From Falsochrobactrum tianjinense (GTDB taxonomy: Bacteria > Pseudomonadota > Alphaproteobacteria > Rhizobiales > Rhizobiaceae): a stretch of 64,000 nucleotides of DNA. The position numbers were made by a program, and so were the translations under genes. Below are positions 1 through 64,000 of the stretch, in pieces. The stretch is from positions 186,001 through 250,000 of the forward strand of contig NZ_JAHRVA010000001.1 in assembly GCF_019100495.1 (NCBI RefSeq), written 5' to 3'. The notes beneath the pieces were generated by a model. It saw only the letters and a program-made list of their open reading frames with translations. It did not search any database and was not told the origin of the DNA. The first letter of the stretch is position 1. Every line of letters starts with the position of its first letter.

Positions 1-165
1 GGTGCGCGCCACGAGCGCGCCCTGTGCAGAAATCTCGGCTTCGCCACGGCGGATGGTTTCCTCGTAAAGCTTCGCCGGACCGAAGTTATAAAAGACTGCG
101 GAGAGATCCTTCAGCCCTGAAGTCGCGATGGAAGCGGCAGTATTGTGAATGCCGATCTCTTTCAT
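1..165 (-). CDS. pckA: Phosphoenolpyruvate carboxykinase (ATP), N-terminal part only
   Basis: The minus strand opens with ATG at 165 and reads without a stop to the window edge, giving the first 55 residues ([14 protein letters not shown]...). PckA converts oxaloacetate and ATP to phosphoenolpyruvate, CO2 and ADP, the first committed step of gluconeogenesis in the cytoplasm. The N-terminus with its [17 protein letters not shown] stretch matches rhizobial/Brucella ATP-type PckA, and a pckA gene divergent from chvI/bvrR is the usual arrangement in this group. The catalytic P-loop lies outside the window, so the call rests on the N-terminus and the neighbourhood. Confidence 0.85.
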
Positions 166-525
166 GGTGTCTCCGCCATTAGATTGAATAACACATACCC
201 CGAATTCTTTTGAATGCGAGGATGGCAGTCAGAAACAGATTAAATAAATCAAATCAAATATTTAATCGATTTAAAAAAGTTGAAATATTTTTAAATCGTT
301 TAATTTCGCGTTTACTGCGGGTAGGTTGACGCCTTTGCACCCTGAAGTTGCATTAACCAATCTTTGCGATTCGTGGAGGCGGTTTCAGCGAACTTATCGC
401 GCCGCCACATTTTGTACCTAATTTGTACTGCAAAAGCGGGTTCCTTATAATAGTATGGGCGCGAACAGGCGTTCGATGATCTTGCAGCTGCAAATTCGCG
501 GCGGCTAATACAGGAGAAGGTCCGC
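166..525. other. AT-rich divergent intergenic region, pckA / chvI
   Basis: This 360-bp gap separates two divergent genes. The stretch 225-310 is strongly AT-rich, with runs such as TTTAAAAAAG and ATATTTTTAAAT, against an otherwise GC-rich background. It probably carries the pckA promoter. The chvI promoter is in the right half and is listed separately. I see no convincing coding region. Confidence 0.6.
423..451 (+). promoter_or_regulatory. Sigma-70-type promoter of chvI/chvG
   Basis: TTGTAC at 423-428 and a perfect TATAAT at 446-451 are separated by exactly 17 bp, upstream of the chvI ATG at 526. The match to the housekeeping consensus is unusually good for an alphaproteobacterium. It leaves a leader of about 65 nt ending in the ribosome site CAGGAGAAGG. 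Call by inspection only. Confidence 0.6.
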
Positions 526-1245
526 ATGAAGGAAGCTTCGGCAACGCAGACGATTGCGCTGGTCGACGATGACCGCAACATTCTGACCTCCGTTTCCATC
601 GCTCTGGAGTCGGAAGGCTATCGCGTGGAAACTTATACGGACGGGGCGTCTGCGCTGGACGGCCTGACGGCGCGTCCGCCCAATCTTGCGATCTTCGATA
701 TCAAGATGCCACGGATGGATGGCATGGAGCTTCTGCGCCGCCTGCGCCAGAAATCCGACCTGCCCGTCATCTTCCTCACTTCCAAGGATGACGAGATTGA
801 TGAGCTTTTCGGCCTCAAGATGGGTGCCGACGATTTCATCACCAAGCCGTTTTCGCAGCGCCTTTTGGTGGAGCGCGTCAAGGCGGTCCTGCGCCGCGTC
901 GCGGCGCGTGACGCTACGGTGAAGCCTTCGGGCCAGCCGGCCAAATCGCTTGAACGCGGCCAGCTTGTCATGGATCAGGAGCGCCACACCTGCACCTGGA
1001 AGGGTGAGCCGGTGACGCTTACAGTGACTGAGTTCCTCATTCTGCATTCGTTGGCGCAGCGCCCCGGTGTGGTAAAAAGCCGTGACGCGTTGATGGATGC
1101 GGCCTATGATGAGCAGGTCTATGTGGATGATCGTACCATTGACAGCCACATCAAGCGCCTGCGCAAGAAGTTCAAGTCGGTTGATGACAGCTTCGAGATG
1201 ATCGAAACGCTTTATGGCGTCGGCTATCGCTTCCGCGAAGCTTGA
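526..1245 (+). CDS. chvI: Response regulator ChvI/BvrR
   Basis: OmpR-family response regulator of 239 residues. The receiver domain (about 8-122) has the acidic pocket D14/D15/D16, the phospho-acceptor D58 in [11 protein letters not shown]85 and K107. A winged-helix DNA-binding domain follows (about 140-237). In Rhizobiales this protein (ChvI, ExoR-controlled; BvrR in Brucella) governs outer-membrane composition, acid response and host-cell entry. The start is supported by CAGGAGAAGG before ATG. The partner kinase follows directly, 72 bp downstream, so the two are very probably one transcript. The symbol bvrR applies if the organism is a Brucella. Confidence 0.95.
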
Positions 1246-1317
1246 GGCACGGGCACATGACACACTGAATGGCGACGGCCCCTCATGGGGGTAAAACAAG
1301 GGCAAGACCGAAGCGAC

Positions 1318-3126
1318 ATGGTCGCAGAGACCCGAAAAGACGGCCTGGCAGGCATGAGGGAACGCAGGGCGCGGCGGCAACGTTCGCTCTTTCTGCGCCG
1401 CCTTCTTGCACCTTTCAGCCGCTTTTTCGGGCAATACCTGTTTTCCAGCCTGACGCGGCGCATTCTGTTTCTCAATCTCGCGGCGCTGGCGGTGCTGGTT
1501 TCCGGCATTCTCTATATGAACCAGTTCCGCGCCGGGCTGATCGACGCCAAGATCGAAAGTCTGCTGACGCAGGGCAAGATCATCGCGGCGGCGATTTCCT
1601 CATCGGCCACCGTCGACACCAATTCGCTGCTGATCGACCCTGAAAAGCTTCTGGAGCTTCAGGCGGGGCAAAGCATTACCCCCTCGCCCGATTCGCCGGA
1701 CAATTGGGAATTTCCGATCAACCCCGAAAAAGTCTCGCCGCTGCTACGCCAGTTGATCTCGCCCACGAGCACGCGCGCGCGCATCTACGATCATTACGCT
1801 AACCTGTTGCTTGATTCGCGCTCGCTCTATGCGCCTGCTTTCGCTTCCGGCGGGCCGGTCTTTCGCTATGACCTGCCTGCGATCGAAGAGGATACGCCGG
1901 GCTTGTGGGAACGCTTCACCAACTGGTTCTCGCGCCTGTTTTATGGCGGTGGCCTGCCGCTTTATCAGGAGCAGCCCGGCGGCAACGGCCTTGCCTATCA
2001 GGAAATCGTCCGGGCCTTGAGCGGCTCGCCGCAGACTGCGCAGCGGCGCAATCAGCAGGGCGAACTCGTCGTTTCGGTGGCTGTACCCATCCAGCGCTCG
2101 CGTGCCATTCTCGGTGTATTGCTGCTTTCCACCGAAGGCGATGATATCGACAATATCGTGCGGGGCGAGCGCATGGCCATCTTCCGGGTGTTCGGAGTAG
2201 TGGCGGCAGTGATGGTGATCCTCTCGCTGTTTCTGGCTTCCACCATCGCCAATCCGCTGCGCAAGCTTGCCGCTGCCGCCGACCGCGTCCGGTTGGGCGG
2301 CGTCAAGAGCCGCGTGGAAATTCCGGATTTCTCCGAGCGTCAAGACGAGGTCGGGCATCTTTCCACCTCGATTCGCGACATGACCAATGCACTTTATACC
2401 CGTATCGAAGCCATTGAGAGTTTCGCTGCCGATGTCAGCCATGAGTTGAAAAATCCGCTCACCTCGCTGCGCAGCGCGGTGGAAACCCTGCCGCTCGCAA
2501 AGTCCGACGATTCGCGCAAGCGCCTGCTCGATGTCATCCAGCATGACGTGCGCCGCCTCGACCGGCTGATTACCGATATTTCCGACGCTTCGCGTCTTGA
2601 TGCAGAACTGGCGCGCGAACATCTCGACCGCGTCGATATGAAAAAACTGCTCACCAGCCTGGTCAATGCCGCCCGCGAGGTGCGCCGCAACAAGGTGGGT
2701 ACAGAGATCGTCTTCAATACCGGCAAGACACCGGCGGGCAAGAAGGGTTTCTTCGTGGCCGGTCACGATCTGCGTCTTGGTCAGGTCGTCAGCAATCTCA
2801 TTGAAAACGCTCGTTCTTTCGTACCCGACGATACCGGGCGCATCGTTGTTACGTTAAGCGGCGAAGGCAGTCGGCTACATATTCTGGTCGAGGATAACGG
2901 GCCTGGCATTCCGATCGAGAATATTGAGCGTATTTTCGAGCGTTTCTATACCGACCGCCCGGCAGCGGAGGCTTTCGGCCAGAATTCCGGCCTCGGACTT
3001 TCCATCAGCCGCCAGATCATCGAGGCGCATGGCGGAACGCTGAGCGCTGAAAACATTATCGATCCGGCCGCCCCCGACACGGTAAAGGGCGCGCGCTTTA
3101 TCGTTGATCTTCCGGCCAGCGCATGA
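1318..3126 (+). CDS. chvG: Sensor histidine kinase ChvG/BvrS
   Basis: Inner-membrane sensor kinase of 602 residues from the ATG at 1318; an in-frame ATG at 1285 would add 11 residues, but the 1318 start gives the usual family length. It has a basic N-terminus, TM1 at about 48-67, a periplasmic sensing domain, TM2 at about 286-306, HAMP, and a HisKA domain with the phospho-accepting His in DVSHELKNPLTSL (about residue 375). The ATPase boxes are SNLIENA, EDNGPGIP and GLGLSI. It phosphorylates ChvI in response to envelope stress or acid pH. Its 3' end is followed at once by hprK, a coupling seen across the group. Confidence 0.95.
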   Translation: MVAETRKDGLAGMRERRARRQRSLFLRRLLAPFSRFFGQYLFSSLTRRILFLNLAALAVLVSGILYMNQFRAGLIDAKIESLLTQGKIIAAAISSSATVDTNSLLIDPEKLLELQAGQSITPSPDSPDNWEFPINPEKVSPLLRQLISPTSTRARIYDHYANLLLDSRSLYAPAFASGGPVFRYDLPAIEEDTPGLWERFTNWFSRLFYGGGLPLYQEQPGGNGLAYQEIVRALSGSPQTAQRRNQQGELVVSVAVPIQRSRAILGVLLLSTEGDDIDNIVRGERMAIFRVFGVVAAVMVILSLFLASTIANPLRKLAAAADRVRLGGVKSRVEIPDFSERQDEVGHLSTSIRDMTNALYTRIEAIESFAADVSHELKNPLTSLRSAVETLPLAKSDDSRKRLLDVIQHDVRRLDRLITDISDASRLDAELAREHLDRVDMKKLLTSLVNAAREVRRNKVGTEIVFNTGKTPAGKKGFFVAGHDLRLGQVVSNLIENARSFVPDDTGRIVVTLSGEGSRLHILVEDNGPGIPIENIERIFERFYTDRPAAEAFGQNSGLGLSISRQIIEAHGGTLSAENIIDPAAPDTVKGARFIVDLPASA

Positions 3127-3157
3127 TGGCTTGTCCTGTCTTGCCCCCGGTATTGAT

Positions 3158-3640
3158 ATGACGCCGGAAGAAGAAAAAAGCGGCCTTCACGCCACCACGC
3201 TGCAATTGTGCGGGCGCGGTGTCATGGTGATGGGCAAGTCGGGTGCAGGAAAAACCGAGCTGGCCCTGACATTGATCGAGCGCGCCAAAGCTCGGGGCGA
3301 GCAAGCGCTCCTTGTCGCCGATGACCGCACATTGCTGCATGTGGAGGCTGGCCGTCTGGTCGCCAGTGTTCCCGCGACGCTTGCCGGCGGGGTGGAAATT
3401 CGCGGCGCGGGACTTTTCATGATCGATTATGTGGAAGAGACGCTTCTTGATCTCGTCGTCATGCTTGTCGATTATGATCATGCTGAACGCTATCCAGGCG
3501 GCGAAAAATGGCGTTTCGAGGGCATTGAAATTCCCCGCCTCCTACTACCAGCCTTGTCGGAGAGCGGCGATTCCAATGCGCTTTCGCGTGCGATTGAGGC
3601 GATATTGTTCCACAGACCATGGCCGGAGAAAGCCGATTGA
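3158..3640 (+). CDS. hprK: HPr kinase/phosphorylase, short alphaproteobacterial form
   Basis: Protein of 160 residues from ATG 3158. It carries Walker A GKSGAGKT at 26-33 and a following VADD segment typical of HprK. Firmicute HprK is about 310 residues; this form has only the C-terminal kinase domain, as is usual in Rhizobiales. It phosphorylates or dephosphorylates a serine of HPr. A TTG at 3104 also opens the frame, but it lies inside chvG and has no ribosome site. The gene begins 31 bp after the chvG stop, so it is probably cotranscribed, linking envelope sensing to PTS state. Confidence 0.9.
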   Translation: MTPEEEKSGLHATTLQLCGRGVMVMGKSGAGKTELALTLIERAKARGEQALLVADDRTLLHVEAGRLVASVPATLAGGVEIRGAGLFMIDYVEETLLDLVVMLVDYDHAERYPGGEKWRFEGIEIPRLLLPALSESGDSNALSRAIEAILFHRPWPEKAD

Positions 3641-3857
3641 ACCCGTAGAAAGGCATGATATTGCCAATCCTTTCTGAAAACTGTGCTGAACCATGCGGCA
3701 TTTTGCTTTTTTGAAGGCAGCGCCGGAATTTTTCACTTGCTATCAAGATTTGCCCTGCCAAGATGCACAACTCGCCGGCTTGGTTCCGGCAGGTTTTCAG
3801 TGCCATCTGCTTTCAGGCGGGATGATGCGGCGGGCGCGCGACAGGAGCTTTTAAAGT

Positions 3858-4259
3858 ATGATCGGACTCGTGCTTGTTACGCACGGAAGGCTGGCCGAAG
3901 AGTTTCTTCATGCTGTCGAGCATGTGGTTGGCCCGCAGGATAAATTCGAGACCGTTTGTATCGGGGCAGAAGACGATATGGAGCAGCGTCGGCGCGATAT
4001 CGTCGATGCAGTCGCACGGGCCGAAGGTGGCAAAGGCGTGATTATCCTGACCGATATGTTCGGCGGAACGCCGTCCAATCTGGCTATTTCTGTGATGAAG
4101 GAAGGCGAGATTGAAGTCATTGCAGGTGTTAATCTGCCGATGCTCATCAAGCTTTCCAGCGTCCGGATCGGCAGCGATATAAAGGCGGCGCTGCGCGAGG
4201 CGCAGGACGCGGGGCGCAAATATATCAATGTTGCAAGCCAGGTTCTGACGGGAAAATAG
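3858..4259 (+). CDS. PTS EIIA component, mannose family
   Basis: Cytoplasmic protein of 133 residues with the phosphorylatable His9 in VLVTHG and the conserved MFGGTPSN segment of EIIA-Man proteins. No EIIB, EIIC or EIID genes are nearby, so it cannot be part of a sugar permease here. In alphaproteobacteria this orphan EIIA belongs to a regulatory PTS with HPr, HprK and PtsP/EI-Ntr. HPr follows after 3 bp, so the two are translationally linked. The 217-bp gap before it could hold a separate promoter; I could not pick one out. Confidence 0.92.
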   Translation: MIGLVLVTHGRLAEEFLHAVEHVVGPQDKFETVCIGAEDDMEQRRRDIVDAVARAEGGKGVIILTDMFGGTPSNLAISVMKEGEIEVIAGVNLPMLIKLSSVRIGSDIKAALREAQDAGRKYINVASQVLTGK

Positions 4260-4262
4260 CCT

Positions 4263-4577
4263 ATGCATTCCAGCGTTCCCGTCACTGGCGAATACGAGCC
4301 TGCAACCGCCCTCTCGCGTTCTTTCGAAATCATCAACAAGCGCGGCCTGCATGCCCGCGCTTCGGCGAAATTCGTGCAACTCGTGGACAGTTACAACGCC
4401 CATGTCCGCGTCAGCAAAGACGGCATGACGGTCGGCGGCACCTCCATCATGGGATTGATGATGCTCGCTGCCTCGCCCGGCTGTTGCATTGATGTCAGCG
4501 CATCGGGGGAAGATGCGGATGCCGTGCTCGATGCGCTTGAGGCGTTGATCGCCGACAGGTTCGGCGAGGAAGCCTGA
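4263..4577 (+). CDS. ptsH: Phosphocarrier protein HPr
   Basis: Protein of 104 residues with the active-site His30 in NKRGLHARAS and the regulatory Ser61 in GGTSIMGLM, the site used by HprK. The spacing of 31 residues between them is that of classical HPr (His15/Ser46). About 15 extra residues precede the core. It relays phosphate from Enzyme I-Ntr to EIIA proteins. Enzyme I is not in this window. Confidence 0.93.
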   Translation: MHSSVPVTGEYEPATALSRSFEIINKRGLHARASAKFVQLVDSYNAHVRVSKDGMTVGGTSIMGLMMLAASPGCCIDVSASGEDADAVLDALEALIADRFGEEA

Positions 4578-4606
4578 AGAATTCGGCAATCAATTGATAT
4601 GAACGT

Positions 4607-4622
4607 ATAAACATTTCTTTAT
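4607..4622. promoter_or_regulatory. Possible operator palindrome upstream of ahcY
   Basis: ATAAA at 4607-4611 and TTTAT at 4618-4622 form an inverted repeat with a 6-bp spacer, in the gap between ptsH and ahcY. Methionine-cycle genes in alphaproteobacteria are often controlled by ArsR-type repressors that bind AT-rich palindromes of this size. The match is short and could be chance. Confidence 0.25.
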
Positions 4623-4729
4623 GTTGCGTTGTGCTGGCCACTGCGATCTGCTAATCAAAACGCCAGCCGAAGCCCTCCCCTCCCTTCATTCCATTTCGGG
4701 CTTCAAAATCAATTTGATTGGAGCACATG

Positions 4730-6130
4730 ATGACCGCAAGCCAGGATTTTGTCGTCAAGGATCTCGGTCTGGCCGACTGGGGCCGCAAGGAACTCGATAT
4801 TGCAGAAACCGAAATGCCGGGCCTGATGGCCGCGCGCGAGGAATTCGGCAAATCGCAGCCGCTCAAGGGCGCGCGCATTTCCGGCTCGCTGCACATGACC
4901 ATCCAGACTGGCGTGCTGATCGAGACGCTAAAAGTTCTGGGCGCGGATGTTCGCTGGGCGTCCTGCAACATCTTCTCGACTCAGGACCATGCCGCAGCCG
5001 CCATTGCCGCAACCGGTACGCCGGTTTTCGCCATCAAGGGCGAAACGCTTGAGGAATACTGGACCTATACCGACCAGATATTCCAGTGGCCGGATGGCGA
5101 ACCGTCCAACATGATCCTCGACGATGGCGGCGACGCCACCATGTATATCCTGATTGGCGCGCGCGCTGAAGCGGGCGAGGACGTACTGTCCAACCCTGGT
5201 TCCGAGGAAGAAGAAGTCCTGTTCGCGCAGATCAGGAAGCGCATGGCGGCGACGCCCGGCTTTTTCACCCGGCAGCGCGAGGCCATCAAGGGCGTGACCG
5301 AAGAAACCACGACTGGCGTCAACCGCCTGTATCAGTTGCAGAAAAAGGGCCTGCTGCCCTTCCCGGCCATCAATGTCAATGACAGCGTCACCAAGTCGAA
5401 ATTCGACAATAAATATGGCTGCAAGGAATCACTGGTCGATGGCATCCGCCGCGGCACCGATGTGATGATGGCAGGCAAGGTCGCCGTGGTCTGCGGCTAT
5501 GGCGATGTCGGCAAGGGTTCGGCGCAGTCGCTGGCCGGTGCCGGCGCGCGCGTGAAGGTGACGGAAGTCGATCCGATCTGCGCGCTTCAGGCGGCGATGG
5601 ACGGTTTTGAGGTCGTCACGCTCGATGATGCCGCTGCCAACGCCGATATCGTGATTACGACCACCGGCAACAAGGACGTCATCACCATCGATCATATGCG
5701 CAAGATGAAGGATATGTGCATCGTCGGCAATATCGGCCATTTCGACAATGAAATTCAGGTCGCGACGCTGCGCAATCTCAAATGGACCAATGTGAAGCCG
5801 CAGGTCGATCTCATCGAGTTTCCGGACGGCAAGCGGCTGATACTGCTTTCGGAAGGCCGCCTGCTCAATCTTGGCAATGCGACCGGCCACCCAAGCTTCG
5901 TCATGTCGGCATCTTTCACCAATCAGGTACTGGCGCAGATCGAGCTGTACACGCGCAGGGATGCCTACCAGAACGAGGTCTATGTGCTGCCCAAGCATCT
6001 CGATGAAAAGGTGGCGCGTCTGCACCTCGACAAGCTTGGCGCGAAGCTGACCGTGCTTTCCGACGAGCAGGCCGCCTATATTGGCGTCACTCCACAGGGG
6101 CCGTTCAAGCCGGAACACTACAGGTATTAA
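4730..6130 (+). CDS. ahcY: S-adenosylhomocysteine hydrolase
   Basis: Protein of 466 residues. It reversibly hydrolyses S-adenosylhomocysteine to adenosine and homocysteine in the cytoplasm, relieving product inhibition of methyltransferases. The N-terminal substrate domain, the NAD-binding motif [10 protein letters not shown] (about residue 255) and the C-terminal HYRY ending are all present. ATGs at 4727 and 4730 are adjacent; the GGAG at 4720-4723 fits either, and 4730 gives the usual start MTASQDF. A strong terminator follows at 6160. Confidence 0.97.
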
Positions 6131-6159
6131 CCATAGGTTAAGCATTCCACTACATGTTG

Positions 6160-6197
6160 AGGCCGGATGGTTGACAAACCATCCGGCCTTTATTTTT
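6160..6197 (+). terminator. Intrinsic terminator of ahcY
   Basis: GGCCGGATGGTT pairs perfectly with AACCATCCGGCC around the loop GACA, followed by TTTATTTTT. A textbook hairpin plus T tract. Confidence 0.9.
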
Positions 6198-6254
6198 GCG
6201 CAAGAGACGCTTCACGCGGATTCACGGGAAGGGTATTGTGAAGACGAATCAAGA

Positions 6255-6298
6255 GCATTCCCGGTGAAAGCGTATGGCGGTTTTGCCTTCGGGGATGC
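6255..6298. repeat. Degenerate palindromic repeat
   Basis: GCATTCCCGG at 6255-6264 faces TTCGGGGATGC at 6288-6298, with GTGAAAGCG and GCGGTTTTGCC inside. The pattern resembles the interspersed palindromes of Brucellaceae and the better copy at 6529-6574, but with mismatches. Confidence 0.4.
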
Positions 6299-6505
6299 GG
6301 GGAAACAATGTGTTCTGTCGGGTGCTTGCGTTGGGCGTCTTTTGCCGGTCTGGTGAAGGGCGATTGGCGCATTCATCCCTGAAACAAACATGTTGTGGCT
6401 CATTGCGTATCGTGGCGGTGCGTGAGAGCCGAAATATCGAAGTCTTTGGAAATGCGGCTGCATGTCCTGCGGGAATGCAGCCGGGGCGGTGGAGAAAAGG
6501 GAAAC

Positions 6506-9100
6506 ATGCCAGAGGTCGGCTCATTGGAGCATGATCCCGAAAAGTGGGAACCCGTTTTCGGAGCGAAATCATGCGTGCTCGAAAAGCCGCAACGCAAGAA
6601 CTCTTGCGTTGCGAGAAGCTTGCTTCCCAATGTTCTCAAAACAGCCGTTTCTTTGAGCGCATTGGTCGCTGCGGCTCCTGCTTTTGCGCAAACCGCTGAC
6701 GATTCGGCGCGCATCGCCCTTCCCTTTGGCGGTAGCGTCGGAGCTTTCGAAGTCATCCAGTTTTCCATTTTTGTCGGCGCACTGGGCGCAGCTCTCCTTT
6801 CGGCGGGATGGCTTATTCGTGACCGTTCGAAAATATCTAATGAAAACAATAAGTTGCATGGTAAACTCCTCGATCTGAATCTGACGGCACAACGCAACGA
6901 AGCGCTGCTCAATCTCAAGGACCAGCGCATTGTCGTCTGGGATGCGCATGGCGCGCGCGCCGATCTGGTCGGACAATTGCCGTTTGACAGTGGTGCGCCG
7001 CAGGACCGTTCGCATTTTCTGGCTTTCGGCCGCTGGCTGCGCCCGCAATCCGTCATTGAGCTTGAGCGCGCGATTACCGCGCTGCGCGAGCAGGCGCGCG
7101 CATTCGACATGACGGTGGAAACGGTCAATGGTGCACTTCTCGATGTGCATGGACGCACATCGGGCAGCTTCGCTATCGCCCGTTTTCTAAGCCTTGAGGG
7201 CGTGCGCGCCGAGCGTGCGGCGCTTCAGGCGCAGAACCGCGAACTCTCTGAAAAGCTTGCCTTGCTGCGCCATCTGCTTGACCGGCTCGATCAGCCTGCA
7301 TGGGTGCGCGACGGCAATGGGCGGATCGATTGGGTCAATGGCGCCTATGCCCGCGCGGTCGATGCCGTGGACGGCACGCAGGCCGTAGCTGAAGGCCGCG
7401 AGCTTTTCGGTGCGCAGGCACGCCAGCGCCTGGAGCGCAACCGCTTTGCCGAACCTGACCTGCATGAGCAATTGCCGACAGTCGTGCGCGGCGACCGCCG
7501 CGTTTTCGACGTAACCGATGTAAGTGCAGAAGCAGGTTCCGCCGGGCTTGGTTTCGATCTTAGCGAAGTGGAGCAGATGCGCGAGGAACTCAGCCGCACG
7601 CTCAAAAGCCATGCGGAAACGCTGGATCAGCTTTCCACGGCGGTTGCGATCTTCGATCCTGAAATGAAACTGCAGTTCTTCAATCAGGCTTTCGTCTCGC
7701 TCTGGTCGCTGGATACAGCCTGGCTGGAAACGCAGCCCAGCAATACGCTGTTTTTTGACCGCTTGCGCTCTGAGGGCAAGCTGCCGGAGCAGCCGGAATG
7801 GCGCAAGTGGAAGGATTCCATGCTTTCCGCCTATCGCGCCGTCGAACCGCAGGAACATATGTGGCACCTGCCCGATACCCGCATCATGCGGGCGGTCGCC
7901 AATCCGCATCCGCAGGGTGGCGTGACGTGGTTCTTCGAGAACATGACTGAGAAATTCGAGCTTGAGGGCCGCTACAATACGCTCATCAAGGTTCAGGGAG
8001 AAACGCTCGATCACCTGGTCGAGGCTGTGGCCGTGTTTGGCTCCGATGGCCGTCTGCGCCTTTCCAATCCGTCCTTTGCTGCCCTATGGTCGCTGCCCGC
8101 CCTTGTCGCTGTGGAAGGCACGCATATTTCCATTATCGCCAAGCTTTGCCGCGAACGCGGCGGCGATGGCCTCTGGGATGATTTTGTTTCCTCCGTCACT
8201 GGCTTTCTCGATGAGCGTAAAGGCCATATGGGGCAGGCGGAGCTGGATGACGGCATCATCCTCTCCTATGCCGTGGTGCCGCTGCCCAAGGGGCAGACCA
8301 TGCTCACCTTCATTGATGTGACCGATACGGTCCGCGTCGAACGGGCGCTCAAGGAAAAGAATGAAGCGCTTTCGCTTGCCGACCAGATCAAGAACGATTT
8401 TGTGCAGCATGTCTCCTACGAGCTGCGCTCGCCGCTGACCAATATCATCGGCTTTACGGAACTGCTGCAAACCCCTGCCTTTGGCTCGCTCAATGAACGC
8501 CAGCTTGAATATCTCGACCATATCGGCACGTCGTCATCGGTGCTTCTGGCCATCGTCAACGATATTCTCGATCTGGCGACGGTGGATGCGGGCATTATGC
8601 AGCTCGATATCGATGAGGTATCTATTGCTGACGAAGTCGATGCCGCCGCTAAGCGCGTCAGTGAGCGCTTTCACGAGCACGATATTTCTCTCCATATCGA
8701 TATTGCCGACGATATCGAGGTCTTCAAGGCCGATGCCAACCGGGTGCGGCAGGTTCTGTTCAACCTGCTTTCCAATGCCGCCAATTATGCGCCGGAAGGC
8801 TCGACGGTCGCGTTGCAAGTCGTGCGCGACGGTTCGGATATCGTCTTTGCGGTCCGTGACGAAGGGCCGGGCATGCCGACCGATGTGCTCGATACGGTGT
8901 TCAAGCGCTTTCAGGCCTATCCCAATGGTGGCCGCAAGCGCGGTGTCGGGCTTGGTCTCTCCATCGTAAAAAGCTTTGTAGAACTGCATGGCGGCAAGGT
9001 CGTGATCGAAACCGGCCCCGAAGCCGGGCTAAAAACCGGCACGATGGTGATTTGTCGCTTTCCATCCGAAGCGCGCAGCTTCCGCGCCGCCGCCGAATAG
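6506..9100 (+). CDS. divL: DivL-type PAS-domain pseudo-histidine kinase (Tyr in place of His)
   Basis: Membrane-anchored protein of 864 residues from ATG 6506, which follows GGAGAAAAGGGA. A hydrophobic N-terminal segment ends in AAAPAFAQ, a second TM lies at about 78-100, then several PAS-like modules, a DHp helix and a complete HATPase domain (NLLSNAANYAP, DEGPGMP, GVGLGLSI). The DHp motif reads VSYELRSPLT, with Tyr638 where kinases have His; this substitution defines DivL of Caulobacter and relatives, which controls CckA and hence CtrA and the cell cycle. An ATG at 6395 is also in frame but has no ribosome site. A palindromic repeat runs through codons 8-23, so the true start may lie downstream. 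Confidence 0.9.
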   Translation: MPEVGSLEHDPEKWEPVFGAKSCVLEKPQRKNSCVARSLLPNVLKTAVSLSALVAAAPAFAQTADDSARIALPFGGSVGAFEVIQFSIFVGALGAALLSAGWLIRDRSKISNENNKLHGKLLDLNLTAQRNEALLNLKDQRIVVWDAHGARADLVGQLPFDSGAPQDRSHFLAFGRWLRPQSVIELERAITALREQARAFDMTVETVNGALLDVHGRTSGSFAIARFLSLEGVRAERAALQAQNRELSEKLALLRHLLDRLDQPAWVRDGNGRIDWVNGAYARAVDAVDGTQAVAEGRELFGAQARQRLERNRFAEPDLHEQLPTVVRGDRRVFDVTDVSAEAGSAGLGFDLSEVEQMREELSRTLKSHAETLDQLSTAVAIFDPEMKLQFFNQAFVSLWSLDTAWLETQPSNTLFFDRLRSEGKLPEQPEWRKWKDSMLSAYRAVEPQEHMWHLPDTRIMRAVANPHPQGGVTWFFENMTEKFELEGRYNTLIKVQGETLDHLVEAVAVFGSDGRLRLSNPSFAALWSLPALVAVEGTHISIIAKLCRERGGDGLWDDFVSSVTGFLDERKGHMGQAELDDGIILSYAVVPLPKGQTMLTFIDVTDTVRVERALKEKNEALSLADQIKNDFVQHVSYELRSPLTNIIGFTELLQTPAFGSLNERQLEYLDHIGTSSSVLLAIVNDILDLATVDAGIMQLDIDEVSIADEVDAAAKRVSERFHEHDISLHIDIADDIEVFKADANRVRQVLFNLLSNAANYAPEGSTVALQVVRDGSDIVFAVRDEGPGMPTDVLDTVFKRFQAYPNGGRKRGVGLGLSIVKSFVELHGGKVVIETGPEAGLKTGTMVICRFPSEARSFRAAAE
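6529..6574. repeat. Interspersed palindromic repeat overlapping the divL start region
   Basis: Nested inverted repeat: GCATGAT (6529-6535) with ATCATGC (6568-6574), and inside it CCGAAAA (6537-6543) with TTTTCGG (6555-6561). This is the common small palindrome of Brucella and other Rhizobiales, normally intergenic. Here it is in frame with the proposed divL N-terminus and would encode HDPEKWEPVFG. Confidence 0.75.
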
Positions 9101-9105
9101 GATAA

Positions 9106-10638
9106 ATGGTGCCTATGAGCGCCCCGATTACAGTTTTGAAATTGTTCCTGCCCGATGAAGCTGCTACGCAGCGCTTCGGGGAGGATTTCTCCCTCGCCTT
9201 GCAAAAAGGTGATTTCGTCAGTCTGTCGGGGGACCTGGGAGCGGGAAAATCCTCGCTCGCTCGCGCCATCATCCGCACTATCGCCGACGATGACGGGCTG
9301 GAAGTGCCAAGCCCGACCTTCACGCTGGTGCAAAGCTACGAGGCATTGCGGCTTCCCATTGCCCATGCTGATCTCTATCGCATTTCGCATGGCGAGGAAC
9401 TGGACGAGCTTGGGCTTGCGGATTTCCTCGAAGAGGGTGCAGTGCTTGCCGAATGGCCGGAACGCGCCGAAGGCTTCCTGCCCGAAGCGGCATTTGCCGT
9501 AACACTGACCCATGAAGGGGCAGGGCGGCGTATCGTCGTCGAAGGCGGGCAGGCGGCGATTGCGCGTCTGCAACGCTCGCTCGCCATCCGCGCCTTTCTC
9601 GATGCAAATGGCCGCGCCAATGCCGCGCGCCGCTATCTGCAAGGCGATGCATCGCCACGCAAATATGAGACGATTACCAGCGCTTGCGGCATAGAAATTC
9701 TGATGAATGCGCCTGCCCTTCCCGATGATCCGCCGCTGCGCAACGGCAAATCCTATCGGCAGATCGCCCATATTGCGGAAAATATCCGCGCTTTCGTGGC
9801 CATTGGCAGGCTGCTGGAGAGTCATGGCTTTCGCGTGCCGCAAATGCGCGCCATGGATTTCGATGGCGGTCTTCTGGTGCTGGAAGATTTTGGCACGCAG
9901 GGCGTGCGCGCGCCCTCCGGCGAACCGCTGGTCGAGCGCTATGAGGCGGCTGCGCGTTTCCTCGCTCACCTGCATGGCGTCAACTGGCCTGACCGCGTGC
10001 CGCTTGAAGGCTACCCCGATCATGTCATTGCCCCTTTCGATCGCGAGGCCATGATGATGGAGGTCGATCTTGTCGGGCAATGGTATGCGCCGCGCATGAT
10101 GGGCCGCCAGTTGACCAAGGCTGAAAGCAAGTCTTACGCTGCGGCATGGGATCAGGTTTTTAACGCGATTGCCGATGCGGAGCAAAGCCTGCTGCTGCGC
10201 GATTATCATTCGCCCAACCTGTTCTGGTTTGCGCAGGCGCAGGGCAAGGACAAGATCGGCACCATCGATTTTCAGGATGCGATGATCGGCCCCGCCGCCT
10301 ATGACGTGGCGTCGCTGGCGCTCGACGCGCGGGTGCGAATATCGCCGCAGATCGAACAGGCCACGGTGAGCGCCTATTGCAATGAGCGTCGCAGGCTCGG
10401 CCACGTCTTCGATGAGGCCGAATTCCGCAAGGAATATGCCGTCATGGGTGCGCAGCGCAATGCCAAGCTGCTGGGGCTTTTCGTGCGCCTCGACGAGCGC
10501 GACGGCAAGCCGCATTATCTCAATCACCTGCCGCATATCCATGAATATCTGGAGCGCGTGCTGCAACATCCGGTGATGGAGCCGGTAACTTCGTGGTTCC
10601 GCAATCTTGGTCTGTTACAGAAAAGGGCAGGACGATGA
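9106..10638 (+). CDS. TsaE - AmgK fusion: tRNA t6A ATPase joined to a MurNAc/GlcNAc anomeric kinase
   Basis: Protein of 510 residues. Residues 1 to about 150 are TsaE, the ATPase that supports TsaBD in N6-threonylcarbamoyl-adenosine synthesis on ANN-decoding tRNAs, with Walker A GDLGAGKSS at 42-50. From about residue 165 it is an aminoglycoside-phosphotransferase-fold kinase with the catalytic loop LLRDYHSPNLFW and the metal motif IDFQDAMIGP. This kinase type (AmgK) phosphorylates C1 of MurNAc for cell-wall recycling. MurU, the next enzyme of that route, overlaps the stop codon. ATG 9115 is an alternative start. The gene follows divL by 5 bp. Confidence 0.9.
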   Translation: MVPMSAPITVLKLFLPDEAATQRFGEDFSLALQKGDFVSLSGDLGAGKSSLARAIIRTIADDDGLEVPSPTFTLVQSYEALRLPIAHADLYRISHGEELDELGLADFLEEGAVLAEWPERAEGFLPEAAFAVTLTHEGAGRRIVVEGGQAAIARLQRSLAIRAFLDANGRANAARRYLQGDASPRKYETITSACGIEILMNAPALPDDPPLRNGKSYRQIAHIAENIRAFVAIGRLLESHGFRVPQMRAMDFDGGLLVLEDFGTQGVRAPSGEPLVERYEAAARFLAHLHGVNWPDRVPLEGYPDHVIAPFDREAMMMEVDLVGQWYAPRMMGRQLTKAESKSYAAAWDQVFNAIADAEQSLLLRDYHSPNLFWFAQAQGKDKIGTIDFQDAMIGPAAYDVASLALDARVRISPQIEQATVSAYCNERRRLGHVFDEAEFRKEYAVMGAQRNAKLLGLFVRLDERDGKPHYLNHLPHIHEYLERVLQHPVMEPVTSWFRNLGLLQKRAGR

Positions 10639-11354
10639 AAATGCCTGATACGGCTATTATGCTTGCCGCCGGTCTTGGCAAACGCATGCGTCCGATCACC
10701 GAAACGATACCCAAGCCGCTGGTCGAGGTTGCAGGCAAGCCGCTGATCGACTGGGGACTGGATGCGCTTGCAGAGGCAGGCGTACAAAAGACGATCGTCA
10801 ATGTGCATTATTTAGCCGACAAACTAGTAGGGCATCTTGCTGGCCGCACCGCGCCGCAGATCGTCATTTCAGATGAGCGTGAGTGCCTGCTCGATTCGGC
10901 AGGCGGCATCGTCAAGGCGCTGCCGCAGCTTGGGCACGGCCCCTTCTTCGTCTTGAATGCCGACACGTTCTGGGTGGGCGACACCGTAAAGCCCAATCTG
11001 GCCGCGCTAGCCGAATTCTGGGACGGTGCCCGCATGGATATTCTGCTGATGACGGCAAAATTCTCGCAGGCCACCGGCTTTGACGGCAAGGGCGATTTCG
11101 TGACCGACACTGAAGCGCGCCTGCGCCGTGCGCGCGATGCTTCGGGTGAGCCATTGATCTATGCGGGTGTGGGCATTGTCCATCCGCGTATTTTCGCCGG
11201 TGCCGAGCCGGGCGTTTCATCGCTCAATCAATATTTTGACGCAGCCATTGCGGCAGGGCGTCTTTATACTATGCCCATGACCGGACATTGGCTGACGGTG
11301 GGCACGCCTGACGCGATCGGCGAGGCGGAGGCTGCCTTATCGGTTTTATCATGA
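10635..11354 (+). CDS. murU: N-acetylmuramate-1-phosphate uridylyltransferase, MurU type
   Basis: Nucleotidyltransferase of 239 residues with the sugar-nucleotide motif AAGLGKRMRP and the downstream PKPLVEVAGKPLIDW near the N-terminus. Family members form NDP-sugars; next to an AmgK-type kinase the likely substrates are MurNAc-1-P and UTP, giving UDP-MurNAc and bypassing de novo synthesis (and so fosfomycin-sensitive MurA). ATG 10635 overlaps the TGA of the preceding gene, implying coupled translation. A GTG at 10593 also opens the frame but lies well inside the upstream gene. Confidence 0.85.
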   Translation: MKMPDTAIMLAAGLGKRMRPITETIPKPLVEVAGKPLIDWGLDALAEAGVQKTIVNVHYLADKLVGHLAGRTAPQIVISDERECLLDSAGGIVKALPQLGHGPFFVLNADTFWVGDTVKPNLAALAEFWDGARMDILLMTAKFSQATGFDGKGDFVTDTEARLRRARDASGEPLIYAGVGIVHPRIFAGAEPGVSSLNQYFDAAIAAGRLYTMPMTGHWLTVGTPDAIGEAEAALSVLS

Positions 11355-11370
11355 GGGGAAGGGCGACAGC

Positions 11371-14300
11371 ATGAGACGGCAACGATTGTTCTCCATTCCG
11401 TCCGGCACGCCCTTTCTGCCTGCTTTCGCCAAAGGACTGCTGGAAGGCAGGCTGATTGAAGGTTTTCCCGGCGATCCGTCCGATCCGCTGGCGCTGGCCA
11501 GCGCGACCATCTATGTGCCGACGCGGCGCGCGGCGCGTGCATTGCGCTCGCTTCTTGTCGAAATGAATCCGGCCAAGAGCGCCATCCTGCCCACTATTCG
11601 ACCCTTGGGCGATGTGGACGAGGATGCAGCCTTCTTCAATGCGGGTGCGGCTGGTGTTTTCGATCTCAACCCACCCATCGGCAATGCCGAACGGCTTCTC
11701 CTCCTCGCGCGGCTGATCCGTCCCTGGCGTGAATCCCTGCCTGCGCATGTGCGCGCGCTTTTCGGCGTGGACGATGTGTCGGTTCCGGCCACCACCGCCG
11801 ATGCCATCTGGCTGGCGCGAGACCTTGCAGGTCTTATGGATCAGGTCGAGACCGACAATGCCAGATGGAGCGAACTGGGGAGCATTGCCCCCGAAGACCT
11901 TGCCGACTGGTGGCAGGTGACGCTGGGCTTTCTCGATATTGTGACGAAGCTCTGGCCGGATATTCTGGAAGAGCGCAAGCTTTCCAACCCCGCCGCGCAT
12001 CGCAACGAACTCATATTGGGCGAGGTGGCGCGGCTGCGCGATAATCCTCCGCAAGGTCCGGTAATTGCTGCCGGCTCCACCGGCTCGATACCGGCGACCG
12101 CCGAGCTGATTTCTGTTATCGCAAAACTGCCCAATGGGGCGGTGGTTTTGCCGGGACTGGATCGCGATCTCGACGAAGCGGCATGGCGGCTGCTGGGTGA
12201 GGCAGAGGACAGTCCTTCCACCTTTGGCCATCCGCAATATGGCCTGCATAAACTGCTTCAGGCGACCGGAACCTTGCGCGGTGATGTTGAGCACATCGAA
12301 AACATGCCGCATGAAAAGCGTGTGCTCGAGCGTATTGTGAGCGAAGCCTTGCGCCCGGCGGAAACCACCGACGCATGGAGCCTGCTCAGCCATGATCCTG
12401 ATATGCAGCCACAGGCTTTGCGAGTTGCTGCGCAAAAAATCGATCTGATCGAGACGGCAAACGAGCGCGAGGAAGCGCTGGCCGTGGCGCTCGCACTTCG
12501 CGACGCGATCAGTGCGGCGGGCAAGACGGCAGCGCTGGTCACGGCGGATCGCAATCTGGCGCGCCGTGTGGTGGGTGAGCTTGCGCGTTTCGGCATCGAC
12601 GCCGACGATTCCGGCGGACGGCATTTGCGCGATATTGAAACCGCGACGCTGATGCGTCTGGTTGTCGAAAACATATTCAATCCCGGCGACCCGGTCGCTC
12701 TGCTGGCGCTGGTCAAACATCCGATGCTGCGGCTTGGCGGCAAGCGTATCGAGCGGCGGCTGGCGGCAGAGGTGCTGGAACTGGTTGCTTTCCGGGGTGG
12801 TACGGGCCGCGCTTCGATCATTGACCTTCCTGCTTTCTTTGATCGTCGTCTGGAAGAAAGCGCCAGCCAGTCGTGGCGGCCAGCATGGCATTCGACCATC
12901 ACGCAGGAGATGATCGAGGCCGCGCGTGATCTTTGTGTCAGCCTGTCGGGGGCAGTCGCGCCGCTTGCACCCTTCGCAATTGTTGGCCGGCGAACGGAAA
13001 TCGGCGAGATCGCACGCGCGACCGTTGAAGCACTCGAAAATCTCGCGCGCGACGAAAATGGCAGCGTGACCGGCTTCTATTCCGGCGAGCATGGCGAAAA
13101 GATGGCTTCCTTCCTGCGCCAGCTTGTATCGAGCGAGGCGGGACTTGATTTCGAAGCAGCCGAATGGCCCGCCATTATCGAAGCCTTGATGTCGGGCGAG
13201 ACGGTCAAGCCGCATCCGGGCGGTCATCCGCGCGTCTTCATCTGGGGTGCGCTGGAAGCGCGTTTACAGACCATGGATACGGTGGTGATCGGCGGCCTCA
13301 ATGAAGGTAGCTGGCCTGCCAAGACGCGCAATGACCCCTTCATGTCACGCCCGATGAAGGCGATGATCGCGCTCGATCCGCCAGAGCGCCGCACGGGCCT
13401 TGCCGCGCATGATTTCCAGATGGCGCTTGGCATGGATCATGTTGTGCTCACCCGCTCGCAGCGCAGCGACAATGCGCCAACCGTTACCTCGCGCTGGTTG
13501 CAGCGGCTTGAGACCGTGCTGGGCGCGGATGTCACAGGCGACATGCGCGCGCGTGGAAACCGCTTCATTCACTGGGCGCGGGAGATCGACCGCGCGCCAG
13601 ACGTTCCCTTCGTCAAGCGCCCGCAGCCTGCGCCTCCGATCATAGCGCGGCCAAAGCATTTCTCGGTCACGGAAATCGAAACCCTGCGCCGCGATCCCTA
13701 TGCGATTTTTGCGAAAAAGATACTCAAGCTGCGCCCGCTGGAGCCGCTGATCCGCGATCCGGCAGCAGCCGAACGCGGCACGCTGTTTCACGATATTCTG
13801 GGCCATTTCACGCAAGCGGGCATTGATCCCCTGTCGCCGGAAGCCGCGCGGCAGCTTGCCGAGATTGGTGGCCAGTTCTTTGCGGAAATGGACCTGCCAA
13901 CGGAAATTGAAGCGGTCTGGTGGCCGCGTTTCACCGGCCTTATCCCGCAATTTCTCGAATGGGAGCGCGAGCGCGCCCATAATGTGCAGGCACGATTTGC
14001 CGAAATCGCCTCGGAAAAGCGCGAGGTCGAAAGCCTTGGCATCACTCTGTCGGGCCGCGCCGACCGTATCGACCTGATGGCCGATGGCACGGCGCAGGTG
14101 ATCGACTACAAGACCGGCTCCACCCCGTCGCCGCGCCAGGCACATGTGCTTTTGTCGCCGCAACTGGCGCTGGAAGCAGCGTTGCTCATACGCGGCGCTT
14201 TCAGGGAACTGGGTCCGGTCCGGGCGTCCGATCTGATTTATGTGCGCCTGCGCGCGGGCGGCGAAGTCAAGCCTGAATCGATTCTCAGGGTCGGCAGGCC

Positions 14301-14508
14301 GCCATCGGAGAAGACCGCGCCCGGCCTGGGCGAGGAGGCCTGGCTGCGCCTTGCACAATTGCTGACCGAATATCAGAAGCCGGATAAGGGTTATCTTTCA
14401 CGCGCGCTGCCATTTCGCGAAACCGACCTGACCGGTGATTACGATCATCTGGCGCGCGTGCTGGAGTGGTCCGCCGGCGGCGATGCTGGCGGGGAGGGCG
14501 GCGAATGA
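11371..14508 (+). CDS. addB: Double-strand-break repair protein AddB
   Basis: Protein of 1045 residues, partner of AddA in the AddAB helicase-nuclease that processes DNA ends for RecA loading. The N-terminal half is helicase-like but has no Walker A that I can see, as is usual in alphaproteobacterial AddB. The C-terminal nuclease domain is recognisable from GTLFHDILGHF, SGRADRIDLM and VIDYKTG (RecB-family PD-(D/E)XK). AGGGGAAGGGCG precedes ATG 11371. Its TGA overlaps the ATG of addA. Confidence 0.95.
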   Translation: MRRQRLFSIPSGTPFLPAFAKGLLEGRLIEGFPGDPSDPLALASATIYVPTRRAARALRSLLVEMNPAKSAILPTIRPLGDVDEDAAFFNAGAAGVFDLNPPIGNAERLLLLARLIRPWRESLPAHVRALFGVDDVSVPATTADAIWLARDLAGLMDQVETDNARWSELGSIAPEDLADWWQVTLGFLDIVTKLWPDILEERKLSNPAAHRNELILGEVARLRDNPPQGPVIAAGSTGSIPATAELISVIAKLPNGAVVLPGLDRDLDEAAWRLLGEAEDSPSTFGHPQYGLHKLLQATGTLRGDVEHIENMPHEKRVLERIVSEALRPAETTDAWSLLSHDPDMQPQALRVAAQKIDLIETANEREEALAVALALRDAISAAGKTAALVTADRNLARRVVGELARFGIDADDSGGRHLRDIETATLMRLVVENIFNPGDPVALLALVKHPMLRLGGKRIERRLAAEVLELVAFRGGTGRASIIDLPAFFDRRLEESASQSWRPAWHSTITQEMIEAARDLCVSLSGAVAPLAPFAIVGRRTEIGEIARATVEALENLARDENGSVTGFYSGEHGEKMASFLRQLVSSEAGLDFEAAEWPAIIEALMSGETVKPHPGGHPRVFIWGALEARLQTMDTVVIGGLNEGSWPAKTRNDPFMSRPMKAMIALDPPERRTGLAAHDFQMALGMDHVVLTRSQRSDNAPTVTSRWLQRLETVLGADVTGDMRARGNRFIHWAREIDRAPDVPFVKRPQPAPPIIARPKHFSVTEIETLRRDPYAIFAKKILKLRPLEPLIRDPAAAERGTLFHDILGHFTQAGIDPLSPEAARQLAEIGGQFFAEMDLPTEIEAVWWPRFTGLIPQFLEWERERAHNVQARFAEIASEKREVESLGITLSGRADRIDLMADGTAQVIDYKTGSTPSPRQAHVLLSPQLALEAALLIRGAFRELGPVRASDLIYVRLRAGGEVKPESILRVGRPPSEKTAPGLGEEAWLRLAQLLTEYQKPDKGYLSRALPFRETDLTGDYDHLARVLEWSAGGDAGGEGGE

Positions 14509-17500
14509 AAAAGCAGCGCGTCATACCGCCCGAAACCATCGCTGCGCAGGCAAGCGCCGCCAATCCGCTCGCTTCCGTCTGGGTGTCGGCCAATGCCGGT
14601 TCCGGCAAGACCCATGTGCTGACCGAGCGCGTCATCCGGCTGCTGCTCGAAGGCACGGATCCGTCAAAAATTCTCTGCCTGACCTATACCAAGGCTGCGG
14701 CGGCGGTGATGCAGAACCGTGTCTTTGCGCGTTTGTCCGAATGGGCGGTTCTGCCCGATGCCGATCTGGCGGAGCGGCTTTTCAAGCTGGAAACCCGTCG
14801 TCCCGGTGCGGCGCGGCTTGCGGCTGCGCGGCGCCTTTTCGCGCGCGCGCTGGAAACGCCGGGCGGGCTGAAAATCCAGACCATCCATGCTTTCTGCGAA
14901 GCGATCCTGCATCAGTTCCCGCTTGAGGCGAATATTGCCGGTCATTTCGACATGATGGATGATCTGATGCAGGCAGCACTCGTGGGCGAGGCGCGGCGCA
15001 CCCTTCTGGAAACGGCGCATGGCGGTGGCGACGCGCAACTCGCAGGCGCCTTTGCCGATGTCATGCAGGCGGCTGGCGAAATGGGCCTGCAATCACTGCT
15101 TGATGAGGCGGTCAACCGCCGCCACGGCTTGCAGCAATATATCGCGACACTTGGTGCCGCCGAACAGCGCAGCGAGGCGCTGCACCGCAATTTCGGCTTC
15201 AGGCCGGATGCGCGCGAGGCGGATATTCTCAATGATCTCTGGCCGGTGCCGGAGTTTTCCGAGGATGCGCTCGATCTGATCATGTCGATTCAGAAAGGAG
15301 CCGCGCGCGCGCAGGATTTTGCCTTACAGCTCAAGCAGTTCAACAGGATGAAAAGTGTGGCCGACAGGGAAGCGGTGCTGCGCGCTGCTTTTCTGAAGAC
15401 GACAGGCGACGCAAAATCGGGTTCTTATATCGGCTCGGCAGCGGTCAAAAAGCTGCTGCCGGATTTCGAGGAAGATTTCAACGCTGCTGCCGCGCGCATC
15501 GAATTGGGCCTCGACCGGATCAGGGAACTGCGTCTTGTCCGGCTAAATCTGGCGGCGCTCACGCTGATCGACAATCTGCTGCAACGCTATCACGATTTGA
15601 AACGCAAGCGCGGCCTGCTCGACTTTGAGGATCTGATTACCCGCACGGTGGCGCTGCTCGCGCGTGACGGGGCGGGGCAATGGGTGCAGTATAAGCTCGA
15701 CCGCGGCATCGACCATATTCTGGTCGATGAGGCACAGGATACCAGCCCTGACCAGTGGCAGGTCATCCGTATGCTCTCTGAGGAGTTTTTCTCCGGCCTG
15801 GGCCAGCGCGATGTGCAGCGCACGCTCTTTGCCGTGGGCGATGAAAAGCAGTCGATCTATTCATTTCAGGGTGCTGTGCCGGAAGATTTCGCGGCACAAG
15901 GCACCGCGGTCAGCCTGCGCGCCGAAGATGCCGATCTCAAATTCGAGCGCGTCAGCCTCAATTTCTCCTTCCGCTCGGCTCCCGATGTGTTGCAGGCGGT
16001 GGATGAGGTTTTTGCCCGTCCCGAGGCTCATCGCGGCGTGGGCGGGGCGACAGTGCATTCTCCTATTCGCGAAAACGAGCCGGGCGAGGTGGAAATCTGG
16101 GACATGCTGACGCCGGAGGCGGTTGAGGAGCCGGATGACTGGCGCGTGCCGGTCGATCATCTTCAGGCACCGGCGATCAAGCTCGCCGAACAGATCGCAG
16201 CCACGATCCGTTACTGGCTCGATCAGGGCGAAACCATTCCGGGGCAGAACCGCAAGCTGGCTCCGCGCGATATCATGGTGCTGGTGCGCAAGCGCGACCA
16301 GTTCATGCCAGCCCTTTCGCGCGCGCTCAAGGAGCTTCAGGTACCGGTAGCCGGTGCCGACCGGCTGAAGCTGACGAGCCATATCGCTATTCAGGATCTG
16401 ATGGCGCTGGGACGTTTCGTATTGCAGCCATCGGATGATCTTTCGCTGGCTTCGCTTCTCAAAAGCCCGCTTTTCGGCTGGGACGATGACCGGTTGTTCG
16501 AGCTTGCCCATCCAAGAGCTGCAGGTGAGACGCTGTTCGAGCGGCTTTATCGTGCTTCGCTAAAGGATGCGACGCTGATTGGGGTGCACAAGACCCTGAG
16601 CCGTTGGCGCAACATGGCCGACACCATGCCGGTATTCGAGTTCTATGCCCGCATATTGAGTGCGGATGGCGCGCGCCGAAAGCTTCTGGCGCGATTGGGG
16701 CCGGAAGCGGGCGATATTATTGACGAGTTCCAGAATTATGCATTGTCAGCCGAACGCGCCGGGTTGCCGGGCTTGCAGGCTTTTCTGGAAACGCTGGATG
16801 CGGCTTCGCCTGAAATCAAGCGCGAACTGGATCAGGGGCGCGATGAAGTGCGCATCATGACGGTTCACGCCGCCAAGGGGCTTGAGGGTGCAGTCGTGTT
16901 TCTGGTCGATCCGGGCAGCGCCGTCTGGACCGGAAGCCGCGCGCCAAAGCTGGTTCCTTTTGATTTTGCAAACGACGGCCCGCCGGTGAAAGGTTTTCTC
17001 TGGCAACTCAATTCGGGTTACCAGACAGGCTTTCTGGCGGCGCAGATCGAAGGGCTTAAAACCCGCGCTGAAGAAGAATATCGCCGCCTGCTCTATGTCG
17101 GCATGACGCGCGCCGAAGACCGGCTCATCATCTGCGGCTATCGCGGCTCGCGAGAAAGCGGCGAAACCTGGCACCGGCTGGTCGAGGATGCACTGACGAC
17201 GAAAGCGGAAACCTTTATCCATCCGGTTTCAGGTGCGGCTGCAAAACGTTATCGCAACACGCCGCGCGGCTTGACGAGGCCTCCTGAAAGCAAGCCGGAG
17301 GAAACCGCCGCACCGCCGCCTTTGCCCCCCGAATATCTGCACCCCATGCAGCCCGAACCCGGATTGCCGCGTCCGCTGGCTCCCTCAGGTGCTTCGGCGC
17401 TGATCGAGGCGGATGAAGAACCGCCGCTCGATATGGTTTCGCCGGTGCTGGGGGCGGGCGATGAAGCTCCCGGCTTCGCCCTGCGGCGCGGCACGGCGAT

Positions 17501-18014
17501 CCATATGCTGCTGCAACATCTGCCCGAAATGGCGCAGGCGCAGCGCGAGACACTGGCGCAGGATTATCTGGCGCGCATTGCCCCCGACTGGCAGCAAGCC
17601 GAGCGGCAGAAGGCGTGGACGAGTGTGCGCGCCGTGCTGGAGGATCCGGAATTCGCGCCGGTCTTTGCGCAGGGCTCGCGCGGGGAGGTGGCGATCATGG
17701 GCATGATCAATCTGGGTGGCCGCGATCATGCGGTGTCGGGCCAGATCGACCGCATCAGCGTCGATGAGCGCCGCGTGTTGATCGTCGATTACAAGACCAA
17801 CCGGCCTCCGCCGAAGACGATTGAGGCAGTGCCCTTTGCATATCGCGCGCAATTGGCGCTTTATCGCGAATTGCTCGCTCCGCTTTATCCGGGCCGCGCG
17901 GTGGAAGCAGCGCTACTGTTTACCGAAGGACCGTTTCTGATGCCGCTTTCAGACAAAGTACTAGATGAGGCCTTGGATGCATTGAAGGCCTCTCAAGGAA
18001 AGGTGAGCAACTAG
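14505..18014 (+). CDS. addA: Double-strand-break repair helicase AddA
   Basis: UvrD/Rep-type helicase-nuclease of 1169 residues. Visible motifs are Walker A VSANAGSGKTHVLTERV near the N-terminus, LDFEDLI, Walker B HILVDEAQDTSPDQW, motif VGDEKQSIYSFQGA, and in the C-terminal half VHAAKGLE and LLYVGMTRA. A C-terminal RecB-like nuclease domain carries SGQIDRIS and VDYKTNRPP. It acts with AddB in recombinational repair. ATG 14505 sits in ATGA with the addB stop, preceded by GGGGAGGGCGG. Confidence 0.96.
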   Translation: MKKQRVIPPETIAAQASAANPLASVWVSANAGSGKTHVLTERVIRLLLEGTDPSKILCLTYTKAAAAVMQNRVFARLSEWAVLPDADLAERLFKLETRRPGAARLAAARRLFARALETPGGLKIQTIHAFCEAILHQFPLEANIAGHFDMMDDLMQAALVGEARRTLLETAHGGGDAQLAGAFADVMQAAGEMGLQSLLDEAVNRRHGLQQYIATLGAAEQRSEALHRNFGFRPDAREADILNDLWPVPEFSEDALDLIMSIQKGAARAQDFALQLKQFNRMKSVADREAVLRAAFLKTTGDAKSGSYIGSAAVKKLLPDFEEDFNAAAARIELGLDRIRELRLVRLNLAALTLIDNLLQRYHDLKRKRGLLDFEDLITRTVALLARDGAGQWVQYKLDRGIDHILVDEAQDTSPDQWQVIRMLSEEFFSGLGQRDVQRTLFAVGDEKQSIYSFQGAVPEDFAAQGTAVSLRAEDADLKFERVSLNFSFRSAPDVLQAVDEVFARPEAHRGVGGATVHSPIRENEPGEVEIWDMLTPEAVEEPDDWRVPVDHLQAPAIKLAEQIAATIRYWLDQGETIPGQNRKLAPRDIMVLVRKRDQFMPALSRALKELQVPVAGADRLKLTSHIAIQDLMALGRFVLQPSDDLSLASLLKSPLFGWDDDRLFELAHPRAAGETLFERLYRASLKDATLIGVHKTLSRWRNMADTMPVFEFYARILSADGARRKLLARLGPEAGDIIDEFQNYALSAERAGLPGLQAFLETLDAASPEIKRELDQGRDEVRIMTVHAAKGLEGAVVFLVDPGSAVWTGSRAPKLVPFDFANDGPPVKGFLWQLNSGYQTGFLAAQIEGLKTRAEEEYRRLLYVGMTRAEDRLIICGYRGSRESGETWHRLVEDALTTKAETFIHPVSGAAAKRYRNTPRGLTRPPESKPEETAAPPPLPPEYLHPMQPEPGLPRPLAPSGASALIEADEEPPLDMVSPVLGAGDEAPGFALRRGTAIHMLLQHLPEMAQAQRETLAQDYLARIAPDWQQAERQKAWTSVRAVLEDPEFAPVFAQGSRGEVAIMGMINLGGRDHAVSGQIDRISVDERRVLIVDYKTNRPPPKTIEAVPFAYRAQLALYRELLAPLYPGRAVEAALLFTEGPFLMPLSDKVLDEALDALKASQGKVSN

Positions 18015-18143
18015 AACTTGACGGATGGCGGCGCACGCGCCACATGATATGGACAAGAAAAGCAGATTCTATATGAATCTGCAAAAGCATTTGTGAGTCC
18101 GCAAAGATATTTGCCGCTTTGGCGCGAAAAAGAGGATAGCCCC

Positions 18144-18467
18144 ATGACAACCGTAAAGGTCGATAACAGCAATTTTCAGTCGGACGTTCTTCAGTCGAGC
18201 GAGCCGGTTGTGGTGGATTTTTGGGCTGAATGGTGCGGTCCGTGCAAGATGATCGCCCCGGCGCTTGATGAGATTGCGGCTGAAATGGCCGGAAAGGTCA
18301 AGATTGCCAAGGTCAATATCGACGAGAATCCGGAACTCGCCGCCCAGTTCGGCGTGCGCTCGATCCCCACGCTTCTACTGTTCAAGGACGGTGAACTCGC
18401 CGCCAATATGGTGGGTGCCGCTCCAAAGAGCCGCCTTGCCGACTGGATCAAGGCTTCCGCTGCTTGA
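18144..18467 (+). CDS. trxA: Thioredoxin
   Basis: Protein of 107 residues, the normal size for TrxA, with the redox motif WCGPCK (Cys31, Cys34), the cis-proline in RSIPTLLLF and a conserved N-terminal strand. It is the cytoplasmic protein disulfide reductase serving ribonucleotide reductase and others. AGAGGATAG precedes ATG 18144. It lies 129 bp after addA and is convergent with folC, sharing a terminator with it. Confidence 0.97.
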
Positions 18468-18490
18468 TAAGAGCGACTTATAGAAATGAA

Positions 18491-18520
18491 AAGCCCGGCC
18501 TTTGCGCCGGGTTTTATTTT
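18491..18520 (+). terminator. Terminator between trxA and folC
   Basis: CCCGGC (18494-18499) and GCCGGG (18506-18511) form a stem around CTTTGC, followed by TTTTATTTT. AAAAG on the left side gives some T tract on the other strand too, so it may serve both convergent genes. Confidence 0.85.
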
Positions 18521-19847
18521 AAACCGGCGGCGTACCGTTTTCCGCCAGAACTTCGCCTGCCAGATAAAGCGAGCCGCCGATCAGAATGCGCGGCGGCGCT
18601 TCGTCATGCGCCCATGTATCGCGCAGGATTTTCAGCGCATTGGCCACTGAATGCACCGGCTCCGCCGATAATCCTGCTTTCTGCGCGCTCAACGCCAGTT
18701 CGGCATTGGGAATGCCGGCTTCACTGGCAGAGACCGGCACGGTAAAGACGTGCCGTGCCATGCCGGTAAAGGCTTCGAAATAGCCAACCGGGTCCTTGGT
18801 GTTGATCATGCCGGTAATGAGGAAAAGCGGTCGCGTGGAGCGTTCTTCAAGATCGCCGAGGGCTTCGGCGATCACGACGCCCGCACCTGGATTATGTCCG
18901 CCATCGAGCCAGACTTCCGAGGCGGGGGGCGCGAGATCGACAAGGGCGCCATGGGTGAGCCGCTGCATACGTGCGGGCCAGTCCACGACCATCAATGCTT
19001 TTTCCGCCGCCTTTTCGGTAATCGTGAAACCGGCCATCTGCACGGTTTCGATTGCCGCTGCGGCATTGGCTAGCTGATGGCGTCCGGGCAGGCGCGGCAA
19101 GGGCAGATCGATCAATCCGTCTTCATTCTGGAATACCATCCGACCATGTTCCTCGAATGCGAGGAAATCCTGCCCATAGATCGAGATCGGGCAATTGAGA
19201 CGGTCGGCGGTGGAAGCCAGCACTTCGCGCGCCGCATCAAAGAACTGGAAGCCCACCACGACCGGGCAGCCTTCTTTAATGATCCCGGCTTTTTCGATGG
19301 CGATCAGTTCCACCTTGTCGCCGAGATAAGCCTGATGATCGACCGAAATCGGCATGATGAGCGACGCGGCGGGCTCATCGATGACATTGGTGGCGTCGAA
19401 ACGCCCACCAAGCCCGACCTCCAGTATAACGACATCTGCAGGATGTTCGGAAAACAGCACGAAAGCGACGGCGGTAAGGATTTCAAAAACCGTTATATGC
19501 TGCCCGCCATTGGCTGCCTCGACGCGCTCGATGGCGTCTGCCAGAACGTCGTCGGAAACAAACTTGCCGCCAGTCTTTGAAGCGAGACGATAGCGTTCAT
19601 GCCAGTTGACCAAATGTGGCGAAGTATGGACGTGCACGGTCAAGCCGCTGGCTTCCAGAATCGCGCGGCAGAAGGCGCTGGCCGATCCCTTGCCGTTGGT
19701 TCCGGCAATATGGATGACGGGTGGCAGTTTGAGATGCGGATTGCCGAGCTTTTCCAAAAGATCGCGAATGCGGTCCAGTGAAAGGTCAAAGCCTTTTGGA
19801 TGCAATCGCATCAGCCGTTCGATGACGGCATCCGCTTTTCCTGCCAC
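18519..19847 (-). CDS. folC: Bifunctional folylpolyglutamate / dihydrofolate synthase
   Basis: Protein of 442 residues beginning at a GTG (19845-19847). The ATP-binding loop HIAGTNGKGSASAF is at about 46-58, and the ligase motifs ILEVGLGGRFDATNV and LDGGHNPGAG follow in Mur-ligase order. It adds glutamate to dihydropteroate and to folates in the cytoplasm. It begins 2 bp after the accD stop, continuing the trpFBA-accD-folC run typical of Rhizobiales. Confidence 0.95.
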   Translation of the reverse strand: MAGKADAVIERLMRLHPKGFDLSLDRIRDLLEKLGNPHLKLPPVIHIAGTNGKGSASAFCRAILEASGLTVHVHTSPHLVNWHERYRLASKTGGKFVSDDVLADAIERVEAANGGQHITVFEILTAVAFVLFSEHPADVVILEVGLGGRFDATNVIDEPAASLIMPISVDHQAYLGDKVELIAIEKAGIIKEGCPVVVGFQFFDAAREVLASTADRLNCPISIYGQDFLAFEEHGRMVFQNEDGLIDLPLPRLPGRHQLANAAAAIETVQMAGFTITEKAAEKALMVVDWPARMQRLTHGALVDLAPPASEVWLDGGHNPGAGVVIAEALGDLEERSTRPLFLITGMINTKDPVGYFEAFTGMARHVFTVPVSASEAGIPNAELALSAQKAGLSAEPVHSVANALKILRDTWAHDEAPPRILIGGSLYLAGEVLAENGTPPV

Positions 19848-19849
19848 GA

Positions 19850-20761
19850 TTATGCCGCCTTGCTGTCAGCTTCGGACTGTTCAGGCGCAGGTTCAGGCAT
19901 ATCGGTATTGGCGGGCTGCCGTGTCATGATCTTGAGCAGGCGCGCAATGGTTTCCTTCAGCTCAAGCCGTGAGATGACCATATCCACCATGCCGTGCTCC
20001 ATCAGATATTCGGCGCTCTGGAAGCCTTCGGGCAGCTTCTCGCGAATGGTCTGCTCGATCACGCGCGGTCCGGCAAAGCCGATCAGCGCGCCCGGTTCGG
20101 CAATATGGATATCGCCCAGCATGGCATAGGATGCGGTAACGCCGCCCGTGGTCGGATTGGTGAGAACGACGATATAGGGCAGCCCCGCTTCTTTCAGCAT
20201 TTCCACGGCAACGGTGGTGCGCGGAAGCTGCATGAGCGACAGAATGCCTTCCTGCATGCGCGCGCCGCCCGATGCTGAAAACAGTACCAGCGGACGCTTG
20301 AGTTCGATGGCTTTTTCAAAGCCCTGAATGATGGCTTCGCCTGCGCCCATGCCGAGCGAACCGCCCATGAAGCTGAAATCCTGCACGGTGGCGACGATGG
20401 GCAGGCCCTCGATGGTGCCAAGTCCGTTGATGATGGCGTCATCCATGCCGGTGCGGGCACGATAATCCTTGAGACGGTCGATATATTTCTTCTCGTCGCG
20501 GAATTTCAGCGGATCAACCGGAACTTTCGGCGTTTCCAGCGTCGTATACTCGCCATTGTCGAAGAAGAAGCGCAAACGGTCCTTGCCCTTGATGCGCATG
20601 TGATGGCCCGAAGAGGGGATCACGAACTGATTGCTCTCAAGGTCTTTGTGGAACACCATTTCGCCGGTCGAGGGATCCTTGATCCAGAGATTTTCTGGCA
20701 TCTCGCGCCGTCCGAGCATCGAATTGATCTTCGGGCGGACGTAATTGGTGATCCAGTTCAT
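19850..20761 (-). CDS. accD: Acetyl-CoA carboxylase carboxyltransferase subunit beta
   Basis: Protein of 303 residues, the beta subunit of the carboxyltransferase that transfers CO2 from biotin to acetyl-CoA to make malonyl-CoA. The crotonase-fold core is clear ([41 protein letters not shown]). The N-terminal zinc ribbon of E. coli AccD needs four cysteines; here the matching segment reads [16 protein letters not shown] and has none. The ATG is at 20761. It sits between trpA and folC. Confidence 0.96.
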
Positions 20762-20813
20762 GACGTTTGGTCCCGTTTCTTGTTCTACAGTGTTCGCTGC
20801 TTAAATGGCCGAT

Positions 20814-21653
20814 TTATTGGGCAGCTTCAAGGCGCGTCGCGCGAATGCTCTGCGCGAGCGCGCTCACAAGCTTGCTTGCTTCGGCGACAGGATCGCCCTT
20901 CGCCTTGCCATCCAGACCCAGTTCTCCGGCAACCGCATTGACGATTGCCGTGCCCACCACAACGCCGTCAGCCGCTGCACCAATGGCTGCGGCCTGTTCG
21001 GGCGTTTTGACCCCAAAGCCGACGCAGATCGGCAATTGCGTGCTTTTCTTGATGCGGCGCACCGCATCGGCGACGGTGGACGTATCGGCAATGGCCGAGC
21101 CGGTAATGCCGTTCATCGATACGTAATAGACGAAGCCGGAGGAATTGTGCAGCACCTTGGGCAGACGCTTGTCATCGGTGGTTGGCGTGGTCAGGCGGAT
21201 GAAGCTGATGCCTGCTTCCATGGCCGGAATGCAAAGTTCCTTGTCCATTTCCGATGGCAGGTCGACGACGATAAACCCGTCAATACCCGATGCCTTCGCA
21301 TCGGCGAGAAAGCGCTCAACGCCGTAAATATAGATCGGATTGTAATAGCCCATCAGGACGATGGGCGTGGTGTCGTCCTGTTCGCGAAAATCGGCAGCCA
21401 TTCTAAGCGTCTTGACCAGCGTCTGTCCGGCCTTCAGCGAGCGCAGGCCAGCGGCCTGAATGGCCGGGCCGTCGGCCATCGGATCGGAGAAGGGCATGCC
21501 AAGCTCGATCACGTCCGCGCCTGCCTTGGGCAGCGCCTTCATCACTTCAAGTGAGGTCTGGTAATCGGGGTCGCCGCCCATGAAATAGGTGACAAGCGCC
21601 GGGCGTCCTTCGGATTTCAACTGAGCGAATTTGGTGTCGATACGGGTGGTCAT
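20814..21653 (-). CDS. trpA: Tryptophan synthase alpha chain
   Basis: TIM-barrel protein of 279 residues that cleaves indole-3-glycerol phosphate to indole, which is channelled to TrpB. The catalytic Glu in [11 protein letters not shown] and the Asp in GFIVVDLP are present, as is the phosphate-binding region [14 protein letters not shown] 21653 is chosen because GAGGGA lies 7 nt upstream; the ATG at 21659 is too close to that site. It follows trpB by 11 bp. Confidence 0.97.
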
Positions 21654-21664
21654 ACTCATGTCCC

Positions 21665-23604
<1,940 letters not shown>

Positions 23605-23672
23605 GGCATTCCCGTCGCATAAATCGGGGCGCGACTCAAGCTGCTCACTCAAGCTGTTTTGGGGCTTCTGGC

Positions 23673-24299
23673 TTAATCACCGTCATAGCCCTGCACGATC
23701 AGGTAATCATACGCTTCCATGACCTCAAGGGGAACGGCTTGCGCGATCTGAAAACCTTTTGCCGGATATTCGAGAATGCGTTTTAGATCGCCGACCATTT
23801 CATGGGCCAGCATTTCAAATGTGTGGCTCTCGGTCGGCTGGTCCTCGAAAGGGGTAAGCGGCGCGTTGATGAAAGCCTTGGCTTCGGGCCATTGTCGCGC
23901 TGCTGCGGCCTGAACCCGGTGCTGGGTATGCGGTTTGGTCACAAAAATCACGCTGATCGCGCCTGGCCCAAGCTTTTCACGCGTGAACGAGATTTTCTCG
24001 CCAATATTGGTGGCGTTCGGTTCGATGATAACAGAACTTTCCGGCACGCCGCGTTCGATTGCGATTGCGGCGAAGGCTTCCGCTGCCGTGGTCTTGAAAA
24101 GCCCTTCCGTTCCGCTGCCGCCCTTGCCGGTGAAGAGAAGCGAAGGCGCCAGCCCTTCAAGATAAAGTTGCACGACGCGCTCCGCGACCCGCAGGTCATA
24201 GCTGCCAAATCCGACGATCACATCGGCCTTTTGAAGCGTATCGTAGATGCAATGGTAATCCCAAAGCACCTTTGCGGCGGTCTGAACGGAATGATTCAT
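23673..24299 (-). CDS. YdcF family protein (DUF218)
   Basis: Cytoplasmic protein of 208 residues, with no signal peptide. The segments VIVGFGSYDLRVAERVVQLY, LLFTGKGGSG and FVTKPHTQHR match the DUF218/YdcF fold, a Rossmann-like family that includes SanA and binds S-adenosylmethionine in E. coli YdcF. Its role is unknown. ATG 24299 overlaps the stop of the upstream metallopeptidase gene (ATGA), so the two are probably cotranslated. Confidence 0.75.
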   Translation of the reverse strand: MNHSVQTAAKVLWDYHCIYDTLQKADVIVGFGSYDLRVAERVVQLYLEGLAPSLLFTGKGGSGTEGLFKTTAAEAFAAIAIERGVPESSVIIEPNATNIGEKISFTREKLGPGAISVIFVTKPHTQHRVQAAAARQWPEAKAFINAPLTPFEDQPTESHTFEMLAHEMVGDLKRILEYPAKGFQIAQAVPLEVMEAYDYLIVQGYDGD

Positions 24300-25042
24300 G
24301 AAAAGTCGATAGCCTGTAATGCGCTGCCATTGCGCTTGAGCCACGCCTTGCACCGCTCGATATCGGGGCAAAGCTCCTGGCAGAGTTTCCAGAATTTCGG
24401 CCCGTGGTTCATCTCGATGAGATGCGCCACTTCATGGGCCACGAGATAGTTTATCACGGGCGGCGGCGCCATGCCGATGCGCCATGAAAAGGACAGAACG
24501 CCGTCCGAGGTGCAGGAGCCCCAGCGGCTTTTGGTATCCTTGAAGCGGATGGCCTTGGCCTTGCGCCCGACCGTTACCGTGTGCCGCGCGACGAGCGCTT
24601 CGATATCGCGTTTGACTTCGCCCTTGAGGTAATCGGCAACGCGGCGCGGCAGATGGGCCGCATCGCCATGAACCAGCAATATATTGCCGTCGAGCAAATC
24701 CACCGTTCCGCGCCCGGCCTGATGTGCGATGAGATGCGGCACGCCGCGAATGGGTATTTTCACACCGGTCCGGATGCCGGGCTGGTCGGGTAATTTCGCG
24801 ATCCGGCTTTCGAGCCAGCCTTCGTGGCGGTTAAGAAAGCTTTGCACTTCCCGCTCCGGCAATCCGGGCGGGATGGTGATGCGCAATCCCTTGCCACCCG
24901 CCTCAATACGCAGGGTCAGTCGCTTGGCGCGCGGATTCTCAAACACGCGCAACGGCAATTCACGACCGCCAACTGCGTGAACGCGTTCGCTTCTGACGGT
25001 CGCCGAACCAGCGGGGACGGAACGAAAAAAGGAAAAGCCCAT
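24296..25042 (-). CDS. YgjP/SprT-type zinc metallopeptidase (M48-like, DUF45)
   Basis: Protein of 248 residues. The zinc motif HEVAHLIEMNHGPKFW (HExxH plus a downstream His) and SRWGSCTSDGVLSFSWRI are diagnostic of the YgjP-like family. The ATG at 25042 (MGFSFFRS) is the first plausible start, although I see no good ribosome site; the frame stays open upstream to a TTG at 25099. Substrates of this family are not established. Confidence 0.85.
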   Translation of the reverse strand: MGFSFFRSVPAGSATVRSERVHAVGGRELPLRVFENPRAKRLTLRIEAGGKGLRITIPPGLPEREVQSFLNRHEGWLESRIAKLPDQPGIRTGVKIPIRGVPHLIAHQAGRGTVDLLDGNILLVHGDAAHLPRRVADYLKGEVKRDIEALVARHTVTVGRKAKAIRFKDTKSRWGSCTSDGVLSFSWRIGMAPPPVINYLVAHEVAHLIEMNHGPKFWKLCQELCPDIERCKAWLKRNGSALQAIDFS

Positions 25043-25098
25043 TATTAAAGAATAAGTGATTCGCGCAAAAAGCCAGTAAATTTTGCACAAGATCGACA

Positions 25099-25123
25099 AA
25101 CGGCGCGGATTAACCGCGCCGTT
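25099..25123 (-). terminator. Hairpin between the DUF2852 and YgjP genes
   Basis: AACGGCGCGG (25099-25108) pairs perfectly with CCGCGCCGTT (25114-25123). It sits just downstream of the minus-strand gene ending at 25151. The T tract on that strand is poor, so termination may be partial. Confidence 0.55.
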
Positions 25124-25150
25124 TCCGGTTTTTCACAACTGTTTCATCGA

Positions 25151-25606
25151 TCAATCATTGGTGAAGCCGTTCTTGTCGCCGTTAGTGCGAGTAGCGGGCG
25201 TCTTGTTTGCGTTGGCGCGCCGCTCGGCCATGAAGCGGTCGAACTCTTCCCTGTCGCGGGCGCGGCGAAGCTCGGCGGCATAGGCTTCGAATTCGGCGCG
25301 GGCTTCTTCGAGCTTGCGGCGTTCTTCCGCAAGACGCTCCAGCTCCTCGCGGCGCCAGTCGTCGAAAGCGGCATTGCCTGTGCCGCCGGCAAAGCCGAAG
25401 CTTTCATTCTTGCAGCAGCCGCGGAAAGAGCCGAAAACGGAATCGGTTTTCTCGTTCACGTTGCGCTTGAAACCTTCGAGGCGGTCGCCCCAGATGATAT
25501 AGGCCAGCATGGCGAGGCCAAGCGGCCAGAAAAAGATGAAGCCGAGCACCATCAGCGCAATCGTGGCTGGCGTCCATGCCGGGCGGATCAATGCGGAATT
25601 GGTCAT
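25151..25606 (-). CDS. DUF2852 membrane protein
   Basis: Protein of 151 residues with one long hydrophobic span (about 12-38, ALMVLGFIFFWPLGLAMLAY), a soluble stretch with CCKN, and an acidic/basic coiled-coil-like helix (about 80-125, rich in RREELERLAEE). This layout is that of the alphaproteobacterial DUF2852 family, which has no known function. The ribosome site GGAG lies inside a 20-bp tandem duplication just before the ATG. Confidence 0.8.
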   Translation of the reverse strand: MTNSALIRPAWTPATIALMVLGFIFFWPLGLAMLAYIIWGDRLEGFKRNVNEKTDSVFGSFRGCCKNESFGFAGGTGNAAFDDWRREELERLAEERRKLEEARAEFEAYAAELRRARDREEFDRFMAERRANANKTPATRTNGDKNGFTND

Positions 25607-25607
25607 T

Positions 25608-25642
25608 GGTCTACTCCGTAAAACGGGGGTCTACTCCGTAAA
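25608..25642. repeat. 20-bp tandem duplication at the DUF2852 start
   Basis: GGTCTACTCCGTAAA occurs at 25608-25622 and again at 25628-25642, a period of 20 bp with 15 identical bases. On the minus strand each copy carries ACGGAGTAGACC, so the Shine-Dalgarno region is duplicated. Confidence 0.85.
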
Positions 25643-25804
25643 TCAGGCCGACTTGCCGTCTGCGTCATACAGGACAGTCAAACTTGCGGCTTGATTTCGA
25701 CGTGGTAAAGCGATTGCGGCATTTCAAGAATGCCGCAAGTCGATTCCTGCCCGGCAAGGGCTAAACAATGCGATTTGCTGCAAATTTTTTTCGCATATTT
25801 TGGA

Positions 25805-26584
25805 TCATTCCGGAGGAGAAAGGCGCTCGGCCAGCCCTGAAACGGTGCGGACGAGCAGATCTAGGTCCTGTCCCCGCGAAAGCCGGTGGTCGCCATCGCG
25901 CACCAATGTCAGCGTCACATCATCGACCGGCAGGTGCTCGACCAGCGTCAAGGCGTGCCTATAGGGTACATCTTCATCTTGCATGCCTTGCAATATATGC
26001 ACCGGGCAGCCCGTCTCGATAATGCCCTTGAGGACGAGATTGTCGCGTCCGTCCTCGATGAGTGCGCGCGTATAGATATCGGGCTCGGGCGAATAATCCG
26101 ACGGCTCCTCGCAATAGCCTTTCTCGGAGAGGTCCTGCCTCTGACGCTCGCTCAGGCCCGGTTCTACGAGAAGGGCGGTGAAATCTGGAGCCGGGGCGAT
26201 CAGCACCATCCCTGCGAGGGCCTCGCCCTGTTTTTTCAGTTCCTGCGCCATGCGCATCGCGATCCAGCCGCCCATGGACGAGCCGACCAGAATCTGCGGC
26301 CCCTTTGCATAATGGCGATAGACGGTGAGGCTTTCGGTGAGCCAGCGCGAGATCGTCCCCTCGTTGAAATCGCCGCCCGATTCGCCATGCCCCGAATAGT
26401 CGAGGCGCAGCGCGCCATGGCCAGTCTCCCGCGCCCATTCATCGAGTGCAAGCGCCTTGGTGCCCAGCATGTCGGAGCGATAGCCGCCGAGCCAGACAAC
26501 GCCAGGTGCCTTGCTGCCGGGCCTGTGGCGCACGGCGATTTCAGCTCCGTCCACCTCGATAAATTCCGGCTGCTCTTCACTCAT
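25805..26584 (-). CDS. Alpha/beta hydrolase
   Basis: Protein of 259 residues. The nucleophile elbow GSSMGG, the strand-loop WLGGYRSDM that supplies the oxyanion hole, and a late GDHR histidine complete the catalytic set. LDYSGHGESGGDF is typical of the family. No signal peptide, so a cytoplasmic esterase or thioesterase of unknown substrate. CAGGAGATGG precedes ATG 26584. Confidence 0.85.
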   Translation of the reverse strand: MSEEQPEFIEVDGAEIAVRHRPGSKAPGVVWLGGYRSDMLGTKALALDEWARETGHGALRLDYSGHGESGGDFNEGTISRWLTESLTVYRHYAKGPQILVGSSMGGWIAMRMAQELKKQGEALAGMVLIAPAPDFTALLVEPGLSERQRQDLSEKGYCEEPSDYSPEPDIYTRALIEDGRDNLVLKGIIETGCPVHILQGMQDEDVPYRHALTLVEHLPVDDVTLTLVRDGDHRLSRGQDLDLLVRTVSGLAERLSPPE

Positions 26585-26897
26585 AGTCCATCTCCTGATT
26601 TTCGAGGGGGCCCTGTTCGCATTCATTTGTCATCCATGATTGCCATGTATGAGGAACCGGGAAAAGCCGTCGAAATAACCAATACCCTTGAAATGGAAAG
26701 AAATGTGGCCGATATGTCGCGTGTTACTCCCAAATGATTGCTTATCGTTCGGGGGTGATTTTCCTAATGAAAGATGCTATTGACTTTAGCGCTTGCTTGA
26801 CGACATTTCCGCGATCGACTGCGGTTTGATGGGGGATATGCCGTCGCGGCACCAAAATTGAATCGCATTTAATGTTAATAATCAGGAGATAACGACC
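26585..26897. other. Divergent intergenic region, hydrolase / infC
   Basis: A 313-bp gap holding the infC promoter and leader. TTGACT and CTTGAC boxes lie around 26770-26800, but I cannot assign a clear pair. The end carries CAGGAGATAACGACC directly before the AUU start of infC. No coding sequence seen. Confidence 0.45.
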
Positions 26898-27434
26898 ATT
26901 CGCCGACCGTTCAGAGCGATGCCGGTCCAGAAAGATGGACCGCGTTCCAACCGCGATATCCGGGTTCCCCGGGTTCAGCTCATTGATGCCGAGGGCCAGA
27001 ACCACGGCACCGTCTCGACTCAGGAAGCAATTGCGCTGGCGGAAGAAGCCGGCCTTGATCTCGTCGAGATCGTGCCGAATGCCGAGCCGCCCGTCTGCAA
27101 GATCGTAGATCTTGGCAAGCTGAAATATCAGAACCAGAAAAAAGCTTCCGAAGCACGCAAAAAGCAGAAAACGGTCGAAATCAAGGAAATCAAGATGCGA
27201 CCGAACATCGACACCCATGATTATGAGGTGAAGATGAGGGCTGCACTGCGTTTCTTCGATGAAGGCGACAAGGTCAAGTTCACACTGCGTTTCCGTGGGC
27301 GTGAAATGGCGCACCAGGAGCTTGGCATGAAGCTGCTTCAGCGCGTCAAGGAGGAGACGACCGAGATCGCGAAGGTGGAAGCCGAACCGAGGCTTGAAGG
27401 CCGCCAGATGATGATGGTACTGGCTCCGCGCTGA
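26898..27434 (+). CDS. infC: Translation initiation factor IF-3
   Basis: Protein of 178 residues starting at ATT (26898-26900), which is preceded by AGGAGATAACGACC. The product begins [18 protein letters not shown] and continues through the N-domain, a lysine-rich linker and the C-domain ([20 protein letters not shown] region). IF-3 binds the 30S subunit and rejects non-AUG starts; the AUU codon is the known means of autoregulation. The first ATG at 26919 would cut off seven conserved residues. It heads the infC-rpmI-rplT-pheST ribosomal region. Confidence 0.95.
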
Positions 27435-27462
27435 TCGCAGCAGCATGCAGAAAAGCGCTACG

Positions 27463-27490
27463 AAAGCCGCCTTCGGGCGGTTTTCTTTTA
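27463..27490 (+). terminator. Terminator of infC
   Basis: CCGCC (27467-27471) and GGCGG (27476-27480) around TTCG, extended by AAAG/TTTT pairing and followed by TTTTCTTTT. It separates infC from the rpmI promoter. Confidence 0.85.
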
Positions 27491-27516
27491 ATGGCCCGGA
27501 AATACGGATTCGGTTA

Positions 27517-27545
27517 TTGCTTTTTCTGGCCTTTGAGCCTATAAG
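27517..27545 (+). promoter_or_regulatory. Promoter of rpmI-rplT
   Basis: TTGCTT (27517-27522) and TATAAG (27540-27545) are spaced by exactly 17 bp, downstream of the infC terminator. Transcription from here would make a leader of about 170 nt containing several hairpins: AACCGCC with GGCGGTT enclosing GGCA/TGCC at about 27555-27590, GGAC/GGTCC at about 27598, and the repeat unit at 27663. Confidence 0.55.
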
Positions 27546-27662
27546 GCCGCGTTCGAACCGCCCGGCAGGGCATGCCGTGGCGGTTTCGTATGCTTTCCGG
27601 ACTTGGTCGGTCCGGGAGTGAAAACAAGGTTCTTTGTCTGTCCAAGCACAGGCCCCTTTCAA

Positions 27663-27698
27663 ACAAGAGGCGTGGAGTGCCGAAGGCACGACAGGGAC
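27663..27698 (+). repeat. Hairpin repeat unit A, rpmI leader
   Basis: Unit of the form CAAGAGGCGTGGAG-stem-CGACAGGGA. The stem is GTGCC-GAA-GGCAC. The same unit occurs twice before pheS. It lies about 20 nt before the rpmI start. Confidence 0.85.
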
Positions 27699-27719
27699 CA
27701 CAAAATTAGGAGTAGCAAA

Positions 27720-27920
27720 ATGCCCAAGATGAAGACCAAATCAGCCGCCAAGAAGCGGTTCAAGATCACTGCTACAGGCAAAGTCATGGCTGCCGCTGCT
27801 GGCAAGCGCCATGGTATGATCAAGCGCTCGAACAAGTTCATTCGCGATGCTCGCGGCACCACGGTGCTCGCCGATGCCGATGCGAAGATTGTGAAACAGT
27901 TCCTGCCCAACGGCCTCTAA
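27720..27920 (+). CDS. rpmI: 50S ribosomal protein L35
   Basis: Basic protein of 66 residues beginning [14 protein letters not shown], the invariant start of L35, and containing KRHGMIKRS. Large-subunit ribosomal protein. TTAGGAGTAG precedes the ATG at 27720. rplT follows after 28 bp, the conserved pairing. Confidence 0.98.
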
Positions 27921-27948
27921 GCCGTCTGTCCTTTAAGGAGATTATATT

Positions 27949-28353
27949 ATGGCACGCGTAAAACGCGGCGTGACGTCCCACGCCAAGCACAAAAAAGTTC
28001 TCGAACAGGCTGCCGGTTTCCGTGGTCGCCGCAAGAACACCATCCGCACCGCCAAGGCGGCAGTCGATCGCTCGAAGCAGTATGCTTACCGCGACCGCAA
28101 GAATCGCAAGCGTTCATTCCGCGCCCTGTGGATTCAGCGCATCAATGCGGCTGTCCGCGAACAGGGCTTGACCTATGGCCGTTTCATTGACGGTCTTTCC
28201 AAGGCTGGCATCGAGATTGACCGCAAGGTTCTGTCCGACATTGCAATCCACGAGCCGGAAGCATTCGGTGCGCTGGTTGCGTCGGCAAAGAAGGCGCTCG
28301 AATATCTCAAGAATACTGAGATGCCGAATGCTTTTGAAGGCGCTGTCCGTTAA
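27949..28353 (+). CDS. rplT: 50S ribosomal protein L20
   Basis: Basic protein of 134 residues with the L20 start [16 protein letters not shown] and the RNA-binding [16 protein letters not shown]. It is needed early in 50S assembly and, in E. coli and Bacillus, represses its own operon by binding the leader. TTTAAGGAG lies before ATG 27949. A terminator follows. Confidence 0.98.
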
Positions 28354-28389
28354 GCCAGCCCTTCCCGAAGTGACATTTTGAATTTTGGG

Positions 28390-28424
28390 AACCCGCGCTG
28401 GCTCGGCTGGCGCGGGTTTTTCTT
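28390..28424 (+). terminator. Terminator of rplT
   Basis: ACCCGCG (28391-28397) pairs with CGCGGGT (28411-28417), followed by TTTTTCTTT. Confidence 0.85.
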
Positions 28425-28481
28425 TCGTATCTGGCGGCCTCCGCAAATATCACCCATCAAGAGGCTCGAGTGGGAAGCTAA

Positions 28482-28558
28482 ACAAGAGGCGTGGAGTGCC
28501 GAAGGCACGACAGGGACTTAAATCAAGAGGCGTGGAGCGCCTTGGGCGCGACAGGGAT
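28482..28558 (+). repeat. Hairpin repeat units B and C, tandem, before pheS
   Basis: Two units with a 41-nt period. Unit B (28482-28518) has the stem GTGCC-GAA-GGCAC and matches unit A before rpmI. Unit C (28523-28558) has the stem GCGCC-TTG-GGCGC: a paired T-A to C-G change keeps the stem while the loop differs. A degenerate start of a further unit (CAAGAGGC) lies at 28458. Unit C ends in AGGGA (28553-28557), 8 nt before the pheS ATG, and is the only ribosome site there. Confidence 0.85.
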
Positions 28559-28565
28559 TTAAATA

Positions 28566-29675
28566 ATGAGCGATCTTGAACAACTCGAACAAACCATTCT
28601 GGGCGAAATCGCCTCGGCCAGTGATGAGCAGGCGATTGAAGCAGTGCGCGTGGCGGCCCTTGGCAAGAAGGGTACGGTTTCGGAAAAGCTGAAGACACTG
28701 GGTTCCATGACCCCGGAAGAGCGGCAGGCGCAGGGGCCGGCAATCAACGGCTTGAAGAACCGTGTCACCGAGGCGCTGGCCGAGCGCAAGACGGAACTGC
28801 GTAAAGCGGCGGTCGCCGCCCGTCTTGAGCGCGAAAAGCTCGATGTGACGCTGCCGGTGCGCGAAAGCGCGGCTTCGCGTGGCCGTATCCATCCGATCTC
28901 CCAGGTGATCGATGAAATCACGGCCATCTTCGCCGATATGGGCTTCTCGATTGCCGAAGGCCCGGATGTAGAAACCGATTATTTCAATTTCACGGCGCTC
29001 AACTTCCCCGAAGGCCACCCGGCGCGCGAAATGCACGACACTTTCTTCTTCAATCCGGACGAGAAGGGCGAGCGCAAGCTTCTGCGCACGCACACCTCAC
29101 CGGTGCAGGTGCACACGATGGAGAAGTTTGCCGCCATTCGTGACAAGGAAGGCCGTGACGAACCGATCCGCATCGTCATTCCGGGCAAGACCTACCGCAT
29201 GGATTCCGACGCCACCCACTCGCCGATGTTCCATCAGGTCGAAGGGCTGGTCGTGGATAAGTCGGCCAATGTCGCCAACATGAAATGGGTGCTGGAAGAG
29301 TTCTGCAAGGCTTTCTTCGAAGTGCCTTCGGTGACAATGCGTATGCGTCCGAGCTTCTTCCCGTTCACCGAACCATCGGTTGAAGTCGATATTCAGTGCG
29401 ACCGCTCCGGCCCGCATGTGAAGTTCGGTGAAGGCAATGACTGGCTCGAAATTCTGGGCTGCGGCATGGTGCATCCCAATGTACTGCGCGCTTCCGGTTA
29501 CGATCCGGACGTCTATCAGGGCTTCGCGTGGGGCATGGGCATCGACCGCATCGCCATGCTGAAATACGGCATGCCGGACCTGCGCGCCTTCTTCGACGCC
29601 GATGTGCGCTGGATCAGCCATTATGGTTTCCGTCCGCTTGATATTCCCACGCTTTTCGGCGGTTTGAGCGCTTAA
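28566..29675 (+). CDS. pheS: Phenylalanyl-tRNA synthetase alpha chain
   Basis: Class II synthetase subunit of 369 residues. An N-terminal coiled-coil tRNA-binding arm (about 1-95) is followed by the catalytic core: motif 1 region with [13 protein letters not shown], motif 2 around [11 protein letters not shown], and motif 3 [10 protein letters not shown]. It charges tRNA-Phe as an alpha2-beta2 enzyme with PheT, encoded 22 bp downstream. The only Shine-Dalgarno-like sequence is the AGGGA at the end of repeat unit C. Confidence 0.97.
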
Positions 29676-29697
29676 GGATCGGATAAGGAATAAAGAA

Positions 29698-32112
29698 ATG
29701 AAATTCACGCTTTCCTGGCTCAAGGATCACCTTGAAACCGATGCGACGCTCGACCAGATCGTCGAGAAACTGACCGATATCGGTCTGGAAGTGGAATCGG
29801 TCGATGACCGCGCTGCTTTCAAGGCCTTCAAGATCGCCAAGGTTGTGAGCGCTGTTCAGCATCCGGATGCAGACAAGTTGCGCGTTCTCTCCGTTGATAC
29901 GGGCGAAGGTCAGCCGGTTCAGGTCGTTTGCGGCGCGCCAAACGCGCGCGCCGGTCTTGTCGGTGTTCTTGGCCGTCCGGGCGATTATGTACCGGGCCTT
30001 GATGTGACACTGTCGGTCGGCAAGATTCGTGGCGTTGAGAGCTTCGGCATGATGTGCTCCGAGCGCGAGCTTGAGCTTTCTGAAGAGCACGATGGCATTA
30101 TCGACCTGCCCGACGATGTGCCGGTCGGCACGAGCTTTGCCGCCTATATGGGCCTCGACGATCCGATTATCGAAATCGGCCTCACGCCGAACCGCGCCGA
30201 CTGCACCGGCATTCGCGGCATTGCCCGAGATCTTGCAGCGGCTGGTCTTGGCACACTTAAGAACCTCGATGCTGAACCAGCAAAGGGCGAGGGCGAAACC
30301 CCGGTGAAGGTCATTCTCGATCAGGATGCCGAGCATCCGTTCTGCACCGGCTTTGCGCTACGCATGGTCAAGGGCGTGAAGAACGGCCCCAGCCCGAAAT
30401 GGATGCAGCAGCGTCTCAAGGCCATCGGCCTGCGCCCGATCAATGCATTGGTGGACATCACCAACTATGTGACGTTCGATCAGGGCCGCCCGCTGCACGT
30501 CTTCGACGCGGCCAAGGTCAAGGGTAATCTGACAGTGCGCACGGCTAAGGATGGAGAAGCCATTCTCGGCCTCGACCAGCGTGAATATAAGTTCACGCCG
30601 GACATGTATGTGATCGCTGATGAAAACGGCCCCGAATCGATTGCCGGTATCATGGGCGGTGAACACTCAGGTTGCGACGAGAACACGGTCGATGTGCTGA
30701 TCGAATCAGCTCTCTGGGATGCACGCAGCATCGCACGCACGGGCCGCGAACTGGGTATCGTTACTGACGCGCGCTATCGCTTTGAGCGTGGCGTGGACCC
30801 GGAAATGATGATCCCCGGTGCGGAAATTGCAACCAGGCTCGTTCTGGAACTTTGCGGCGGCGCGCCGACCGTTCTCGACGTGGTTGGTTACAAGCCTTAT
30901 CAGGCACGCGTCATCGATTTCCCGGTTACGGAAGTCAAACGCCTGACCGGTATCGAAGTGCTGTATGATGCCTCTTTCGATATCCTGAAGCGTCTTGGTT
31001 TTGGCGTTGAAGGCGATGGCAAGGTCATCAAGGCGAGCGTGCCGAGCTGGCGCGGCGACGTGGAAGGCAAGGCTGACCTCGTGGAAGAAGTCATGCGTAT
31101 TCATGGCATCAACCAGATCGCGCCACAGCCATTGCCAAGCCACGGTGCGGTCAATGGCCGTATTCTGACGACGCTTCAGATACGCACCCGCCATGCCCGC
31201 CGTATGCTGGCTTCGCGCGGCATGATGGAAGCTGTGACCTATTCCTTCATCTCGGAAGCGCAGGCCAAGGCCTTCGGCGGCGGCAAGCCGGAACTGAAGC
31301 TTGCCAACCCGATTGCAGCCGACATGTCGGACATGCGTCCATCGCTTCTGCCGGGCCTTTTGGCTGCCGCTCAACGCAATGCGGATCGCGGTTTTGGCGA
31401 TATTGCCCTGTTCGAGGTTTCGGGCATTTATGAAGGAGACAGGCCAGAGCAGCAGCGGCGCGTGGCCGGTGGTATCCGCCGCGGCACGGCAGGCGTTGAC
31501 GGTTCGGGTCGATTCTGGGCGGGCAATGCCGCACCGGTTGGGGTGTTCGACGCCAAGGCCGATGCGCTTGCAGCACTCGAAGCCGCCGGTGCGCCGGTTG
31601 ATCGCATCCAGATCGAAGCCGGTGGGCCTGAATGGTTCCATCCGGGCCGTTCGGGTACGCTGAAGCTCGGCCCGAAGGTCGTTCTCGGCACTTTCGGCGA
31701 GTTCCATCCGGACACGCTGGAGGCGCTCGACGTGTCGGGTGCGCTTTGCGGCTTCGAAGTCTTCATCGACGCGATCCCCGAGCCGAAGGCTAAGGCAACC
31801 CGCACCAAGCCAGCCCTGAATCTCTCGCAGTTCCAGAGCCTCAAGCGTGACTTTGCGTTTGTGGTGGATGCTGGCGTTGAGGCCGGCAATGTGGTGAAGG
31901 CCGTTTCTTCCGCCGACAAGAAGCTGATCGCCGGCGTTCAGGTCTTCGACGTCTTCACGGGCGCTTCGCTTGGCGAAGGCAAGAAATCGATTGCCGTGGA
32001 AGTGCTCTTGCAGCCGCAGGACCGCACCCTGACCGATGAGGATCTCGACGCCTTGTCCCGCCAGGTCGTAGCGAATGTCGCCAAGCAGACCGGCGGCGTT
32101 CTGCGCGGATAA
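29698..32112 (+). CDS. pheT: Phenylalanyl-tRNA synthetase beta chain
   Basis: Protein of 804 residues, standard length. An EMAP-like tRNA-binding domain (about 40-150, with VVCGAPNAR) is followed by the B3/B4 editing domain, the B5 domain, a class II-like core and a C-terminal ferredoxin-fold anticodon domain ([13 protein letters not shown]). It forms the tetramer with PheS and edits mischarged Tyr-tRNA. GGATAAGGAATAAAG precedes the ATG. Confidence 0.97.
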
Positions 32113-32120
32113 GCCAACTG

Positions 32121-32150
32121 GAAAGCCCGCCCGCCGGCGGGCTTTCGTTT
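32121..32150 (+). terminator. Terminator of pheST
   Basis: GAAAGCCCGCC pairs with GGCGGGCTTTC around CGCC, followed by GTTT. Strong stem, short T tract. Confidence 0.8.
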
Positions 32151-32177
32151 GAGTGAACCGTTCTAAACCTTGTTTTA

Positions 32178-32226
32178 TCGCATTATCTCACGCAAAACCG
32201 TTTCACACTTTTGCTGGAAATACTTT
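32178..32226. repeat. Interspersed palindromic repeat, reverse orientation
   Basis: CGCATTATCTCACGCAAAAC is followed by a GTTTCACACTTTTGC stretch; GCAAAA (32192-32197) faces TTTTGC (32209-32214). It matches the general form of the Brucellaceae small palindrome and lies just before an oxidoreductase gene, where it may supply part of the leader. Confidence 0.55.
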
Positions 32227-32240
32227 GAAGGGGAATCTGC

Positions 32241-33227
32241 ATGTTTCGTTGGGGTATTCTTTCGACCGCAAAGATCGGCGTTACACAGGTGATCCCGGCG
32301 CTTTGCGCGTCCGATAATGGCGTTGTCCATGCCATTGCCAGTCGCGATTCGGCGCGCGCTCGCGCGGTGGCGGATCGTTTCGGCGCGCCGCTGGCTTTCG
32401 GCTCCTATGAGGAACTGCTTGCCTGCGATGAAGTAGACGGCGTCTATATCCCGCTGCCGACCGCGCAGCATATCGAATGGAGCATGAAGGCAGCACAGGC
32501 GGGCAAGCATGTGCTGTGCGAAAAGCCCATCGCGCTGAAAGCCGAAGACATCGATCAGGTTATCGCCGCCCGTGACAGGCACAGGGTGATGATCGCGGAA
32601 GCCTTGATGGTCTATTACCATCCGCAATGGATCAAACTGCGTTATTTGCTGGAGCAGGGCGCAATTGGCACACTGCGCCATGTGCAGGGCGCGTTCAGCT
32701 ATTTCAATGTCGATCCCGGGAATATGCGCAATCAGCCGGAACTGGGCGGTGGCGCGCTGCCGGATATTGGCGTCTATCCGACGGTTGTCACGCGCATGGT
32801 GACGGGCAAGGAACCGCTGTCGGTGCAGGCTTCCGTGGAATTCGATCCGAAATTCGGAACGGATCGCTATGCCAGTGTTTCAGCGCGATTCGACGGGTTC
32901 GATCTCAGCTTCTACGTCGCCACGCAGCTTGCCGGACGCCAGACGATGGTTTTCCACGGGGACAAGGGCTTTATCGAGGTCCATGCGCCCTTCAACACCG
33001 GCAAATATGGTCATGGCCGCATCACGCTTCACGATGCAGGCCATACGCAAGCGAGCGAATGGACGTTCGGCGATGCGAACCATTATCAATTGCAGGCGGA
33101 GAACTTTGTGCGCGCCGCACGGGGTGAAGACGTGATGCTGTTCTCGCTGGAAAACTCGCGTGCTAATCAGAAATTCATCGACGCGATCTATCGCGCGGGC
33201 AAAAATGAGGGATTCGTAGATGTATGA
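32241..33227 (+). CDS. Gfo/Idh/MocA family oxidoreductase
   Basis: Protein of 328 residues. An N-terminal Rossmann domain ([19 protein letters not shown]) is followed by the family EKP motif in [15 protein letters not shown] and a C-terminal alpha/beta domain with [12 protein letters not shown]. It is a NAD(P)-dependent dehydrogenase, probably acting on a sugar or cyclitol; the substrate cannot be told from sequence. TTTGAAGGGGAATC precedes the ATG. It stands alone between pheT and dnaK. Confidence 0.88.
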
Positions 33228-33291
33228 CAGGGCCTGTAAGCCTTGCCGGGCAGGAATCTTGCATTGTCCGACAGCTTGTAGCGTCTTGTGA

Positions 33292-33321
33292 CTTGCAGTG
33301 AAAAACAGCCTTTCTTATATA
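33292..33321 (+). promoter_or_regulatory. Candidate heat-shock (RpoH-type) promoter of dnaK
   Basis: CTTGCA (33292-33297) and CTTATATA (33314-33321) are separated by 16 bp, about 150 bp before dnaK. CTTG at -35 and a CxTAT-like -10 fit the alphaproteobacterial RpoH pattern, which is expected ahead of dnaK. Confidence 0.5.
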
Positions 33322-33421
33322 CGCCTCGCACGAGGCTTTGATGACAGGCCCGGCGGATGAGAAAACATCCCCCGGCTCCGCAACCTTGAAGCAAGCATTG
33401 TGAAACCGATAGGAGCCGCCT

Positions 33422-33457
33422 ATGGAACGCTCGGTAGAGGTTCAGGCGGTTTGCTGA
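33422..33457 (+). CDS. Possible 11-residue leader peptide upstream of dnaK
   Basis: ATG at 33422 opens MERSVEVQAVC and stops at TGA 33455-33457. AGGAG at 33411-33415 is 6 nt upstream, an ideal spacing. The stop abuts an ATG at 33458 (MERN), which is in frame with dnaK, whose normal start is 33470. It may be a translated upstream frame that adjusts dnaK translation, or only chance. Confidence 0.35.
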   Translation: MERSVEVQAVC

Positions 33458-33469
33458 ATGGAGAGAAAT

Positions 33470-35380
<1,911 letters not shown>

Positions 35381-35398
35381 GCCTTGTCTGTAAAGCTC

Positions 35399-35424
35399 AA
35401 GCCCGGGGTCATTCCCGGGCTTCT
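35399..35424 (+). terminator. Hairpin between dnaK and dnaJ
   Basis: AAGCCCGGG pairs with CCCGGGCTT around GTCATT. It lacks a long T tract, so it may attenuate dnaJ rather than end transcription. Confidence 0.6.
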
Positions 35425-35574
35425 GCGGCCTTTCGGGACGGTTGCACCGGACGGACGAGATAAAGCAGTCCAGCATCAGGCCGCCTTTTTTCGAGCGGCG
35501 TGGCTACGCCAAACAGGACCGTGGATACGCTACCGTGAAGATGAATGCGATCCAGCCGTCGGGATAACGAACTG

Positions 35575-36711
35575 ATGAAGATCGACTATTACGAAGCTCT
35601 AGGTGTTGAGAGAACAGCAGACGAGAAAACGCTGAAATCGGCGTTCCGCAAGCTCGCCATGCAATACCATCCGGACCGCAACCCGGATAACCCGGATGCT
35701 GAACGCAAGTTCAAGGAAATCGGCGAAGCCTATGAGACGCTGAAAGACCCGCAGAAACGCGCTGCTTACGACCGCTTCGGCCATGCAGCTTTCGAAAATG
35801 GCGGCATGGGTGGCGGTTTTGGCCAGGGCGGTTTCGGTGGTGCTGGCGGTTTTGCCGATATTTTTGAAGATATTTTTGGCGAGATGATGGGTGGCGGTCG
35901 CCGCCGCTCCAGCGGCGGACGCGAACGCGGCGCCGATCTGCGCTACAATATGGAAGTCACGCTGGAGGAAGCCTATGCCGGCAAGGCTGCGCAGATTCGC
36001 GTGCCGACTTCCATCACCTGCGATGAATGCTCCGGCTCGGGCGCGAAGGTTGGAACGCAGCCGACCACTTGCACAATGTGCGGCGGCGCTGGCCGCGTGC
36101 GCGCCGCGCAGGGCTTTTTCTCGGTCGAGCGCACCTGCCCGACCTGTAACGGTCGCGGCCAGATCATCAAGGACCCCTGCGGCAAATGCCACGGTCAGGG
36201 CCGGGTGACGCAGGAACGTTCGCTCTCCGTCAATATCCCCGCCGGTATTGAGGACGGAACCCGTATCCGTTTGGCAGGCGAGGGCGAAGCGGGCGCCCGT
36301 GGCGGACCGTCGGGCGATCTTTACATCTTCCTGTCGATCAAGCCGCATGAATTCTTCCAGCGCGACGGTGCCGATCTTTATTGCAAGGTTCCGATCTCGA
36401 TGACCACTGCCGCTCTTGGCGGCCAGTTCGAGGTTTCGACGCTGGATGGCACGCAGACCCGCGTGAAGGTACCCGAAGGCACGCAGAACGCCAAGCAGTT
36501 CCGTCTCAAGGGCAAGGGCATGCCGGTGCTGCGCCAGCCCGTGGTCGGCGATCTCTATATCCAGATTGATATCGAAACACCGCAGAATCTCTCCAAGCGC
36601 CAGCGCGAGCTGCTTGAGGAGTTCGAATCTCTTTCATCAAAGGAGAACAGCCCGAAATCGGCTGGCTTCTTTTCCCGGATGAAAGAGTTTTTCGAGGGAA
36701 TTGCTGAATGA
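35575..36711 (+). CDS. dnaJ: Co-chaperone DnaJ (Hsp40)
   Basis: Protein of 378 residues. J domain with HPD in [11 protein letters not shown], Gly/Phe-rich segment (about 75-110), four CxxCxGxG-type zinc repeats ([32 protein letters not shown]) and C-terminal substrate domains. It stimulates DnaK ATPase. ATG 35575 ([10 protein letters not shown]) is the family start; an ATG at 35545 would add ten unconserved residues. Confidence 0.97.
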
Positions 36712-36713
36712 AG

Positions 36714-36741
36714 AAAAGGAAGCCGCTGGGCTTCCTTTTTT
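36714..36741 (+). terminator. Terminator of dnaJ
   Basis: AAAAGGAAGCC pairs with GGCTTCCTTTT around GCTG and runs into TTTTTTATTATT. Confidence 0.92.
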
Positions 36742-36822
36742 ATTATTCTCCTTATTCCTGCCTTGCTTAGCAAATTGAAAACGGCATAAACTTGTTCGAT
36801 AACGACAGTGGGAGCATAGAGA

Positions 36823-37422
36823 ATGGCAGGACAGCTCGGCAGGAAACTGGCCGCGAAGTTCGATGAGGAGATTCGTTTTTTCAAAGGCTGGATAGACGGT
36901 CCTAAGGCGGTCGGCGCTATTCTGCCAACGAGTTCCATCACCGCGCGGCGCATGGCGAGCGTCATCGATACCACTTCGGGCCTGCCGGTTCTTGAGCTTG
37001 GGCCGGGCACCGGAGTCATAACCAAAGCTATTCTCAATCACGGCGTGAAGCCGCCCGATCTCTACTCGATTGAATATTCACAGGATTTTACCGAGCATCT
37101 GCGTAAGGCCTTCCCCGATGTGAACATTCTTCAGGGTGATGCTTTCGATATCGATGCAGCATTGGGCGAGAAAAAAGACCTGCAATTCGACAGCATTATC
37201 TCCGCCGTGCCGATGCTCAACTTTCCGATGGGGCGTCGGGTGTGGCTGGTTGAAAACCTGCTTGCGCGCATTCCGCGTGGGCGCCCCCTGATCCAGATCA
37301 CCTATGGCCCCATGCCGCCCGTTCCAGCGGGAAAAGGCAATTACGCTGTACAGCATTATGATTTCGTAATGCGCAATGTCCCGCCCGCGCAGCTTTGGGT
37401 CTATCGCAGCCCGCTCGTCTGA
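36823..37422 (+). CDS. pmtA: Phosphatidylethanolamine N-methyltransferase
   Basis: SAM-dependent methyltransferase of 199 residues. Motif I is VLELGPGTGVITKAIL (about 55-70), followed by the acidic SIEYS and the GDAFDID loop. Size, the AVGAILPTSS segment and the position next to dnaJ are those of Rhizobiales PmtA, which methylates phosphatidylethanolamine stepwise to phosphatidylcholine, a major membrane lipid important for host interaction in this group. It has its own upstream region after the dnaJ terminator. Confidence 0.88.
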   Translation: MAGQLGRKLAAKFDEEIRFFKGWIDGPKAVGAILPTSSITARRMASVIDTTSGLPVLELGPGTGVITKAILNHGVKPPDLYSIEYSQDFTEHLRKAFPDVNILQGDAFDIDAALGEKKDLQFDSIISAVPMLNFPMGRRVWLVENLLARIPRGRPLIQITYGPMPPVPAGKGNYAVQHYDFVMRNVPPAQLWVYRSPLV

Positions 37423-37437
37423 TTTCCCGGAGTTTCC

Positions 37438-38016
37438 ATGACTGCACATATTCTGGTCTTTGCAGGCTCGATTCGCAAAGGGGCCTATTCCGGCCATATG
37501 GCCGACGCGGCCTCGAAGGAACTGGTTTCCCAGGGCGCGGAAGTTACACGCATAACGCTTGCCGATTTTCCGTTACCGATCATGGATGAGGATCTGGAAA
37601 AGGAGCATGGCATTCCGGAAAATGCGCTCCGGCTCGGGCGGCTCTTTGCCGCCCATGACGGACTGATGATCTGCTCGCCGGAATATAATGCATCGATCCC
37701 GCCGCTGCTCAAGAACACCATTGACTGGGTCAGCCGTATTTCGCGCGATGGCGATAAGCCGTTCAAGCCCTATGCGGGGCTGACAGTGGGGCTATGCTCG
37801 ACGTCCAACGGCAACTTCGCCGGTCTTCGCGGTCTGTATCATTTGCGTGCAGTGCTCATGAATGTCGGCACGCAGATCGTCACCGAACAATGTTCGGTGG
37901 CACGCGCTTCGGAAGCGTTCAACGACGATGCGACGCTGAAAGACGAGCGTAGCGCCAGAATGCTTTCGACGGTTTGTCGCAGCCTCATCGAGCGTGTGGA
38001 AGCATCCAGGGGCTGA
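37438..38016 (+). CDS. NADPH-dependent FMN reductase
   Basis: Flavodoxin-fold protein of 192 residues with the phosphate-binding [11 protein letters not shown] at the N-terminus and the family motif [22 protein letters not shown]. It probably reduces FMN or quinones with NADPH in the cytoplasm, in the manner of chromate/azo reductases. It starts 15 bp after pmtA, with CCCGGAG before the ATG, so it is probably cotranscribed. Confidence 0.88.
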
Positions 38017-38040
38017 TTTATCGCTTCGCTTGCAGATTTC

Positions 38041-38069
38041 AGGGCGCGGTATCTTTCGTACCGCGCCCT
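38041..38069 (+). terminator. Strong hairpin before pyrF
   Basis: AGGGCGCGGTA pairs perfectly with TACCGCGCCCT around TCTTTCG, followed by GTTGTG. Stable stem, weak T tract; separates the reductase from pyrF. Confidence 0.6.
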
Positions 38070-38107
38070 GTTGTGCAAAGAGGATAAAAATCATCATGGA
38101 GAGATTT

Positions 38108-38809
38108 ATGACGACGACGGATTTGCGTGAGCGCCTGATCGTGGGTCTTGATGTGCCGACTATCGCCGAAGCGGAAAAACTGGTCGAAGAACTTGGCGAT
38201 GCGGTTTCCTTCTACAAGATCGGTTATCAGCTGGTTTTTGCGGGCGGTCTGGATTTCGCGAAGAGCCTGATTGCGGCGAAGAAAAAAGTCTTTCTCGATA
38301 TGAAGTTGCTCGACATCGACAACACCATCGCCAAAGGCGTGGAGAATGTCGCGAAGATGGGTGTTTCCATGCTCACCCTGCACGCTTATCCCAAGGCCAT
38401 GCGCGCCGCCGTGGAAGCGGCTGGCGGCTCGGACCTTTGCCTGCTCGGCGTGACGGTTCTCACCTCCATGGACGATGCCGATCTCAAGGAAGCAGGCTAT
38501 TCGGATACGGCGGAAACGCTGGTGCTCAGGCGCGCGCGTCAGGCGCGCGACGCTGGCATGGGCGGCATTGTTGCATCGGCTGCGGAAGCTGCGGCCATCC
38601 GGCAGGCAATCGGGCCGGAAATGGCTATTGTAACACCCGGTATTCGTCCCGCCGGGGCGGAAAAGGGCGATCAGAAGCGCATCATGACGCCAGCGGATGC
38701 ATTGAAGGCGGGAGCCAGCCATCTTGTGGTGGCCCGCCCGATTGTGGCAGCATCCGACCGCCAGGCGGCAGCAACGGCTATTCTGGAAGAAATGCAGTCG
38801 GCTTTATAG
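38108..38809 (+). CDS. pyrF: Orotidine 5'-phosphate decarboxylase
   Basis: TIM-barrel enzyme of 233 residues that decarboxylates OMP to UMP, the last step of pyrimidine synthesis. The catalytic Lys/Asp set is in [16 protein letters not shown] and the phosphate-binding [15 protein letters not shown] is present. GGAGAG lies 5 nt before ATG 38108; ATG 38096 would add MERF. The DUF1330 gene follows closely. Confidence 0.96.
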
Positions 38810-38829
38810 TTGCAATCGAGGAGGAAGAC

Positions 38830-39117
38830 ATGACCAAGGCCTATTGGATCGCCCGCGTGGATGCCCGTGACCCGGAGCGTTACAAGGATTATGTTTCGAC
38901 GGCCAAGCCCGCTTTCGAGCGTTATGGCGCGAAGTTTATCGCACGCGGCGGCAAGGCGGAGGCGGTCGAGGGAGCAGGCCGCGCGCGCAATGTCATCATA
39001 GAGTTCGAATCCATGCAGCACGCGCTCGATTGCTACAATTCGCCCGAATATCAGGCGGCGAAAGCCATCCGCCAGACCGTGGCGGACGGCGAGATCGTGA
39101 TCGTCGAAGGCGTCTGA
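38830..39117 (+). CDS. DUF1330 family protein
   Basis: Protein of 95 residues with the dimeric alpha/beta-barrel pattern of DUF1330: MTKAYWIARVDARDPERYKDY, FERYGAKFIARGG and a C-terminal NVIIEFESMQHAL...YNSPEYQ. Function unknown, sometimes an antibiotic-monooxygenase-like fold. GAGGAAGAC precedes the ATG. It starts 20 bp after pyrF and is probably in the same transcript. Confidence 0.9.
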   Translation: MTKAYWIARVDARDPERYKDYVSTAKPAFERYGAKFIARGGKAEAVEGAGRARNVIIEFESMQHALDCYNSPEYQAAKAIRQTVADGEIVIVEGV

Positions 39118-39235
39118 CAGAAGCCTCTGGCAAAAGCAAGAACTGCCTGCCTGCGGCCTTTCAGGCCACAGAAAGAGCTATCTCGTCCGTTGATTCCGTT
39201 TTAAGTTCCCGGCAACTGCGAATCGCGAGGAAATC

Positions 39236-40174
39236 ATGGCTCTTAAAGTTGCGGTCCAGATGGACCATATCAGTACGGTCAATATTGCGGGCGACACCAG
39301 TTTTGCCCTGTCGCTTGAGGCGCAAAAGCGTGGTCATGAACTTTATCATTACACGCCCGACCGCCTTTCCATGCGCGATGGTATTGTCACGGCGCTTATC
39401 GAAAAGATGGAATTGCGCGACATTAAGGGCGACCATTACACGCTGGGCGAGCCGGTGCGCCGTGACCTGTCGGAAATGGATGTTGTCCTGCTGCGCCAGG
39501 ATCCGCCCTTCGATATGAACTACATCACCACCACCCATTTGCTGGAGCGCATCCATCCCAAGACGCTGGTGGTGAACGATCCCGCCTGGGTGCGCAACAG
39601 CCCGGAAAAGATTTTCGTTACCGAATTTCCCGATTTGATGCCGGAAACCCTCATCACCAAGGACCCGCAGGAAGTCCTCGATTTCCGCCATGAATTCGGC
39701 GACATCATCCTCAAGCCGCTTTACGGCAATGGCGGGGCCGGGGTTTTTCATCTGGCTGATGGCGACCGCAACCTCACATCGCTTCTGGAAATGTTCGAGC
39801 AGCTTTTCCGCGAGCCGTTCATCGCGCAGCGTTATCTCAAGGATGTGCGTGCAGGCGACAAGCGCATCATTCTGATCGATGGCGAGCCGGTCGGCGCGAT
39901 CAATCGCGTGCCGTCAGAAACAGATGTGCGTTCCAACATGCATGTGGGCGGCCGTGCCGAACAAAGCCAGCTTACGCCGCGCGAGCGCGAAATCTGTGAG
40001 CGCATCGGCCCGTCGCTGAAGGAGCGCGGTTTCATCCTCGTCGGTATCGACGTGATCGGCGACTATATGACCGAGATCAACGTCACCTCGCCAACCGGCA
40101 TTCGCGAAATAGAGCGTTTTGACGGCACCAACATAGCGGCGCTGTTCTGGGATGCCGTTGAAGCCAAACGCTAA
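39236..40174 (+). CDS. gshB: Glutathione synthetase
   Basis: ATP-grasp enzyme of 312 residues that joins gamma-glutamylcysteine and glycine. The N-terminal GSH_N domain ([21 protein letters not shown]), [13 protein letters not shown], the glycine loop [11 protein letters not shown] and the metal-binding [17 protein letters not shown] are all visible. GCGAGGAAATC precedes ATG 39236. The 118 bp upstream shows no gene. Confidence 0.97.
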
Positions 40175-40284
40175 ATTCGTTCTACAATCGTTCTTGATTG
40201 ATTCGGTGAGAAATGCTTAAATCCCCTGGTTGTATTTAAGCACACTCTCACTTTTGAGATGTGCTGCGTGGCAAGCGGGGGCTC

Positions 40285-41817
<1,533 letters not shown>

Positions 41818-41834
41818 GGGCGCGCTGGGCGGCG

Positions 41835-42410
41835 CTACAGTCGTTCGGTGATTGGTTTCCAGCGGTGCACGATTGCGCTGGCTTCCCGCGAATAGCTCCA
41901 GTAATGCCCCTGAAACGGCTGGTCGTACTCGCGGTCGATCGGTAAACCGGCCAGACGGCACAGGAGAAGCGTGCCGACACCCCCATGCCCGACAATAGCG
42001 ATGTCACCCGTTGGGTGATGATGCATCACGGTTTCAAAGGCGCGAACTATCCGCTCTTGTGCATCGACGGCTCGTTCCCAGCCGCGAATGCTTGTTTCGG
42101 GGAGGGTGAAGAATTGATCGGCTACCTCTTCATGCACGCTCGAAGGCAGGAAACCGGTGGCGCTGCGGTCGATTTCATTGAAGCGTCGGTCCACGGATAG
42201 GCCGATCCCCAGCGCTCCAGCCAGTATTCCTGCGGCCTCGATGGCTTTGGTTTCCCCGCTCGACCATATCGCCTGGATTGTGTTCAGTTCCGGGCCTTCG
42301 GAAAAAGCCCGCATACGGTCTATACCGTGCGGCGATAATCGCCAGTTTGGCACAGGCTTATGGGGATCGATCAGCACTTCTGGATGCGAGATGAATAGAA
42401 TTTTCGACAT
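41835..42410 (-). CDS. Histidine-phosphatase-superfamily protein with altered RHG motif
   Basis: Protein of 191 residues. The fold is recognisable from IWSSGETKAIEAAGILA and the late IVGHGGVGTLL histidine. The N-terminal motif that is normally RHGE reads ISHPE: the His is kept, but the Arg and Gly are replaced. It may still act on phosphate esters with altered activity, or may be a non-catalytic member. ATG 42410 (MSKILFISHPE) is the best start; an upstream ATG at 42464 adds 18 residues with no match. Confidence 0.75.
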   Translation of the reverse strand: MSKILFISHPEVLIDPHKPVPNWRLSPHGIDRMRAFSEGPELNTIQAIWSSGETKAIEAAGILAGALGIGLSVDRRFNEIDRSATGFLPSSVHEEVADQFFTLPETSIRGWERAVDAQERIVRAFETVMHHHPTGDIAIVGHGGVGTLLLCRLAGLPIDREYDQPFQGHYWSYSREASAIVHRWKPITERL

Positions 42411-42486
42411 GACTGCCCCCGTCATCAAAATCGCACACTGTCTCCCCGTTGCTGGGGAGCGCAAAAAGAGCTTCCCGGAGCGAATT

Positions 42487-42909
42487 TTACAACCCGAATG
42501 TCACCAGCCCGTTTTCATCGATCGTCCAGGCCGGGTTCCATGCGATCTCCCAAGCATGATCGTCCGGATCGGTGACGTAACCGCGAAACCCGCCATGCAG
42601 CGGCGCATCGGCAGGGCGCAGTATTTTCCCGCCCGCCTGTACGAGCTTTTCCATAAGCGGTTCAACATCTTCCTTGTCCCCCACATTATGCGCCAGCGAA
42701 AATGCGCCCGGCCGCATATGGCCGAAGCGGTTCATATCGCTTTCGAGTGAGGATTTCAGGAAAGTACCGAGAACGAAACCATTCATCTGGTAGAAGATGA
42801 TTTCCTCGTTCTGGAATATGGACGTCCACCCGAACCCCCCGACGTAGAAATGGCGGGAGCGAGCAATATCGGCAACGCCCAGTGTAATCACGGAGATTTG
42901 CTGTTTCAT
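42487..42909 (-). CDS. VOC family (glyoxalase/bleomycin-resistance fold) protein
   Basis: Protein of 140 residues with two beta-alpha-beta-beta-beta modules: ISVITLGVADIARSRHFYVGGFGW at the N-terminus and GGFRGYVTDPDDHAWEIAWNP near the C-terminus. VOC proteins bind a metal and act as glyoxalases, dioxygenases or drug-binding proteins; this one's substrate cannot be assigned. Single gene on the minus strand. Confidence 0.88.
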   Translation of the reverse strand: MKQQISVITLGVADIARSRHFYVGGFGWTSIFQNEEIIFYQMNGFVLGTFLKSSLESDMNRFGHMRPGAFSLAHNVGDKEDVEPLMEKLVQAGGKILRPADAPLHGGFRGYVTDPDDHAWEIAWNPAWTIDENGLVTFGL

Positions 42910-42983
42910 GGCCAGGACCTCTTTTTTCTCTCAAACACGATTGCTTCAGAGCTGAAGGTCAAGGGACTCGGCGTAGTCCCTAT

Positions 42984-43607
42984 CTACTGACGTACCGAGC
43001 CAACCAGCAAATTGTCCGGTGCTTCGATGGTGACCCAGCGACCTGTATTGCTCGCTGACTGGCGCTTGAGGAAGGTGTAGTCGGATTCGTCCCAGCGCAT
43101 GACTTCGTCGGTCAGATTGTCGAGAATGAAATCGCCGCGATCCGTGCGCACGGTCAGAACCGCATGCCCTTCGCCATCCGGCTTGCGAACGACGGTAATC
43201 AGCAGGTCGGTCATAGGAATGCCGGCTTCGGCCAGTTCGCGCTGCTTGAGCAGGACATAATCCTCGCAGTCGCCGACCGTGGTCGGATAGGCCCAATATT
43301 CCTCGACGCCATAGATTTCCATGTCGGTCATCGGCTGAATACGCTCATTGACCGAAAGATTGACTTTGATAATGCCCTGCCAGTTGTCATGGCCGAGTTG
43401 GAGCGGACGTGTATTGCGGCTGGTAATGCTGCATTCCTTGGTTTCGCGCTTGCAGAACTCATAATGACCGATGGGCTGCGAGGTAAGCTTGCCCGTCTGC
43501 ATATAGGCGCTTGCGGCGGCCTGCGCGCCAAAGCCCGACAGGAGAAGGGCTGCACCAACACTTGCAGCAGCGATAACTTTCTTGACCGGGCGAACTACGC
43601 AAAACAT
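42984..43607 (-). CDS. Transglutaminase-like cysteine peptidase (BTLCP family), exported
   Basis: Protein of 207 residues with a signal peptide ending at about residue 30 (LLLSGFGAQAAA). The catalytic Cys is in TTVGDCEDYVLLKQREL, the His in GEGHAVLTVRTDRGDFILDN, and an Asp/Asn follows, as in bacterial transglutaminase-like cysteine proteinases (Peptidase_C93). In other bacteria the family includes LapG, which cleaves surface adhesins under c-di-GMP control. No lapD is nearby, so that role is unproven here. Confidence 0.88.
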   Translation of the reverse strand: MFCVVRPVKKVIAAASVGAALLLSGFGAQAAASAYMQTGKLTSQPIGHYEFCKRETKECSITSRNTRPLQLGHDNWQGIIKVNLSVNERIQPMTDMEIYGVEEYWAYPTTVGDCEDYVLLKQRELAEAGIPMTDLLITVVRKPDGEGHAVLTVRTDRGDFILDNLTDEVMRWDESDYTFLKRQSASNTGRWVTIEAPDNLLVGSVRQ

Positions 43608-43773
43608 TACTCAACGCCTTTTTCACAGCCCCCACAGGGCATTTATTAACGAAAAGTTAAAATATGAAACATGGCTCGAGTCAATTCGGATTGCCCGCCT
43701 TCGCCCAACTTCTTAATTAATGGTTAATGCGGGCATGACACAGAAAATACACGCTAGAATTGCTGAGAAGGGC

Positions 43774-43803
43774 AAAAAAACGCCGCTGGCGAGGCAGCGG
43801 CTG
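43774..43803 (-). terminator. Terminator of the RlpA-like gene
   Basis: On the minus strand GCCGCT pairs with AGCGGC around GCCTCGCC, followed by GTTTTTTT. Confidence 0.88.
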
Positions 43804-43833
43804 TTTTGATCTATCCGGTAAAACAGACAGTTT

Positions 43834-44190
43834 TCAGACAGGCGTGAAGCAGACCTTTGTATGGCCGGCGCTGATAAAGCCCAGGCGTTTTGCTGCTCCT
43901 TTGGAAAGGTCCAGCACGCGACCTTTGATGAAAGGACCGCGATCATTGATGCGCACAATGAGGGACTTGCCGTTTCGTTGATTGGTGACTTTGATTTTGC
44001 TTCCGAGCGGCAGGGTGCGATGGGCTGCAGTCATTCCAGCGGGGTTCATGCGTTCGCCTGAAGCGGTGCGCGAGGTGAGGGCGTACCAGGATGCGCTTCC
44101 GCAGCGCGCGGCTTGCGCCTCCATTGCAGTGACTGAAAAAAAACCTGTCGTCGCGACGGCGAGCATAGCCATACGAATATTGAACTTCAT
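43834..44190 (-). CDS. RlpA-like double-psi beta-barrel protein
   Basis: Exported protein of 118 residues, with a signal peptide to about residue 27 (AMEAQAA). The RlpA core is complete: [67 protein letters not shown]. RlpA proteins are septal lytic transglycosylases acting on denuded peptidoglycan. There is no SPOR domain and no lipobox, so it is a short periplasmic form. Confidence 0.9.
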
Positions 44191-44750
44191 ACCAATTCCA
44201 AGAGTCGTTTCAGGATGCCTTCCCAGTCATGAATGAGAAAGGCCTGCGCGATCTGGAATAAAAGTATGGCGATGGCGTGATCTCAATGAGTACAGAATAA
44301 GGCCGATGAATAAATCTTCTGGGCGGAAAATTATCCTATACTAAACGTTGTTTGTTTTATTAATCAATATTGTCTAAGAAATATTTTAAAGGTGTTCGTG
44401 TTGTTTATGGAGTTTTATTTGCTATTTACCAAGAAGCCTCAAAATATCCATAGAGCGATATGTGTTCGAACGCTTAAAGGAAGTGAATATCCTGTATCTG
44501 CATCTGCTGGACCAGATTGTCGATGCAATTTCTATTTGCAGGGCAGGTTTTGATACTATCCGCGCCAGTTGTAAGAATTGGGTTATTTTGCAGCAGATAC
44601 AATCCATGATTGTTTTTATCTTGCGAATTTGCGCAGGAGTGACAGTTCGAAGCAGGTCAAGCCACGCCTACTGACGCAACTTTGATTGCGCATCCGTGCA
44701 TGAAATCGGCAAAATCCTGCTATAAGCGCTCAGGTTCGGAACGGAAAATC
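44191..44750. other. AT-rich intergenic stretch without a recognisable gene
   Basis: A 560-bp gap, markedly AT-rich at about 44310-44460. Frames at 44462-44674 (plus) and 44422-44607 (minus) are short, start at GTG or lack a ribosome site, and resemble no family I know. The right end should hold the promoter of the DUF454 gene. Confidence 0.5.
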
Positions 44751-45167
44751 ATGCAGCATAAACCGCACAAGGACGATGCAAACCCGTCGCGCTCCGCGGT
44801 TTCGGCGGGCAAGCGTGTGTTTTATCTGTGTCTTGGTTTTTTCATGGTGGCGCTGGGGATCATCGGCGCGGTTCTTCCGGTAATGCCGACGACGATCTTC
44901 ATCATCCTTGCGGCGGCATGCTTCGCGCGCTCGTCGCCGAAATTCGAGGCGCGCCTGCTCACCAATCCGCATTTCGGGCCGATGGTCATCAAATGGCGCG
45001 AGCGCGGCGCGATTCCGCCGCGCGCAAAACTCTATGCCTGCCTTGGCATGATCTTCGGCTATGGCATGTTCTGGTGGTCAGTGCGTCCCGGTCCAATGCT
45101 TGCGCTTCTGGTCGCGCTCTTCATGCTCGGCTCGGCCATTTATGTATTGTCGCGCCCCGGCGAATAG
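44751..45167 (+). CDS. YbaN family (DUF454) inner-membrane protein
   Basis: Protein of 138 residues. Two hydrophobic regions (FYLCLGFFMVALGIIGAVLP at about 24-43, and about 95-132) flank the family motif MPTTIFIILAAACFARSSPKFEARLLTNPHFGP. DUF454 proteins are small inner-membrane proteins of unknown function. ATG 44751 is used; an ATG at 44682 would add 23 unconserved residues. Confidence 0.85.
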   Translation: MQHKPHKDDANPSRSAVSAGKRVFYLCLGFFMVALGIIGAVLPVMPTTIFIILAAACFARSSPKFEARLLTNPHFGPMVIKWRERGAIPPRAKLYACLGMIFGYGMFWWSVRPGPMLALLVALFMLGSAIYVLSRPGE

Positions 45168-45229
45168 GTTTCGCACGAAAGATGGGTCGAACTCCCATAT
45201 AAAGGCTCGCAAGCCTTATTGATACAAAG

Positions 45230-45247
45230 CTGTAACAATCCTGTCAT
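45230..45247 (+). promoter_or_regulatory. Pho box upstream of pstS
   Basis: CTGTAAC (45230-45236) and CTGTCAT (45241-45247) are direct 7-bp repeats with a 4-bp spacer, the classic PhoB site. TAATAT at 45255-45260 is a fitting -10. The regulator PhoB is encoded at the end of the same cluster. Confidence 0.85.
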
Positions 45248-45324
45248 ATGAATGTAATATAGAGCGCGTAGACGGCTACTGACGCTTTCCCGTCATATGT
45301 CTTTTACAACAGGAGCTAATGCTC

Positions 45325-46371
45325 ATGAACAAGATGATTTCCTCGACCGCGGCGCTCGCCATTGCGGCGGTTCTGTCGGTTTCCGCTGCTCAGGCACGCG
45401 ACCAGATCCAGGTGGCCGGTTCCTCGACCGTCCTGCCTTATGCCAAGATCGTCGCCGAAACTTTCGGCGAAACCTACCCGGATTTCAAGACCCCCGTCAT
45501 TGAATCGGGCGGTTCGGGCGCAGGCATCAAGGAATTCTGCAAGGGCGTTGGTGAAAACACTATCGATATCGCCAATGCATCGCGCGCCATGAAGGACTCG
45601 GAACTCAAGTCTTGCATCGACGCTGGCGTCAAGGACGTTCAGGAAGTCCGCTTCGGCTATGACGGCATCGTATTCGCCACCGACGCGCAGGGTCCGGACT
45701 GGAAATTGAAGCCTGTGGATCTCTACACGGCTCTGGCCGCCCAGATCGTTGTCGACGGCAAGCTGGTCGACAATCCGAACACCAAGTGGAACCAGGTCAA
45801 TCCTGATCTGCCGGATTGGGACATCGCCGCCTATATTCCGGGCGAAAAGCACGGCACCCGCGAAGTATTCGAAGAAAAAGTTCTGGCTGACGGCTGCAAA
45901 ACCTCTGGCGCTCTTGACGCAATCAAGGCGACCGGCCTTGACGACAAGGCTGCTGGCAATGCCTGCATCGCAGTCCGCAAGGACGGCAAGGCTGTTGATA
46001 TCGACGGCGATTACAGCGAAACGCTGGCCCGCATCGAATCCAACAAGACCGGCGTTGGCGTTTTCGGCCTCTACTTCTACGAAAACAATGCCGACAAGCT
46101 CAAGATTGCGACCGTCAACGATGTAGTGCCTTCGGCTGAAAGTGTCGCTTCGGGTGAATATCCGGTTTCGCGTCCGCTGTTCTTCTACGTCAAGAAGGCT
46201 CATCTGGGCGTCATCCCCGGCCTGAAGGAATATGTTGATTTCTTCCTGTCCGAACAGATGGTCGGCCCCGACGGTCCGCTTGCCGAGTACGGCCTGGTCC
46301 CGGCTCCGGAAGCAGAGCGTGAAGCACAGCGCGCAAGCTTCGCCGAAGGCAAGGTCCTTGCTGCGAAGTAA
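45325..46371 (+). CDS. pstS: Phosphate ABC transporter, substrate-binding protein
   Basis: Periplasmic protein of 348 residues with a signal peptide ending at about AQARD (residue 25). The phosphate-binding loops VAGSSTVLPYA and ESGGSGAGIKEFCKG are clear. It delivers phosphate to PstCA. AGGAG at 45311-45315 fits ATG 45325 (9 nt) better than ATG 45319 (3 nt). A hairpin after the gene may limit read-through into pstC, as binding proteins are often made in excess. Confidence 0.96.
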   Translation: MNKMISSTAALAIAAVLSVSAAQARDQIQVAGSSTVLPYAKIVAETFGETYPDFKTPVIESGGSGAGIKEFCKGVGENTIDIANASRAMKDSELKSCIDAGVKDVQEVRFGYDGIVFATDAQGPDWKLKPVDLYTALAAQIVVDGKLVDNPNTKWNQVNPDLPDWDIAAYIPGEKHGTREVFEEKVLADGCKTSGALDAIKATGLDDKAAGNACIAVRKDGKAVDIDGDYSETLARIESNKTGVGVFGLYFYENNADKLKIATVNDVVPSAESVASGEYPVSRPLFFYVKKAHLGVIPGLKEYVDFFLSEQMVGPDGPLAEYGLVPAPEAEREAQRASFAEGKVLAAK

Positions 46372-46386
46372 TCTGTGAATTAGGAG

Positions 46387-46413
46387 GATGCGGGGAGAAC
46401 CCCTTCCCGCATC
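46387..46413 (+). terminator. Hairpin between pstS and pstC
   Basis: GATGCGGG (46387-46394) pairs with CCCGCATC (46406-46413). No T tract, so probably a stabiliser or partial terminator that keeps PstS in excess over the permease. Confidence 0.55.
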
Positions 46414-46448
46414 TCTGCTTTGCATTCTTGGGCAACCGGGGAAATTGA

Positions 46449-47942
46449 ATGTCCTTCTTTCTGGTCCTTGTCAGTGTCGTTGCTATCGGGCTGATCGGTT
46501 TTTTTATCGGGCGCCAGCGCGCTGTCGCACTCGATAAGTCGCAGCCTGTAGCCAGCACGGGTCCCGAATGGGAGAAAATGCATTCCCGCCCGCATTATCA
46601 CGGCTGGTGGGTTTTTCTCGTTTCGGCATTGCCCGCAATACTTTTTCTCCTGATCTGGTCGATCGGCTCATCCGTCTATCTTGATCGCAGCGCGACCTCG
46701 CGACTGCCGCAAGGAACCGAGGCAGGCTCCTATACCAGTCGCAGTCTTCAGCTTGGCATGATCAGCAGCCTTGCAGAGGGTCTGGAACGACTGACGCCCG
46801 CCGAATTCGAAAACTTCCCGCAGACCTATCAGGAAGCGCGCGACGTGCTTGGCTCAAAAGGCGTGGCGCTGGCCACCGAAGGGCAGGACTATATGGTCCC
46901 CATCGCCCTCTTCCTCAAGAAAGCAAGCGATCTTTCCCGCACCATCGGCTCGGCGATTGCTCTGGTCATTGCGGTTGCCGGCGCATTGTTCGGCCTGTCG
47001 TCGATCAGCCGCCGCAGGCGCGCCCGCAACAATGTCGAGCGCATCGTGCTATGGGGGCTGATCGCGGCCTCCGGCATCGCCATTCTCACAACTGTCGGCA
47101 TCATTTTCTCGATGCTGTTCCAGACGATCAGCTTTTTCCAGTCGATTGCGCCGATGGATTTCTTTTTTGGCACGGTCTGGGATCCGCGCTTCGCAGCCGC
47201 CGGTTCCGGCGGAGAAACGGGACAGTTCGGCCTCATTCCGCTTCTGGCGGGCACGCTTTATATCGCTCTTGTCGCCATGCTTTTCGCGGTACCGGTCGGC
47301 CTGTTCTCGGCGATCTATATGGCAGAATATGCCTCGCCCAGATTACGCACTGTGGTCAAGCCGTTGCTGGAGCTTCTGGCCGGTATTCCGACCATCGTTT
47401 ATGGCTTTTTCGCGCTGGTCGCGGTCGGTCCGTTCCTGCGCGATCTTTCCGCAGCGATTGCGGGCGGCCAGGGTTTCATCATGGCGCAGAGCGTGCTGAC
47501 GGCAGGTCTCGTCATGGGGGTGATGCTGATCCCCTTTGTTTCTTCGCTGTCCGATGACATCATTACCGCCGTTCCACGCTCGCTGCGCGACGGCTCGCTC
47601 GGCCTTGGCGCGACTCGCTCGGAAACGGTCAAGCGTGTGGTGCTGCCCGCAGCCCTTCCGGGAATTGTCGGCGCGCTGCTGATGACCGCATCGCGCGCTA
47701 TCGGCGAAACCATGATTGTGGTGCTGGCCGCAGGCGTCGCCGCCCGCCTCACCGTCAATCCCTTTGAGGCGATGACCACCATTACCGTGAAGATCGTCAA
47801 CCAGCTCACCGGCGACCTAGAATTCAATTCGCCGCAGACGCTGGTCGCCTTCGCTCTTGGCATCACGCTGTTTGTCCTGACGCTGATCATGAACATCTTC
47901 GCGCTCTATATCGTCCGCAAGTACCGGGAGCAGTACGAATAA
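46449..47942 (+). CDS. pstC: Phosphate ABC transporter permease PstC (long form)
   Basis: Inner-membrane protein of 497 residues; E. coli PstC has 319. The extra N-terminal part carries a membrane segment at 1-20, one at about 50-72, a periplasmic-looking region and a further helix at about 160-180. The permease core follows with GLFSAIYMAEYASPRLR and the EAA-type loop DGSLGLGATRSETVKRVVLPAALPG. It forms the phosphate channel with PstA; its last A overlaps the pstA ATG. Confidence 0.95.
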   Translation: MSFFLVLVSVVAIGLIGFFIGRQRAVALDKSQPVASTGPEWEKMHSRPHYHGWWVFLVSALPAILFLLIWSIGSSVYLDRSATSRLPQGTEAGSYTSRSLQLGMISSLAEGLERLTPAEFENFPQTYQEARDVLGSKGVALATEGQDYMVPIALFLKKASDLSRTIGSAIALVIAVAGALFGLSSISRRRRARNNVERIVLWGLIAASGIAILTTVGIIFSMLFQTISFFQSIAPMDFFFGTVWDPRFAAAGSGGETGQFGLIPLLAGTLYIALVAMLFAVPVGLFSAIYMAEYASPRLRTVVKPLLELLAGIPTIVYGFFALVAVGPFLRDLSAAIAGGQGFIMAQSVLTAGLVMGVMLIPFVSSLSDDIITAVPRSLRDGSLGLGATRSETVKRVVLPAALPGIVGALLMTASRAIGETMIVVLAAGVAARLTVNPFEAMTTITVKIVNQLTGDLEFNSPQTLVAFALGITLFVLTLIMNIFALYIVRKYREQYE

Positions 47943-49258
47943 TGACCGATGCAACCTTCCAGGCTGACGGTTCTTCAGCACAGCCAAAGCGCCGCGATAT
48001 CGGGCTGAAACGCCGCTATGCTGCCGAACGCCGCTTCCGCATTTATGGCATTGTCGCCATCGCCATCGGCGTATTTTTCCTCTGCGCGCTGCTGTTTTCG
48101 GTCTTCTCCAAGGGCTATACGGCTTTCTGGCAGACGACACTGTATCTGCCGGTGGAACTGAGCGAGAAGGTGATCGATCCGGGCAACAAGCGTGCGACCG
48201 ATCCCAATGTGCTTATCACTGCCAACTATCCGCTGCTGGTTCGTAACGCGCTGGCTGAAAAGCTCGGCGTGGCCAAGACGGATCGCCCCGCCATGCGCGA
48301 TCTTGGCCGCATGTATTCCGACGGCGTGCGCGTGCAGCTTCGCCAGATGGTGATGAATGATCCCTCCCTCATCGGCACAACGCAGACCGTTCCGGTTCTG
48401 GCGGGTGCCGACATTGATTCGGCCTATAAAGGCCAGATCGATCTCTCCGTTGCCGAAAGCAACCGCAAGGTCTCCGACCGCCAGGTGGGGTGGATGAACA
48501 CTCTGGCTGAAGAAGGCGTCATGAGCCAGGCTTTCAACAAGGGCCTGTTCACGTTCGGCGCTTCCAGCCGCCCTGAAACATCGGGGCTGGGCGTCGCCCT
48601 GCTTGGCTCGCTCTATATGATGTTGATCGTGCTTGGGCTGGCGCTGCCCATCGGTGTCGCCTCTTCGATCTATCTGGAAGAGTTTGCCAAGAAGAACCGC
48701 TTTACCGATCTCATTGAGGTGAACATCAACAATCTGGCCGCCGTGCCATCCATTGTTTTCGGTCTTCTGGGCCTTGCGGTCTTCATTAATTTCTTCAATT
48801 TGCCGCGCTCGGCCTCCATTGTCGGCGGTCTGGTGCTCACGCTCATGACGCTGCCCACGATCATCATCGCGACCCGTTCCGCGCTGCGCGCCGTGCCGCC
48901 ATCGATCCGCGCCGCGGCTCTGGGGCTGGGTGCATCCAAGACGCAGATGGTCTTCCATCACGTCCTGCCGCTGGCCGCACCCGGTATTCTGACCGGCACG
49001 ATCATCGGACTTGCGCAGGCGCTGGGTGAAACCGCCCCGCTGCTTTTGATCGGCATGGTAGCTTTCGTCGCCAATATGCCTGCGACGCCGATGGATCCGG
49101 CCACTGCCCTGCCTGTGCAGATTTTCATGTGGGCCAATGAAGCGGAACGTGCTTTTGTAGAACGCACATCAGGCGCTATCATTGTCCTGCTTCTGTTTCT
49201 GGCCGCGATGAATATTGCCGCAATAATCCTGCGCCGCCGTTTCGAGCGCCGCTGGTAA
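47942..49258 (+). CDS. pstA: Phosphate ABC transporter permease PstA (long form)
   Basis: Inner-membrane protein of 438 residues, about 140 longer than E. coli PstA. A first TM (about 36-58) is followed by a long periplasmic region (about 60-210) before the permease core with GVASSIYLEEFAKKNR and the EAA-type loop AAALGLGASKTQMVFHHVLPLAAPG. The start overlaps the pstC stop (TAATG). Confidence 0.95.
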   Translation: MTDATFQADGSSAQPKRRDIGLKRRYAAERRFRIYGIVAIAIGVFFLCALLFSVFSKGYTAFWQTTLYLPVELSEKVIDPGNKRATDPNVLITANYPLLVRNALAEKLGVAKTDRPAMRDLGRMYSDGVRVQLRQMVMNDPSLIGTTQTVPVLAGADIDSAYKGQIDLSVAESNRKVSDRQVGWMNTLAEEGVMSQAFNKGLFTFGASSRPETSGLGVALLGSLYMMLIVLGLALPIGVASSIYLEEFAKKNRFTDLIEVNINNLAAVPSIVFGLLGLAVFINFFNLPRSASIVGGLVLTLMTLPTIIIATRSALRAVPPSIRAAALGLGASKTQMVFHHVLPLAAPGILTGTIIGLAQALGETAPLLLIGMVAFVANMPATPMDPATALPVQIFMWANEAERAFVERTSGAIIVLLLFLAAMNIAAIILRRRFERRW

Positions 49259-49273
49259 ACGGGAGACAAGGTG

Positions 49274-50095
49274 ATGAATCTTATGACAGAACGATCTCTC
49301 GAGAAAGCCGTAGGAGACAAGATGAGCGCCAATGCCAGTTCCATCAAGATGCGGGGCGAGAAGGTCAGCGTATTTTATGGCGAGAAGCAGGCCCTGTTTG
49401 AGGTCGATCTCGAAGTTCCCGAAAAGATGGTGACAGCGCTTATCGGCCCTTCGGGTTGTGGCAAATCCACTTTCCTGCGTTCGCTCAACCGTATGAACGA
49501 TACGATCGAAGGTTGCCGGGTGGCAGGCAATATCACCCTCGACAATGAAGATATTTACGATCCAAAGATCGACGTGGTGGAACTGCGCGCCCGTGTCGGC
49601 ATGGTGTTCCAGAAGCCGAACCCGTTCCCCAAGACGATTTACGAGAATGTGGCTTACGGCCCGCGCATCCACGGCCTTGCACGTTCGCGCGCCGACCTTG
49701 AGGAAATCGTCGTCACGAGTCTTCAGAAAGCCAGCCTGTTCGAGGAAGTGAAGGATCGCTTGCATGATGCCGGCACCGGCCTTTCCGGCGGCCAGCAGCA
49801 GCGCCTGTGCATCGCGCGTGCCATCGCCGTCAGTCCCGAGGTAATCCTGATGGACGAACCCTGCTCGGCGCTCGATCCGATTGCGACTGCGAAAGTCGAG
49901 GAACTGATAGACGAATTGCGCCAGAACTACACGATTGTCATCGTCACCCACTCCATGCAACAGGCGGCCCGCGTTTCGCAGCGCACGGCGATGTTCCATC
50001 TGGGCAATCTGGTGGAAGTGGGCGACACGGAAACCATGTTCACCGCTCCGACTGAAAAGCGCACCCAGGATTATATCACTGGACGCTTCGGCTGA
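49274..50095 (+). CDS. pstB: Phosphate ABC transporter ATP-binding protein
   Basis: ATPase of 273 residues. Walker [11 protein letters not shown]-loop [20 protein letters not shown], signature [14 protein letters not shown], Walker [14 protein letters not shown] and switch His in [10 protein letters not shown] are complete. It powers PstSCA and, with PhoU, signals phosphate state to the PhoR kinase. GGGAGACAAGG precedes ATG 49274. Confidence 0.97.
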
Positions 50096-50170
50096 AGCCG
50101 GTGGCGCTCAGGCGCGGTCCGGGCAAATGAATAGTGCGGCATTCCCGCAATCTTGATTACGAGGTCCATC

Positions 50171-50893
50171 ATGTCGTCCCAGCACACTGTTCGCTCCTAT
50201 GATGAGGAACTGAAGTTTCTCACCCACAAGATTGCCGAAATGGGCGGTCACGCAGAACGTATGGTCGAGCAGTCGGTGACTGCGATCGTCAATGCCGATA
50301 ATGCGCTCGCCCAGCGCGTTATTTCCGACGACCTGATCCTCGATGCCGGCGAGCGCGAGATTGATGACAAGGCGGTCATGATTATCGCCAAGCGCCAGCC
50401 CATGGCGGTCGACCTGCGTGAGATCATCGGGGCCATTCGTATTTCCGCCGATCTGGAGCGCGTCGGCGATCTGGGCAAGAACATGGCCAAGCGCGTCGCC
50501 GCCGTTTCGGAATCGCGTCAGCCGGTCAAGCTTTATCGCGGGCTGGAAACGCTGGCCGATCTGGCGCTGACCCAGCTCAAGGATGTACTCGACGCCTATG
50601 CGTCGCGTTCAGTGCAGCAGATCAATATCGTTCGCGACCGCGACGATGAGATCGACGCCATGTATACCTCGCTGTTCCGCGAACTGCTCACCTATATGAT
50701 GGAAGATCCGCGCAATATTTCCGCCTGCACGCATCTTCTGTTCTGCGCCAAGAATATCGAACGTATTGGCGATCACGCCACCAATATTGCCGAGACGGTC
50801 TATTACATCGTGACCGGCCTGCAAATGCCGGCAGAGCGGCCGAAAGAAGACCTGAGCCACGGCATTGTCGTGGATGAGGCACGCAAACCTTGA
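50171..50893 (+). CDS. phoU: Phosphate signalling regulator PhoU
   Basis: Helical protein of 240 residues made of two three-helix bundles, each with the metal-binding repeat: ADLERVGDLGKNMAKR in the first and KNIERIGDHATNIAE in the second. PhoU connects the Pst transporter to the PhoR/PhoB pathway and represses the regulon when phosphate is plentiful. GAGGTCCATC precedes ATG 50171. Confidence 0.96.
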   Translation: MSSQHTVRSYDEELKFLTHKIAEMGGHAERMVEQSVTAIVNADNALAQRVISDDLILDAGEREIDDKAVMIIAKRQPMAVDLREIIGAIRISADLERVGDLGKNMAKRVAAVSESRQPVKLYRGLETLADLALTQLKDVLDAYASRSVQQINIVRDRDDEIDAMYTSLFRELLTYMMEDPRNISACTHLLFCAKNIERIGDHATNIAETVYYIVTGLQMPAERPKEDLSHGIVVDEARKP

Positions 50894-51003
50894 ACAACAC
50901 GCCGCCGCTTCGGCGGCGGGAATATGTGAAAAACGCGGCGGCACGCGGTCGATGGGGGGCTTGCATTCTCCGCTCGCTGGATTTTTGAATAGGAAGCACC
51001 GGA

Positions 51004-51690
51004 ATGTCACAAGCACCCAAGATTGCTGTGGTTGAAGATGAAGAAGCACTTAGCGTGTTGCTGCGCTATAATCTGGAAGCGGAAGGCTATCAGGTAGATA
51101 CGATCCTGCGCGGCGACGAAGCCGAGATTGCGCTGCGGGAAAATGCCCCCGACCTGCTGATTCTGGACTGGATGCTTCCCGGTGTTTCGGGGATCGAGCT
51201 TTGCCGCCGCCTGCGTCAATGGCCGGAAACCGAGCGCCTGCCGATCATCATGCTCACAGCGCGCGGCGAGGAAAGCGAGCGCGTGCGCGGCCTGAGCGTT
51301 GGCGCCGACGATTATGTGGTGAAGCCTTTCTCGACGCCGGAACTGCTCGCGCGGGTCAAGGCCATGCTGCGCCGCGCCAATCCCAGCGTGCTCTCCCATG
51401 TGCTTAAAGTGGGCGATCTGGTGCTCGACCGCCAGCAGCATCGCGTCTATCGCAAGGAACGCGAAGTGCGGCTTGGACCGACCGAATTCCGACTGCTCGA
51501 ATATTTCATGATGTCGCCGGGCCGCGTCTTCTCGCGCAGCCAGCTTCTCGATGGGGTCTGGGGCCCGGATATCTATGTGGATGACCGCACCGTCGATGTC
51601 CATGTCGGGCGTCTGCGCAAGGCCATCAATGTCGGCCGCGCACCCGATCCGATCCGCACTGTACGCGGTGCGGGATATTCCTTCGGTTAA
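51004..51690 (+). CDS. phoB: Phosphate regulon response regulator PhoB
   Basis: OmpR-family regulator of 228 residues. Receiver domain with acidic E11/D12/E13, phospho-acceptor D55 in LILDWMLPG and the Lys in DDYVVKPFS; winged-helix domain from about 130 with FRLLEYFM and VDVHVGRLRK. It should bind the Pho box at 45230. AATAGGAAGCACC precedes the ATG. No phoR lies in the cluster; it must be elsewhere. Confidence 0.95.
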   Translation: MSQAPKIAVVEDEEALSVLLRYNLEAEGYQVDTILRGDEAEIALRENAPDLLILDWMLPGVSGIELCRRLRQWPETERLPIIMLTARGEESERVRGLSVGADDYVVKPFSTPELLARVKAMLRRANPSVLSHVLKVGDLVLDRQQHRVYRKEREVRLGPTEFRLLEYFMMSPGRVFSRSQLLDGVWGPDIYVDDRTVDVHVGRLRKAINVGRAPDPIRTVRGAGYSFG

Positions 51691-52256
51691 GCATTCAGCA
51701 CTTCTTTATAGTGGCGGAGGTCCGGTATCGATTCGGGTCTCGTACCGGTAAAGAGTGCTAAGATGGCTCATTCTCACGCGATGTTACAGTCTGTCGGGTA
51801 AATTTGAAGGAACCGCCCGGCAGAATGAAAAATGAGAATGCGCCAAGCTCATTTGCCTCATAAACGCGCGGCTGCCCGAATTTCAAAGCATAATTGAATT
51901 AAGGCGAGGAAATGGCCTGTATGGCCAAGCTTTTGAATCTCATTGAATCAACAACTTATCGATATTATCAAGTACGTTAAAGATTTATTAATATATTCAA
52001 GGGGTTTTTAGGCGAGATTCATCTCTCGCTTCGGGTTCGTTTTGCCATTGTTACCAGCGCGACGGCATATCCGGAATTTGACCCTTCGCCTTTTTTTGGC
52101 CTAGAAATTCCAAAATCTTGAATGTGACGAGTGACACGGAACGCCTGATTTCAATCGCCGTTCTCTTTGGCTTGCACCACCGCAGCCCGCTTTCCAGATG
52201 CCCCGAAGGGCGGAACGGGTGAAACAGTTAAGGGTCCTAACAATGAGACAGAACCG
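51691..52256. other. Long intergenic region with two nested inverted repeats
   Basis: A 566-bp gap without a convincing gene. Right after phoB, GCACT and CTTTA (51698-51708) pair with TAAAG and AGTGC (51749-51758), enclosing CCGGTA (51722) and TACCGG (51743). A second structure pairs CATTCTCA (51769-51776) with TGAGAATG (51833-51840), enclosing CTGTCGGG (51791) and CCCGGCAG (51816). An AT-rich part follows at about 51940-52010. It may hold a 3' element of phoB or a small RNA. Confidence 0.45.
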
Positions 52257-53138
52257 TTGACGCGCCCGGTTAAGTGGAAATTGCCCGTCATATTCGGGCT
52301 TCTCGTGGCGCCCCTGGTGATGACCGGCTGCACGACGACCGGCGGCTCGAGCAAGGAAAAAACCGCAGCCGTCAGCCACGTCAAGACGGTGCAGGGTACC
52401 AAGACTTTCTCCTATACGGCGCGTGATCGCGAATGCCTCCAGCGCGCGATGTTCTTTGAATCCAACCGCTCCAGCCCCGATGGCCTCGTTGCGGTGGGGA
52501 CGGTGGTGATGAACCGCCTCGCCAATGAAAGATATCCCGATACGATCTGCGGCGTCGTGGGCCAGAAAAAGCAGTTCGCGCCGGGTGTCCTCACGCGCAA
52601 GATGAAGCCTCTCCCGGATGTACAGGCGGCTGCGGACGCGGTTCTCAAGGGCAAGCGCCATCCGGCTTTGAAGAATTCCATGTTCTTCCACACAGCCGGT
52701 CTCAAATTCCCTTATCGCAATATGCATTATGTGCTGGTTGCTGGCGGCAATTCTTTCTATGAAAAGCGCAGGCGCGACGGCTCGCTGGAAAATGCGGTTC
52801 CGCAGACCCCGTATAAGCTGGCCTATGTCTCGCCGGAGCAGTCGCCATCCGTGCCGCAGGCCCAGCCGAGCGTGCAGGTGGCTTTGGCGCAGGCACCGAA
52901 AACGCCAGAGGGGCAGCAGAATCAAGACTCCGGCTCGCAGGCGACCCTTCCGGCCAAGCCTGCGGAAAAGCCTGAACTGACGCAGATGGCGGCTTACCAG
53001 CCGAATTTTGATGAGAGAGCGCCGCAAAGCCAGGGCAATTCTTCTGATGTGCAACTGGGATATAGTGCGGATCATAAGCAGGTCGATGAAATCGGTGCCT
53101 TGCTTCTTTCGCAAGAGCGTCCTCAGGCTCCTTTATAA
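52257..53138 (+). CDS. Cell-wall hydrolase (SleB/Hydrolase_2 family) lipoprotein
   Basis: Exported protein of about 293 residues. A signal peptide (KLPVIFGLLVAPLVMTGC) ends in a lipobox Cys. The hydrolase domain (about 60-170) has RAMFFESNRSSPDGLVAVG and VVMNRLANERYPDTICGVVGQ, and a low-complexity Pro/Gln/Ser tail follows. It probably cleaves peptidoglycan. The coding frame has only a TTG at 52257; a good ATG with ribosome site (52243, MRQNR) is one base out of frame and its TGA overlaps that TTG. A single-base deletion or a sequencing error is likely. Confidence 0.82.
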   Translation: MTRPVKWKLPVIFGLLVAPLVMTGCTTTGGSSKEKTAAVSHVKTVQGTKTFSYTARDRECLQRAMFFESNRSSPDGLVAVGTVVMNRLANERYPDTICGVVGQKKQFAPGVLTRKMKPLPDVQAAADAVLKGKRHPALKNSMFFHTAGLKFPYRNMHYVLVAGGNSFYEKRRRDGSLENAVPQTPYKLAYVSPEQSPSVPQAQPSVQVALAQAPKTPEGQQNQDSGSQATLPAKPAEKPELTQMAAYQPNFDERAPQSQGNSSDVQLGYSADHKQVDEIGALLLSQERPQAPL

Positions 53139-53222
53139 TCACGGATATAGGGCGTGACGCGAATTCAAACTCTTTGATAGAGTGGCGGCGCTGATTCTTC
53201 CTTCAAAAAGGCTCGCCGCGCT

Positions 53223-54473
53223 ATGGCTTATGATATGAATAATCCCGTTATCGATCCGGTAAAACTCGAACGCCTGGCCGAAGTGGCCGTGCGTGTCGGC
53301 CTGCAATTGCGTGAAGGGCAGGATCTGGTCATCACGGCGCCGGTCGTAGCGGTGCCGCTGGTTCGGCTGATCGCCAGACACGCCTATAAGGCCGGGGCCG
53401 GACTGGTCACGCCTTTTTTCGCCGATGACGGCATCACGCTGGCGCGTTATGAAAATGCCTCCGACGGAAGCTTCGACCGCGCCGCCGACTGGCTTTATGA
53501 AGGCATGGCCAAAGCCTATGCGAATGGTGCCGCACGTCTGGCTATCGCCGCCGACAATCCCATGCTGCTTTCGATGCAGGACCCGGCGAAGGTTTCGCGC
53601 GCCAACCGTGCCAATTCCATCGCCTATCAGCCCGCGCTGGAAAAGATCGCCGGTTTCGATATCAACTGGAACATTATCTCTTATCCCAACCCGGCATGGG
53701 CCGCGCTGATGTTTCCGGGCGAACCCGAGGAAATGGCGACGCGCAAGCTGGCCGACGCAATTTTTTCGGCATCGCGCGTGGATGTGGACGATCCGGTCGG
53801 CGCATGGGCGGCACATAATGCCAATCTTCGTACCCGCACCCAGTTTTTGAACGGCAAGAATTTCTCCGCCCTGCACTTTACGGGTCCGGGCACCGATCTT
53901 ACCGTGGGTCTGGCGGATGGGCACGAATGGCATGGCGGCGCGTCGATGGCCAAAAATGGCATCACCTGTAATCCCAACATTCCGACCGAAGAGGTCTTCA
54001 CCACGCCGCATGCGCTGCGCGTGGAGGGTCATGTTTCGAGCACCAAGCCGCTGTCGCATCAGGGTACGCTGATCGACAATATTTCCGTGCGCTTCGAGGC
54101 GGGCCGCATCGTCGAGGCGAAGGCAAGCCGCGGCGAGGAAGTGCTTTTGAAGGTGCTGGATACGGATGAAGGAGCGCGCAGGCTTGGCGAAGTGGCGCTG
54201 GTCCCCCATTCCTCGCCGATCTCGCAGAGCGGGCTTTTGTTCTACAACACGCTTTTCGATGAAAATGCCGCAAGCCATATCGCGCTGGGCCAGTGCTATT
54301 CCAAATGCTTCATCGACGGAGCGACGCTTACGCCCAAACAGATAGCAGCACAGGGCGGCAATTCGAGCCTCATCCATATTGACTGGATGATCGGTTCCAA
54401 CCAGATCAATGTGGACGGAATCAATGCAAATGGCAGCCGCGAGCCGGTCATGCGCGGCGGCGAATGGGCCTGA
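53223..54473 (+). CDS. Aminopeptidase, M29 family
   Basis: Protein of 416 residues of the AmpS/aminopeptidase T type. Family features are LREGQDLVITAPVVAVPLVR near the N-terminus, the metal ligands in FNLPTEEVFTTP-like PNIPTEEVFTTPHALRVEG, and the C-terminal NSSLIHIDWMIGS. It removes N-terminal residues from peptides in the cytoplasm using a dinuclear metal site. The ATG at 53223 is used; ATG 53235 is an alternative. A decayed transposase abuts its 3' end. Confidence 0.92.
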   Translation: MAYDMNNPVIDPVKLERLAEVAVRVGLQLREGQDLVITAPVVAVPLVRLIARHAYKAGAGLVTPFFADDGITLARYENASDGSFDRAADWLYEGMAKAYANGAARLAIAADNPMLLSMQDPAKVSRANRANSIAYQPALEKIAGFDINWNIISYPNPAWAALMFPGEPEEMATRKLADAIFSASRVDVDDPVGAWAAHNANLRTRTQFLNGKNFSALHFTGPGTDLTVGLADGHEWHGGASMAKNGITCNPNIPTEEVFTTPHALRVEGHVSSTKPLSHQGTLIDNISVRFEAGRIVEAKASRGEEVLLKVLDTDEGARRLGEVALVPHSSPISQSGLLFYNTLFDENAASHIALGQCYSKCFIDGATLTPKQIAAQGGNSSLIHIDWMIGSNQINVDGINANGSREPVMRGGEWA

Positions 54474-54476
54474 CCT

Positions 54477-54668
54477 GCAAGCGGTATTGACGCAGGCCGT
54501 GTAAGGACCGTAGCGTGCCGGAATACCGGCCCAGGCGCACCGGTCCGCAAACGCCAGAAGATACCCTTGAGAATCCGGCGATCCTCAACCCGCCGCTTGC
54601 CGCGAACCTTGCTCGGCAACAAGGGGCAATCATAGACCATTCGAATCCGTCAGATCAAAGCGAGCCAC
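54477..54668 (-). pseudogene. Remnant of an IS5-type transposase, N-terminal, frameshifted
   Basis: Read on the minus strand from a GTG at 54668, three frames in turn give VARFDLTDS, then EWSMIAP, then LLPSKVRGKRRVEDRRILKG with IFWRLRTGAP, then WAGIPARYGPYTACVNT. Joined, this is the well-known N-terminus of IS5-family (IS427-type) transposases. At least three frame changes break it, and it ends next to the M29 gene, so only about 60 codons survive. Confidence 0.82.
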
Positions 54669-54815
54669 CTCTCTGCGCTTCTCGAGCAAATCATTCATTT
54701 TTGATTGGCTTTGGTCTCTTTTTGGGTGGCCGTTTGGCGCCTTTATTTTGGCCGTAGAGATGAGCTTATCGTTTCCTGAAAGCAGATATCGGAGGGATCA
54801 CGCTGTGAGTTGTGG

Positions 54816-55790
54816 TTATGAAAGAGCTATCAGTGACTCAGCTGCGTCGCCATCTATAATTAGGCCATTCACTATGCCGCTTTTCAGTAGTGCTTTGGCG
54901 GCGGCGGCCTTTTCCTGACCGGCAATAAGCAAGACAACCTTTACCTTCTGCAACTCGGCAAATCCCAGGGCTATGGTGCGCTGGTTCAGCTCGTGATTAA
55001 CTTGGCGACCTTCGCTATCGAAGAAAATGCCGTTGGTGTCACCAATTGCGCCTGCTGCCCGAAGGCTTTCCAATTCGGCTTTGCTAAGCATGTTCTGACG
55101 GCGCAGCAATGAATCTTCAGTCAGTTCACCTGCACTAATGAAACAAACCGATACGGACCGGGCTATATCCATTGCCCGTGCAACAGAACGTTGCGAAATC
55201 AAAACTTTTCGGTCTTCGGCAGAATCGGCGATGAATGGAACTGGGAGAAAAAAACCCTGTCCGCCGGTGCGCCGTGCCAACATATGTACAACCTCGAACG
55301 GATTATAGGCAGAGTTTGCAGTCAGGGATCCCATCACCGAGATGAATCTTGCTTGTGGCGCGCGCACACCCGCGAGTTGCAATGTCATCTGCTCGATGGT
55401 TCGGCCCCAACCTGTGCCAATGGTTGCTTCCTGATTATCGGCAAGAAAACTCTTGAGGTAAGTCGCAGCCGCGACACCGACCGCTCTGAACGAAACCTGC
55501 TTGCGAATTTCAGAAGCGGTATCATCGTGCGTATCGAAGCCAAATGACGGCGTAGAAATACAAAAAGACAGCCCATAGTGCCGCATGAGTTCATTTTCGA
55601 CAGGCAGTGTACCAGCATTCTGATGATCGATGGAGATACTGACAAGGCCGCTTTCGCGAGCCTCGCCAAGAATTTTGTTCACGCGCGCGCGTGTTAATCC
55701 AAGTCTTAAAGCTGTCGCTTCCTGGTTGAATCCGCCAACATAATAAAGCCAAGCCACGCGCACCATAAGGCTGTCTTCAGATTCACTCAT
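54816..55790 (-). CDS. SorC/DeoR-type sugar-responsive transcriptional regulator
   Basis: Protein of 324 residues. An N-terminal helix-turn-helix (about 10-55, YYVGGFNQEATALRLGLTRARVNKIL) is followed by a sugar-phosphate-isomerase-like effector domain (GTGWGRTIEQMTLQLAGV; HELNQRTIALGFAELQKV). Architecture and length are those of SorC, LsrR and EryD, which bind phosphorylated sugars and usually repress their own catabolic operons. GAGGGACCG precedes ATG 55790. It is divergent from the ABC-transporter operon, across a perfect palindrome. Confidence 0.9.
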   Translation of the reverse strand: MSESEDSLMVRVAWLYYVGGFNQEATALRLGLTRARVNKILGEARESGLVSISIDHQNAGTLPVENELMRHYGLSFCISTPSFGFDTHDDTASEIRKQVSFRAVGVAAATYLKSFLADNQEATIGTGWGRTIEQMTLQLAGVRAPQARFISVMGSLTANSAYNPFEVVHMLARRTGGQGFFLPVPFIADSAEDRKVLISQRSVARAMDIARSVSVCFISAGELTEDSLLRRQNMLSKAELESLRAAGAIGDTNGIFFDSEGRQVNHELNQRTIALGFAELQKVKVVLLIAGQEKAAAAKALLKSGIVNGLIIDGDAAESLIALS

Positions 55791-55802
55791 CGGTCCCTCA
55801 TT

Positions 55803-55841
55803 CAAATTACAAATGTATTTATAATTGACATTTGTAATTTG
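55803..55841. promoter_or_regulatory. Operator palindrome and promoter of the catabolic operon
   Basis: CAAATTACAAATG (55803-55815) and CATTTGTAATTTG (55829-55841) are perfect 13-bp inverted repeats with a 13-bp spacer. TTGACA (55825-55830) overlaps the right arm; TAATAT at 55850-55855 gives a rather long 19-bp spacing (18 for TTAATA). The site lies 13 bp from the regulator ATG, so binding could control both directions. Confidence 0.75.
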
Positions 55842-56079
55842 TCGACGCTTAATATCAATCATTCCGACGGACAAGAGCGCGAATAGGCGAGCGGGTCAAT
55901 TGGAGCGCCGAACTCTGTGTAACAGTGGGAAGAGGCTGGAACAGAGGAGACGGTTCAGTAGAGGCTGTTCAGGAGGAATAGCGGGCAACGTGGCGCGTCG
56001 AGCTTATGCTGAGGTCGTGACAACTTAACAATTCGAAGCGGGATGGTGGAACCAATCATGTCGCTTCTGGGAGGAATAA

Positions 56080-57033
56080 ATGGAATCTGGAAATTTGAAG
56101 AAGTCTGTCATCGTTGCAGCTTTGACCATACTGATGAGCACAGCCGGTGCATCGGCAACGGACGTCGCCTGGGTGCACTCCAACGCCGCTGCGCAGTCTG
56201 AACAGCGCGCGAAGGCCGGATTTGACGCCTGGCTCAAGGAAACCGCCAAGGATTGGAACATTAGCGTTCTTGATAGCGGCGGCTCAGGCGAACGCACCGC
56301 ATCGAACATTCAGGATGCTGCATCACGTGGCGTAGATGCCATTATTGTCAGCATGTCAGACTTGCGCGCATCGCGTGCAGCTATTGATTCTGCTGTTGCG
56401 GCAAAGATTCCGGTATTTGCAATTGACAGTGGTCAAGTGGATGGTGTGCTCGTTGATGTAACGACCAACAATTGGGCAATGTCAGCTTCCGTGTCCCCGT
56501 ATCTGCTCAATGAGATGGGTGGAAAAGGAAATCTCATTTTCTTGCGCATGGCAGAGCATCACGGCACCCGCAAACGCGGTGACGTCATGGCAACCGTGCT
56601 GAAGGAATATCCTGAAGTGAAGGTATTAGCGGAACACAATATCGACTACACCGCGTTTTTCGAGGACACGACCAGCACCGTGCAGGATTATGCGTCGCGT
56701 TTTGGCGAAGAGATCAATGCCGTTTGGGCCCCGTGGGATGAGCCAGCACAGGCTGCTATCAATGCGCTTAATGCCGCTGGTCTGAAAAATGTGAAAGTCA
56801 TTGGTATCGATGGCCACCCACAGGCAATTGAGGAAGTCTGCAAGCCGGACAGTCTGATGATCGCAACGGTTTCACAGCCGTTTGAAAAGATGGGTGCGCA
56901 GACCGGTGAGTGGATCGAAAGCATCGTCGTGAAGAAGGAAGATGCCGCCACGGTCATTCCTTCCAAAACTGTCTATCTTGATGCACCGCTTGTCACAAAG
57001 CAGAACTGCAAGGACTTTCTCCCGAAGAAGTAG
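56080..57033 (+). CDS. Sugar ABC transporter, periplasmic binding protein (RbsB-like)
   Basis: Protein of 317 residues with a signal peptide ending at about residue 26 (TAGASA). The ribose/galactose-type Peripla_BP_4 fold is seen in SVLDSGGSGERTASNIQDAASRGVDAI, IPVFAIDSGQVDGVLVD and NAVWAPWDEPAQAAINAL. It should capture a sugar, polyol or related compound and deliver it to the ATPase/permease encoded next. GGGAGGAATAA precedes the ATG. A 220-nt leader separates it from the promoter. Confidence 0.9.
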   Translation: MESGNLKKSVIVAALTILMSTAGASATDVAWVHSNAAAQSEQRAKAGFDAWLKETAKDWNISVLDSGGSGERTASNIQDAASRGVDAIIVSMSDLRASRAAIDSAVAAKIPVFAIDSGQVDGVLVDVTTNNWAMSASVSPYLLNEMGGKGNLIFLRMAEHHGTRKRGDVMATVLKEYPEVKVLAEHNIDYTAFFEDTTSTVQDYASRFGEEINAVWAPWDEPAQAAINALNAAGLKNVKVIGIDGHPQAIEEVCKPDSLMIATVSQPFEKMGAQTGEWIESIVVKKEDAATVIPSKTVYLDAPLVTKQNCKDFLPKK

Positions 57034-57054
57034 GGATTTCCATTGTCTGCAACT

Positions 57055-57092
57055 GGCCGGAGCGTGGCCGTTCCGCGTTCCGGCCTTTTTTC
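57055..57092 (+). terminator. Hairpin with T tract after the binding-protein gene
   Basis: GGCCGGA (57055-57061) pairs with TCCGGCC (57079-57085), followed by TTTTTTT. Partial termination here would keep the binding protein in excess over the ATPase and permease. Confidence 0.75.
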
Positions 57093-57125
57093 CAAGACTT
57101 AGCAATTCATCCAGGGAGCTCTTCG

Positions 57126-58640
57126 ATGGCTGTAAGCCTTTCGCAGATCGTAATGTCTTATCCCGGAACGCTGGCGCTGGATCAGGTCTGCGCTGAATTC
57201 CGGTTCGATGAGGTGCACGGACTGATCGGAGAAAATGGCGCGGGAAAGACTACGCTGGTCAGTATTCTCGGCGGCAGCAAAAGCCCGACTTCTGGCAGTA
57301 TCATGATTGATGGTACTGAGGTGAAGCTGAGCAGTGCTGGCAATGCGCTCCGCAAGGGCATTGCGCATGTTTCGCAGGAAGGGAGCCTGGTGCCCGCTCT
57401 GACGGGTGCGCAGAATATTCTGTTGGGCGACGAGCCGCGCATAGGGTTTGGCGTCATCGATAACAGAAAACTACTGGTCCGCGCCAACGAACTATTAACC
57501 CGCTGGTTTCCGCAGGTCTCGATCGATCTCGATCAGCAGGTCGATATGCTGCCTATGGCAGACCAGAAGATTATCGAAATTGTCCGTGCGCTTCGCGGCA
57601 ATGTAAGGCTTCTCATTCTTGACGAGCCGACAGCAACCTTGCCCGCCCGTGAAAAAGAGAGCCTGTGGGAAATTATCAAGACCTTGCCCAAACAGGGCGT
57701 TGGCATTGTATTGATCAGTCATTTTCTTTCCGAGATAAAAGCGCTGAGTGACCGTATCACTGTCCTGCGCGATGGTCATCACATTGCGACACTTCAAGCC
57801 GAGGATTCGAGCGAGGCGAAACTGATTGACCTCATGCTCCAGCGGACTGGAGGCACAGATGCAAGCGAACAGGAAACCCAGCCTGCACGTAATTTTGGCC
57901 CCGTTGTTATGGAAGTAAACGACTGGAAAACAGGCAGTGTCGAGGTCAAACATTTTGCCATTCGTGCGGGCGAGATTGTTGGTCTTATCGGTCTCACTGG
58001 GGCGGGGCATTTCGGTTTTGCGCGCTCGCTTTATGCAGCAAGCGGTGTAACAGGCGGGACGTGCCGGTTTGATGGTGAGGCTCTGGCGAAAGTCAATGCA
58101 CGGACCATGCAGAAAAAAGGTGTGGCGCTGGTGCCGGACCACCGCATGGAAAACGCGCTCGTCGGCGATTGGGACGTGCGCGAAAACCTTGCAATGGTGC
58201 ATCCATCTTACGCAACTTTCGGCGGCACAGGTATACTGTCCATGCGGCGTGAAGCCCGCGAGGCTGACCGCACCATGCAGCTTATGAATGTCAAGGCGCA
58301 TTCGCGCAGCCAGTTTGTGAAGGACCTGAGCGGCGGCAACAAGCAGAAAGTTTCGATTGGTAAGTGGCTTTACGGTGCCGACGATCATTATCGCCTGATG
58401 ATCTTCATTGAGCCCACGGAAGGTGTCGATATTGGTGCCAAGCGTGAAATTCATGCGCAGATGCGCCGCCTGGCAGAGAAGGGCGTCGCCATTCTTGTCA
58501 CCTCCTCCGACCTCATGGAAATCGCCGACGTCGCTGACCGTGTCATCCCCTTTGTGAATGGATATCCCGGAGCTGAAATCGGATGCGATCTCTTTTCCGA
58601 AGCAAAATTTATTGCCGCAATGGCAGGAGTTACCCAATGA
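57126..58640 (+). CDS. Sugar ABC transporter, double-domain ATPase (RbsA-like)
   Basis: Protein of 504 residues with two fused ATPase domains. The first has Walker A GENGAGKTTLVSIL and Walker B LLILDEPTATLP but a weak signature (MADQKIIEIVRAL); the second has the signature LSGGNKQKVSIGKWL and IFIEPTEGVDIGAK in place of a normal Walker B, while its Walker A is degenerate (GLTGAGHFGFA). Such asymmetry is normal for this family. It drives uptake through the permease encoded next, whose ATG overlaps its TGA. Confidence 0.92.
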   Translation: MAVSLSQIVMSYPGTLALDQVCAEFRFDEVHGLIGENGAGKTTLVSILGGSKSPTSGSIMIDGTEVKLSSAGNALRKGIAHVSQEGSLVPALTGAQNILLGDEPRIGFGVIDNRKLLVRANELLTRWFPQVSIDLDQQVDMLPMADQKIIEIVRALRGNVRLLILDEPTATLPAREKESLWEIIKTLPKQGVGIVLISHFLSEIKALSDRITVLRDGHHIATLQAEDSSEAKLIDLMLQRTGGTDASEQETQPARNFGPVVMEVNDWKTGSVEVKHFAIRAGEIVGLIGLTGAGHFGFARSLYAASGVTGGTCRFDGEALAKVNARTMQKKGVALVPDHRMENALVGDWDVRENLAMVHPSYATFGGTGILSMRREAREADRTMQLMNVKAHSRSQFVKDLSGGNKQKVSIGKWLYGADDHYRLMIFIEPTEGVDIGAKREIHAQMRRLAEKGVAILVTSSDLMEIADVADRVIPFVNGYPGAEIGCDLFSEAKFIAAMAGVTQ

Positions 58641-59641
58641 CCCCCCGAATTTCAGCGGACACACCGCAGTCTGCTCGCCACGCGCAGAGTTTCGGTAAAA
58701 AACTCAAAGGCGAATGGCTGCTCAAATACAGTACGCTTTTCGTGCTTTTCCTCTTGTTTGCTGGCTTTTCGCTCACGGTTGACCGTTTTTTGACAGCGAA
58801 TAACCTTCTCAACATTATTCAGCAGATATCGATGCTTACCATTGTTGGAGCAGGACTCACATTTGGCTTTGCCGCTCGCGAAATGGATCTTTCTGTTGGC
58901 TACATGGTGGGGATGGCTGGCATTCTGGTGCCGTTGCTGCTGGTCGCGGGTACGCCGTTGCCACTGGCTCTGCTTGCAGGTCTTGGTGCTGGTTTGGTGG
59001 TGGGGTCTGTTAATGCCGCACTTGTCACGCTCGTTGGCGTGCCGTCGTTGATTGCGACACTTGCGATAGGCTCCATTCTCTATGGCATCAACTTCCTGAT
59101 GACCGGCGGACGCGCGATTTATGGCGGTCTTCCATCAAGCTATCTCTGGCTCGGCCAAGGACGACTCTTCGGCATTCCGGTACTCGCCTTTGCCATGCTT
59201 ATTGTGGTCTTTGTCGCTTGGTTTCTGATGGAACGCACCGTGTTCGGTCGCTATATCTATGCAGTTGGTGGCAATTTGAAAGCAGCAGAACTGTCAGGTG
59301 TAAATGGCCGCTTCTATCGCGCCGCCGCTCTCGTAGTCTGTTCTATTTTTGCAGCTGTTGCAGGGGCTCTACTTGCCGCGCGCCTTGGCTCCGGCCAGCC
59401 GAATGCCGGCGAACGCTATCTTCTTGACGGGCTTGCGACAGTATTCATCGGTATGACGATGTTTCGTCCCGGCACGGCGACGATTGCAGGCACTTTCTTC
59501 GGCGCTCTCTTCATCGGTGTCATCAATAACGGCCTCAACCTCATCGGCATGGACACATACATCCAGAGCATCGTGAAGGGTCTTATCATTCTCGTTGCAG
59601 TCGCGGTCGTTTCGCGCACCACCAAACTGAAGCTCCTGTGA
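58637..59641 (+). CDS. Sugar ABC transporter permease (RbsC-like)
   Basis: Inner-membrane protein of 334 residues with 8-10 hydrophobic segments. FAAREMDLSVGYMVGMAG, GVPSLIATLAIGSILYGI and RYIYAVGGNLKAAELSGVNGR are the conserved BPD_transp_2 features. A single permease gene implies a homodimer, as for ribose. ATG 58637 lies in ATGA with the ATPase stop. Confidence 0.93.
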   Translation: MTPRISADTPQSARHAQSFGKKLKGEWLLKYSTLFVLFLLFAGFSLTVDRFLTANNLLNIIQQISMLTIVGAGLTFGFAAREMDLSVGYMVGMAGILVPLLLVAGTPLPLALLAGLGAGLVVGSVNAALVTLVGVPSLIATLAIGSILYGINFLMTGGRAIYGGLPSSYLWLGQGRLFGIPVLAFAMLIVVFVAWFLMERTVFGRYIYAVGGNLKAAELSGVNGRFYRAAALVVCSIFAAVAGALLAARLGSGQPNAGERYLLDGLATVFIGMTMFRPGTATIAGTFFGALFIGVINNGLNLIGMDTYIQSIVKGLIILVAVAVVSRTTKLKLL

Positions 59642-59713
59642 GAGGGCCCTTGTGCGGGTATTGAACCAAACATCATGAAAAATTTGCAACAGACAGATCT
59701 GTCGGAGGCGCAC

Positions 59714-60742
59714 ATGCAAAATCCGAGTAACTCAAATCTCCTCGAACTATACCGGACGATGCGACGCATCCGTACCTTTGAAGAACGCGTGGGTGAATTG
59801 TTCGTGCGCGGCCAGACGGCAGGTTCGATGCTTCACCTTTCCATCGGTGAAGAAGCCGCAGCTGCTGGTGTTTGTGCGGCCATGCAGCCGCAAGATACCT
59901 TCACGACCCACCATCGCGGTCACGGAATATTCCTGGCACGTGGTGCCGATCCTCGTCAGATGATGGCTGAAATTGGTGGTAAGGAAACCGGCTACTGCCG
60001 TGGCAAGGGCGGCTCCATGCATATCGCCGATATGGCACTTGGCCACCTTGGCGCGAATGCGATTGTCGGTGGAGGGATTCCCTCGGTCGTCGGTGCAGGT
60101 CTTTCCAGTAAGTATCTGAAGAAGAACTCCGTCTCGCTCGCATTCTTCGGCGATGGTGCGATGCAGCAAGGCATTCTGTATGAAAGCATGAATATGGCAG
60201 CGCTTTGGAGCTTGCCGGTAGTTTTCGTCTGCATCAACAATCAATATGGCATGGGAACGCGTGTTGATCAGGCAACCGCCAACACAGCATTCGAACAGCG
60301 TGCCCACGCTTTTGGTCTTAATGGCGCAGTGGTTGACGGTATCGACGTAGAAGAAGTGAAGGCTACGGCCCAAGGGCTGATCGACGATGCCCGCCTTGGC
60401 AAGCCGGGTTTCCTATCTGTTACCTGCTATCGTTTCTTCGGCCATGCGCGCATGGACAAGAGTCCATACCGCGCAGAGGCGGAAGAGACAGAAGGGCGCA
60501 AGAAGGACCCGGTGAAGTTCACCCGTGACCGGCTAATCTCCGCAGGTCTTGCGCAAGAAGCAGCGCTCGACACGATGGACAGCACAATCGTTGCGGAAAT
60601 GGATGCGACAATTGACTTTACCGTCGAATCCAAGGCTCCGCCACTCACCTCCATGTTCAAGGATGTTTATGCCGTGGGCGAACCAGAGCCGGAACCTGTT
60701 CGCACCCGTATCGACCGCGTACTTTCCAAGGATGAAGCATAA
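59714..60742 (+). CDS. TPP-dependent dehydrogenase E1 alpha subunit (PDH/acetoin type)
   Basis: Protein of 342 residues from ATG 59714, which follows GGAGGCGC; ATG 59675 has no ribosome site. The E1 alpha core includes RTFEERVGELF, HRGHGIFLARGADP, GKGGSMHIADMALGHLGANAIVGGG and the TPP motif GDGAMQQGILYESMNMAALW...NN. With E1 beta it decarboxylates or cleaves a 2-oxo acid or acyloin and passes the acyl/hydroxyethyl unit to lipoate. The absence of PDH neighbours and the AcoC-like E2 favour an acetoin-dehydrogenase-type reaction on some intermediate of the imported compound. Confidence 0.88.
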   Translation: MQNPSNSNLLELYRTMRRIRTFEERVGELFVRGQTAGSMLHLSIGEEAAAAGVCAAMQPQDTFTTHHRGHGIFLARGADPRQMMAEIGGKETGYCRGKGGSMHIADMALGHLGANAIVGGGIPSVVGAGLSSKYLKKNSVSLAFFGDGAMQQGILYESMNMAALWSLPVVFVCINNQYGMGTRVDQATANTAFEQRAHAFGLNGAVVDGIDVEEVKATAQGLIDDARLGKPGFLSVTCYRFFGHARMDKSPYRAEAEETEGRKKDPVKFTRDRLISAGLAQEAALDTMDSTIVAEMDATIDFTVESKAPPLTSMFKDVYAVGEPEPEPVRTRIDRVLSKDEA

Positions 60743-61716
60743 TGGTTGCCATGACTTACCGTGACGCGCTGCGTAAAGCGCTGGATGATGCCATGGCTAA
60801 AGACAATACGATTGTCGTCATTGGTGAAGAAGTTGGCCGTTATGGTGGTGCCTACGGTGTTACCAAAGACCTGATCGGCAAATATGGCCCTGAACGGCTC
60901 ATCGATACGCCGATTTCGGAGCCTGCTATCGTTGGTGCTGCTGTTGGTGCTGCAATGACTGGGCTACGGCCAGTTGCTGAGCTCATGTATATCGACTTTC
61001 TTGGTATGACCATGGATCAGCTTGCCAATCAGGCGGCAAAGATCCGCTATATGTTCGGCGGCCAGATCGGCGTGCCGATGGTGCTGCGCACGCAGGGCGG
61101 TACGGGTCGTTCCGCTGGCGCCCAGCATTCGCAAAGCCTTGAGGGCTGGATCATGCATACGCCGGGCCTGCGGCTTGCTATGCCTGCAACCGTGCAGGAT
61201 GCCTATCATATGCTGCGCCAGAGCCTGACTAAGCCGGACCCGGTAGTTTTTATTGAACACAAGGCGCTCTATACTCGCAAGGAAGAAGTCGATCTTGATG
61301 CTGAGCCTCTGGCATGGGGCAAGGCGGCCGTGCGTCGTACAGGTAAAGATCTGGTCATCGTGACTTATTCACGTCAGCTCTTTTACGCGCTTGATGCGGC
61401 TGAAAAGCTTTCAGCCAAGGGCATCGAAGCGACGGTTATTGATCTTCGCACGCTCAATCCGCTTGATTTTGATACTGTGCGCGAACATGTCGAACGCGTC
61501 GGCAAGGTCATGGTCGTTTCCGAAGGTGTCATGACGGCGGGTGTTGCTGCCGAGCTTGCCGCTCGCATTAGCGAAGAATGCTTCGATTATCTGGAACAGC
61601 CGGTTGTGCGCGTTGCGGGTGAAGATATCCCGATCTCTGTTTCGCAGGAGCTTGAAGCTGGCAGCGTACCGACCGCAGAACTTATCCGATCAGTTGCGGA
61701 AAGAATGCTGTCATGA
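60742..61716 (+). CDS. TPP-dependent dehydrogenase E1 beta subunit (PDH/acetoin type)
   Basis: Protein of 324 residues. Features are the N-terminal VVIGEEVGRYGGAYGVTKDL, the central GGQIGVPMVLRTQGG and the conserved AQHSQSLEGWIMHTPGL, plus the C-terminal VVSEGVMTAGVAAELA of E1 beta/transketolase C-domain. It completes the alpha2-beta2 E1 with the preceding gene, whose TAA overlaps its ATG. It ends inside the start of the E2 gene. Confidence 0.9.
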   Translation: MVAMTYRDALRKALDDAMAKDNTIVVIGEEVGRYGGAYGVTKDLIGKYGPERLIDTPISEPAIVGAAVGAAMTGLRPVAELMYIDFLGMTMDQLANQAAKIRYMFGGQIGVPMVLRTQGGTGRSAGAQHSQSLEGWIMHTPGLRLAMPATVQDAYHMLRQSLTKPDPVVFIEHKALYTRKEEVDLDAEPLAWGKAAVRRTGKDLVIVTYSRQLFYALDAAEKLSAKGIEATVIDLRTLNPLDFDTVREHVERVGKVMVVSEGVMTAGVAAELAARISEECFDYLEQPVVRVAGEDIPISVSQELEAGSVPTAELIRSVAERMLS

Positions 61717-63329
61717 CGGAACGTATTCTCAAAATGCCACGTCTTGGCGAAACGATGGAAGAAGGCAAGATTGTTGGCTTCCTCGTCAAGCCGGGCGACA
61801 GTTTCAAGCGTGGGGATTCAATCATCGAGATTGAAACCGACAAGACGGTTGCTGAATTCCCGGCGCTTGGCGACGGCACGCTCAATGAATGGATCGGGAC
61901 TATAGGGGATCACGTCGTCGTTGGCGCGCCGCTGGCACGCATCGATATTGGCGATGGTCCTGACTGGACGGATGAGGGCAGCGAAAGCGCGCCTTTTCCA
62001 GAGGAGCCGGCTGCGTTGCACCCCGCACGCTCAGCCGGCTCCCACAACGAACTTGTCGTAACCGATCTTGATATGCCGCGTCTTGGTGAGACAATGGATG
62101 AGGGGCGTATCGTTCGCTGGCTAAAAGCTGCGGGCGATCATTTTGAACGCGGCGAAGCCATTCTTGAAATTGAAACCGACAAGACAGTCGCGGAGTTTCC
62201 CGCTCTCGTTAGTGGCAAGCTGGTCGACATCCTGCGCCTTGAAGGCGACATGGTAACTGTTGGCGATGCAATTGCCCGTATTGAGGTGGCGGCGGGTGCG
62301 GTCACGCCAAAAAATGATGCAAGCTCGCAGTCTGAAGCTCCGGCAATAAGCGCAAATCAGGCTCCTGTGGTACAGCCTGCAAGGGTAATCGGTAATGATC
62401 AGCGCATTCGTGCCACGCCTCTTGCGCGCAGGCTTGCGCGTCAGAAAGGGCTCGATATCGGTACACTTTCAGGCTCTGGCCGCAGAGGTCGAGTCGAGAA
62501 AGAGGATGTGCTGGCAGCCGCAAGCGGAGCGCAGACTGACGCTGACGTAAACTTTGTTGCGCTCGCGGCTGGCCAGGTGGCCTATACGGATATTGGTCCT
62601 AAGAATGCCCGGACATTTCTGCTGCTTCACGGCTTTTCGGGTGATCGAACGACATGGAGCGGCATAGCTTCCGGTCTGCGCCGTGCGGGTTTTCGCGCCG
62701 TTGCCCTCGATCTTCCAGCCCATGGCCTGACGACTATTGAAGCGTCGAACGCGGAAGAACTTGGCGACTTCCTCCGCGATTTCCTCGATGCGCTCTCTAT
62801 TCGTAAGGTGGATATCGTCGCTCATTCACTCGGAGCGGTAGCTGCGGCCACTTTTGCCTCGGCTCATCCAGCAGACGTTTCCAGTTTGATACTTGTTGCA
62901 CCTGCAGGCCTTGGCTCGGAGATCGATGCCGGCTTTGTATCGGGTATGGCGGCGGCAACGAGTGCGGGCGAGGTAACGCATCTACTGCGTCGCGTTGCGG
63001 CGAAGCCGGTCGAGGTATCGTCTGTTCTGGCGGGAGAATTTGCCGCGACCATGGCGAAGGGGCGCCTCAAGGCATTGGCAGCGGCCATTATTGGGTCGTC
63101 CGGTCAGCGTGCCGATATTGTCGGGCCGCTTGACAGACTTTCGCGTTCAATGCCTGTTCGTGTCCTCTTCGGCCTTCAGGACCGTATTATACCGTGGCAA
63201 CAGGTAACGGCATTGTCGCCATTTGTTGGTGTCCATTTCCTCGCTCAATCCGGACATATGCCGCAATGGGACCAGACGAAGGATGTTCTCGATCTAATTT
63301 TAAATGTTGCGGGGGAAGCCAGTGACTGA
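61713..63329 (+). CDS. E2-like protein: two lipoyl domains, E1/E3-binding domain and alpha/beta hydrolase (AcoC type)
   Basis: Protein of 538 residues. Two lipoyl domains (about 1-78 and 118-195) each show the lipoyl-lysine motif ETDKT; a peripheral subunit-binding domain follows (about 230-268, RATPLARRLARQKGLDI) and then an alpha/beta hydrolase (about 288-535) with LLLHGFSGDRTTW, nucleophile AHSLGA, Asp in LQDRIIPW and His in SGHMPQWD. There is no chloramphenicol-acetyltransferase-type E2 core and no HxxxDG. This is the design of AcoC in acetoin dehydrogenase complexes, here with a doubled lipoyl domain. Confidence 0.88.
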   Translation: MTERILKMPRLGETMEEGKIVGFLVKPGDSFKRGDSIIEIETDKTVAEFPALGDGTLNEWIGTIGDHVVVGAPLARIDIGDGPDWTDEGSESAPFPEEPAALHPARSAGSHNELVVTDLDMPRLGETMDEGRIVRWLKAAGDHFERGEAILEIETDKTVAEFPALVSGKLVDILRLEGDMVTVGDAIARIEVAAGAVTPKNDASSQSEAPAISANQAPVVQPARVIGNDQRIRATPLARRLARQKGLDIGTLSGSGRRGRVEKEDVLAAASGAQTDADVNFVALAAGQVAYTDIGPKNARTFLLLHGFSGDRTTWSGIASGLRRAGFRAVALDLPAHGLTTIEASNAEELGDFLRDFLDALSIRKVDIVAHSLGAVAAATFASAHPADVSSLILVAPAGLGSEIDAGFVSGMAAATSAGEVTHLLRRVAAKPVEVSSVLAGEFAATMAKGRLKALAAAIIGSSGQRADIVGPLDRLSRSMPVRVLFGLQDRIIPWQQVTALSPFVGVHFLAQSGHMPQWDQTKDVLDLILNVAGEASD

Positions 63330-63657
63330 TGTGAAGGCACAGTTCAAGGAAGCACAATTGCGATTGGGCGCTTTCGCCAAAGCCACGCCGGAGCTGATGG
63401 CGGGCTTTGCCAAGGTCAGCAAAACGGCAACGGCTGCGGGGGCGTTTTCGTCTTCGCAACGGGAATTGATTGCCGTCAGTATCGCTGTCACAAAGGGCTG
63501 CGAGGATTGCATCCTCTATCACATTGACGCAGCCATCCGTCACGGTGCAACCGAGTCGGAACTGGTTGAGGCTCTGGAAGTCGCGGTCGAAATGGGCGGC
63601 GGTCCGGCTGTCATGTATGCGGGCAAAGCGCTGGAAGCTTTTCGCGGATTAAGTTGA
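63322..63657 (+). CDS. AhpD/carboxymuconolactone decarboxylase-family protein
   Basis: Protein of 111 residues from a GTG at 63322 that overlaps the E2 stop by 8 bp; GGGGGAAG precedes it. The AhpD-type redox motif CEDCILYHIDAAI (Cys-x2-Cys-x3-His) is intact. AhpD in other bacteria reduces peroxiredoxin using lipoylated dehydrogenase E2, so its place directly after a lipoyl-E2 gene suggests it may use this complex as electron donor. This is inference. Confidence 0.85.
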   Translation: MTDVKAQFKEAQLRLGAFAKATPELMAGFAKVSKTATAAGAFSSSQRELIAVSIAVTKGCEDCILYHIDAAIRHGATESELVEALEVAVEMGGGPAVMYAGKALEAFRGLS

Positions 63658-63674
63658 AATATTGCACGATAAAG

Positions 63675-63705
63675 CGTTCCGAAAACTGGGGGTGTTTTCG
63701 GAACG
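63675..63705. repeat. Perfect 12-bp inverted repeat between the AhpD-like and kinase genes
   Basis: CGTTCCGAAAAC (63675-63686) pairs with GTTTTCGGAACG (63694-63705) around TGGGGGT. No T tract follows. It could be an mRNA stabiliser, a partial terminator, or a decayed copy of the interspersed palindrome (shared CCGAAAA/TTTTCGG). Confidence 0.8.
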
Positions 63706-63723
63706 ATATTCGGGAGGATTTGA

Positions 63724-64000
63724 ATGGCTTATTTTCTGACCGCCGATGGAGGAACGGAAAGCATCCGCGCGCGAGTTTATGATCTTTCTGGCATGTGCTT
63801 GGCGAGTGCCGCCGTGCCTTATGAAACGAAGTTTTCAAGTGGGGCACGCGCGGAGCAGAATCCCGAAGACTGGTGGTCTTCCTTCGTTCAGGCCGCACGC
63901 AAAGCGATTGCAGAATCCTTAATCGACCCGGCAGCAATCGAAGCTGTTACGCTGGCCACAACGAGTTGCACAGTCGTTGCTCTGGACGTTGATGGCAGGC
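63724..64000 (+). CDS. FGGY family carbohydrate kinase, N-terminal part
   Basis: The first 92 residues of a kinase that continues beyond the window. LTADGGTESIRARVYDL is the phosphate-1 loop of FGGY kinases and EQNPEDWWSSFVQAARKAI the usual following segment. The serine-isoleucine-arginine in the loop is closer to LsrK-type and related kinases than to xylulokinase, but this is too short to name a substrate. GGGAGGATTTGA precedes ATG 63724. It probably phosphorylates the imported compound. Confidence 0.88.
   Translation, partial: MAYFLTADGGTESIRARVYDLSGMCLASAAVPYETKFSSGARAEQNPEDWWSSFVQAARKAIAESLIDPAAIEAVTLATTSCTVVALDVDGR

What the first reader, a model, noticed from the sequence alone, without database searches (positions are those of the whole stretch)
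54816..64000. Unassigned sugar-type catabolic locus built around an acetoin-dehydrogenase-like complex
Seen: a SorC-type regulator, RbsBAC-type importer, E1 alpha/beta, AcoC-type E2, AhpD-like protein and FGGY kinase are packed head to tail with overlaps. Known: LsrR, EryD and SorC respond to phosphorylated sugars made by an FGGY or similar kinase; acetoin-type complexes cleave acyloins or diketones to acyl-CoA. Inference: the substrate is imported, phosphorylated and split oxidatively to an acyl-CoA, perhaps from a branched or deoxy sugar, or a diketone-forming compound as in AI-2 breakdown but with a TPP enzyme instead of a thiolase. I know of no described pathway with exactly this gene set.
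Basis: partly seen in the sequence, partly recalled or inferred. Interest (0 to 1): 0.75.

Follow-up and report, generated by a model that had tools for sequence, protein, structure and literature searches.

The report
Sugar operon with acetoin-type splitting enzyme
A conserved set of bacterial genes appears to import a small sugar or sugar alcohol, tag it with phosphate and split it with an enzyme complex of the kind that breaks down acetoin, which would be a new sugar-degradation route, although its substrate is still unknown.

Summary
The gene set is real and looks like one operon: divergent SorC/LsrR-like regulator, RbsBAC-type importer, E1 alpha and beta, AcoC-type E2 (two lipoyl domains, E3-binding domain, alpha/beta hydrolase), AhpD-like CxxC protein and an FGGY kinase that ends 1.2 kb past the window. 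The block recurs in other, mostly alphaproteobacterial, genomes: in 43 loci tabulated, the kinase lies near this E1 in 39. These E1-alpha proteins form one clade (100/99) with clade-specific basic residues in segments that I recall as lining the PDH active site. A palindrome, ACAAATGT-N11-ACATTTGT, precedes SorC in 35 of 35 SorC-bearing loci scanned (23 with at most 2 mismatches); two later loci lack it. Twenty-four of 43 loci carry one or two SDR dehydrogenases and six others a ketose 3-epimerase. In this genome the SDR end is decayed. My reading: a ketose phosphate is cleaved oxidatively to acyl-CoA plus an aldose phosphate, most likely a 1-deoxyketose (1-deoxy-D-xylulose 5-phosphate type) giving acetyl-CoA and glyceraldehyde 3-phosphate. 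The substrate and every catalytic step are inferred. Nine searches of an open-access library showed no description.

The parts
54816..55790 (-). SorC/LsrR/DeoR-type regulator gene, divergent
   Evidence: Pfam Sugar-bind 177.5 bits; NCBIfam DeoR 166.8 and LsrR 102.6 bits, both under their cut-offs; PDB LsrR 4go1 E=1.5e-26
55809..55835 (.). palindrome ACAAATGT-N11-ACATTTGT, proposed SorC operator
56080..57033 (+). periplasmic binding protein, RbsB-like
   Evidence: Pfam Peripla_BP_4 110.2 bits; RbsB 76.1 bits, under cut-off; nearest folds are pentose/polyol binders
57126..58640 (+). sugar ABC transporter ATPase, CUT2 type
   Evidence: two ABC_tran stretches; AraG 376.6 bits, under cut-off
58637..59641 (+). 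sugar ABC transporter permease
   Evidence: BPD_transp_2 133.7 bits; start chosen by me
59714..60742 (+). TPP-dependent E1 alpha subunit
   Evidence: E1_dh 231.5 bits; own clade; start chosen by me
60742..61716 (+). E1 beta subunit
   Evidence: Transket_pyr and Transketolase_C; NF006667 over cut-off
61713..63329 (+). AcoC-type E2: two lipoyl domains, E3-binding domain, alpha/beta hydrolase
   Evidence: NF011457 419.4 bits, cut-off 307
63304..63657 (+). AhpD-like carboxymuconolactone decarboxylase family protein with CxxC
   Evidence: CMD 71.8 bits; AhpD core domain over cut-off
63724..64000 (+). start of the FGGY pentulose-type kinase gene; it continues to the equivalent of 65217 in the genome
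   Evidence: XylB 288.3 bits against cut-off 380.25

Best explanation
A substrate-induced catabolic operon. An RbsBAC-type transporter imports a pentose-sized polyol or ketose. In relatives, one or two SDR dehydrogenases, or in others a ketose 3-epimerase, would turn it into a particular 2-ketose. The FGGY kinase phosphorylates it, and the ketose phosphate is probably also the SorC inducer. The E1 alpha/beta TPP enzyme attacks the keto carbon, breaks the C2-C3 bond, releases an aldose phosphate and passes the acyl group to the E2 lipoyl arm. The alpha/beta-hydrolase-type domain of E2 hands it to CoA, and a housekeeping E3 reoxidises the lipoyl group. The most likely substrate class is a 1-deoxyketose phosphate, such as 1-deoxy-D-xylulose 5-phosphate, giving acetyl-CoA and glyceraldehyde 3-phosphate: the oxidative reverse of DXP synthase. 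Shown by sequence: gene content, conservation, kinase/E1 linkage, distinct E1 clade, palindrome. Inferred: every catalytic step and the substrate. The confidence given is for the general scheme; for the 1-deoxyketose form it is about 0.35.
For: Same gene order in seven annotated records. FGGY near this E1 in 39 of 43 loci, SorC in 39. In plasmid records the nine with a kinase at least 60% identical are the same nine that rank first for the E2. E1-alpha rows of these loci: one clade, 39 of 39, support 100/99, stem 0.88, against 72 others. Clade-specific H67, R247 and K250, each 39 of 39 inside, and 0, 5 and 0 of 72 outside, fall by alignment beside PDH active-site segments (residue roles recalled). 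Palindrome before SorC in 35 of 35 loci with SorC. Kinase nearest in fold to pentulose kinases, binding protein to pentose/polyol binders. SDR1 nearest galactitol dehydrogenase, SDR2 nearest a putative acetoin(diacetyl) reductase; the epimerase matches solved D-tagatose 3-epimerases. Chemistry: PMC3424233 (passages) says purified PDH forms 1-deoxy-D-xylulose from pyruvate and D-glyceraldehyde and that XylB phosphorylates it.
Against: No substrate or activity is known. L053 and L065 have the E1 without a kinase nearby, and kinases at 54-55% identity occur without this E1 in three genomes of the class sample. Neighbours in some lineages (DhaK-like, FucU-like, fuculose-aldolase-like genes) are not explained by a 1-deoxypentulose route. 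Outside the clade, position 250 is Arg in 14 of 72 rows and position 247 Lys in 10 or Arg in 5, so basic residues there are not unique. SDR family matches are generic. In the window genome the SDR end is lost.
Confidence: 0.55

Rival explanations
1. The same scheme, but the ketose phosphate is an ordinary or branched one (xylulose, ribulose or apulose type), so that the products are glycolyl-CoA and a triose phosphate.
For: Kinase and binding protein look pentose-like; the 3-epimerase family acts on ketopentoses and ketohexoses (related enzyme in PMC8167858, passages); DhaK-like genes stand near some loci.
Against: Common pentulose phosphates enter the pentose phosphate pathway without a dedicated complex; the E2 is acetoin-type by curated model.
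Confidence: 0.2
2. An acetoin or 2,3-butanediol operon; the sugar importer and kinase serve something else.
For: E2 passes the curated acetoin E2 cut-off; SDR2 resembles acetoin(diacetyl) reductases.
Against: The kinase stays next to this E1 across families (39 of 43 loci); the importer is sugar-type; the E1 clade is set apart by a long stem, though no proven AcoA was in that tree.
Confidence: 0.09
3. An AI-2 (DPD) or other 2,3-diketone route, with the TPP complex in place of the LsrG/LsrF steps.
For: The layout parallels lsr: LsrR-like regulator, CUT2 importer, FGGY kinase, acetyl-CoA and DHAP as lsr products (PMC8016206, passages).
Against: Binding protein is RbsB-like; the LsrB-like one of the f40 loci differs from LsrB at most positions I recall as AI-2 contacts; the kinase scores higher as XylB (288.3 bits) than as LsrK (176.3).
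Confidence: 0.08
4. A 2-oxoacid dehydrogenase complex of ordinary kind, acting on an oxoacid made from a sugar acid.
For: E1 is homologous to PDH E1 and E1b passes a PDH E1 beta subfamily cut-off.
Against: No dehydratase or oxoacid-forming enzyme recurs in the neighbourhoods that I read (partly by eye); E2 lacks the usual acyltransferase domain.
Confidence: 0.06

Closest known systems
Acetoin dehydrogenase complex (AcoA/AcoB/AcoC)
   Same: E1 alpha/beta plus an E2 with lipoyl and alpha/beta-hydrolase domains; E2 passes the curated model
   Different: Sits in a sugar import/kinase operon; E1 forms its own clade; no E3 in the locus; acetoin cleavage untested
lsr (AI-2) operon of enteric bacteria
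   Same: LsrR-like regulator, CUT2 importer, FGGY kinase, cleavage expected to give an acyl-CoA and a triose phosphate (lsr chemistry from PMC8016206, passages)
   Different: No LsrF or LsrG homologue noticed among the translations; RbsB-like binding protein; TPP/lipoyl complex instead of a thiolase
D-apiose/apulose routes of the Gerlt group (recalled, not read; one search found no paper)
   Same: CUT2 importer, ketose kinase and a split TPP enzyme acting on a ketose phosphate
   Different: That enzyme is a transketolase without a lipoyl E2 (recalled)
XylB (xylulokinase)
   Same: Best NCBIfam model for the kinase, 288.3 bits
   Different: Under the 380.25-bit cut-off; own operon context

Membership tests
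Acetoin dehydrogenase complex | E2 over the curated cut-off of NF011457 (lipoyl plus alpha/beta hydrolase) | tested here: met
   419.4 bits against 307; candidate Ser/Asp/His triad in 37 of 37 loci
Acetoin dehydrogenase complex | E1 alpha groups with proven AcoA | tested here: inconclusive
   own clade, 100/99, but the outgroup held no proven AcoA
Acetoin dehydrogenase complex | cleaves acetoin to acetyl-CoA and acetaldehyde | not testable with these tools
   needs an enzyme assay
Pyruvate dehydrogenase complex | E1 alpha over the curated PDH E1 alpha cut-off | tested here: not met
   330.7 against 393.85 and 205.7 against 411.35 bits
Pyruvate dehydrogenase complex | E1 beta over a curated PDH E1 beta cut-off | tested here: met
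   NF006667 (subfamily) 353.6 against 321; PRK11892 332.4 against 454 not met
Pyruvate dehydrogenase complex | E2 with a 2-oxoacid acyltransferase catalytic domain | tested here: not met
   Pfam shows an alpha/beta hydrolase instead
lsr (AI-2) system | LsrB-type binding protein | tested here: not met
   RbsB-like; no LsrB match listed
lsr (AI-2) system | kinase over the AI-2 kinase cut-off | tested here: not met
   176.3 against 528 bits
SorC family regulator | Sugar-bind effector domain | tested here: met
   PF04198 177.5 bits against 27
SorC family regulator | binds a palindromic operator and a phosphosugar | not testable with these tools
   a conserved palindrome is present; binding needs an experiment
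Xylulokinase (XylB) | score over the curated cut-off | tested here: not met
   288.3 against 380.25 bits

The most novel reading that the evidence does not exclude
A retro-DXP-synthase catabolic pathway: bacteria import 1-deoxy-D-xylulose or related 1-deoxy polyols or ketoses, phosphorylate them and cleave the 1-deoxyketose phosphate oxidatively to acetyl-CoA and glyceraldehyde 3-phosphate with a dedicated acetoin-type TPP/lipoyl complex.
Probability: 0.3. Interest if true: 0.8.

Novelty: new variant of a known kind. Interest (0 to 1): 0.6.

Why it matters
If right, a TPP/lipoyl dehydrogenase complex acts directly on a sugar phosphate; I know of no described pathway that does so. It would reveal a food source (deoxy or branched sugars or polyols) for soil, plant-associated and marine bacteria, give these 43 loci a function, and offer a ketose-phosphate-cleaving complex as a tool. 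The prediction can be tested with a few purified proteins.

Tried and rejected
Considered and lowered: chance clustering (same order in seven annotated records); AI-2; a plain acetoin operon; an ordinary 2-oxoacid complex (see rivals). The AhpD-like protein was considered as a lipoyl-linked redox partner (as I recall for M. tuberculosis AhpD); it is found in only 21 of 43 loci, so I treat it as accessory. The 89-aa frame behind the SDR1 fragment looked to me like a transposase remnant, but Pfam found nothing in it. The structure search of the binding protein (model mean pLDDT 87.8) named the ligand class at best, not a ligand. The kinase model was made for the Brucella tritici copy (L054), with mean pLDDT 77.8. 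Nine literature searches showed no description of the gene set in their listings; two returned no paper.

Counting notes. L041 and L057 are the same contig; L034, L035 and L054 have identical E1-alpha rows. L040, a genome with fragmented genes, was left out of the 43-locus table; L040 and L048 were left out and the tree; L022, L166 and L167 were not in the tree. The SDR1 count of 22 includes five entries of 36-38% identity; in L033 that match is the SDR2 gene itself, so I count SDR1 in 17. In one search my gene picker missed the SDR genes of L036; searches show them. The label 'hydrolase-type E2' was found with queries that include the clade's own E2, which favours the clade.
Full report
WHAT IS THERE. 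The window equals G000:C1:186001-250000 of a 3.5-Mb, 20-contig genome. The closest named genomes to its E1-alpha are Brucella tritici and Ochrobactrum sp. Q0168, at 96 and 95% identity, so it belongs to Brucella in the broad sense. The locus reads: SorC-type regulator (minus strand), then on the plus strand binding protein, ABC ATPase, permease, E1 alpha, E1 beta, E2, AhpD-like protein and FGGY kinase. The E2 has two lipoyl domains, an E3-binding domain and an alpha/beta-hydrolase domain, and passes the curated acetoin E2 cut-off. Three lipoamide dehydrogenases over the cut-off lie elsewhere in the genome. Among the NCBIfam models shown, none for the regulator, importer or kinase is passed (for the ATPase the best 25 of 186 were shown), so curated models do not name the substrate.

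WHAT THE RELATIVES SHOW. tblastn of the E2 against plasmid records found 28 records; the nine best are exactly the nine whose kinase is at least 60% identical in a separate search. Seven of the nine were opened: all have the order SorC / binding protein, ATPase, permease, E1a, E1b, E2, AhpD-like, FGGY. Five carry two SDR genes behind the kinase, Nitratireductor one, and the Rhizobium hidalgonense record ends inside the kinase gene. In S. meliloti Ak57 the E2 gene is annotated in two pieces. In a sample of the window's relatives, 8 of 12 genomes of the genus, the window's included, hold this E1 at 94% identity or more. Farther out it is rare: 15 of 397 in the order sample at E 1e-85, 2 of 385 in the class sample and 3 of 398 in the phylum sample at E 1e-110, the window genome counted each time. 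One plasmid record is labelled Roseateles, a betaproteobacterium, but marked UNVERIFIED and 83-99% identical to Shinella.

LINKAGE. In the final table of 43 loci (42 distinct contigs), SorC is near E1 in 39, FGGY in 39, SDR2 in 24, SDR1 as its own gene in 17, the 3-epimerase in 6 and the AhpD-like gene in 21. The four loci without FGGY are a 4-kb piece (L022), one whose contig ends in the E2 (L063), and L053 and L065. SDR2 and the epimerase never occur together; 13 loci, the window's included, have neither. SDR1 is closest in the PDB to galactitol dehydrogenase and SDR2 to a putative acetoin(diacetyl) reductase, among hundreds of other SDR matches. The epimerase (L045-L048, L022 and SAR116 L061) matches solved D-tagatose 3-epimerases at E=4e-143; a related enzyme is reported to act on L-ribulose, D-ribulose and D-allulose (PMC8167858, passages). 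Other neighbours in single lineages are DhaK-like, FucU-like and fuculose-phosphate-aldolase-like genes. Against a tight bond: L053 and L065 lack the kinase, and kinases at 54-55% identity occur without this E1 in three genomes of the class sample.

OPERATOR. A palindrome at 55809-55835 has matches upstream of SorC in all 35 loci with SorC among 38 scanned: 15 with no mismatch, 4 with one, 4 with two, 5 with three, 7 with four. One shuffle of all 795 kb gave no site at up to two mismatches, 1 at three and 8 at four. Several of these loci are close relatives, so they are not independent. Of loci added later, L159 has two mismatches, L063 four, and L166 and L167 six, that is, no site. The window genome has one place within two mismatches; the control, the pattern read backwards, also had one. 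SorC effector domains bind phosphosugars, and for CggR and DeoR these are intermediates of the controlled pathway (PMC11229326, passages).

THE COMPLEX. E1-alpha rows of these loci form one side of a branch, 39 of 39, support 100/99, stem 0.88 changes per column, against 72 other E1-alpha rows; 38 of 39 have a hydrolase-type E2 nearby, against 5 of 72 outside. The outgroup is the remainder of one scan plus four chosen loci, and holds no proven AcoA. Residues invariant inside and rare outside include H67 (0 of 72 outside), R247 (5 of 72), K250 (0 of 72), F64 and F74 (both 0 of 72). Outside, position 250 is Arg in 14 of 72 and position 247 Lys in 10, so the charge is not unique. By alignment to human PDH E1 alpha, H67 stands just before the position I recall as Tyr89, and R247 and K250 lie in the loop after the residue I recall as His263. 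Extra positive charge there would suit a phosphorylated substrate; this is inference. A candidate Ser/Asp/His triad in the E2 hydrolase domain is conserved in 37 of 37 loci counted.

HOW IT MOST LIKELY WORKS. Import; oxidation or epimerisation to a 2-ketose; phosphorylation by the pentulose-type kinase; TPP cleavage between C2 and C3; acyl transfer through lipoyl to CoA; reoxidation by a shared E3. For a 1-deoxypentulose 5-phosphate the products would be acetyl-CoA and glyceraldehyde 3-phosphate. PMC3424233 (passages) states that purified PDH forms 1-deoxy-D-xylulose from pyruvate and D-glyceraldehyde, and that XylB phosphorylates it; the same paper finds that wild-type PDH does not make enough to replace DXP synthase in vivo. 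I give about 0.55 to the scheme and about 0.35 to the 1-deoxyketose form. The chief rival is a hydroxymethyl ketose giving glycolyl-CoA. The lsr pathway is the closest working parallel: kinase, then acetyl-CoA plus DHAP from a five-carbon 1-deoxy compound (PMC8016206, passages; the comparison is mine).

STATE OF THE LOCUS HERE. Behind the kinase only an SDR1 fragment remains: 81-84 bases spanning the kinase end and SDR1 start (79-83% identity) and 114-118 bases of its interior (about 74-75%), with the stretch between missing; 5 of 9 same-genus loci gave these matches. SDR2 is absent; its best relative in the genome is 43% identical. In eight same-genus loci (L034-L039, L054, L055) both SDRs align over nearly their whole length without internal stops; the ninth, L040, has them in pieces. 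None of five flanking proteins of the window locus matches those nine loci, so the position seems to vary within the genus. In this strain the pathway may accept only the ketose itself, or be decaying.

PRIOR ART. Nine searches of the open-access library gave listings with no paper that describes this gene set; five papers were read in passages only. Most subscription journals are outside that library. I recall, without a call, the apiose work of the Gerlt group as nearest in spirit.

Noticed in passing
L144:3527-9720 (G000:C1 about 269.5-275.7 kb, 18 kb and more past the kinase): A second AcoC-type E1/E2 set in the same genome (E2 320.6 bits, over the cut-off), beside an SDR and other oxidoreductase-like genes; not typical of an acetoin operon.
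   Followed up: partly
L092, L093, L100, L114: Another CUT2 importer + SDR + E1 + acyltransferase-type E2 arrangement, in a separate E1 clade.
   Followed up: no
L163:1369-36001 (Shinella sp. H4-D48 plasmid p1): Sugar locus with E1, AcoC-type E2, lpdA, lipA, transaldolase, gph, triose-phosphate isomerases, FGGY kinases and a CUT2 importer: perhaps another sugar use of such a complex.
   Followed up: no
L061:6778-11812 (SAR116 contig): A FucU-like gene follows the kinase; next door on the other strand lie MtnK, MtnA and an aldolase/SDR fusion, a methylthioribose/5-deoxyribose salvage set.
   Followed up: partly
L044:6139-7023 (oriented as) and L166:6156-7025: A 3-hydroxyisobutyrate-dehydrogenase-like gene next to SorC in two lineages, recognised by eye only.
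   Followed up: no
L031:14028-15346 (S. meliloti Ak57): The E2 gene is annotated as two pieces, so that copy looks interrupted.
   Followed up: no
L028 (NZ_CP084754.1): Record labelled Roseateles sp. XES5 carries a cluster 83-99% identical to Shinella; marked UNVERIFIED_ORG, possibly mislabelled.
   Followed up: no
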